The position numbers and the translations under genes were made by a program. Below the pieces are notes generated by a model that saw only the letters and a program-made list of their open reading frames with translations, made no database searches and had not been told where the DNA came from. Below are positions 1 through 34,380 of a stretch of DNA of 34,380 nt, piece after piece. This stretch comes from Dehalococcoidia bacterium (GTDB lineage: Bacteria; Chloroflexota; Dehalococcoidia; Lucifugimonadales; Lucifugimonadaceae), in the NCBI GenBank assembly GCA_009693115.1, contig SHXW01000025.1:1-34380 (forward strand), written 5' to 3'. Numbering within the stretch: the stretch's first letter is position 1; every line of letters begins with the position of its first letter.

Positions 1-185
1 CCGGGCGGCCCCCAGAGCACCATCGAAGGCACGCGGTCCTCTTCGATCGCGTGCCGCAAGAGCGCCCCGTCACCAAGCAGGTGCTCCTGCCCTACAAAGT
101 CGTCCAGACTCTCGGGGCGCATACGTGCCGCGAGAGGCGCCACCTTGCGCCCAATCTCCTGCCTCCTATGCTCGAAGAGAGTCAT
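1..185 (-). CDS. rarA: Replication-associated recombination protein A (AAA+ ATPase), N-terminal fragment
   Basis: Only the first 61 codons are present; the gene runs off the left edge. Read on the minus strand from the ATG at 183-185 it gives an N-terminus with [20 protein letters not shown] at residues 17-36, then SMVLWGPPG at the edge, the start of the Walker A loop. The PLAxRMRPxxLDxxVGQxHLL and WGPPG combination is characteristic of RarA/MgsA, a clamp-loader-like ATPase acting at stalled replication forks. RuvB and clamp-loader subunits share the P-loop but not this N-terminal block. No strong Shine-Dalgarno sequence is visible, but the start fits the family's usual N-terminus. The function call is firm even though the rest of the protein cannot be seen. 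Confidence 0.9.
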
Positions 186-228
186 TTGTTTAGATCAACC
201 ATCGCCAACTCCGCTCCGCATACGGCAC

Positions 229-250
229 TGTCCTGAGCCTGCCGAAGAGG
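229..250. repeat. Short interspersed repeat, family B variant (TGTCCTGAGCCTGCCGAAGA type)
   Basis: A diverged copy of the CTGAGC..GCGAAG repeat that recurs at 27979, 28458, 29994, 30031 and 30093. It lies between rarA and smr and has no coding role that I can see. Confidence 0.5.
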
Positions 251-263
251 TGATGTCCCAAGT

Positions 264-298
264 CCCCTCTCCCTTCAAGGGAGAGGGCAGGGTGTGGG
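264..298. repeat. Palindromic repeat, family A (CCCTCTCCC..GGGAGAGGG plus GGGTGTGGG tail)
   Basis: Positions 265-287 form a near-perfect palindrome: CCCTCTCCCTT, one central C, then AAGGGAGAGGG. A GGGTGTGGG tail follows. The same hairpin-plus-tail occurs at 9778, 19038, 21058 (in carA) and 23791 (in carB). There is no T-run on either side, so it is better seen as a REP-like interspersed element than as a terminator. Confidence 0.75.
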
Positions 299-348
299 TC
301 GCTCCTACCCCGTTCCGGCTCTGGCTCCCGGCCCGCTCGCCCCGAGCG

Positions 349-759
349 TCACCGCCGTTTCAACGCCTTCGGTTTTGAAAGAGCGTCAATTTCTTCCCTC
401 GAAAGCGGTTTGGACACGGTCACAGAATTGCCCAGGTGCGCCACCGTGACACCGTACCCGCCTTCGGCTGGCGTGGCAGCGTTGTGCCTGTCCACAAGCG
501 GGTGTCTTTTCAAGATCAACTTCACGGCCTCCTTGAGCGCGCCCGTCCCGTGCCCGTGGATAATGTGCACGAACGGAAGGCCCGCTCTGAAGCAGCGGTT
601 CAGGTGCCTGTCCACCGCGGCTTTGGCCTGCTCTACAGTCATCCCGTGCAGGTCCAGGACGTAGTCAGCGCGGAACGGCGACTGAGAGCCTGACATGGCC
701 TTCTGTCCGCCACCCTTCGGTGGCGCACCAGTACCACCTGGCCTGCCCTGCGCGCTCAC
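349..759 (-). CDS. Small MutS-related (Smr) domain protein
   Basis: A 136-residue protein with a single Smr domain at about residues 33-110. Diagnostic blocks are LDLHGMTVEQA (36-46), the IIHGHGTGALKEAV loop (66-79) and EGGYGVTVAHLG (99-110). Smr domains are nucleic-acid binding or nicking modules; the stand-alone form is linked to RNA or DNA cleavage, but the substrate here cannot be told. The first 21 residues are Gly/Pro-rich low complexity. The GTG at 757-759 overlaps the selA stop in a GTGA arrangement, suggesting translational coupling with selA. An internal ATG at codon 22 (694-696), preceded by AAGG, is an alternative start. The two genes are probably co-transcribed. The domain call is strong and the physiological role open. 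Confidence 0.85.
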   Translation of the reverse strand: MSAQGRPGGTGAPPKGGGQKAMSGSQSPFRADYVLDLHGMTVEQAKAAVDRHLNRCFRAGLPFVHIIHGHGTGALKEAVKLILKRHPLVDRHNAATPAEGGYGVTVAHLGNSVTVSKPLSREEIDALSKPKALKRR

Positions 760-2120
760 GTCCCAATCGCCGATCGGAGAGCCTCTATCACCGTCTTGTC
801 CTCGCCTTCCATGACCGTGCGCGGATCCAGCAGTACATCATCGTTTTCAATGCGGGCAATCACTGGCACGGGTGAACGGCGCAGCTTCGCGCAGATCTCG
901 TCAGGCCCCCCCGCTGGGTGAGCGATGGCCAGCACGAAGGTGGGCAGCGTCTGGCCGGGCAGGCTCCCGCCGCCGATTGCCGACTCCGAACGCTTGACCA
1001 CTCCCGATCTCACGGCGTCACTCCACTCCTGCGCCCGTTTTTCGAGCGCGTCCAAGGGTGTGGAGATCATGCGCCACACCGGCACCTCGGACTCCGCTGC
1101 GCCTTTCAGATACGACATTAGCGTGGCCGAAAGAGCGGCGAGGGTCATCTTGTCTATGCGCACCGCTCGCGCCAGCGGATGCGAAGCCGCCCTCTTCATC
1201 AGCGTGGCGCTGCCGACTATCACTCCCGCCTGCGGCCCGCCCAGCAGCTTGTCACCTGAGAACAGCGTCAGGTTCACGCCTGCCTGCACTGAGTCCTGCA
1301 CCGTGGGCTCGTGGGCCATCCCGTACTTCGCTGTGTCAAGGAGTGAGCCCGAGCCGAGGTCGTGCAGCACGGGGATGCTCCGCCGCCTGCCAATCTCGGC
1401 CAACTCTGCCAGTTCCGGCGAGTGCGTGAACCCCGTGACAGCGAAGTTGCTGGGGTGAACCTTCAAAATCGCCGCTGTGCGCTCCGTGACTGCGGCCTCA
1501 TAGTCCTTGGCATAGGTTCGGTTCGTCGTGCCCACCTCAATCAGGACTGCCCCTGATTGCCTCATTACGTCTGGCACACGGAACCCACCACCGATCTCGA
1601 CGGCCTCGCCTCGCGAGACGATCACCTCTCTCCCCGCCGCCAGGGCGGACAGCGCCAGCAGTACCGCCGATGCATTGTTATTGACGGCGATGCCCGTCTC
1701 CGCGCCAGTCACCTGGGCGAGGATCTCACCAATGTGCGCCTGCCTGGACCCGCGTTTGCCAGTGGCCAGATCCAACTCGAGGTCGGAGTATCCCTCAGCC
1801 GCAGCTGTCGCGGCTTCTATCGCGACACGGCTGAGCGGTGAGCGGCCAAGGTTTGTATGGAGCACAACACCCGTCGCATTGATGACGCGACGGGGCCATG
1901 GCCGCCACGAACGGGCTGCCAGTTCAAGCACCGCTCCAACAATCTGGTCATGTCCAGGAGCGGACTGGCCCTTCTTTATCCCTTCACGTGCGTCATCAAG
2001 GCTACGACGCACAAGCCCCGTCACAGCCTCGCGCGAATATGCTCCGGCCAGTGCGGCAAGGCGCGCATCCGACAGCAGGCGTTCGACGCCCGGAAGGGAC
2101 CTGAATTCAGTGGAAGTCAT
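756..2120 (-). CDS. selA: L-seryl-tRNA(Sec) selenium transferase (selenocysteine synthase)
   Basis: SelA is a PLP enzyme that converts seryl-tRNA(Sec) to selenocysteinyl-tRNA(Sec) using selenophosphate. The protein (454 residues from the chosen start) has RSLPGVERLL near the N-terminus, INATGVVLHTNLGRSPLS (80-97), NNNASAVLLAL, the aspartate block VLHDLGSGSL and the PLP-lysine motif LFSGDKLLGGPQAG (Lys291). Length and motif spacing match SelA. The reading frame stays open upstream to 2264, but the ATG at 2118-2120 is chosen because it places the conserved RSLP motif seven residues from the start, as is usual in the family. No clear Shine-Dalgarno sequence is seen. The stop overlaps the start of the Smr gene. 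No selB, selD or tRNA-Sec gene was recognised in this window, so those partners must lie elsewhere. Confidence 0.93.
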   Translation of the reverse strand: MTSTEFRSLPGVERLLSDARLAALAGAYSREAVTGLVRRSLDDAREGIKKGQSAPGHDQIVGAVLELAARSWRPWPRRVINATGVVLHTNLGRSPLSRVAIEAATAAAEGYSDLELDLATGKRGSRQAHIGEILAQVTGAETGIAVNNNASAVLLALSALAAGREVIVSRGEAVEIGGGFRVPDVMRQSGAVLIEVGTTNRTYAKDYEAAVTERTAAILKVHPSNFAVTGFTHSPELAELAEIGRRRSIPVLHDLGSGSLLDTAKYGMAHEPTVQDSVQAGVNLTLFSGDKLLGGPQAGVIVGSATLMKRAASHPLARAVRIDKMTLAALSATLMSYLKGAAESEVPVWRMISTPLDALEKRAQEWSDAVRSGVVKRSESAIGGGSLPGQTLPTFVLAIAHPAGGPDEICAKLRRSPVPVIARIENDDVLLDPRTVMEGEDKTVIEALRSAIGT

Positions 2121-2282
2121 TTGCAGGGACGATTCTAGACCAGTTCCGTCCCATCCCCCGTTGGCCGCGGCAGGCATGGACTTGCGGAAAAGATGGGGCG
2201 TGGCGGCGTCCTGACTTTGCCGAACGAGTTTGGGTCGCGTATCTCCTCCCCTTTGATCGATCACGTGTCCGCTTGCGGGCGC

Positions 2283-2301
2283 GGGTCAGGGAGAGGGTGG
2301 A
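2283..2301. repeat. Partial family A repeat (GGGAGAGGG arm and tail only)
   Basis: The stretch GGGTCAGGGAGAGGGTGG in the selA/BNR gene gap matches one arm and part of the tail of the family A element, without the opposite arm. It looks like a decayed copy. Confidence 0.4.
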
Positions 2302-2323
2302 CCTCACACCACTGATTGCGTCC

Positions 2324-3415
2324 CTATAGCGTCGCCGTGCCCACACTGTTGATGCCGGGGAAGAGCGACGGAGCCTGATGCCACGAGTCGCCTTCGTCTG
2401 CGCTATGGAACAGCTGACCTGTATTCGTGCCCACATACAGGCCCGCGGGTTGTAGATCATCCACGGCCATGCCTTCCCGCAGGATGTCCACGTACGCGTC
2501 CTTCTGTGGCAGCCCCTTGGTCAGCTTGTCCCATGTATCGCCCCGATTGTGGGAGCGGTACACCGCCATCGCGCCGTCGGGCACCCAGTGCTCATATCCG
2601 CTGGAGCCGGGGCACACCCATATCGTGTCGGCATTGTGCGGGTGGACGATCATGCCTAAACCCCACTCGGATGGCAGGCCCCGGGTTATTTCGGTCCACT
2701 GGTCAGCGCCATTGTCGGACCGGTAAACACCGCAGTGGTTCTGCTGGTACAGCCGCGTCGGTTGTGAAGGGTTTAGGACCATCTTGTGGACACATTGGCC
2801 ATACTCCGGGTACACCGGGGGCTGATCGGGCATGAAGTTGGCGCGAGTGCCCTTGTTGGCCGTCTCCCAACTAACACCGCCGTCCGTGGTGCGAAAAACA
2901 CCCGCGGCCGAGATGGCGACATACATTCGCTCCAGGTCCACCGGGTCCAGAATGATCGTGTGTAGTGCCATGCCCCCGGCACCCGGCTGCCAATTGGGGC
3001 GGGAAGGGTGATCGTTGAGTGACTTGACGAAATCCCATGTCTCTCCGTTGTCGGCACTCTTGAACAGAGCAGCAGGTTCCACATCCGCGTAGACCACACC
3101 GGGCTCCCCGGGCCGGCCGGGCGTCACGTTCCATACCTTGACCAATGCCAGGCCGGATTCTGCTGGAAAGGTTGGCCCCGACTTCGGCTCATCCCATGTA
3201 ATGCCGAGGTCCGTGCTGTGATGGACACGGGAACCGAACCACGGATCGACCACAGCCGCGAAGAGGGTGCCTTCACGAGGGTCGAAGGCCATGTGCATGA
3301 TGTTCCTGCCTGGCAGATATGGACCGCGCACCTTCCACTCTTTCCGCGCGGGAGCGCTCTCCATCACAAAGGCGCCCTTTTTTGTCCCTATGAAGATCAG
3401 GACCTTCTCAGCCAT
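2324..3415 (-). CDS. BNR/Asp-box beta-propeller protein (sialidase-like fold, exo-enzyme activity unproven)
   Basis: A 363-residue repeat protein. It begins MAEKVLIFIGTKKGAFVMES, the usual opening of the BNR-repeat glycosyl-hydrolase-like family. Six Asp-box turns of the S-x-D-x-G-x-T-W type recur at regular spacing: STDLGITW, SADNGETW, TTDGGVSW, SDNGADQW, SHNRGDTW and SADEGDSW. This predicts a multi-bladed propeller. The catalytic residues of true sialidases are not evident, so enzymatic function is uncertain. The ATG at 3413-3415 has an excellent GGAGGGA six to seven bases upstream. An in-frame ATG at 3479-3481 would add 22 residues that resemble a short signal peptide (hydrophobic stretch ending in AMA) but lacks a ribosome site. 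I prefer the downstream, cytoplasmic start. Confidence 0.8.
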   Translation of the reverse strand: MAEKVLIFIGTKKGAFVMESAPARKEWKVRGPYLPGRNIMHMAFDPREGTLFAAVVDPWFGSRVHHSTDLGITWDEPKSGPTFPAESGLALVKVWNVTPGRPGEPGVVYADVEPAALFKSADNGETWDFVKSLNDHPSRPNWQPGAGGMALHTIILDPVDLERMYVAISAAGVFRTTDGGVSWETANKGTRANFMPDQPPVYPEYGQCVHKMVLNPSQPTRLYQQNHCGVYRSDNGADQWTEITRGLPSEWGLGMIVHPHNADTIWVCPGSSGYEHWVPDGAMAVYRSHNRGDTWDKLTKGLPQKDAYVDILREGMAVDDLQPAGLYVGTNTGQLFHSADEGDSWHQAPSLFPGINSVGTATL

Positions 3416-3867
3416 GGCGGTCCCTCCGATCAAGCCGAGACACACCGCACAAGTGTGCAACTGTTTCACACACGCAGTCATCCGAGACTAGTTTAGCTTC
3501 GCCTCGTGTCTTCTTCATGTTCCGCGCAAGGTACGAAACGAAACGCGTCCGGGCGCTGGTTCAGCCGCTCCGGCGCGCACAGCGCTGTAGCACTCTCAAT
3601 GGCAGTCTGCCGGAACCTCAGCTGTTCCCTGCCGCCATTAACCATCGTTACTTGATGTGGTACCGGAATCGCGTTTCCCTGTCCGGGTTCTCAGCGAGCG
3701 CGGGTCATGTCTTAGTCATATCGTCTGCGTACGAGAGATTGCCCTGCCGGCGGGTGGCCGTCTGAGGAACAAAGACGCCGAATATCGCCGCTTCAGTTCA
3801 GCCCTGCCGCAAATTCGTTAGAATCGCGGGGTTGGGACATCTCATTACCTAGCCGGGGGCCGCCGTC
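3416..3867. other. Divergent intergenic region between the BNR gene and coaE
   Basis: About 450 bases separate two divergently transcribed genes, so both promoters should lie here. A 12-base quasi-palindrome, GCACAAGTGTGC, sits at 3447-3458, about 30 bases upstream of the BNR start codon, and could be an operator. A weak promoter-like pair precedes coaE (separate entry). The 82-codon open frame at 3517-3765 has no ribosome site or recognisable sequence. Nothing else stands out. Confidence 0.4.
3797..3824 (+). promoter_or_regulatory. Possible promoter for coaE
   Basis: TTCAGC at 3797-3802 and TAGAAT at 3819-3824 are separated by 16 bases and lie about 45 bases before the coaE start. The -10 match is good and the -35 match weak. 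Confidence 0.3.
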
Positions 3868-4476
3868 GTGATCTCAATCGGGCTCACAGGGGGCATAGGT
3901 TCTGGCAAGAGTGAAGCCGCCCGGGTTTTGCGCGGCCTTGGGGCCGTGGTGATCGATACCGCTGAGCTGGGGCACGAGGCGTACCGCAAAGGAACCAAAT
4001 GCTTCGGTGAAGTGGTAATGGAATTCGGACAGGGCATCACAGGGCCGGACGGCGAAATAGACCGGAAAAAGCTTGGCTCAATCGTGTTCGCTGACCCGGC
4101 GAAACTGAAACGACTGGAAGAAATCGTATGGCCCAGGATCGCCGAAGCGTTGGGCGACAGGCTGGCAGGGGCGCGCCGCGACCATACTGTAATGGCTGTT
4201 ATTGACTCGGCGATGCTCTTGGAAGCTGGCTGGGATACCCATGCGGATGAAGTCTGGATGGTCGAGGCACCGGACGATCAGATAGCGGCACGGGTGACCC
4301 GGCGCAGCGGCCTCACGGAAGAACAGGTCAGGCGACGTATGGCTGCACAGATGCCCAACACGGAACGGCGTACACGTGCGAAACTGATCATTGTGAACGA
4401 TAGCGACATGGCCACCCTCGGACAGCGGGTTACGGCCGCATGGAGGGCGAAGGTTGAGAAAAGCAAAAGAGGCTGA
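3868..4476 (+). CDS. coaE: Dephospho-CoA kinase
   Basis: CoaE performs the last step of coenzyme A synthesis, phosphorylating the 3'-hydroxyl of dephospho-CoA with ATP. The 202-residue protein opens with MISIGLTGGIGSGKSEAARV, where the P-loop is GGIGSGKS. It continues with VVIDTAELGHEAY (the DAD-like substrate block), VWPRI, VMAVIDSAMLLEAGWD and a lid region RRSGLTEEQVRRRMAAQMP. Length and order match CoaE throughout. The start is a GTG at 3868 with a GGGGG run about eight bases upstream. The 3' end lies just before, or slightly overlaps, the following ATPase gene, so the two are probably co-transcribed. Confidence 0.95.
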   Translation: MISIGLTGGIGSGKSEAARVLRGLGAVVIDTAELGHEAYRKGTKCFGEVVMEFGQGITGPDGEIDRKKLGSIVFADPAKLKRLEEIVWPRIAEALGDRLAGARRDHTVMAVIDSAMLLEAGWDTHADEVWMVEAPDDQIAARVTRRSGLTEEQVRRRMAAQMPNTERRTRAKLIIVNDSDMATLGQRVTAAWRAKVEKSKRG

Positions 4477-4483
4477 ACCACAG

Positions 4484-5383
4484 ATGCCAGCAGAGACAGG
4501 GTTTCAGGAATTTCGCGTCGAAGAGTACATAGTCAAAAAAGAGCCCTTCTACATACCCCTGACCGATGAGATAGACATCTTTCAGGCCTCTTACCGCCAG
4601 AAGGTTCCAATCCTCCTGAAAGGCCCCACGGGCACGGGCAAGACCCGGTTCGTGGAATACATGGCGTGGCGGCTCGGTCAGCCGCTTACCGTAATCAAGT
4701 CCAAGTCCAAGTCCCAGCAGTCCGACGCAGACGGGCACGTCAGCGGCGCCATCCCACTGGTAACCGTTGCCTGCCACGAAGACATGACAGCAAGCGACCT
4801 CATAGGTCGTTACCTGCTGGACATCAATGGCACACGCTGGATAGACGGCCCGCTGACCCGCGCCGTCAAGGCCGGTGGCATCTGTTATCTGGATGAGGTG
4901 GTCGAGGCCCGCAAGGACACGACGGTCATCATCCACCCGCTGACCGACCACCGCCGCATCCTGACGGTGGACAAGCTTGGTCAGGTTCTGGAAGCCGCTC
5001 CCGGCTTCCTGCTCGTCGTCTCTTACAACCCCGGTTACCAGAACGCCCTCAAGGATCTCAAGCACTCGACCCGTCAGCGCTTCGTCGCTCTGGAGTTCGA
5101 CTTCCCGACCGGCGAGCGCGAGGCGAAGATCATTGCCCATGAGGCCGGAGTTGACGCAGAGACCGCGACTCTGTTGGCCAAACTCGGCGAGAAGATCCGC
5201 AATCTGCGCGAACACGGGCTAGACGAGGGCGCAAGCACTCGTGTCCTGATCTATGCGGGCCGCCTAATCAAGGAAGGCATCCCACCTCGCCGCGCCTGTC
5301 AGGTTTCGGTGACATGGGGCATCACGGATGACGCACATGTCCAGCGCAGCATTGATGAGGTCGTGAGCTCCATCTTCCCGTAA
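4484..5383 (+). CDS. CbbQ/NorQ-type MoxR AAA+ ATPase with an extra loop segment
   Basis: A 299-residue AAA+ ATPase of the CbbQ/NirQ/NorQ group, whose members work with a VWA partner to activate metalloenzymes such as Rubisco or nitric oxide reductase. Landmarks are Walker A GPTGTGKT (47-54), VTVACHEDMTASDLIGRYLL, Walker B ICYLDEVVEARKD (133 onward), VVSYNPGYQN and STRQRFVALEF. In known relatives the text runs directly from RLGxPL to VTVACHxD. Here about 23 extra residues (nt 4688-4759) intervene, including a KSKSKS stretch from the hexamer AAGTCC repeated three times at 4697-4714. The likely partner is the VWA gene at 6350. An alternative TTG start at 4454 has a better GGAGG ribosome site and would overlap coaE by 23 bases. 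The client enzyme is unknown. Confidence 0.9.
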   Translation: MPAETGFQEFRVEEYIVKKEPFYIPLTDEIDIFQASYRQKVPILLKGPTGTGKTRFVEYMAWRLGQPLTVIKSKSKSQQSDADGHVSGAIPLVTVACHEDMTASDLIGRYLLDINGTRWIDGPLTRAVKAGGICYLDEVVEARKDTTVIIHPLTDHRRILTVDKLGQVLEAAPGFLLVVSYNPGYQNALKDLKHSTRQRFVALEFDFPTGEREAKIIAHEAGVDAETATLLAKLGEKIRNLREHGLDEGASTRVLIYAGRLIKEGIPPRRACQVSVTWGITDDAHVQRSIDEVVSSIFP

Positions 5384-5384
5384 G

Positions 5385-5410
5385 GGCCTTCCCGTCTCCA
5401 TGGGAGGGCC
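5385..5410 (+). terminator. Hairpin just after the ATPase stop, terminator-like but lacking a T-run
   Basis: GGCCTTCCC (5385-5393) pairs with GGGAGGGCC (5402-5410), nine pairs with one G-T wobble and an eight-base loop. It begins two bases after the TAA stop. No T-run follows, so it may be an mRNA 3'-end structure or a weak terminator. Confidence 0.4.
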
Positions 5411-5547
5411 GGAGTACCAATGGAAGCGGGTCGCAGGGTGAGCATTGAAGGATCGTCGTCAATAAATTAAGGCGTCCTCTTGCTGTCGCGGCAGGGTGAT
5501 GGCTTTAACGCAGTGCATCCATAAGGTCGCAAGAAATCGTCACTGCC

Positions 5548-6192
5548 ATGACACGAGCGGTCTCGACAACGGTAACCCTCGCCTCCGTGGAAAAGGCGAT
5601 GCGCGGGCGAACCCGACCTAGCGGTGTGCCTGAAACGACTATGCCCCGCATTGCTGCCGTATACGCCCTCTTTGCCGACTATGGAGATGGCGCTACTGTC
5701 ACGCTCATCCGACGGTCTGAGGATGTGAGCCAGCACAGGGGCGAATACGCCTTCCCCGGCGGCGGCGTAGAGCCGGACGACGTAAACCTGCACGCCACTG
5801 CCTTGCGCGAAGTTATCGAGGAGTTGGGAGTCAACGCCTCCGACGTCGAACCGTGGGGTGAACTCAATCCAGAAATGACCGTCACCTCCGGTTATCTTAT
5901 CGTCCCATTCACAGGGAGACTTGCCAGCCGGGCGAAATTCAACCCTGAACGACGGGAGGTGGCCGAGGTGGTTCACGTCCCCCTCGCTGCGCTCGTTGAC
6001 CCTGCGGGCGGTCGCACGATCTCGCGGTTGGTCCCTGCGATTGGGACGGCAGAACAAGACATGGCGAGGGACGGCCGCCGCGCCGCTCTGGAGTTAAAGA
6101 CTTACGGGGCCTATGCCTATAATGGCCGGATCATCTGGGGTGCAACTGCACGGATACTCGCCCAGATGGTGTCAATCATGAAAGCAGCCTGA
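5548..6192 (+). CDS. NUDIX hydrolase, CoA-pyrophosphatase-like
   Basis: A 214-residue NUDIX protein. The block LIRRSEDVSQHRGEYAFPGG (residues 53-72) matches the LLTxRSxxLxxHxGxxxFPGG signature of the NudL/CoA-pyrophosphatase group. It is followed by a NUDIX box GGGVEPDD..TALREVIEELGV, in which the first box glutamate is replaced, as is usual in that group. Such enzymes cleave CoA or its derivatives to 3',5'-ADP and a phosphopantetheine. Assignment to CoA rather than another nucleotide diphosphate rests on this motif only. The ATG at 5548 has no strong ribosome site; an internal ATG at codon 32 would cut into the N-terminal helix normally preceding the domain. The gene sits between the ATPase and VWA genes and two genes after coaE, which hints at CoA housekeeping. 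Confidence 0.85.
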   Translation: MTRAVSTTVTLASVEKAMRGRTRPSGVPETTMPRIAAVYALFADYGDGATVTLIRRSEDVSQHRGEYAFPGGGVEPDDVNLHATALREVIEELGVNASDVEPWGELNPEMTVTSGYLIVPFTGRLASRAKFNPERREVAEVVHVPLAALVDPAGGRTISRLVPAIGTAEQDMARDGRRAALELKTYGAYAYNGRIIWGATARILAQMVSIMKAA

Positions 6193-6200
6193 CCCACCGA

Positions 6201-6259
6201 CCCCTCACCCTTATCTTCACCCCTCTAGGTCCCGGCACCCCGGGATTTGGGAGTAAGGG
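6201..6259. repeat. Diverged family A-like repeat forming a nested hairpin
   Basis: CCCTTA (6208-6213) pairs with TAAGGG (6254-6259), enclosing an inner hairpin CCCGG (6231-6235), loop CACC, CCGGG (6240-6244). The CCCCTCACCC opening resembles the tail-plus-arm of family A on the other strand. It lies between the NUDIX and VWA genes. Confidence 0.4.
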
Positions 6260-6349
6260 CGGAGTGAACCTGATGGCGCCAGATATGCAGGTCCGACATG
6301 AACCCCATCACCCATTGATTACACCAGCACCGCAGAGATAGACACACAC

Positions 6350-9300
6350 TTGACCAGTTCACAAACTCCCCGGCACCAGACCGTCCAGCAGGTGGAAACC
6401 GAACTAGGAAAATTTCCCGCCCCGGTCGTCGAACGGTTCCGGCGCGCCCACGCCCAGCTTGAAGGTAGGCTCGCGCAGGAAACGATCGTCGAATGGGCGG
6501 ACGAAGGGCTGGACATCGCCCGCAAGACGGTGCGTTCCTGGGAGGCTGCGGCTGAATTCTTCGACGCCTCGCCCTCTGTCCAGAAACAGTTGCCGTCCGG
6601 CCAGTTCCTGCGCTGGGCGCGCACCGGCGCAGCGCTTTGTGCCGACTCTCCCAGCCTTGCCGTCGCCTATTTCAAGGCCAGCCCGACCGCCATGGTCCGC
6701 CTGCGCCCGCGCTATATAGACGACTGGGCTACTGTCTGCCGCTCGTTGTACCGGGGCACGTGGAAGTCCAGCGCTCTGGCGTGCAGGGTCTTCGAATCCA
6801 CTCCTATCCTTCTGGAGACCGTCTCATTCGAAGAGTTCTGCCGTTTCGGTGCCTTCCTTGAAGCCCTTTCCCGTCGCTCATATGATCTTGCCGGGGAGTG
6901 CCTTACAGCGTCCCTCGACCTATTCAAAAAGGTCGGTTCGGACGTGGACGCATTTGTAGGGCTGGCCACCGCCATCACCGAGGCTTCGTGGCGTGACGTG
7001 AAGGGCCTTTACGAGATTGGAGGCCCTGCGCTGGCCGACACGGCTCAGCCGCACCGCGCCGCTCTCATCGCACTGGCGCGCCGCCTCGTCGCCGCGGGGC
7101 AGACTGAAGTCGCGCCTGTACTCAAGGACGGCTCGATGGCTGTGATACGGGTGCCGATGGATTTACGGGATCACATGATGCAAATGGCGGACGCACTTGC
7201 CCGCCTCGCGCCTGCCACTGCTTCTGAGTTTCTCAAGACCGCCCCTTCTGTGCTTGAGCGTGTCACCTTCCCGCAGTTGCGGGAGTGGCACGCCGCCGGG
7301 GCTGAATTGGCGCGCGAAAACTCCGAAGCGGGCATCTCCTATTTCCGCCTGGAGTCTGCCCGATCGGGCGAGGTTCTTGACGCCCTTTCATCCAGCATTG
7401 AATTGACACGTGTAAAAGACATCCTGCGCATGTACTGCCGCGCTCTGGCTGGACGGGATGTGGAGGTGCAGGCGTCCCAGCAACTTGTGGATAAGAACAT
7501 CGGCTGGGTAGAAGGGGACACTCCCACAACTGAAGGCACGACGATCTTCCTGCCCGGTGTCGTGAACAAGTTCACATCCAAACAAGAAAACTTCGGCTGG
7601 TTCAAGGTCATCTCAACGCATCAGGTGGGCCACATCGAGTTCGGCAGCTTTGACTTCGACTTCGATCGCCCTTCCACGCTCTTCAAGGACATCCGACCCA
7701 AACTCCCACGCGGGAAGTCAGGCGCGTCCGCGGGGGCCGTAGCCGAGAAGCAGAAGGGCGGAGAGAAGAACCAGGAAAATGCCGGTGGTGTTGAAACGGC
7801 GTTCCTTACGGACATGTCGCGCTTCTTCGACCTCTTCCCGGAACACAAGCTCGCGCTGGACATTTTTACGGTCCTGGAGGATTCGCGCCTGGATGCCCGC
7901 ATCTTCCACGAGTACCGTGGGATCGCACCTGTCTATGCCAGCACTCAGCAGCGATCGCTGTCCGAACGCCCGCGCATCGAGGAGACGCCGGCACGGGAAG
8001 CCCTTCTGGAGTTCATGGTCCGCATCAGCCTGGGCCAAAAAAAAGACCTCATCGCACCGAAGGATCACGTCGAGACCGCCCGCACCCTCCGCCGCCTTAT
8101 GCGCCGCGTGGCGGTGCCCGGCTCAACTGTCGAGGACGCCTCAGAGGCCACGATTCGCGCCTACGCACTCCTCTCGGAGGTCAAGAACGACGAACTGGAC
8201 GAGGACGAGTTCGAGTCCGTGGACGAGGGCGAGCAGTCCGAGCAGCCTGAGGACGAGGGCAAGGAACAGTTCGACGAGGATCAGATCGTCCAGCAGTTCA
8301 TGCAGGGCATGCAGCCGGGCGAACAGGAAGAGGACAAGGAAGGCGAACAGGAAGAGGGGGAAGGCGAGGGTTACGAATCTCCCCAGGAAGTTGACTACCG
8401 CGGTGAGTTCAAGCCGGAACTCGGCCAGCTCCTGTCGCAGATGCAGATGGGCGAAGGCGAAGGCGAGGGTGAGGGAGACGGCTCTCAGCAGATTACGCCC
8501 GAAATGCTCAAGGAAATGATGAAGAACGCTGCGGAGCTTGATCCCAAGCAGTCCGACCAGGCCAAGCAGCAGCAGATGCAGGAGATGTTGGACAACCTGA
8601 TGAAAGAGCTCGCCCGTCGCGAGCCGCACAACCAGCAGTTCTCCCAGGGCCCCCTTGTCCATGTTGACGAGGATGGCGGCCCTCTCGACCCCACCGGACC
8701 GGACACCTTCGTTTATGACGAGTGGGACTTCCGAGCCAATGAGTACAAGCCACGCTGGTGCCTTGTCCACGAAAAGCCTATGGCTGACGGCGAGGTCACG
8801 TTCTACCGCGAGACGCTGTCGAACTACTCTTCGCTGGTGCGCCAGATCCGCAAACAGTTCGAGCTTGTCGTCCCGGAGCAGTACCGTAAGGTCAAGCGCC
8901 TTGAAGACGGCGAGGAGTTCGATCTTGACGCCGCCATCGAGGCAATGACTGACCTCCGCTCCGGCTCCACTCCCTCTGAAAAACTCTTCTGGCGGCGCAA
9001 CAAGACGGAACGGTCTGTCGCCGTTGCCTTCCTGCTCGACATGTCCGCCTCCACCGCTGAGGCCATAGACGACGCCAAACGCGGCTCCGACGATTGGGGC
9101 GCGCCTGATGACCCCGTCGAGTACATGGTCTGGTTGCGCTCGCGGCGTGCCGAAGGTTTGCGCCGCGCCTACAAGCGCATCGTGGACGTGGAAAAAGAGG
9201 GCATCGTCCTGCTCGTAAACGCTCTCGAAACTCTGGGCGACACCTATGGGATTTTCGGTTTCTCCGGCTACGGGCGAGAGAACGTCGAGTTCTATGTCAT

Positions 9301-9706
9301 CAAGGACATGAAGGAAAAGTTCTCACAGGACATAGCCCGGCGGATTGACCGCATCGCCCCGTTGCACGCCACCCGCATGGGTCCGGCCATCCGTCACGCT
9401 GCGGCCAAGTTGGCCGAGACGGACACGAAGGCGAAGTTCCTCTTTCTGATCTCAGACGGCAGGCCGCAGGACCGCGGCTACTCACGGGAGGGAGTCGAGA
9501 AGGAATACGCCGTCCATGACACCCGCATGGCCCTGGTGGAGACCAAGCAGCAGGGCATCACACCTTTCTGCCTCACGGTGGACAAGGCCGGCCACGACTA
9601 TCTAAAGACCATGATGGAAGACTTCTCCTACGAGGTCCTTTCTGACATCACGCTGCTCCCGCAGCGGTTGCCCCAGCTCTACAAACGTCTGACGATGCAG
9701 CGATGA
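6350..9706 (+). CDS. Large NorD/CoxE-like VWA-domain protein
   Basis: This 1118-residue protein is much longer than typical NorD (about 600 residues). Residues 1-370 are helical with repeated patterns such as SPSLAVAYFKASP, resembling alpha-helical repeats. The NorD-like core follows: GTTIFLPGVVNKF (396-408), STHQVGHIEFGSF (422-434, with His424, His428 and Glu430) and FTVLEDSRLDARI (506-518). Residues 613-715 are highly acidic, including a GEGEGEGEGDG run (701-711). The C-terminal VWA domain (about 885-1110) keeps the MIDAS residues Asp897-x-Ser899-x-Ser901, Thr1008 and Asp1036. Proteins of this type pair with CbbQ/NorQ ATPases to remodel a client enzyme, and the cognate ATPase lies at 4484. 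The start is a TTG with a weak ribosome site; an upstream in-frame TGA at 6299 limits extension. No client gene is adjacent. Confidence 0.85.
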   Translation: MTSSQTPRHQTVQQVETELGKFPAPVVERFRRAHAQLEGRLAQETIVEWADEGLDIARKTVRSWEAAAEFFDASPSVQKQLPSGQFLRWARTGAALCADSPSLAVAYFKASPTAMVRLRPRYIDDWATVCRSLYRGTWKSSALACRVFESTPILLETVSFEEFCRFGAFLEALSRRSYDLAGECLTASLDLFKKVGSDVDAFVGLATAITEASWRDVKGLYEIGGPALADTAQPHRAALIALARRLVAAGQTEVAPVLKDGSMAVIRVPMDLRDHMMQMADALARLAPATASEFLKTAPSVLERVTFPQLREWHAAGAELARENSEAGISYFRLESARSGEVLDALSSSIELTRVKDILRMYCRALAGRDVEVQASQQLVDKNIGWVEGDTPTTEGTTIFLPGVVNKFTSKQENFGWFKVISTHQVGHIEFGSFDFDFDRPSTLFKDIRPKLPRGKSGASAGAVAEKQKGGEKNQENAGGVETAFLTDMSRFFDLFPEHKLALDIFTVLEDSRLDARIFHEYRGIAPVYASTQQRSLSERPRIEETPAREALLEFMVRISLGQKKDLIAPKDHVETARTLRRLMRRVAVPGSTVEDASEATIRAYALLSEVKNDELDEDEFESVDEGEQSEQPEDEGKEQFDEDQIVQQFMQGMQPGEQEEDKEGEQEEGEGEGYESPQEVDYRGEFKPELGQLLSQMQMGEGEGEGEGDGSQQITPEMLKEMMKNAAELDPKQSDQAKQQQMQEMLDNLMKELARREPHNQQFSQGPLVHVDEDGGPLDPTGPDTFVYDEWDFRANEYKPRWCLVHEKPMADGEVTFYRETLSNYSSLVRQIRKQFELVVPEQYRKVKRLEDGEEFDLDAAIEAMTDLRSGSTPSEKLFWRRNKTERSVAVAFLLDMSASTAEAIDDAKRGSDDWGAPDDPVEYMVWLRSRRAEGLRRAYKRIVDVEKEGIVLLVNALETLGDTYGIFGFSGYGRENVEFYVIKDMKEKFSQDIARRIDRIAPLHATRMGPAIRHAAAKLAETDTKAKFLFLISDGRPQDRGYSREGVEKEYAVHDTRMALVETKQQGITPFCLTVDKAGHDYLKTMMEDFSYEVLSDITLLPQRLPQLYKRLTMQR

Positions 9707-9777
9707 CCCTCTTGCTCCGGGTCCCAGCGCGACTGGAAGCCACCTGAACGTCACTGGCTTGTAGAAGTGTCCCGATC

Positions 9778-9813
9778 TCCCCTCTCCCATGAGGACAGGG
9801 GTTGTGGTGTGGG
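9778..9813. repeat. Family A palindromic repeat
   Basis: An imperfect CCCCTCTCCC..GGACAGGGG hairpin followed by the TTGTGGTGTGGG tail, in the 3' region of the VWA gene. It is recognisably the same element as at 264 and 19038. Confidence 0.65.
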
Positions 9814-9863
9814 CATCATCTGGCGCTCCACATTTTTGCCGTCCGGCGTTTTCGTTAAGCAAG

Positions 9864-9890
9864 AAGGCCCCGCTAATCCAGCGGGGCCTT
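9864..9890. terminator. Strong bidirectional hairpin between convergent genes
   Basis: AAGGCCCCGCT (9864-9874) and AGCGGGGCCTT (9880-9890) form a perfect 11-bp stem with an AATCC loop. The stem ends in AA/TT and is followed by moderately T-rich sequence on both strands. It sits between the ends of the VWA gene and the oppositely oriented dehydrogenase, so it can terminate both transcripts. Confidence 0.8.
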
Positions 9891-9940
9891 CCTGTTTGTC
9901 TAACGACGAATCCGAAGTGCGGGCTGGTCGGATCATGCCA

Positions 9941-9972
9941 TCACCCTTGCCCTCTCTTTTCCAGGGCGAGGG
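9941..9972. repeat. Diverged family A repeat, opposite orientation
   Basis: TCACCCTTGCCCTCTC..GGGCGAGGGA has the tail first and the hairpin second, so it is an inverted copy relative to the one at 9778. The two bracket the terminator. Confidence 0.5.
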
Positions 9973-9983
9973 AATAGTTCCCC

Positions 9984-10877
9984 TTACGTCTTTTTCACTT
10001 CGACGCCAGCCTGCTTCTCGACGAACTTCACGATGGCCGAGTGATCATGCTTGCCGTCGCCCGAGAGCATGAGCGATGTCAGTATCTGTTGCAGGTTGGC
10101 AGTGGCTTGCAGGGGTACCTGCATTTCGCGGGCCGCCTGCATGGCGTTATTGATGTCCTTGTAGTGCAGTTCGATCCTGAACCCCGGCTGGAAGTTGCGG
10201 TTGAACATCATTGGCCCCTTGGCGTTCATCACGTTCGAACCCGCCAGGCCTCCCTTGATCGCCTCGAACACTGTCTCAGGGTTCACGCCCGCCTTCTGCG
10301 CCAGGGTCATCGCCTCGGCCACGGCCAGGATGTTAAGCCCCACGACGATCTGGTTTGCCAGTTTGACCACCTGCCCAGCGCCGTAGCCGCCGCACAGGAC
10401 AGACGACTTGCCGAGCTTTTCGAAAACCGGCTTGGCGCGCTCGAAGTCACTGGCGTTGCCGCCTACCATTATTGCGAGCGTGGCGTTTATGGCACCCGGC
10501 TCGCCGCCGGACACGGGACCGTCAAGGAAGCCCACGCCCTTCGCCGCGCAAGCCTTGCCGAGCTTCTGCGACACGCTGGGTGCAATGGAGCTCATGTCAA
10601 TGACAAGCTTGCCCTTTGCCGCGCCGTCCAGCACACCGTCCTTGCCCATGATCGCCTGTTCCGCCTGGGGGCCGTCCTGAACCATTGTGATGATGATTTC
10701 GGCTGCGCGGGCGACATCTGCAGGCGAGGCAGCGGCCTTGGCGCCGGCGTCCGTGACACGCTTCACGGCGTCCTGGAAGAGGTCATAACAGTGAACTTCG
10801 TATCCGGCCTTCATCAAGTTGATGGCCATGGGCCGGCCCATTATCCCGAGCCCTATGAACCCTATCTTCTCCGCCAT
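9984..10877 (-). CDS. Beta-hydroxyacid dehydrogenase (2-hydroxy-3-oxopropionate / 3-hydroxyisobutyrate dehydrogenase family)
   Basis: A 297-residue NAD(P)-dependent dehydrogenase. The N-terminal Rossmann motif IGFIGLGIMGRPMAINL (5-21), the substrate block FLDGPVSGGEPGA (117-129) and the catalytic lysine motif GQVVKLANQ (Lys172) define the family, with the all-helical C-terminal domain complete. Members reduce tartronate semialdehyde to glycerate or oxidise 3-hydroxyisobutyrate; sequence alone does not fix the substrate, though the overall text resembles GarR-type reductases. The ATG at 10875-10877 has a GGGAGGGA ribosome site. The gene stands alone, with its own probable promoter upstream. 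A strong terminator lies downstream. Confidence 0.9.
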   Translation of the reverse strand: MAEKIGFIGLGIMGRPMAINLMKAGYEVHCYDLFQDAVKRVTDAGAKAAASPADVARAAEIIITMVQDGPQAEQAIMGKDGVLDGAAKGKLVIDMSSIAPSVSQKLGKACAAKGVGFLDGPVSGGEPGAINATLAIMVGGNASDFERAKPVFEKLGKSSVLCGGYGAGQVVKLANQIVVGLNILAVAEAMTLAQKAGVNPETVFEAIKGGLAGSNVMNAKGPMMFNRNFQPGFRIELHYKDINNAMQAAREMQVPLQATANLQQILTSLMLSGDGKHDHSAIVKFVEKQAGVEVKKT

Positions 10878-11109
10878 GTCAGTCCCTCCCTGTCGGCTTC
10901 GTTTGTCAGGCAGCGCGGGCAGCCACGGCGGGTGGTTTACTCCGCCACGCGAACGGCTCCATCTGCGCCTTTATAGTAAGCAGGAATCTTACCTGCTTTG
11001 CCACCTGAGGGTGCGCGCCAGGGCGTTATTCAGCAGGCAAGTGTTCGCCACTGTTGAGGTCGGAGCCAATGGATGGACTAGAGGCGAGCGATACGGCTAA
11101 ACCGCGGGA
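10878..11109. other. Gene-free spacer upstream of the beta-hydroxyacid dehydrogenase
   Basis: This spacer lies between two minus-strand genes and contains the promoter-and-dyad region described separately. I see no further gene, repeat or RNA in it. Confidence 0.5.
10970..10998 (-). promoter_or_regulatory. Possible promoter with overlapping inverted repeat for the beta-hydroxyacid dehydrogenase
   Basis: On the minus strand TATAAA (10970-10975) makes a good -10 box about 95 bases before the dehydrogenase ATG. Directly upstream, over the -35 position, lies the inverted repeat AAGCAGG (10978-10984), seven-base spacer, CCTGCTT (10992-10998). This is a plausible operator. The -35 box itself is poor. 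Confidence 0.35.
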
Positions 11110-12126
11110 TCAGGGCCAGTCAAAGTCAACAGGGAACACTGCGTCCATCGCTGCTGAGACAGCCCGCAGCGACCGTGCCATCGATGCTTCGATAGCCAAA
11201 TCCACATGCGCTCCCATGGGTGGCGAGATGATGGCGTAGTTCGCAAAGATCGCCGCCTGCGCCAACCGATAGTCCCGTTCAAACCTGCCGTATGGGTAAC
11301 TGGCGATGCCAGCCTGTTCAATCAACCCGTGATACCGCTCCATGAGACGCTCCTCATGCAAGGCAAGCTCTTCAGGACGCATGTGAAGGAAGAGCTTCGC
11401 GACGTCGCTCGTGCAGCCTGCGAAGGCCGCACCCTGCCAGTCAATGACAACCGGCAAGTGCGGTTCATGCCGCCACATAAGGTTGCCGGGGTGCAAGTCT
11501 GCGTGGACCAGCGTGCGGGGGCGCCGTTCGAGCTCCGCCAACACTGCCGGCAGGCGTGTCACGAGAGCGTCTCCAATGCGGTGCAGCCTGTCACCCACGT
11601 CCCGCCGCTTTGACACTCTCCTCCATCCCGGCGGATACAGTCCGGGCGGGTCGCCCCAGAGGTCAAGGTGTTTCGTCCCGCGCAGCCAGCCCGCCGCGGC
11701 CAATTCCGAAGACTCCCAAAAGGCGGCGTGAAGGAGAGCGAGATAGCTGACGACTTCCCCGGCGGAACCCGGAGGTACGAGTCCCCCGGAGGGGTCAGCC
11801 GCTCCGAGGTCTTCAATGACCATCGCTCCCATGCCGGACGATTCGTCATATGCCGCCGCGTAGAGCCACGCCAGTGACGATCCATGGGCGGTTCTCAAAA
11901 GCTTGTAAACGGCGATTTCGCGCTCGTAAACGCGACCTGCGGCATGGCGGCCGCGGTGGTCGGGGTCCTCGGCGGGGATTTTCACGATCACGGTCCGGGC
12001 CGGGACATCCGCACCCGAATGGAACGACAGGTGTGCGCGATACACCTGAGTGACCTTGGGGTTCGCGCCGGGCAGGCGGATAGCCCGCACGGCCTCAACG
12101 CGCGGCCAAAAATCAGGATCCAGCAT
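11110..12126 (-). CDS. Aminoglycoside phosphotransferase / ecdysteroid-kinase-like family kinase
   Basis: A 338-residue protein kinase-like small-molecule kinase. The N-lobe includes TVIVKIP (ATP lysine) and the hinge MVIEDLG. The catalytic loop is LVHADLHPGNLMW (HxDxxxxN) and the metal-binding motif is VIDWQGAAF (DxG replaced by DWQ, common in this family). The C-lobe is helical and complete. Members phosphorylate hydroxyl groups of varied small molecules; annotation as antibiotic resistance would be unjustified here. The ATG at 12124-12126 lies inside an 11-bp hairpin and no ribosome site is visible, which is odd. The gene is on the same strand as the reductase upstream but separated from it by 173 bases. 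Confidence 0.85.
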   Translation of the reverse strand: MLDPDFWPRVEAVRAIRLPGANPKVTQVYRAHLSFHSGADVPARTVIVKIPAEDPDHRGRHAAGRVYEREIAVYKLLRTAHGSSLAWLYAAAYDESSGMGAMVIEDLGAADPSGGLVPPGSAGEVVSYLALLHAAFWESSELAAAGWLRGTKHLDLWGDPPGLYPPGWRRVSKRRDVGDRLHRIGDALVTRLPAVLAELERRPRTLVHADLHPGNLMWRHEPHLPVVIDWQGAAFAGCTSDVAKLFLHMRPEELALHEERLMERYHGLIEQAGIASYPYGRFERDYRLAQAAIFANYAIISPPMGAHVDLAIEASMARSLRAVSAAMDAVFPVDFDWP

Positions 12127-12158
12127 GGCTCAATGCCATGCTGGAGTGATATCTCCAG
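12119..12158 (-). promoter_or_regulatory. Hairpin sequestering the kinase start codon, with an overlapping alternative hairpin
   Basis: TCCAGCATGGC (12119-12129), loop TCAAT, GCCATGCTGGA (12135-12145) form a perfect 11-bp stem that contains the kinase ATG (12124-12126). A second stem, CTGGAG (12141-12146) with CTCCAG (12153-12158), shares bases 12141-12145, so the two exclude each other. This could control translation, but it may also be a chance palindrome. Confidence 0.4.
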
Positions 12159-12299
12159 GCTTGAAAGGGACAGTCGTCATGCGGGTGACGTGACCCCTCG
12201 GCATGGTCCTATCCCGGCGGGAGGGGGGACGCGATCCGCTGCCGTGGGTACCACGGGCCACATGCATGCCATCTGTGGGTGGTCATGGGCGAGCGGTGT

Positions 12300-13043
12300 C
12301 TAGTCGTCCTTCCAGAAGCGCTCTTCTTCGAAGTGAAAGCCTGAATTAGCGTAGCGCGCCTTCACATCCTCGATCATCTGTGGGTTGCCGCAGGCGTAGA
12401 TGCACGTCTCTTCGGGTTTGAACCCCCACTGCGCCACGTACTTCTCCACAAGCGCATTGACGCGGCCAACCTCGCCCTTCCAGCCGACGTTCTTGGGGTC
12501 CTGAGGACGGCTGCAGGTTCCCACAAACTTGATGTTCGAGTGCTTCGCCGCGAGGGCGAGCAACTCATCGTCATACCCCAACTCGTCCATGTAGCTCGCG
12601 CCCTCAAGCACAGCGAACATCGGGTGGCCCGACGGCGACTCCAGCCAGTGGCGGATCATGCTCACGAAGGGGGCAACGCCAGTCACAGTCGCCACCATGA
12701 CGTGGTTCTTGAACTCCGGCTTCAGGACGAAGATGCCCTTCGGCCGCGGGCGCATGGTCACGGTGTCTCCCACGCGAAGGTTGTGCAGCAGCGGAGTCAA
12801 CTGGCCTACTGGCGGTGGCACCAATTCGACGAATAGCTCGAGCAATGGCTCACGCGGGGATGAGACTATCGAGTAGGGCCTCTCAATCCCGCCCGACCCT
12901 ATGGTGCAGTACTGGCCGGGTTGAAAACTAAGCGGCTCCGCCGGCTTCAGCCAGAGCTTGAAGTGCTCGCGGGTGAAGTCAAAGCGCTTGATGATGGTCG
13001 CGGTTGTGAACCTGCCCTTGATCTGGGGCTGCGCCGTCGTCAT
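12300..13043 (-). CDS. Ferredoxin-NADP(+) reductase (FNR family)
   Basis: A 247-residue two-domain flavoenzyme. The FAD domain has FQPGQYCTIG and RPYSIVSSP (the RxYS flavin motif). The nucleotide domain has VTGVAPFVSMIRHW, a mid-domain GTCSRP and YACGNPQMIEDVK (the CGNP motif), and it ends with HFEEERFWKDD, the type of C-terminus seen in bacterial Fpr enzymes. Such enzymes shuttle electrons between NADPH and ferredoxin or flavodoxin. The ATG at 13041-13043 is chosen over the upstream in-frame start at 13172 because it has a good GGGAGG site and matches family length. It is divergent from the malic enzyme gene, across a 275-base spacer. Confidence 0.88.
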   Translation of the reverse strand: MTTAQPQIKGRFTTATIIKRFDFTREHFKLWLKPAEPLSFQPGQYCTIGSGGIERPYSIVSSPREPLLELFVELVPPPVGQLTPLLHNLRVGDTVTMRPRPKGIFVLKPEFKNHVMVATVTGVAPFVSMIRHWLESPSGHPMFAVLEGASYMDELGYDDELLALAAKHSNIKFVGTCSRPQDPKNVGWKGEVGRVNALVEKYVAQWGFKPEETCIYACGNPQMIEDVKARYANSGFHFEEERFWKDD

Positions 13044-13318
13044 CTTGCCTCCCGTTAGTCCTGTGTTCGCTCCACGACAAACCGCCGAATGGTACACGCG
13101 CCCGGCGGCTCGCTGTTCCCCATGTGGCGGCGAGGCTGACAGGTAAAAGGGCCGGGCCTGGCGGGTGGACACGTTCCAGTCTGTTCATGGCTGAACCACT
13201 CGCCATCTCACACCCCAGTGCTAATATCATCCGACGGGCTTCACGCCAGCCGTGTCTCAACTTGTCCCGAACATGCGCGGCTGCCACGGTGGGCCGACAC
13301 GAATCAACAGGGTGAAAC
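13044..13318. other. Divergent intergenic region between the reductase and malic enzyme
   Basis: The region should hold both promoters. A TAATAT at 13222-13227 is a candidate -10 for the malic enzyme without a convincing -35. The small inverted repeat GTTCA-TGGC-TGAAC at 13183-13196 is a possible operator. No gene is seen. Confidence 0.3.
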
Positions 13319-14773
13319 ATGGCCGGACCAGGACCAGGAGTCGCATACAGCATCACCGTCAGGGCGGAGTACCCGGACACCCCAGGGATGCTTGCCAAGG
13401 TTACCGCTGCCATAGGCGTGGCAGGGGGTGATGTTTCTGCCGTGGACGTCGTGTCAAAGTCCAGCGGCGTAATGGTTCGCGACTTTACCGTAAACACCTC
13501 CGGTCTTGAACATGGCGACAAGATCATCACCGCCATCAAGAAGGTCGAAAAGGTCAAGGTCCGTACCGTTTCTGATCCGACGTTCCTGCTGCATCTGGGC
13601 GGCAAGATCGAGATGCGGAGCAAGGTACCGGTCAATAATCGTGATGACATGTCCAAGGCCTACACCCCTGGCGTGGGGCGCGTCTGCATGGCGATCCACG
13701 ACACCCCGGAGGCGGTCTGGACGCTGACTACCAAGGGCCACACCGTCGCCGTTGTCACAGATGGCACCGCAGTCCTCGGTTTGGGTGACATTGGCCCAGA
13801 GGCGGCGCTGCCTGTCATGGAGGGCAAGGCGCTGCTCTTCAAGGAGTTCGGCGGAGTTGACGCCTGGCCCATCTGTCTGAACACCAAGAATGTTGACGAG
13901 ATCGTGAACATCGTCAAGGCCATTGCCCCCGGCTTCGGCGGCATCAACCTGGAGGACATCGCCGCGCCCCGCTGCTTTGACATCGAGGAGCGCCTGCGCG
14001 CCGAACTTGACATACCCGTGTTCCATGATGACCAGCACGGCACCGCAGTAGTTGTTATCGCAGGGCTGATCAACGCGCTCAAGATCATTAAGAAAAAGCC
14101 GGGCGATCTGAGAGTTATCGTCGTCGGTGTCGGAGCGGCCGGAACGGCCTGCGTCATCATGCTCAAGAAGTTCGGAGTGAAGAACATCATCGGGTTCGAT
14201 CGGCAGGGCGCGTTGTCCAGGAAGCGCGACTACTCGGACAACCGCTGGAAGAAGTGGTTCGCAGACAACACCAACCCATCCAACTTCTCCGGCACGCTGT
14301 CGGATGCCTTCAAGGGCGCGGACTTCATGCTCGGGCTTGCCGGCCCCGGCCTCGTCACCAGGGAGATGGTGGCCAAGATGAACAAAGATGCCATCGTCTT
14401 CGCTCTTTCCAATCCCAACCCGGAAATCTTCCCGGAGGACATCCCGGACAACGTACGCATAATGGCGACGGGCCGGACCGACTACCCCAACCAGATAAAC
14501 AACTCGCTCTGCTTCCCCGGCCTGTTCCGGGGCGTGCTGGATGTGCGGGCCAGATTGATCAACGACGAGATGAAGATGGCCGCCGCCCACGCCATTGCTG
14601 AGATCATCCCGGACCGCCAGATCAGCGAGGACTTCATCGTTCCCAGCGTGTTCGACTCGGCGGTCGCCCGGAACGTCGCTCGGGAGGTCGCAAAAATGGC
14701 GCAAGAGACGGAAGTGGCGCGCCGCCCCCGCCGCCGCGGGGACCATGTCTACACCGCCTTCAGGACGAGATAG
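13319..14773 (+). CDS. NAD(P)-dependent malic enzyme with N-terminal ACT domain
   Basis: A 484-residue fusion. Residues about 8-80 form an ACT-type regulatory domain (SITVRAEYPDTPGMLAKVTA..GVAGGDVSAVD). The catalytic part follows with AYTPGVGRVC (the Tyr region), VVTDGTAVLGLGDIGPEAALP, the lysine block EGKALLFKEFGGVDAWP, NLEDIAAPRCF and FHDDQHGTAVV, which carry metal and substrate ligands. A Rossmann domain with VVGVGAAGTA and ALSNPNPEIFPED completes it. It decarboxylates malate to pyruvate. The ACT domain suggests control by a small ligand such as an amino acid; which one is not visible. The ATG at 13319 has an AGGGTG site. The C-terminal tail is Arg-rich. This fused architecture is known in several bacterial phyla. 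Confidence 0.95.
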   Translation: MAGPGPGVAYSITVRAEYPDTPGMLAKVTAAIGVAGGDVSAVDVVSKSSGVMVRDFTVNTSGLEHGDKIITAIKKVEKVKVRTVSDPTFLLHLGGKIEMRSKVPVNNRDDMSKAYTPGVGRVCMAIHDTPEAVWTLTTKGHTVAVVTDGTAVLGLGDIGPEAALPVMEGKALLFKEFGGVDAWPICLNTKNVDEIVNIVKAIAPGFGGINLEDIAAPRCFDIEERLRAELDIPVFHDDQHGTAVVVIAGLINALKIIKKKPGDLRVIVVGVGAAGTACVIMLKKFGVKNIIGFDRQGALSRKRDYSDNRWKKWFADNTNPSNFSGTLSDAFKGADFMLGLAGPGLVTREMVAKMNKDAIVFALSNPNPEIFPEDIPDNVRIMATGRTDYPNQINNSLCFPGLFRGVLDVRARLINDEMKMAAAHAIAEIIPDRQISEDFIVPSVFDSAVARNVAREVAKMAQETEVARRPRRRGDHVYTAFRTR

Positions 14774-14972
14774 TGGGTTCCCCTCCCATTGGCGGGTGTC
14801 CATCGCAAGTGAGCCATGGCCAGGGTGAGGGGTCAACGCCATCATCCATGTAACGGAATTCTCCCGCGGCCAGTCCACACGGGGTCAGAATGACAGGGCG
14901 CGTCGCGAGTTGCGCTGTATTGCAAGGCGAGCCGTTTTTATCCACGTTAAGATTCACCAAAAGGCCTGAATT
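14774..14972. other. Gap between malic enzyme and flavoenzyme with repeat remnants
   Basis: CAGGGTGAGGGGTC near 14820 resembles a family A tail, and GGTCAGAATGACAGG at about 14884-14898 resembles the end of a family B repeat. No gene or terminator is evident. Confidence 0.3.
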
Positions 14973-16112
14973 GTGGCGCCCCGCAACCCGGACATCATTG
15001 TTATCGGCGGCGGCATAGCTGGGTGCGCCGCCGCTTACTACCTCTCGAAAGAGGGGGCTTCTGTCGCGCTTTTCGAAAAAGACGCGGTCGCCAGCCACGC
15101 CTCCGGCTTCGCCTTTGGAGGCATCCTCACGCGGGGTGGTGTGGGTGAGGGCCACCCGCTGCACGGACTTTCTATCGCGGCTGATCGCCTGCACACCAGT
15201 CTTGAGAAGTCCCTGATTGATGAGTCCGGCGTGGACCCCGAGTACGTCAAGAGGGCTGCTGTATTTCTGGCGATGTCCGAAGCGGATGCGCAGTCGAGCC
15301 GTGCGGCGTATGAGCAGCACCTGCGGAGCCCGGCTATGGGTCAGGCTGACCTGCGCTGGCTGGGCCGCGGCGAACTGAGCCACGTCGAGGCCCGTATCGG
15401 CCCGAAGATCCTCGGCGGCCTCTATGACGGAGAGGCTCATGAAGTAGAGCCGTACAAGTTGACTCTGGGCTTGTGGCAGGCGGCAGAAAGGCGCGGCGCA
15501 AGGCTAGTCAACCGCGCTGTGACCGGCATCACTCGCACAGGTGGCAAGGTCACTGGCGTGCAGGCTGGCGCAGAGAAGTTCTCTGCGGGCGCGGTCGTGA
15601 TCGCCAACGGACCGTGGGCATCCGAGGCCGGAGCGTGGCTTGGCGTCCCCATCCCCATCACCCCGCTAAAGGGCCAGATACTGCGGCTTCAGGCCCCGGA
15701 GCCACCCATGACCGTGTCGTTTTGGTGGGGCGGTGACTACGCAGCTTCAAAGCCCGACGGACTCCTCTGGGCTGGCACGACGGAGGAATACTCCGGGTTC
15801 GACGAGGGCACCACAGCGGCGGCGCGGGACAAGATCACCGGTTCGCTCATTGAGGCGCTGCCGTACCTACGCGACGCGAGGTTGGTTAAACAGACCGCCT
15901 GTCTGCGCCCGTTGTCTGCGGATCGGCTGCCGATCATCGGGTGTGTGCCAGGCATCGATGGGGCAGTCGTCGTTACGGGCGCCGGGCGCAACGGCATAGA
16001 ACTTGGCCCCGCAATGGGCAGGGCAGCGGCCGACATTGCCCTGGGCCGCACTCCGGACTTTGACGTTTCCGCGCTGGGCCTCGACCGTTTTCAGCCGGAC
16101 TCCCACCGCTGA
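14973..16112 (+). CDS. FAD-dependent oxidoreductase, DAO (glycine/D-amino-acid oxidase-like) family
   Basis: A 379-residue flavoprotein opening with the dinucleotide-binding fold DIIVIGGGIAGCAAAYYLS and the ribose-binding acidic end SVALFEK. The substrate-domain sequence then gives GAVVIANGPWASEAGAWLGV and PITPLKGQILRL. The C-terminal FAD motif is LRPLSADRLPIIGCVPG..GVVVTGAGRNGIELGPAMG-like, typical of DAO family members such as sarcosine or glycine oxidase and dehydrogenases. The substrate is unknown; an imino- or amino-acid is likely. The start is a GTG at 14973 with AAGG about nine bases upstream. There is no twin-arginine or Sec signal, so the enzyme is cytoplasmic. It is unlinked to any obvious partner. 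Confidence 0.88.
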   Translation: MAPRNPDIIVIGGGIAGCAAAYYLSKEGASVALFEKDAVASHASGFAFGGILTRGGVGEGHPLHGLSIAADRLHTSLEKSLIDESGVDPEYVKRAAVFLAMSEADAQSSRAAYEQHLRSPAMGQADLRWLGRGELSHVEARIGPKILGGLYDGEAHEVEPYKLTLGLWQAAERRGARLVNRAVTGITRTGGKVTGVQAGAEKFSAGAVVIANGPWASEAGAWLGVPIPITPLKGQILRLQAPEPPMTVSFWWGGDYAASKPDGLLWAGTTEEYSGFDEGTTAAARDKITGSLIEALPYLRDARLVKQTACLRPLSADRLPIIGCVPGIDGAVVVTGAGRNGIELGPAMGRAAADIALGRTPDFDVSALGLDRFQPDSHR

Positions 16113-16221
16113 GGAACCCCGAGCCCCGGAGCACTTGGGAGCCAATTCAGCAGCGGTGGAGGCGTCTCGCCCGCCTACCCGCCCCCTTTGGCAGGCTCAA
16201 GAAACCACCGCACGGTTCCGG

Positions 16222-16233
16222 TTTCCCGGGAAA
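16222..16233. other. Perfect 12-base palindrome upstream of the SprT-like gene
   Basis: TTTCCCGGGAAA lies about 86 bases before the SprT-like start. It may be a regulator site or chance. Confidence 0.25.
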
Positions 16234-16318
16234 TGGCACCGGGGATTGGACTCCAGGTCAGGCTGGGATACCCGTAGCTTGCTCTGACAGGCTGCAAAAG
16301 CGGCCGTAGGCGAGGCCC

Positions 16319-16927
16319 ATGCCCAGCCGTATCTCCGCATACCAGCTCAAGCTGCAATTTGACGACCCTGCGCCCATCGTGCCGGGCCTCGGCAACTTGC
16401 AGCAGATCGCAGACGCCATCGCTGCTGCGCACGCGCCAGCTATTAGGCTAAAGCCACTGAAAGTCTCGGGCCACATGCGCCGTACGCTGGGGTCGTTCTA
16501 CCCGACGTTGTCGGAAATCAGGCTCAACGCCAGGCTTCTCCATCTTGGTAGCGACGATGAGATCAGACTGGTCCTGCTTCACGAGGTCGCCCACGCCATA
16601 GCGCACCACCGCTCTCCGAAGGCCCCTGCGCACGGGCTGCTGTTCAAGGATGTGTGCAGGGAGATCGGCGCAGAGCCGTCGAAGTATGTGGATGTGGCGC
16701 AGCGAAAGTGGGGCGAGCGCACACGCTATGCCGCCCGCTGCCGCGGGTGCGATCGCGAGGTCATGCGTCGCCGCCGGTTCGCCTCAGCCCGATGCGACTG
16801 CGGGGTTGTGATCGAGCCACGCCGCTGGCAGGTCGTCGCGTTGAAAGAGGGGGGCGAACGCGCTGTGATAGGGACGTCTGCGCCGCCGGTGCGGAGGCGG
16901 TCAAGGTGGAGATGGCCCGGCCGGTAG
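16319..16927 (+). CDS. SprT-like zinc metalloprotein
   Basis: A 202-residue protein of the SprT/SprTN-like family. The zinc motif is LLHEVAHAIAHH (His88, Glu89, His92) with a further histidine in APAHGLLFKDVC (His105). A C-terminal zinc ribbon is formed by CRGC (141-144) and CDC (159-161). The N-terminal residues and MRRTLGSFYPTLSEIRLNARL match the usual strand preceding the active site. The family includes DNA-protein crosslink proteases in eukaryotes; in bacteria the role is mostly unproven. The tail after 175 is basic. The ATG at 16319 has a nearby GCGAGG. The gene has no obvious operon partner; the pyr promoter begins 100 bases downstream. Confidence 0.85.
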   Translation: MPSRISAYQLKLQFDDPAPIVPGLGNLQQIADAIAAAHAPAIRLKPLKVSGHMRRTLGSFYPTLSEIRLNARLLHLGSDDEIRLVLLHEVAHAIAHHRSPKAPAHGLLFKDVCREIGAEPSKYVDVAQRKWGERTRYAARCRGCDREVMRRRRFASARCDCGVVIEPRRWQVVALKEGGERAVIGTSAPPVRRRSRWRWPGR

Positions 16928-17029
16928 CGGCCTTGTGGTGGTTGTCGCGCCAGGGATGGTTGCATCCACTCTCCCTGACAGGGCAGAGATGCTGATCCGA
17001 ATTAGGCCACTGGTATCCCCCATTCAGGG

Positions 17030-17059
17030 TTGCCCGGTCCGCCGGGCTGGTGCTATGCT
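17030..17059 (+). promoter_or_regulatory. Probable promoter of the pyr operon
   Basis: TTGCCC (17030-17035) and TATGCT (17054-17059) are separated by 18 bases and lie about 45 bases upstream of the PyrR-binding stem-loop, the position expected for the operon's start of transcription. Confidence 0.5.
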
Positions 17060-17103
17060 CGGCTGAACGGGTTCCGGCGCGGCGGGACTGGCAAAATATG
17101 AAA

Positions 17104-17149
17104 CGGCGGCCTTTAACGTCAGCCCAGAGAGGCTGGCAAGGAATTGCCG
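17104..17149 (+). promoter_or_regulatory. PyrR-binding stem-loop (anti-antiterminator) of the pyr leader
   Basis: AGCCCAGAGAGGCTGGCAAG (17121-17140) closely matches the PyrR-recognised consensus known from Bacillus pyr leaders (ARUCCNGNGAGGYU). It folds as AGCC (17121-17124), loop CAGAGA, GGCT (17131-17134), with outer pairing of CCTT (17110-17113) to AAGG (17138-17141) and CGGC (17104-17107) to GCCG (17146-17149), separated by an internal loop. With UMP bound, PyrR should stabilise this structure and favour the downstream terminator. Confidence 0.85.
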
Positions 17150-17190
17150 GGGCTCCCACAGAACCTTTTGGCGCGCCTTGGCGCGCATGA

Positions 17191-17918
<728 letters not shown>

Positions 17919-17919
<1 letters not shown>

Positions 17920-18989
17920 TGGACGATCTACGCATGGAGTCTCGGTCAGCCGGGCTGCAGCCAAGCCCAGTGCAGACGGCGCCCTCGGGACAGTCAGTTG
18001 AAGCCGGGCCAACCCCAATCCTGCGCTCTGGTCGTCGTGACCTGCTCGATCTGGACGACTTTTCGCCTGAAGAGATCACCGGCCTCCTCGACTCCGCAGA
18101 GGGCATGAGCGAGGTCTTGTCGCGTGATGTCCGCAAGACCCCGGCCCTGCGCGGCAAGACGATCATCACCCTGTTTTACGAGGCCAGCACCCGCACTCGC
18201 GTTTCATTCGAGCAGGCTGGAAAGATTCTCAGCGCAGACGTGATCAACGTCACCACAGAAGCATCGAGCGTCAAGAAGGGCGAGTCCCTACTCAACACGG
18301 TCCTCACGCTCCAGGCCATGCAGGTGGACGCCATTGTCATGCGCCACCCACACTCGGGCGCGCCTTACCTGGTGGCCCACCACGTTGACGCTGCGGTCAT
18401 CAACGCCGGCGACGGCACGCACGCGCACCCCACCCAGGCACTGCTGGACATGTTCACCATCCGCCGACACATCGGAGCTATCGCGGGGAAGCGAGTCGCC
18501 ATCGTCGGTGACATCCTTCACTCCAGGGTCGCCCGGTCAAACATGCACGGTCTCAGCAAAATGGGTGCACAGATCGTCGTCTGCGGCCCGCCCACGCTTC
18601 TGCCGATGGGCTTCGAGCCGGGCAGGATCGTGCCAGAGGGCCACCCGTTCGAGGGTGTGAACGTCGCTGCGTCAGCAGATGAGGCGTGCGAGGGTGCGGA
18701 CGTGGTAATGGCGCTGCGCATCCAGAAAGAACGTCAAGACTCAGGGCGACTGCCAAGCATGCGCGAATACTCAACCGTCTGGGGCATCAATTCGAAACGA
18801 CTCGCGCTGGCGAAGCCCGGTGCGCTCCTGATGCACCCCGGGCCGATGAATGAGGGCGTTGAGATCAGCTCGGATGTTGCGCATGGCGTGCAGTCGGTGA
18901 TCAGAGAGCAGGTGCAGAACGGGGTCGCAATGCGGATGGCAGTGCTTTACGCCCTGTGTGCGGTGAAGAGGGAGGGTGGCGGTGGCTAA
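17919..18989 (+). CDS. pyrB: Aspartate carbamoyltransferase catalytic subunit
   Basis: Condenses carbamoyl phosphate with aspartate, the second step of pyrimidine synthesis. Diagnostic blocks are FYEASTRTRVSFE (carbamoyl-phosphate binding STRTR), the SSVKKGESLLNT loop, MRHPHSGAP, GDGTHAHPTQALLDMFTI (HPTQ) and VAIVGDILHSRVARSNM, then MHPGPMNEGVEI at the C-terminus. The length is 356 residues, about 35 longer than usual because of an N-terminal extension (residues 1-39) rich in Ser/Pro/Gly before RRDLLDLDDFSPEEI. The ATG overlaps the pyrR stop by one base (TGATG), so translation is coupled. A GTG at codon 18 would shorten the extension. No regulatory pyrI gene follows; pyrC does. Confidence 0.96.
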
Positions 18990-19037
18990 TCATTCTTCGT
19001 CGCCCTTGATTGGTAGGCAACTGCCCTCGCAATTCGT

Positions 19038-19073
19038 CCCCCTCTCCCACGGGGAGAGGGCTGAGGTGGTGGG
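19038..19073. repeat. Family A palindromic repeat between pyrB and pyrC
   Basis: CCCCTCTCCC-AC-GGGGAGAGGG with tail CTGAGGTGGTGGG fills most of the 114-base gap between pyrB and pyrC. There is no T-run, so it should not terminate the operon transcript; a role as mRNA stabiliser is possible but unproven. Confidence 0.75.
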
Positions 19074-19103
19074 CACTTCCAACCTCCGGCAGGAGGCCTC
19101 AAC

Positions 19104-20531
19104 ATGAACACAATGTCCAACTTGGCAATCCTCGGCGGGAGGGTGATTGACCCCGCCCAGAACGTTGATCGCCCCGCTGCCGTCCTCATCAAGGACGGTA
19201 GGGTCGAAGAGATCACCGCCCGCCCGCTGTCCAAGGGACCGGAAGGGTACGAGGTCATCGATGCCGCTGGCCTGATCGTCGCCCCAGGGTTCATAGACCT
19301 GCATTGCCACCTGAGGGAGCCTGGCTCCGAGCACAAGGAGACCATAGCCACCGGGACAGCAGCAGCAGCCCGCGGTGGGTTCACGACGGTCTGCGCGATG
19401 GCGAACACGGATCCCTGCCCGGACAACGCTGCGGTCGTCGGCGACCTCCTGCGTCGGATTGAGCGCGACGCAGCAGTGCGGGTACTGCCAATCGGCGCGA
19501 TCACGCTCGGCCGCCGGGGTGAGCATCTTGCGCCTATGGCCGAGCTTGCCGCGTCGGGCGTGGTGGCCTTTTCCGACGACGGCGACCCTGTCATGGATCC
19601 GGATGTCATGCGACACGCGCTGTCATATGCGACGGGCCTGCGGGGGGTCGTTCACGGTGCACAACGCCGCCTGCCCATCATCAACCATGCCGAAGACCGC
19701 GGCTTGTCGCGTGATGGACAGATGCACGATGGCGCAGTCGCCGCCCGGCTCGGTCTGGCAGGAATCCCAGGCGAAGCGGAGGTGGCAATGGTAGCCCGCG
19801 ACATACACCTGGCCGAACTCACGGGCGGCAGGTTGCACATCCCGCACGTCTCGACGCGGCGCGCCGTCGAGCATGTCCGCGCCGCCAAGGCCCGGGGCCT
19901 GCACGTCACTGCCGAGGCCACTCCGCATCACCTCACTCTGACAGATGTCTGGGCCTATGGGTTGCATGGCGAAACTCCGCACGGACTGTCTCTAGCTGCA
20001 TACGACACAAATACCAAAGTCAGCCCGCCACTGCGTTCACAGGATGATGTTGACGCTGTGACCGGGGCGCTGGCTGACGGCACGATAGACGCCATCGCCA
20101 CGGACCACGCGCCCCACGCCATGACCGACAAGGTCTGTACCTACCATGAGGCGGCGAAGGGGATCAACTGCCTGGAGACAGCGTTCGCGCAGGTCATGTC
20201 TCTGGTCCTTGGTGGACGTATCGCCCTGCCTGCTCTCATCGAGCGCATGAGCGCCGCGCCCGCACGCGTCCTCGGCCTGGGACTTGGGTCGCTCAAAAGG
20301 GGCTGGCCCGCCGATCTTGTGTTTATCGACCACGATGCGGAGTGGACAGTGGACGCGGGTTTGTTCGCGTCGAAAGCCCGCAATACTCCTCTCGACGGTG
20401 TTGGCCTGCGCGGGCGCGTTATGGCGACAATCTGCGCAGGCAGGGTCGTGTTTGACGCGCGGGCGGGCCTCGCCCTCCCGCGCCCAGGTAACCCCCGAAG
20501 AGCAGGGGATTCCAGCGGAGGCCGAACATGA
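19104..20531 (+). CDS. pyrC: Dihydroorotase (type I)
   Basis: Cyclises carbamoyl aspartate to dihydroorotate. The 475-residue amidohydrolase has DLHCHLREPGSEHKETI (HxH metal site), NTDPCPDNA, FSDDGDPVMD, the INHAEDR histidine, IPHVSTRRAVE, EATPHHLTLTD and IATDHAPH (catalytic aspartate). The order and spacing match class I dihydroorotase. An additional loop of about a dozen residues precedes YDTNTKVSPPLRS; comparable loops occur in related bacteria, so I do not count it as an insertion. The ATG at 19104 has a GGAGG site. The stop overlaps the carA start (ATGA). The C-terminal tail after about residue 455 is variable. Confidence 0.95.
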   Translation: MNTMSNLAILGGRVIDPAQNVDRPAAVLIKDGRVEEITARPLSKGPEGYEVIDAAGLIVAPGFIDLHCHLREPGSEHKETIATGTAAAARGGFTTVCAMANTDPCPDNAAVVGDLLRRIERDAAVRVLPIGAITLGRRGEHLAPMAELAASGVVAFSDDGDPVMDPDVMRHALSYATGLRGVVHGAQRRLPIINHAEDRGLSRDGQMHDGAVAARLGLAGIPGEAEVAMVARDIHLAELTGGRLHIPHVSTRRAVEHVRAAKARGLHVTAEATPHHLTLTDVWAYGLHGETPHGLSLAAYDTNTKVSPPLRSQDDVDAVTGALADGTIDAIATDHAPHAMTDKVCTYHEAAKGINCLETAFAQVMSLVLGGRIALPALIERMSAAPARVLGLGLGSLKRGWPADLVFIDHDAEWTVDAGLFASKARNTPLDGVGLRGRVMATICAGRVVFDARAGLALPRPGNPRRAGDSSGGRT

Positions 20532-21757
20532 CCGACCAGCGAGGGCCGATGTTCCTGGTACTTGAAGATGGATCCGTGTACCCCGGAGAGCGGCTGGGCG
20601 CCCTCGCCGAGGCCACCGGCGAGGCTGTCTTCAACACTTCGATGACCGGGTATCAGGAGATGCTCACCGACCCATCCTACGGCGGGCAGATACTCGTTCC
20701 CACATACCCGCTAATCGGCAACTACGGGGTGAACACACTCGACGTGGAGTCACACCGTATTCAAGTCAATGGGTTCGTAGTGCGTGAGGACTGCGACTCT
20801 CCCTCGCACCCTTTATCGGACGGTACGGTCCATGAATATCTGCTCAAGAACGGCATCCCCGGCGTCTCCGGTGTCGATACCCGCGCCATAACACGCAAGC
20901 TCAGATCCCGCGGTGTGATGATGGGCATCATCACACCGCGGGAAGACCCCGTCGCCGCGCTGGCTGCGCTACACAAGGCCCCTCGCTACGGCGAGGTCGA
21001 CGTGGTACACGCCGTAAGCACGCGCGATGAGTACATGTGGGGGAACGGCGTGGCGCAACCCTCTCGCTTTGAGGGAGAGGGTAGGGGTGCGGGTAGAACT
21101 CAGGCGCACTTCGCAGGCCAATCCTCGGCCCACCCCCTGACCCCCTCCCTGGCAACGAAGGGGAATACGCCAAACCCGCGCATCGTCGTCACCGACTACG
21201 GCGTCAAGCTCAATATCCTCCGCTGTCTGACAAAGCGGGGCTGCGAAGTCGTCGTCGTGCCTGACACAGCCACCCCGGCCGAAATACTGAAGCACCGCCC
21301 GGACGGCGTCGTCATGTCCCCCGGACCCGGCGACCCTGTGTTACTGGATGGCGCTGTATTAACAGCCCGCGCGCTTATTGGGAAGATCCCATTACTCGGC
21401 ATCTGCCTCGGCCACCAGGTCATTGCACGAGCCCTTGGTGCCGACACCTTCAAACTCAAGTTTGGCCACCGCGGCGGTAACCAACCGGTCAAGGACCTGA
21501 CGACGGGACGGGTATACGTCACGGCGCAGAACCATGGTTACGCCGTTGACCCGAAGGGACTGCCCGCCGATGTTCAGGTGAGCCACGTCAATCTAAACGA
21601 CGGCACCGTCGAGGGCCTGCAACACAAGACGCTGCCGGTCATGACGATCCAATACCACTCGGAAGCGTCACCGGGGCCGCACGATAGCGAATATCTGTTT
21701 GACCGCTTTATGGATTTGGTGGCGGCAAACATGAAGCCCATATCAAGGACGAAATGA
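20528..21757 (+). CDS. carA: Carbamoyl-phosphate synthase small (glutaminase) subunit with a repeat-encoded linker insert
   Basis: CarA releases ammonia from glutamine and passes it to CarB. The 409-residue protein has the N-terminal domain (LVLEDGSVYPG, TSMTGYQEMLTDPSY, SGVDTRAITRKLR) and a class I glutamine amidotransferase domain with LLGICLGHQ (Cys293), FGHRGGNQPV, TAQNHGYAV and QYHSEASPGPHD (His377, Glu379). Between HAVSTRDEYMW (to 171) and PRIVVTDYGVKLNI (from 217) lie about 45 residues (172-216, nt 21041-21175) where relatives have a short linker. This insert is encoded by two head-to-head family A repeats. The active site and domain cores are intact. The ATG overlaps pyrC and the stop overlaps carB, both by ATGA; a GGAGG precedes the start. 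Confidence 0.96.
   Translation: MTDQRGPMFLVLEDGSVYPGERLGALAEATGEAVFNTSMTGYQEMLTDPSYGGQILVPTYPLIGNYGVNTLDVESHRIQVNGFVVREDCDSPSHPLSDGTVHEYLLKNGIPGVSGVDTRAITRKLRSRGVMMGIITPREDPVAALAALHKAPRYGEVDVVHAVSTRDEYMWGNGVAQPSRFEGEGRGAGRTQAHFAGQSSAHPLTPSLATKGNTPNPRIVVTDYGVKLNILRCLTKRGCEVVVVPDTATPAEILKHRPDGVVMSPGPGDPVLLDGAVLTARALIGKIPLLGICLGHQVIARALGADTFKLKFGHRGGNQPVKDLTTGRVYVTAQNHGYAVDPKGLPADVQVSHVNLNDGTVEGLQHKTLPVMTIQYHSEASPGPHDSEYLFDRFMDLVAANMKPISRTK
21058..21166. repeat. Pair of inverted family A repeats inside carA
   Basis: The first copy has ACCCTCTC (21058-21065) pairing with GAGAGGGT (21075-21082), then the tail AGGGGTGCGGG. About 40 bases on, the reverse order appears: CACCCCCTGACCCCCTCCC then an AAGGGG arm (to about 21166). 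This head-to-head arrangement is like BIME pairs of REP elements, and the whole unit is translated in frame. Confidence 0.8.
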
Positions 21758-24700
21758 CAACTCATTCCCGCAACGGTTCCACTCCGAAAAGAGTCCTCGT
21801 CATTGGCTCCGGGCCGATTGTCATCGGGCAGGCGGCGGAGTTTGATTACGCCGGCACACAGGCCTGCAAGTCGCTGCGCGAGGAGGGCGTCGAGGTCATC
21901 CTCGTGAACTCCAACCCGGCAACGATCATGACCGACGAGGATGTCGCCGACCGTGTCTACATCGAGCCGTTGACCGTCGCCGTCATCGAACGCATCATCG
22001 AGCGCGAGCGCCCCGATGGTCTTTTGGCGACGCTCGGTGGACAGACTGGCCTCAACCTTGCCGTCGAGCTTTCTGACGCCGGTGTGCTTGCCAAGTACAA
22101 CGTCCCCGTGCTTGGCACCGGCATTGAGTCCATCAAGATGGCCGAGGATCGCGACCTGTTCAAAAGCCTCCTCCTCAAGATTGGGGAGCCGGTTCCTGTC
22201 AGCGAGGCCGTGTCCACAGTCGGGGACGCGCTACGCGTAGCCGTGCAGATTGGCTACCCAGTCGTAGTGCGCCCTGCCTACACGCTTGGAGGCACAGGGG
22301 GCGGCGTCTGTGATGACGAGGCTCAACTACGTGAGACATCCGCTGCCGGCATCTCGGCGTCACTCGTCCACCAGGTGCTCATAGAAAAATCCCTCGTAGG
22401 GTGGAAGGAGATTGAATACGAGGTCATGCGGGACGGCGCTGGCAACTGCATCACCATCTGCAATATGGAAAACCTTGACCCGATGGGTGTCCACACCGGT
22501 GATTCCATAGTCGTCGCGCCCAGCCAGACGCTTACGGATAAGGACTACCAGCGGCTGCGGACTTCCGCGCTGAACATCATCCGTGCGCTGGACATCAAGG
22601 GCGGGTGCAACGTTCAGTTTGCCTACAGGCCGAGTGACATTGTGGGCAAGACGATCGGTCTGCCGTCGCAGGCAGGGGTTCAACCCTCATCCTCTCTAGA
22701 AGAGGGGACAGGTGATCCCATGTACTACGTCATAGAGGTGAACCCACGCGTCTCCCGCTCCTCCGCACTGGCCTCGAAGGCCACCGGCTACCCAATAGCT
22801 CGGGTGGCCGCCAAGATTGCACTTGGCAAGACTCTGGATGAGATACCCAACGCCGTCACGAAGAGGACCACCGCCGCCTTCGAACCTGCACTTGATTATT
22901 GTGTCGTCAAGATCCCTCGCTGGCCCTTCGACAAGTTCCCGACGGGCGACCACCGTCTGGGCACGCAAATGAAGGCGACGGGCGAAGTGATGGCGATAGA
23001 CCGTTCGTTTGAAGCCGCCCTCCAGAAGGCCATACGCTCTCTGGAAAACAACCGCGGCTCGCTCTTATGGGAGGACCGTGCGTGGGCAGCGTCGCCGCTG
23101 TTCAAGGGCATTTCTGACGGCAGCGGTCACGACCCAGTGGAAGCCCATGAATTCCTGCGGGCCGACGACGACCGCCTGTGGAAGCTCACCGCAGTAATTC
23201 GCCGCGGCATGTCTGCAGAGGACGTATCGCGCATCACCGGCATAGACCCCTGGTTCGCACGCTCCCTCGCGCTAATCGTCGCCATGGAGAGACGACTGCT
23301 TTCGGAAGACATGTCGCCCGCGCTCATGCGTCAGGCCAAGCGCAATGGCTTCTCAGACGCGCAAATCGCCACGCTCTGTGACAGCCTGCCCGACCGCGTG
23401 CGCGAGCAGCGCAAGGAGTGGGGCATCAAGCCGGTATACAAGATGGTGGACACGTGCGCCGGGGAGTTTGAGGCCATCACGCCGTACTTCTACTCCACGT
23501 ATGAGCAGGAGAACGAGGCGCCGCCCATCGGAGGCGGGTCGTCTCGTCAGCCGCGCGCCCTGGTCATTGGCAGCGGGCCAATTCGAATAGGGCAGGGCAT
23601 AGAGTTCGACTATTCGTCCGTACATGCAGCTTGGGCGCTTCAGGCCGCGGGCTACAAAGCCATCATGGCGAACTCCAACCCAGAGACTGTGTCTACGGAC
23701 TTTGACACTTCGGACCGCCTTTATTTCGAGCCACTGGACGAAGAGGGCATACGGGACATTCTGGAAAACGAGGCCGTGTCCGCAGGAGATTCTCTCCCAT
23801 CAGGAGAGGGCGGGGATGGGGCTCTCGATTACCCGGGTTCCGTTGTCCAGTTCGGCGGACAGACCGCCATCAACCTTTCGCAAGCTCTCGGCCGTGCCAA
23901 CCTGCCAATCCTCGGCTCCCCGGCGAACGTCATCGACGCCGCCTCCGACCGCGGCAGATTGGAAGACATCGCCGCCCGCGAGGGCGTCCCACAGCCGCCA
24001 GGCGGCGTGGCACGCACCCTGGACCAGGCCTTGCAGGTCGCCCCGACTATCGGCTACCCACTCATCGTTCGGCCAAGCTACGTCCTCGGCGGGCGTGGCA
24101 TGGAGATCGTCCAAAGTGAAGGCGAACTCGCCCATTACTTCGACGAGGCCATGCGTGCCGCGCCCAACCAGACCGTCCTCCTCGACCGCTACCTGGAAGG
24201 CGTGGAGGTTGAAGTTGACGCCGTGTGCGATGGTCAGGACGTGCTCATCCCGGGAATCATGCAGCACATTGAACGGGCTGGCGTCCACAGTGGTGACTCC
24301 ATGGCCGTGTATCCCGCGCCATCGCTGACCAAGCGCGAGGTGGACACCATCGTGGACTACACAGCCCGCATAGGGCGCGCCCTTGGGATTAAGGGTCTGA
24401 TGAACTTGCAATTCGTAGTCTATGGCTCGGGGGCCTACAGGTCCGGGAGGCGGCAGGGGCTTCCATCCTCCGCCATGCAATCACCCCAGCACCCGCCATT
24501 GCCGGATACCCCTACGGGCGGGAAAGGAGGCAGCCAGCAAGGTACGCAGGTGTACCTGCTGGAAGTGAACCCACGCGGTTCGCGGACTGCGCCGTTCATC
24601 TCGAAGGTTACACGGGTCCCCATGGTCCGTATCGGCGTCAACGTCATGCTTGGCAAGAGCATCCGCGAGCAGGGTTACACGCCCGGTCTTGCGCCGCGGC

Positions 24701-25275
24701 GCAACCTCGTCGCCGTCAAGGCGCCCGTCTTTTCCATGTCCAAACTCAAGGGCGTGGACACTTATCTCGGCCCAGAGATGAAGTCCACCGGTGAGGTCAT
24801 GGGCATAGACCGCACATACGAAGGCGCATTCGCCAAGGCACTGATCGCCTCCGGCCTGCACGTGCCTGAAAGGTCGAGTGTCCTGCTTTCGATCTCCGAG
24901 CGTGATAAACCGGATGCCGCCGGTCTCGTGCGGGGCCTGGCAGCCACCGGTCACCGCCTGTACGCCACGTCTGGCACGGCGGCGATGATCAAGGGCATGG
25001 GCATCGAGGTCACGCTGGTAGAAAAACGCCTCTCCGGCGCGAAGGGCGAAACGGTCGTGGACGTGATCGAAAACGGTACAGTCCGGGCCGTAGTCAACAC
25101 CGTCACCGGTGACCGCAGGACAATGCAGGACGGGTTCCACATCCGCCGTGCCGCTGCCGAACGGCGCATCCCGTGCTTCACCTCGCTCGACACCGCCCGT
25201 GCCGCCGTAGAGTCTCTCGAGGCTGGCGACTCAGCCTATTCCGTCATGACCATGAAGGAATACCTCGAGGGGTAG
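21754..25275 (+). CDS. carB: Carbamoyl-phosphate synthase large subunit with three in-frame insertions
   Basis: CarB makes carbamoyl phosphate from bicarbonate, ammonia and two ATP. Both ATP-grasp halves and the C-terminal MGS-like allosteric domain (about 1035-1173) are present. Landmarks are [49 protein letters not shown], the second half's [29 protein letters not shown] and [13 protein letters not shown]. The length is 1173 residues against about 1075 usual. The excess is mostly three inserts: residues about 294-322, 674-695 and 889-930. The first and third lie at the same hairpin, between NVQFA/NLQFV and VIEVNPR/LLEVNPR, of the two homologous halves. Conserved residues around each insert are intact, so the enzyme is probably functional. 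It is translationally coupled to carA by ATGA. Confidence 0.96.
   Translation: [1173 protein letters not shown]
22672..22711. repeat. Palindrome-rich segment inside carB (first insert)
   Basis: It contains GGGTT-C-AACCC (22676-22686) and the hairpin CCTCT-CTAGA-AGAGG (22691-22705). Together these encode much of residues 307-319 in the insert between NVQFA and VIEVNPR. The relation to family A is weak, and it may be a different element. Confidence 0.5.
23791..23821. repeat. Family A palindromic repeat inside carB (second insert)
   Basis: CTCTCC (23792-23797), loop CATCA, GGAGAG (23803-23808), then tail GGCGGGGATGGGG. It is translated as [11 protein letters not shown], with GGA GAG GGC codons in the same frame as the carA copy (GGA GAG GGT). 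Confidence 0.75.
24418..24546. repeat. Low-complexity, repeat-like segment inside carB (third insert)
   Basis: It encodes about 42 residues rich in Gly, Ser, Pro and Gln between NLQFV and VYLLEVNPR. It holds CACCCCAGCACCCGCC and, further on, GGGCGGGAAAGG, resembling an inverted and diverged family A tail plus hairpin. GGCAGGGGCTTCCATCCTC near its start resembles the first insert's GGCAGGGGTTCAACCCTC. Confidence 0.45.
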
Positions 25276-25401
25276 GAGCTGCCATCTCCGCCTGAACCCG
25301 GTCAACAAAGCAAGTGTGTTGCACGGTGTTTCGGCAAACACCGGGAGAGTCCGGGAATGGGATCGAAGCGCACATTAAAGACTTAACGGAGGGGCTGACC
25401 G
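25276..25401. other. Spacer after carB with a stable hairpin
   Basis: CGGTGTTT (25324-25331), loop CGGC, AAACACCG (25336-25343) form a perfect 8-bp stem midway between carB and the amidase. No T-run follows, so it is not a standard terminator; it may end or protect the long pyr transcript. Confidence 0.4.
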
Positions 25402-26805
25402 ATGCCTGAAACCCCCATGCACTACCAGACCATTGCCGAGATCGCGCCGATGCTCAAGGCGAAGAAACTCTCGCCCGTCGAGCTGACTCAATCCCAGTTC
25501 AAACGCGTGCGGGATCTCGATGGCAAATTGAAAGCCTTCGCCATCCTCATGGAAGAGTCTGCGATGGCCGATGCGAAGTCTGCTGAGAAGGAGATCGTCG
25601 CCGGAAGGTACCGCGGCCCGCTCCACGGCGTGCCGGTCGGTGTCAAGGATCTTTGCTACACAAAGGGAGTCCGGACGATGGGCGGGACCGCTGCCCTCAA
25701 GGACTTCATACCGCAATCTGACGCAACCGTCGTCACCAGGTTGCGGGAGGCCGGCGCTGTCATCATAGGCAAGCTGCTCCTCACCGAGGGCGCCATGGCG
25801 TCCTACAACCCTGCGCTGCCGTGCCCGTTCAACCCGTGGGATCCGAAATTCTCAGCTGGCGGTTCATCAAGCGGTTCCGGCGTGGCCACGGCTTCCGGCA
25901 TGTGCTTCGCCTCTCTTGGTACAGACACAGGGGGATCGATCAGGTTTCCTTCCGCCTGCAATGGCATCGTAGGGATAAAACCAACCTGGGGCCGTGTCAG
26001 CAGGCGCGGGATCCTGGATCTGGCGCAGTCCCTTGATCACGTTGGGCCCATGACTCGGAGCGTCGCCGATGCCGCTGCTGTGCTACAGGCCATCGCAGGT
26101 GACGACCCGCAGGACCCGACCACGTTGACCGGGCCAGTGCCAGACTTTTCGCCGGCAGCAGGGCAGGGTGTCAGGGGCCTGAAGATTGGCTTTGACGAAC
26201 AATATGTCAGTGACGATGTCCACCCTGAAACGGCGCGGGCCGTATCCGGTGCCGTCAGCGCCATGGAGGCTCTGGGCGCTCAGGTCGTCAAGGTACAGGT
26301 GCCTGACATGCGGCCATATCTTGGAGCATGGCAGACCATCTGCACCTCAGAGGCCTTCACCGCACACTCCGCCCACTACCCGGTGGACTCGGTTGCATAC
26401 GGCCCGTGGTTCAGATCATGGCTCGAACACGGTTCCAAAGTCACGGGCGCGCAGTACGCTGCTGCGACGCATGCCCGCCTCCAACTCAATGGCTTGATGC
26501 GCCGGGTGTTTGACGGTATCGACGTGCTGGCCTGCCCCTCAATGGGGTCGATTGAACAGCGAAAGACGGACGAGCAGCTTTACAAGGCGACGTGCGACGA
26601 CTGGGTTCCGTTCCGCGGCCGGTTCACCATCCCGTACAACTTCAGCGGTCAGCCGACAATCTCTTTACCTGCCGGGTTCGGCACAGGCGGCGCGCCGCTG
26701 TCACTGCAGCTCATCGCAAAGCACGGGCAGGAGGCGACGCTCGTGCGAGCGGGCCACAGCTTCGAACAAGCGACGCAGCACCACACTCGGCACCCCGGCC
26801 TGTAA
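25402..26805 (+). CDS. Amidase (amidase-signature family)
   Basis: A 467-residue amidase-signature hydrolase. The Ser-cisSer-Lys triad can be placed: Lys82 in VPVGVKDL, the first Ser of GGSSSGSG (Ser155) and the nucleophile in GTDTGGSIRFPSA (Ser179). The 24-residue spacing between the two serines is typical. The C-terminal part ends with FTIPYNFSGQPTISLPAGF and PLSLQLIAKHG, as in GatA-like amidases. It could be a stand-alone amide hydrolase or a GatA paralogue. No gatB or gatC is adjacent, which argues against the tRNA amidotransferase role. The ATG at 25402 has a GGAGGGG site. It follows the pyr operon by 126 bases but is unrelated in function. Confidence 0.9.
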   Translation: MPETPMHYQTIAEIAPMLKAKKLSPVELTQSQFKRVRDLDGKLKAFAILMEESAMADAKSAEKEIVAGRYRGPLHGVPVGVKDLCYTKGVRTMGGTAALKDFIPQSDATVVTRLREAGAVIIGKLLLTEGAMASYNPALPCPFNPWDPKFSAGGSSSGSGVATASGMCFASLGTDTGGSIRFPSACNGIVGIKPTWGRVSRRGILDLAQSLDHVGPMTRSVADAAAVLQAIAGDDPQDPTTLTGPVPDFSPAAGQGVRGLKIGFDEQYVSDDVHPETARAVSGAVSAMEALGAQVVKVQVPDMRPYLGAWQTICTSEAFTAHSAHYPVDSVAYGPWFRSWLEHGSKVTGAQYAAATHARLQLNGLMRRVFDGIDVLACPSMGSIEQRKTDEQLYKATCDDWVPFRGRFTIPYNFSGQPTISLPAGFGTGGAPLSLQLIAKHGQEATLVRAGHSFEQATQHHTRHPGL

Positions 26806-26903
26806 CTCACACTATTCTCGCTTCCCGCAAAGCGAAAAAGAGAAAGATGTTCCTCGCCGCGAAGGGTCGGAGTGACGTGCTCCGGAGGAGACGCACCGCT
26901 GGC
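26806..26903. other. Convergent gap between amidase and dehydrogenase
   Basis: A small inverted repeat TCGCTT (26818-26823) / AAGCGA (26830-26835) is present, but without a T-run. GCGAAGGGTCGGAGTGAC near 26859 looks like a decayed family B copy. Confidence 0.3.
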
Positions 26904-27899
26904 CTAGGCCTTGCGCAGGTGCTGCCTCGCCTCCGGGTTAACGACGCGGTTGGGCCAGTCGCCACGGAGTACCGCCGCTGCCTGGTGCGATGCCACCTTC
27001 ATGGCCCAGTCAAGCGACAGCGTAGACTCTCCTGCTGCGTGCGGCGTTGCGATCACATTCGTCAAGGACAAAAGCGGGTTCTTCGGGTCCGTCGGTTCCT
27101 CCTCGAACACATCCAGCCCCGCTCCTGCGATCCAGCCTTCCTTGAGGGCGCGGTATAGCGCTTTCTCATCGTGGACGCCGCCGCGGCAGCAGTTAACGAA
27201 AAAGGCGGATTTCTTCATGGCCCGGAACTGTTTTTCGCTCATCATGTGGTGCGTGTTCTTGTTGTGCGGCACCTGAATAGAGACATAGTCGGAATCGCCG
27301 AGCAGGGCTTCAAGCGAAAATACGCGCTCCACCTGGTACTCGCGGAACACCCAGTCCTCGGCTAGTGGGTCGTACGCCTTTACGATGAGGCCGAACGGCT
27401 GGAGGCGCTTCGCAAGTGACCGCCCGATCGCTCCCAGACCGATTAGCCCGGCCACCTCTCCATCGAGTGGGCCTATCGGCCGGCCCGCGGGCCTGTCCCA
27501 CACGCCCGAGCGCATCGCGCGGTCGTACAGGACGATCTTGCGGTTCAGGCCCAGGATCATGGCAGCGGCGTGGTTCGCCACTTCCCAGTTGCAGATGTAG
27601 GCCGTGTTTGTGACCATAATCCCGGCCTTGGCCGCCGCCTCAACGTCAATGCGGTCGAAACCGTGCCCGAATGAGCAGATGGCCTTTGCCTTGTCCATCG
27701 CGGCGATCAGCTGTGCGTCTACTGCGCCGGCCATCGCCATCACGACATCTGCGCCCTTCACGGCCTCGATGGCCTCGCCTGGGCTGGACACGGCGACCTT
27801 GTCTATTTGTACGTCCAGCCCTTCAAAGGCCGACATGTCGAGTTCGTAGTTGAAGATTCCCTTTGGTGGCACGAGCCACGCGACGCGTCGTTTTGGCAT
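26904..27899 (-). CDS. D-isomer specific 2-hydroxyacid dehydrogenase
   Basis: A 331-residue NAD-dependent dehydrogenase. The nucleotide motif is GLIGLGAIGRSLAKRL with the acidic strand end KAYDPL. The catalytic residues lie in NCCRGGVHDEKAL (Arg), LDVFEEEP (Glu) and VIATPHAAGES (His). The N-terminal substrate domain is complete, with FGHGFDRIDVEAA matching the SxGxGxDxID block. Members act on glycerate, lactate, phosphoglycerate or similar acids; the substrate here is not determinable. The ATG at 27897-27899 has an AAAGGT site. The gene is convergent with the amidase. Confidence 0.9.
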   Translation of the reverse strand: MPKRRVAWLVPPKGIFNYELDMSAFEGLDVQIDKVAVSSPGEAIEAVKGADVVMAMAGAVDAQLIAAMDKAKAICSFGHGFDRIDVEAAAKAGIMVTNTAYICNWEVANHAAAMILGLNRKIVLYDRAMRSGVWDRPAGRPIGPLDGEVAGLIGLGAIGRSLAKRLQPFGLIVKAYDPLAEDWVFREYQVERVFSLEALLGDSDYVSIQVPHNKNTHHMMSEKQFRAMKKSAFFVNCCRGGVHDEKALYRALKEGWIAGAGLDVFEEEPTDPKNPLLSLTNVIATPHAAGESTLSLDWAMKVASHQAAAVLRGDWPNRVVNPEARQHLRKA

Positions 27900-27978
27900 T
27901 TCTGTAACCTTTCAATGTGCGGGCATGGACGAATGTTGGGCGTGTGTGCGGAAGTCTGTGTGAGCAACCGTAACCGAT

Positions 27979-28005
27979 GTCATTCTGAGCGCAGCGAAGA
28001 ATCCC
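27979..28005 (+). repeat. Family B repeat (GTCATTCTGAGCGCAGCGAAG type)
   Basis: The clearest copy of the family. On the minus strand it supplies the final codons and stop of the broken GIY-YIG frame (DSSLRSE then TGA). An inverted copy lies at 28458. Confidence 0.75.
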
Positions 28006-28341
28006 ATCCGACGGGTTCCTCAGCCTGATCGAGTCCCCAGTCCTGCGCGATGTCTCTGAAATTCGGGTTGGTCTCCTTGATGAGAGCTATTTTCTTCGAG
28101 CGAAGCCACCCTTTGATCCGCTTCTCGCTTGTAATCGCCGCATTTACATCGGTCGTAGTGTCATACCACACCAGCCTGTGGACATCGTACCGCCCGGTGA
28201 ACTTGCTGTGCCCGTCCCGGAGCGGTGCTGCACGAGCCCGAATTCCAGGTTGTTCGTAACGCCTGTGTACAACGTCCCCTTGCGGTTCATCAGCATGTAA
28301 ACGAAGAATGCGCGCTGTTCGTGCATGCCCAGACGGTACAC
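27980..28341 (-). pseudogene. GIY-YIG endonuclease-like gene broken by a frameshift
   Basis: Two overlapping minus-strand frames together make one GIY-YIG domain. The first, from the ATG at 28341, gives HEQRAFFVYMLMNRKGTLYTGVTNNLE, the GIY-YIG core (here VYM..YTG), and LVQHRSG. The second gives HSKFTGRYDVHRLVWYD, then AAITSEKRIKGWLRSKKIALI and NPNFRDIAQDWG, the normal remainder. The switch lies around the GGGACGGGCACAGC stretch at about 28210-28225 and would be repaired by one extra base. The C-terminus, DQAEEPVGWDSSLRSE, comes from a family B repeat that also supplies the stop codon. The intact family resembles small stand-alone UPF0213-like nucleases of unknown role. A base-calling error in the G-rich stretch could also explain the break. 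Confidence 0.75.
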
Positions 28342-28365
28342 GGTTGGCCTGCCAAAACTTCACCC

Positions 28366-28423
28366 GATGCTATTTTGAGTGAAGTGCGGCTCACGGAACG
28401 AAGAATCCCGTTGCGTGAGCCGC
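28366..28423. repeat. Interrupted family B repeat with a 10-bp inverted repeat
   Basis: TATTTTGAGTGAAG and GAAGAATCCCG, normally almost adjacent in family B, are here split by about 15 bases. GCGGCTCACG (28386-28395) and CGTGAGCCGC (28414-28423) form perfect 10-bp arms around the second half. It looks like one small element within another. Confidence 0.55.
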
Positions 28424-28457
28424 GAACTGACGCTCGGGCAGAACGCCGCACTCAGCG

Positions 28458-28483
28458 GGGTTCTTCGCTTCGCTCAGAATGAC
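28458..28483 (-). repeat. Family B repeat, inverted relative to 27979
   Basis: GGGTTCTTCGCTTCGCTCAG followed by AATGAC is the reverse complement of the family B consensus. With the copy at 27979 it brackets the broken GIY-YIG gene as an inverted pair. Confidence 0.75.
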
Positions 28484-28514
28484 AACGGCGCGGCTCAAAT
28501 CGCACCGTGCGCCT

Positions 28515-29909
28515 CTACCCCCGGCTGAACTCCGAGACCACCTTCCAGTCTTCAGGCCGCATGCTGTTGTACGTGTAGTAACAGTAGCGTGTTGCTCCCT
28601 GCGACTGCATCTCCGCCAGTACGCCTCGCAACTCGCTAGACGTCATCCACCCCAGGTTGAAGTGTTCCAGGCCCACAAACGGCACAAACCTGTCAACGCC
28701 TCCCACGGCCGAGATCATCTTGCGCGTCTGGTCTCGCACTGTCGTCTCGTACCAGGACTTCGTCGCCTCCTTGCCGTAGGCCGAAGGCGGGTAATCGGAC
28801 GGCATCGCATAGTCGAAAGCCGCCGAGAACCAGCGGCAGGCCTGTTCCTCGGATAACCCGTTGTTCCAGTCAACAATCGTCGAAACCCAGTGCGCAGCCG
28901 TGTCACGGATGCCGGCGACAGCCGTCCACCAGTACTCCTTAGGCAGTTGGAAGTCAGTGAACGTCCGCTCCCGCCGGAGGTTGTGGCCGTTCATGATCGT
29001 CATGGCGGGCACCCGCGACGACGTGCCAACCTTGATGCCGGGCACCCGTTTCCTGATCTCCCCGATTGTCGAGCGCAGTGACCATTCGACCACCGCCTGC
29101 TTGTACTTCAGCCAGTCCGCCACCGCCGGGTCCTCGGTCCACCACATGTACGCCGACCCGCCTCTCGACTGGTTTGTCACGAAGTCGTCCACGTATGCAG
29201 GCGTCAGCGACTTCAGCCGCTGCACGAACCTGTCCCGGCCCTCGATCACGCGCTCCGTCGTCAGTCCCACAGACTTGGCGAAACTGCGCTGGTGCGGGTC
29301 GTCGAACTGCTCGACTGCGATATCGTCCCGCGATCCCGGCTTGATGTCCCACTTGAAGTCAGGCCCGTCCAGCACGACAGCCTCGAAGTACGGGAAGTTC
29401 GCCGCCATGTCCTGGATGCGCGCTCCCGTATAGACCGCAGTTTCAGGGTCGCACACGCTCACTGCCGGGGGGGTGGGCCGGCCCGTGCCTGTGCCACCAA
29501 TACGGTGATAGCCCTTGTCGTCCATGACCCACAGCTTGAAGCCGCGCGACTTCGCCTTTTCGAGAGCGCTGTGCAGCCTCTTCGCCTGGTCCTGCACAGA
29601 GTCAGGCATCTCAGGAGGGGACCACACCTTGAAGTCCTGATAAAGCGACGCATTGGGCTTGAACGCGCCCACAGGCATGCCCTTCGCGTCCCTGCCGCCC
29701 GCGGCCTTGATCGTCCTCGGGTTCACGTCCTCTCCCCTGAGCATGGCCGGCGCGGAAGCCCCGCCGGACTTGTCATAGACCGCGAGCCACTGAACTGCGA
29801 CCTCGTTGATCCCCGCCTCTTTGAGTTCGTCCCAGAAACCGGGATCATCAAATACGGCGAGAGGCGGCCGGACGAGCATCACCGGCTTCAACGGTTGTCT
29901 TGCTGCCAT
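28515..29909 (-). CDS. Conserved-looking protein of unknown function, possible TIM-barrel hydrolase
   Basis: I do not recognise this 464-residue protein. It has no signal peptide or membrane segment. The alternation of strands and helices, with blocks KPVMLVRPPLAVFDD, FWDELKEAGINEVAVQWLAVYD, KSRGFKLWVMDDKGYHRIGG, YFEAVVLDGPDFKWDIKPG and GVDRFVPFVGLEHFNLGWM, suggests a TIM-barrel like those of glycoside hydrolases, with acidic residues at strand ends. It is rich in Trp and Tyr, which also fits carbohydrate binding, but this is inference from texture only. The ATG at 29907-29909 has a GGAGG site nine bases upstream, and codon use looks like its neighbours, so it is a real gene. The amidohydrolase at 30287 is divergent from it across a repeat-filled gap. 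Confidence 0.8.
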   Translation of the reverse strand: MAARQPLKPVMLVRPPLAVFDDPGFWDELKEAGINEVAVQWLAVYDKSGGASAPAMLRGEDVNPRTIKAAGGRDAKGMPVGAFKPNASLYQDFKVWSPPEMPDSVQDQAKRLHSALEKAKSRGFKLWVMDDKGYHRIGGTGTGRPTPPAVSVCDPETAVYTGARIQDMAANFPYFEAVVLDGPDFKWDIKPGSRDDIAVEQFDDPHQRSFAKSVGLTTERVIEGRDRFVQRLKSLTPAYVDDFVTNQSRGGSAYMWWTEDPAVADWLKYKQAVVEWSLRSTIGEIRKRVPGIKVGTSSRVPAMTIMNGHNLRRERTFTDFQLPKEYWWTAVAGIRDTAAHWVSTIVDWNNGLSEEQACRWFSAAFDYAMPSDYPPSAYGKEATKSWYETTVRDQTRKMISAVGGVDRFVPFVGLEHFNLGWMTSSELRGVLAEMQSQGATRYCYYTYNSMRPEDWKVVSEFSRG

Positions 29910-30286
29910 GTAAGTGAACCTCCGAACGCATCCTTCAGGGATTGCGCCCGGCGTAAGTTACGCCCGCATCCGCTCGCAAGCAACAGCGCTCTTGTCATCC
30001 TGAGCGTAGCGAAGGACGTGTTCCCGCTCGCCCTGAGCCCTGAGGCTCTCGAAGGGTCGATGGTCCCCGCTTCTTGCGACCCGCTGGTCGTTGTCATTCT
30101 GATGCGAAGCCGAAGAATCCCGTTTTCGCCTGCCTCGCTGCGCTGTAGACTTCCGCCGCGATACTCCCTCTTCCTCGGGTGCCCTTTGGGCGAGGGCGAG
30201 GGTGACGGAGAAGCCTCGCCCCGAAACTACACCCCTCGTACTCCCTAGCCTTCCTTCAAATTCCTTTTCCAGGCGGAGCAGCACTC
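29910..30286. repeat. Repeat cluster filling the divergent gap (three family B copies and one family A)
   Basis: Family B copies lie at 29994-30018 (GTCATCCTGAGCGTAGCGAA), 30031-30063 (CCCTGAGCCCTGAGGCTCTC, then GAAGGGTCGATGG) and 30093-30122 (GTCATTCTGATGCGAAGCCG, then AAGAATCCCG). A family A-like unit, CCCTTTGGGCGAGGGCGAGGG, covers about 30182-30202. All B copies point the same way. Promoters for both flanking genes should also lie here but I cannot single them out. Confidence 0.65.
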
Positions 30287-31198
30287 ATGCAATTCATTGA
30301 CACGCACCACCACCTCTGGGACCTGGAAAACAACTCCTACCCGTGGCTCAAGAGAGACGTCGGACATTTCGCCGGTGACTACTCGAAAATCCGCCGCTCC
30401 TACCTCATCTCCCACTTCCTGGCCGACGCCGCCACGCTCCCGAAAGACTGGATCCTCGTGAAGTCCGTCCACGTGCAGGCCGAATGGGATCACGAGAACG
30501 ACCCCGTCGGCGAGACTGCGTGGCTCCAGAAGACCGCCGACTCACCTGGCTCGAAGGGCAAGCCGAGCGGTATCGTCGCCTTCGCTGACCTCGCTGAACC
30601 CCTTGTTGAAGACACTCTGGAGCGGCACGCAAAGCACAAGAACTGGCGCGGTATCCGCCACATGCTCAACCACTCGCAGGACAACCCGCGACTGAACTTC
30701 ACGCCTCGGTCAGACCTGATGATGGACAAGCAGTGGCGCGCCGGATACCGACTTCTGGCGAAGTTCAACGGTTCCTTTGATTTGCAAATCTGGCCGTGGC
30801 AGCTTGAAATGGCGGCGAGGCTCACCGGCGACATCCCGGAGGTCCGCGTCGTACTCAACCACACCGGCCTGCCCTATGCGAGCGACGCCGCGGCGATGCG
30901 CCAGTGGCGCGATGGCATGAAGGCTCTGGCGGCCCGCACGCACGTCTCGGCCAAGATCTCGGCCCTCGGCATGGCACACCGCGGCTGGACGATAGATTCG
31001 ATCAGGCCACTCGTAGAGGAAACCATAGACATCTTTGGCGCAGACCGGTGCATGTTCGCGTCCAACTTCCCTGTGGACTCGATCACGTCCAGCTACGCGC
31101 AAATCTGGCACGCCTACGACGAGATCACATCCCGCCTGCCTGCCCCAGACCGTCAGAAGCTCTTCCACGACAACGCCGTGAAGTATTACAGGCTATGA
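30287..31198 (+). CDS. Amidohydrolase family protein (lactonase-like TIM barrel)
   Basis: A 303-residue amidohydrolase-2 type protein. It opens MQFIDTHHHLWD, with the HxH metal motif at residues 7-9. Further metal or active-site blocks are VKSVHVQAEWD, WRGIRHMLNHS, LQIWPWQL, VVLNHTGLP and CMFASNFPVDS (catalytic aspartate). The family includes sugar lactonases (L-fuconolactonase type) and decarboxylases; the HLWD opening and SNFPVD ending favour lactonase-like members, but the substrate is unknown. The ATG at 30287 has a GGAG nine to ten bases upstream. The enzyme is cytoplasmic. The divergent 464-residue protein may act in the same pathway, but nothing in the sequence proves it. Confidence 0.88.
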   Translation: MQFIDTHHHLWDLENNSYPWLKRDVGHFAGDYSKIRRSYLISHFLADAATLPKDWILVKSVHVQAEWDHENDPVGETAWLQKTADSPGSKGKPSGIVAFADLAEPLVEDTLERHAKHKNWRGIRHMLNHSQDNPRLNFTPRSDLMMDKQWRAGYRLLAKFNGSFDLQIWPWQLEMAARLTGDIPEVRVVLNHTGLPYASDAAAMRQWRDGMKALAARTHVSAKISALGMAHRGWTIDSIRPLVEETIDIFGADRCMFASNFPVDSITSSYAQIWHAYDEITSRLPAPDRQKLFHDNAVKYYRL

Positions 31199-31252
31199 AC
31201 GTCTATCTGCTCGCTGAAAGGGAATTGGGGCTTATCGACAGGCTCAGGGTGG

Positions 31253-31290
31253 GCACGGTTGCCCCTATCACGTCACGCTCGCAAGGCTGC
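31253..31290. repeat. Left copy of an imperfect direct repeat flanking vapBC
   Basis: GCACGGTTGCCCC-TATCACG-TCACGCTCGCAAGGCTG matches 31984-32021 at most positions (the core GTCACGCTCGCAAGGCTG is identical). It begins right behind the toxin stop codon (31292-31294 on the minus strand) and is a displaced duplicate of the ABC transporter gene's 3' end. Confidence 0.75.
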
Positions 31291-31291
31291 G

Positions 31292-31696
31292 TCACGTCCC
31301 GGCCCGCAGGCGTTCCCAGCACCCTCTCGGGTTCATGATAGATATTGGGGATACATTCGCCACGGCAAGCAGATCCTGATCCCCAGTTACCAGCATGTCT
31401 GCCCCTGATTCAATGGCAGAGGCCAGCACCCAGCGGTCATCGGGATCACGCACGGGGATAGCCGAGGGTTCCGCTGGCCGAGGCGCAATGATCCCGGCGC
31501 GCAGCGCGGACACAACCGCCTCCACCACATCGGCCGGCGCGTGAAACTGGTTTGTGAGGACACGTCGCAACTCTTCGAGGTTGACCTCTCCCGTTACGAG
31601 GTCATGCTCAGCCAGGATGTGACGTACCAGATCGGCGCTGATCCCGCGTGCGGTATATGCACTGATCAGGACGTTGGTGTCCAGGAAAATCTTCAC
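31292..31696 (-). CDS. PIN-domain toxin of a VapBC-type pair
   Basis: A 134-residue PIN-domain protein, predicted ribonuclease toxin. It starts MKIFLDTNVLISAY (Asp6), has NLEELRRVL (Glu41/42), the acidic cluster VRDPDDRWVLASA (Asp84, 86, 87) and MLVTGDQDLL (Asp106, 108), enough for the magnesium site. The text matches the PIN_3-type putative toxin family. The start overlaps the stop of the antitoxin gene (ATGA), the usual coupling. There is a repeat copy immediately after its stop. Target RNA cannot be inferred. Confidence 0.88.
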   Translation of the reverse strand: MKIFLDTNVLISAYTARGISADLVRHILAEHDLVTGEVNLEELRRVLTNQFHAPADVVEAVVSALRAGIIAPRPAEPSAIPVRDPDDRWVLASAIESGADMLVTGDQDLLAVANVSPISIMNPRGCWERLRAGT

Positions 31697-31923
31697 GAGA
31701 CAACGGTGAACACATCTTCGTCCGTGAGTATCCCCTGTGCTTCTGCAAGAGGAAGCAACGACCGACGCGAACGTTCAAAGCGAAGCAGAGAGACTTGCCG
31801 GCGGAGGGCGTCGCGAACCACGTCACTGCGGCTGCGTCCAAGCTGCTGGCACAGTTGATCCAGTTCACGTTGGAGTTCGGCGTCCAGACGGATCGTAACT
31901 GTGGGCGTTCTCATGTAAGACAT
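31693..31923 (-). CDS. Ribbon-helix-helix (CopG-type) antitoxin
   Basis: A 76-residue protein with a ribbon-helix-helix domain at about residues 7-45: TVTIRLDAELQRELDQLCQQ, then LGRSRSDVVRDALRRQ. The beta strand TVTIRL contacts DNA in such dimers. The C-terminal part (SLLPLAEAQGILTDEDVFTVVS) would wrap the toxin and carries acidic residues. It is expected to neutralise the PIN toxin and repress its own promoter. The ATG at 31921-31923 has a poor ribosome site; codon 4 (ATG at 31912-31914) is an alternative start. The sequence TTACAATG at the start hints at a -10-like TACAAT and short leader. Confidence 0.87.
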   Translation of the reverse strand: MSYMRTPTVTIRLDAELQRELDQLCQQLGRSRSDVVRDALRRQVSLLRFERSRRSLLPLAEAQGILTDEDVFTVVS

Positions 31924-31983
31924 TGTAACACCAAGCCTTGAGCCACCGTCCGGGCTTCCTCATTCTGCCCTGCCCACTCTGGC

Positions 31984-32021
31984 GCACAGTCGCCCCCTAT
32001 CGCGTCACGCTCGCAAGGCTG
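31984..32021. repeat. Right copy of the direct repeat, forming the 3' end of the ABC transporter gene
   Basis: GCACAGTCGCCCCCTATCGC, then GTCACGCTCGCAAGGCTG, contains the last codons (LASVTR) and TAG stop (31997-31999) of the ABC gene, plus 13 bases beyond it. The stop and following bases are also repeated in the left copy. Confidence 0.75.
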
Positions 32022-33952
32022 GGTAGGGCAGTGAACTGCTCCTCGTACAGCCGCCGGTACAGGCCCGACCGCGCCAGCAGTTCTTCATGCCGCCCGCGCT
32101 CCACGATGCGCCCTCCCGCCATGACGATGATCTGATCGGCCGCGATGATCGTCGAGAGCCGGTGCGCGATGGCGATGGTCGTGCGCCCGGCCATGAGCCT
32201 CTGCAATGCCTGCTGGATAAGCCGCTCCGAGAGCGTATCCAGCGACGACGTGGCCTCGTCCAGAAGCAGGATTCGAGGGTCGGCAAGGAGGACCCGGGCA
32301 ATCGCCACGCGCTGACGCTCGCCTCCTGACAACCTGTAGCCGCGCTCACCGACGACGGTGTCGTAACCCTTCGGCAGGCCGTCGATCATGCCGTGTATCT
32401 GCGCCGCCTGTGCCGCGGCGATCATCTCCGGCTCTGAGGCCGACGGCCGGCCATAAAGCAGGTTTTCTCGGATAGAGGCGTGGAACAGGAACGTGTCCTG
32501 TGTCACGACTCCGGTGAGCCGGTTCAGGTCTTCAAGAGCCATCTGCCGCACGTCCACGCCGTCCACATTCACAGCGCCTGCGCCAGTGTCGTATAGGCGC
32601 GATATCAGGTAGCCGATGGTCGTCTTGCCAGACCCGCTGGGTCCGACGAGCGCGGTGAGCTTTCCGGCGGGGGCAGTGAAGTCAACGTCTTGAAGTGCGA
32701 ACTCACCAGGGTGGCGCACGGAGTCAGGCTGGCCGTTTGGCCCGGTTACGGAGCCACTTGACGGGCCAGTTATAGAGGGCTGGCCGGGGGAGGACACATA
32801 GCTGAACGACACGTGATCGAACTGCACTTCGCCGCGCGCCGTTGACTTGTTTACCCGCACCGGGTTCGGCGGGTCCTCAATGGCAGGTTTCAGGTCCATG
32901 TACTCGAAAATGCGGTCGAATAGCGCCAGCGCGCTCGATATATCCACACCGCGGTTCAGCAGGCCGGCAAGAGGGAACAGTACGCGCACCTGGATCGTAG
33001 TGAACGCCACAATTTCACCGATGCTCACGTCCGCGAGCCCGTCGGTGATCATCCATCCGGCGATCCCCCAGACGATGGCCGGCGCCATGCCGAAGAACGT
33101 CTGCACCACTATGAAAAACGCCCGGCCCGTCATCTGCTGTCGCACAGAAAGCGCGGTCAGGCGGGTGTTGTCCTGCTCGAACCGTTCGATCTGTTCACGT
33201 TCACGCCCGAACGTCTTCGCCAGCAGCACGCCAGAGACGGACAGGGTCTCGCCTGTCCTTGAAGTCAGGTCGCCCAGCGTCCGCTGCGCTTCCCCGGTCA
33301 GCTTTCGCCTGCGCTGACCCACGCGCACCGTGAAGAAGGCGAAAACAGGCACCATACAGAGCGCGACGAGCGATAGCTGCCACGAGATGATGAGCATGGC
33401 GATGACCGACGAGATCACAGTCGCCAGATTAGAAATTACGTTGGCGATGGTGTCGGACAGCACCTCCTCGGTGTTCATCACATCGTTGGAGATGCGGGAC
33501 TGCAAGTCGCCTGTGCGAGTGGAAGTGAAGAAGGACAGCGGCTGTTTTTGCAGGTGCGCGTAAAGCCTGGAACGCAGGTTTTGCATGACGCGCAGGCCCA
33601 TGCGGATGCTCAACCACGCCTGCGATAAGTTCAGCAGCCCGCCAAGCACCGTAAGCGCAGCCATCGCACCCACCAGGGCGAACAGCAGCCCGCGGTCCTG
33701 ACCCGGCAGGGCCTCGTCAATTAGTCGGGCGGTCAGCAGGGGAGGGGCGACACCTATGGCCGCGGCCACGATGACCGTGGTTATGACTACGCCGAGTTGC
33801 GGCCTGTATGGGCGATAAAGTTCCAGGACGCGCCGGACCGTCCCTTTGCGGAGCGGCCGTTTGACTCGTTCACCGCTGGAGTCTCCCCTGGAGCGAGGCG
33901 CTCCGGGTGGCGGGCCGAAGCCTGCCCTTCCTGCTCCCATCCCATGCATCAT
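31997..33952 (-). CDS. ABC exporter, fused permease and ATP-binding half-transporter
   Basis: A 651-residue half-transporter of the MsbA/LmrA-like exporter type. Six membrane helices lie between about residues 50 and 330 (for example VVITTVIVAAAIGVAPPLL, FALVGAMAALTVLGGLL, VISSVIAMLIISW). The nucleotide domain has Walker A GPSGSGKTT (437-445), Q-loop Gln485, signature LSGGERQ (541-547), Walker B ILLLDEATS (561-569) and His597. An unusual segment of about 30 residues (386-416, nt 32702-32797), rich in Ser, Gly and Pro, sits between the A-loop strand HVSFSY and ALQDVDFTAP. The first 35 residues are low complexity and the start (33952, or ATGs at codons 2 or 5) is uncertain. Substrate unknown; half-transporters of this type work as dimers. 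Confidence 0.93.
   Translation of the reverse strand: MMHGMGAGRAGFGPPPGAPRSRGDSSGERVKRPLRKGTVRRVLELYRPYRPQLGVVITTVIVAAAIGVAPPLLTARLIDEALPGQDRGLLFALVGAMAALTVLGGLLNLSQAWLSIRMGLRVMQNLRSRLYAHLQKQPLSFFTSTRTGDLQSRISNDVMNTEEVLSDTIANVISNLATVISSVIAMLIISWQLSLVALCMVPVFAFFTVRVGQRRRKLTGEAQRTLGDLTSRTGETLSVSGVLLAKTFGREREQIERFEQDNTRLTALSVRQQMTGRAFFIVVQTFFGMAPAIVWGIAGWMITDGLADVSIGEIVAFTTIQVRVLFPLAGLLNRGVDISSALALFDRIFEYMDLKPAIEDPPNPVRVNKSTARGEVQFDHVSFSYVSSPGQPSITGPSSGSVTGPNGQPDSVRHPGEFALQDVDFTAPAGKLTALVGPSGSGKTTIGYLISRLYDTGAGAVNVDGVDVRQMALEDLNRLTGVVTQDTFLFHASIRENLLYGRPSASEPEMIAAAQAAQIHGMIDGLPKGYDTVVGERGYRLSGGERQRVAIARVLLADPRILLLDEATSSLDTLSERLIQQALQRLMAGRTTIAIAHRLSTIIAADQIIVMAGGRIVERGRHEELLARSGLYRRLYEEQFTALPSLASVTR
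32738..32768. repeat. Inverted repeat inside the ABC nucleotide-domain insert
   Basis: TGGCCCG (32738-32744) and CGGGCCA (32762-32768) are perfect 7-bp arms. GGCTGGCC also occurs twice, at 32727-32734 and 32779-32786, bracketing the arms. All fall within the extra loop of the ABC protein. Confidence 0.5.
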
Positions 33953-34106
33953 GGTCGCAATGATGCTCCCAAATCGTCAGACACGGAACACCGCCCTCGC
34001 GTGCTGGCCTCCCCCGGCGAGGGAGAGCACAAGCGCATGTGAACGACGCCTCGGTATCCTGGGCGCGATACCCTGGTCTGTTCCGCCGAGAGCGCGAATG
34101 TCATTG
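33953..34106. other. Gap upstream of the ABC gene with a repeat remnant and a dyad
   Basis: CCTCCCCCGGCGAGGGAGAG at about 34007-34026 is a diverged family A unit. The dyad GGTATC (34053-34058) / GATACC (34067-34072), 20 bases overall, could be an operator for the ABC gene. I see no gene here. Confidence 0.35.
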
Positions 34107-34141
34107 AAAAACAGTCCGGCCCCTCGTTTTCGAGGGGCCGG
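34107..34141 (-). terminator. Intrinsic terminator of the tRNA transcript
   Basis: CCGGCCCCTCG (34116-34126), loop TTTT, CGAGGGGCCGG (34131-34141) form a perfect 11-bp stem. On the minus strand it is followed by ACTG and TTTTT (34107-34111). It lies 10 bases after the CCA end of tRNA-Glu. Confidence 0.92.
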
Positions 34142-34151
34142 TGACATTTCA

Positions 34152-34228
34152 TGGTAGCCCGTGCGGGATTCGAACCCGCGATCTCTGCCTTGAGAGGGCA
34201 GCGTCCTTGGCCACTAGACGAACGGGCC
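34152..34228 (-). tRNA. tRNA-Glu (anticodon CUC)
   Basis: On the minus strand the acceptor arm GGCCCGT pairs with ACGGGCT (first pair G-T). The anticodon arm is CTGCC-CTCTCAA-GGCAG with anticodon CTC, and the T-arm carries GGTTCGAATCC inside GCGGG/CCCGC. Discriminator A and an encoded CCA end are present. It is transcribed after tRNA-Gln. Confidence 0.95.
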
Positions 34229-34232
34229 TCGT

Positions 34233-34306
34233 TGGCTGGCGATCCAGGATTCGAACCTGGGTACCCAGATTCAGAGTCTGGTGTCCTACCGCTGGACGAA
34301 TCGCCA
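34233..34306 (-). tRNA. tRNA-Gln (anticodon CUG)
   Basis: On the minus strand the acceptor arm TGGCGAT pairs with ATCGCCA. The anticodon arm is CCAGA-CTCTGAA-TCTGG with anticodon CTG, and the T-arm is CCAGG-TTCGAAT-CCTGG. Discriminator G and CCA are encoded. Only four bases separate it from tRNA-Glu, so the two are one transcript. Confidence 0.95.
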
Positions 34307-34380
34307 TTTGGGCCGGCCATTAAGACCGCTCATCACGTTCCCCCGTCTGAAACCGGGTTACGAGCGGTTGCCCATTCACA
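34307..34380. other. Right-edge spacer upstream of the tRNAs
   Basis: It holds an inverted repeat ACCGCTC (34325-34331) / GAGCGGT (34362-34368), which may be a hairpin from a gene beyond the edge. The tRNA promoter should lie here, but no convincing -10/-35 pair is visible. Confidence 0.3.

Follow-up and report, generated by a model that had tools for sequence, protein, structure and literature searches.

Why does a small nuclease gene of a Dehalococcoidia bacterium end inside a dispersed hairpin repeat, with an inverted copy of that repeat on its other side? The window, i.e. the whole stretch of 34,380 nucleotides analyzed here, is contig C22 of a 2.0-Mb genome assembled in 40 contigs (G000; other G numbers designate other genomes, L numbers loci). 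Its minus strand carries a GIY-YIG gene that is split over two frames, with the frame change near position 28208. The N-terminal part of the domain lies in an ORF of 65 aa (28341-28144; PF01541 positions 2-35, E 3e-4) and the C-terminal part in an ORF of 127 aa that ends in the repeat (28363-27980; PF01541 positions 38-76, E 0.096). Taken singly, neither half reaches Pfam's cut-off for PF01541; with closer models the C-terminal half is clear (E 1.7e-8 and 2.1e-19). When the ORF translations were followed by hand, ...QHRSGTG was found to stop at 28210 in one frame and SKFTGRYD... to begin at 28207 in a different one, which places a small indel near 28208 and bears out the claim of an earlier note on this DNA that a frameshift splits the domain. 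It is unlikely, in our judgment, that the frame change is an assembly error in an intact gene: the assembly in 40 contigs and the otherwise conserved state of both domain halves would fit such an error, but broken GIY-YIG copies are frequent among relatives, and the position aligned by eye with the invariant Arg25 of the relatives' alignment is also changed, to Gly, in the window protein, possibly a second lesion of the gene. A known structured RNA at the locus was ruled out, with 0 Rfam matches at gathering score in 27400-30500.

The repeat, here termed family B (GTCATTCTGAGCG), follows the plan GTCA, stem-loop, TC. One unit (27979-28005, plus strand) faces the gene at its 3' end and a second one, found by repeat search (28457-28483, minus strand), faces it from the 5' side; the inverted arms (27974-28005 and 28457-28488) comprise 32 nt with 91% complementarity and are the first of 23 inverted pairs listed for the window, so that the inverted copy described in the note is indeed present. 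With at most one mismatch, there are three family B copies in the window versus 0.05 expected, and 31 copies in the 2.0-Mb genome versus 1 for the reversed pattern. As the note had stated, the gene's last codons and stop, GAT TCT TCG CTG CGC TCA GAA TGA (28003-27980, minus strand, DSSLRSE), lie within the repeat. The proposed role of the repeat as a gene-ending cassette thus holds for the window gene; as a general rule it was rejected, the stop codon being inside the downstream unit in only 22 of 157 open genes. The right arm (28457-28483) is at the same time the outer end of a REPIN-like element of about 120 nt with two inverted ends (28365-28486), alignable along its length with three similar elements elsewhere in the genome (L094, L095, L097) that have their inverted partners at +107. 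The inner inverted end of the window element is degenerate (about 28370-28408); it is visible in the element alignment and was missed by the 3-mismatch scan. Most of the 31 scanned family B copies have no partner unit at such spacing. Two further family-B-like copies in direct orientation (29994-30018 and 30093-30121, plus strand) adjoin no GIY-YIG gene. A different dispersed repeat (CCCCTCTCCC...GAGAGGG...TGGG) occurs in the window at 264-300, 9779-9815, and 19039-19075.

PF01541 scored above cut-off for two genes of the same genome, a 652-aa frame that is presumably UvrC and an intact small gene (C11:5906-6124). Among the matches listed, the search with closer models added the window gene and a 34-codon fragment (C4:1301-1402, L091), which is 71% identical to the C11 gene and represents a third, degraded copy. 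Inverted repeats of another family (GCGACCCTCATYCCGACCGGAG...) enclose the C11 gene; at up to 2 mismatches there are 18 copies of this family, whereas the reversed pattern gave 2, and some of the 18 coincide with family-B-like copies. The ORF of the C11 gene likewise ends ...LRSE inside the repeat. The family B nuclease of this genome is broken, while a second, intact nuclease lies between repeats of a different family. Since the C11 gene, too, is bracketed by repeats and ends in LRSE, GIY-YIG genes were surveyed more widely.

Hairpin repeats around GIY-YIG genes in other genomes

The survey of the order covered 149 genomes, with flanks taken for 30 loci and 60 further stretches among the matches listed. 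GIY-YIG matches were present in 64 of the 149 genomes, with up to 7 per genome, and at least 22 of the matches listed contain in-frame stops. Repeats could be scored for 91 of 94 genes, three with flanks below 150 nt being left out; the best inverted repeat across the gene scored 25 or higher in 56 of these 91, versus 14 of 540 cross-locus and 5 of 170 shifted controls. A second set resulted from a pattern scan of genome contigs with seven proteins, 80 of the 535 relatives listed being kept; for the seven queries the repeats had already been seen beforehand, and the loci of this many-phyla set were picked by protein alone. It includes Chloroflexi, several classes of Proteobacteria, Elusimicrobia, Nitrospirota, Planctomycetota, and others at 64-78% protein identity. 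Here, inverted scores of at least 25 were obtained for 48 of 77 loci (49 of 78 if L185, whose score is an artefact of N positions, is counted) versus 17 of 265 shifted controls, L194 and L196 being left out for short flanks. In a separate phylum sample of 301 genomes, from which the own-genome locus L259 was left out, the figure was 14 of 28, and a control unit was found at 0 of 29 loci.

Despite their different sequences, most of the repeats follow a single plan (GTCA, stem-loop, TC), and both copies usually point at the gene. In the many-phyla set, where units were counted at 78 of the 80 loci (two with long N runs left out), inward GTC-hairpin units reached a density of 2.99 per kb up to 300 nt from the gene, versus 0.073 per kb at distances above 1 kb on the same contigs; with each of seven other seed triplets, 0 or 1 inward unit was obtained near the gene, and the summary range for control triplets in the survey sets was 0 to 2. 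At least one unit within 250 nt was found for 56 of 91 order genes, 70 of 78 many-phyla loci, and 26 of 29 phylum-sample loci, and units on both sides for 37 of 91, 49 of 78, and 13 of 29, respectively. Speaking against regular bracketing, 35 of the 91 order genes are without any unit within 250 nt.

Could repeats that generally favor intergenic gaps merely share these gaps with GIY-YIG genes? The dispersed nature of the repeats, with 31 copies in the window's genome, and the strong direct repeats that also cross the genes (25 of 91 order genes, 33 of 78 many-phyla loci) would be in line with such a coincidence, yet we regard it as hardly credible in view of the 40-fold enrichment near the gene relative to distant parts of the same contigs, the low counts in the shifted controls, the preference for inward units (138 inward versus 46 outward within 300 nt), and the mutual resemblance of one gene's two repeats, which also track the protein (see below). 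Chance as the cause of the bracketing was rejected on the basis of expected-count, cross-locus, shifted, and triplet controls. The association of small GIY-YIG genes with GTCA-hairpin repeats is well supported. A lack of any such association in other genomes, which according to the note would have spoken against a link between the gene and the repeats, was observed neither in the order nor in the many-phyla and phylum sets. The associative part of that link stands, in that repeats of this plan regularly enclose the genes; a spread of the repeats through the nuclease is a step that we infer.

The stem of the repeat is conserved in structure. In 242 copies chosen by the anchors GTCAY...RTC alone, and including related and identical ones, the six inner stem positions pair in 74-90% versus 39-80% after shuffling, and at five of these positions each of the four Watson-Crick types occurs; stems are thus kept by compensatory changes. 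Three loci are common to the two locus sets that entered the unit and stem counts (L128/L043, L183/L062, L141/L047). In DNA folding against 200 shuffles each, GTCATTCCGGC was matched by 0 of 200 and GTCATTCTGAAC by 3 of 200 shuffled sequences; the other four of the six hairpins tested, including both family B copies, folded no better than their shuffles (54 to 87 of 200). Family B is built as stem-GA-GC-loop-GC-GA-stem. In DNA, tandem G.A pairs and GNA loops have unusual stability, which the folding program may undervalue.

Some individual arrangements may be added. At both L034 (G050:C47) and L049 (G060:C106), a pair of related GIY-YIG genes forms a close tandem; the genes of L034 are each bracketed by inverted repeats (scores 29 and 32), those of L049 have weaker inverted repeats (23) and strong direct ones. 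On plasmid p3 of Azospirillum lipoferum (L277), a GIY-YIG gene separates sufB from sufC, and the inward units upstream and downstream of it are identical.

Repeat sequence in relation to nuclease sequence

To compare repeats with proteins, we used 75 open genes with a unit on both sides, leaving out three between-set duplicates, short matches, genes with stops, and genes lacking two-sided units. Repeat similarity was 0.84 between the upstream and downstream repeats of one gene versus 0.45 between different genes, and protein identity predicted repeat similarity (Mantel rho 0.752, 0 of 999). Pairs across the two sets with at least 60% protein identity share repeats (0.66; 382 pairs, the many-phyla set including some Chloroflexota), whereas pairs from the same order with less than 50% identity do not (0.27; 227 pairs). 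A single genome may harbor more than one nuclease, each with its own repeat; G029, G038, G050, and G071 contain two such pairs each. The repeat sequence thus follows the nuclease rather than the host, although co-inheritance of gene and repeats as one block could produce the same tracking and mimic recognition.

A related picture emerged for the distribution of one repeat type, GTCATTCCSGC...GAATC. Of 15 genomes whose nuclease is of the matching type (112 bits or more), 14 contain it, compared with 9 of 49 where all GIY-YIG matches are of other types and 8 of 85 without a match, the last group counting against the cassette explanation given below. The 15 genomes with the matching nuclease contain 952 of 1180 copies. 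Tallied by hand at genus level, co-occurrence amounted to 11 of 11 versus 10 of 55; Fisher values for the genome counts overstate independence because the genomes are related. G089 has 497 exact copies in 2.4 Mb and one matching nuclease gene.

The note had also asked for intact relatives flanked by family B copies, and two were found. The best-scoring relative of the window's C-terminal half among the loci compared, L246 (54.5% over 55 residues), is an intact gene from another genome of the class; its upstream unit GTCATTCTGAGCGTAGCGAAGAATC is family B and its downstream unit a variant. A lower-ranked relative, L028, is an open gene that carries GTCATTCTGAGCGAAGCGAAGAATC, likewise family B. 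L265, which ranks second (60% over 55 residues), lacks a unit both upstream and downstream, and further relatives have related yet different hairpins. Overall, the window protein shows 45-60% identity to other loci.

Gene blocks, empty sites, and a candidate mechanism

In the window, the bracketed gene lies between a D-2-hydroxyacid dehydrogenase gene (26904-27899) and a gene for a protein of 464 aa without Pfam or NCBIfam match (28515-29909), both on the minus strand. The 464-aa protein has matches in 12 of 60 genomes searched, its own genome included. G001 belongs to the same family; there, both flanking genes have homologues (67% and 48% protein identity), which are neighbors 122 nt apart versus 615 nt in the window. 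The difference comes near the 505 nt that separate the outer ends of the repeats. The gap in G001 is not otherwise alignable and contains a half unit, GTCATTCCGAGCG; judged from gene order and spacing, we take this locus to be an empty site. Of the 12 relative loci with the 464-aa gene, G001 is the only one with the dehydrogenase beside it, the 11 others having none in the stretch (L245 was left out); this includes G002, the nearest by the 464-aa gene (71%), with no dehydrogenase in the adjoining stretch. Putative empty sites are thus present, but their flanks have diverged so that the exact insertion site is hidden.

Further comparisons come from other genomes. In G029, a 713-nt block consisting of gene and repeats parts two stretches that are 25 nt apart in G009; at the same site, G055 has the gene in opposite orientation, and G037, G049, and G019 have no gene in the compared stretch. 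In 138 kb of alignments between G029 and G037, six of nine size differences of at least 40 nt contain a unit, with the extra sequence always in G037. One of these is a clean unit-bearing segment of 124 nt with ends outside the hairpin; no end rule common to the six unit-bearing cases was seen. Sequence similar to the CCCCTCTCCC...GAGAGGG...TGGG repeat is also present at G029/G037 differences. In four Rhodanobacter genomes and in Dyella, the locus is kept at one site and is therefore not always mobile.

We consider it probable, at roughly three in four, that 27979-28486 represents, in decayed form, a widespread nuclease-repeat cassette in which the nuclease would recognize and cut its own repeat and gene and repeats would be mobile as a block. 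What was observed, namely the bracketing with its general occurrence and preferred orientation, the conservation of the stem, the way in which repeats track their nuclease, and the presence or absence of gene blocks and repeat segments, suggests recognition of each repeat by its own nuclease and possible joint movement of gene and repeats. In the intact cassette, two inward copies of GTCA-[stem-loop]-TC would enclose the gene for a GIY-YIG nuclease that is small (mostly 90-120 aa) and has a single domain. Each nuclease is envisaged to recognize the hairpin of its own repeat family, most likely on single-stranded DNA as arising during replication, transformation, or repair, and to cut it, probably as single-stranded DNA, as is reported for Ssn of Neisseria. 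If exposed single strands were cut at the repeats and host repair then copied, deleted, or inverted the segment, the gene plus repeats could be gained, lost, or flipped as one block. Many repeat-only copies across the genome, including the inverted pairs of about 120 nt, would arise as by-products; such dispersed repeats and pairs may be regarded as nuclease substrates and non-autonomous derivatives. The chemistry of GIY-YIG enzymes is hydrolytic, which makes end-joining in the manner of a transposase unlikely.

Alternatively, the nuclease could be an enzyme retained by the host, for which dispersed repeats serve as landmarks, e.g. in DNA uptake or recombination control, while the repeats multiply by other means. 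The single site occupied in Rhodanobacter and Dyella would suit this explanation, as would the tie of Ssn to natural transformation reported for Neisseria. We find it somewhat doubtful, though deserving serious consideration, given that the genes in the order are patchy, multi-copy, and often broken (64 of 149 genomes, up to 7 each, at least 22 with in-frame stops), that gene blocks are present, absent, or inverted at one site, and that similar nucleases occur with similar repeats across many phyla. Carriage of the gene by phages was also considered and was rejected after a tblastn search of 50,697 phage records with the protein of L017, representing one clade, gave no match.

If the cassette reading is extended to all lineages, the cassettes would form a mobile-element superfamily across phyla in which a hydrolytic GIY-YIG single-strand nuclease, rather than a transposase, spreads its own gene together with GTCA-hairpin repeats, each lineage reading its own hairpin. 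This generalization is tentative, and we would give it somewhat less than an even chance. Should it be true, GIY-YIG genes would be the source from which many of the widespread GTCATTC...GAATC repeats derive as non-autonomous elements, a counterpart of the RAYT/REPIN relationship. Many bacterial genomes contain scattered repeats of this plan, which are readable as protein tails; a nuclease family that changes with its repeat offers a testable source for them, and the repeats a route by which genes may acquire new C-termini. The 75 open genes with two-sided units amount to a natural table of nuclease-hairpin pairs.

Relation to known repeat-enzyme pairs

The layout described here invites comparison with REP sequences and RAYT (TnpA_REP) tyrosine transposases, where the enzyme gene lies beside the repeats and the REP head is GTAG. 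If the repeats were REPs or REPINs mobilized by a RAYT, the GIY-YIG gene would be a passenger. A head followed by a palindrome and paired inverted elements of about 120 nt do resemble REPs and REPINs; on the other hand, the gene regularly found between the repeats is the GIY-YIG gene, and a profile search of 40 genomes for Y1_Tnp (PF01797) matched 2, with none in G000, G009, G019, or G089, the last being devoid of it despite its 497 repeat copies. Mobilization by RAYT is thus very improbable in general and was rejected for the window's lineage, for which G000 has no Y1_Tnp. The systems differ in the enzyme, a GIY-YIG protein instead of a Y1 tyrosine transposase, and in the head, GTCA here and GTAG in REPs. 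They have in common a short palindromic unit with a fixed head that is dispersed in the genome and inverted pairs of about 100 nt (PMC3116915). Both also have a dedicated enzyme gene alongside the repeats. REPIN-like inverted pairs at fixed spacing are present in L094, L095, and L097 and degenerate in the window.

That site-specific cutting can drive the spread of a gene is known from GIY-YIG homing endonucleases and GIY-YIG genes of mobile elements (PMC1564403), which have the catalytic domain in common with the window family; homing enzymes cut the site that lacks the insert, whereas the presumed sites of the present family flank the gene. No intron, intein, or added DNA-binding domain was seen in the window family. 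The closest solved sequences are UPF0213 proteins (PDB 1zg2, E 3.5e-9; 1ywl, E 1.2e-5), for which we know of no repeat association. In an alignment of 28 relatives, Y5, Y15, R25, H29, and N81 are invariant and E62 is conserved in at least 90%; we take these residues to have catalytic roles. The relatives are small single-domain GIY-YIG proteins with conserved Y5, Y15, R25, H29, and N81, which does not apply to the split window copy. In the survey, cognate repeats were found dispersed in the genome and also around the gene, the latter except for the 35 of 91 order genes mentioned above.

A literature search in a limited collection, in part confined to best matches, returned no paper linking GIY-YIG genes with such repeats. 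A GIY-YIG nuclease paired with a repeat is probably already known in kind, with the window copy as a broken new member, and the wider reading as a mobile element may be the new part. The precedent is Ssn of Neisseria, a GIY-YIG nuclease that reportedly cuts single-stranded DNA at the dispersed repeat NTS and affects transformation. It resembles the present family in being a small single-domain GIY-YIG protein linked with a dispersed hairpin repeat, and differs from the window copy, which is broken and has another repeat sequence. The homologue that we found in Neisseria gonorrhoeae, presumably Ssn itself, is 61% identical over 90 aa to the Chloroflexota member L017 and surrounded by GTCATTCCC-type hairpin units. 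Its inward units are at least 164 nt off and the unit nearest the gene end points outward, whereas in the window an inward unit supplies the gene end. The Neisseria layout thus fits the cassette in kind, though not in detail. The record concerned (NZ_CP119142.1, L276), 2.17 Mb in size, is labeled a plasmid and presumably represents the chromosome.
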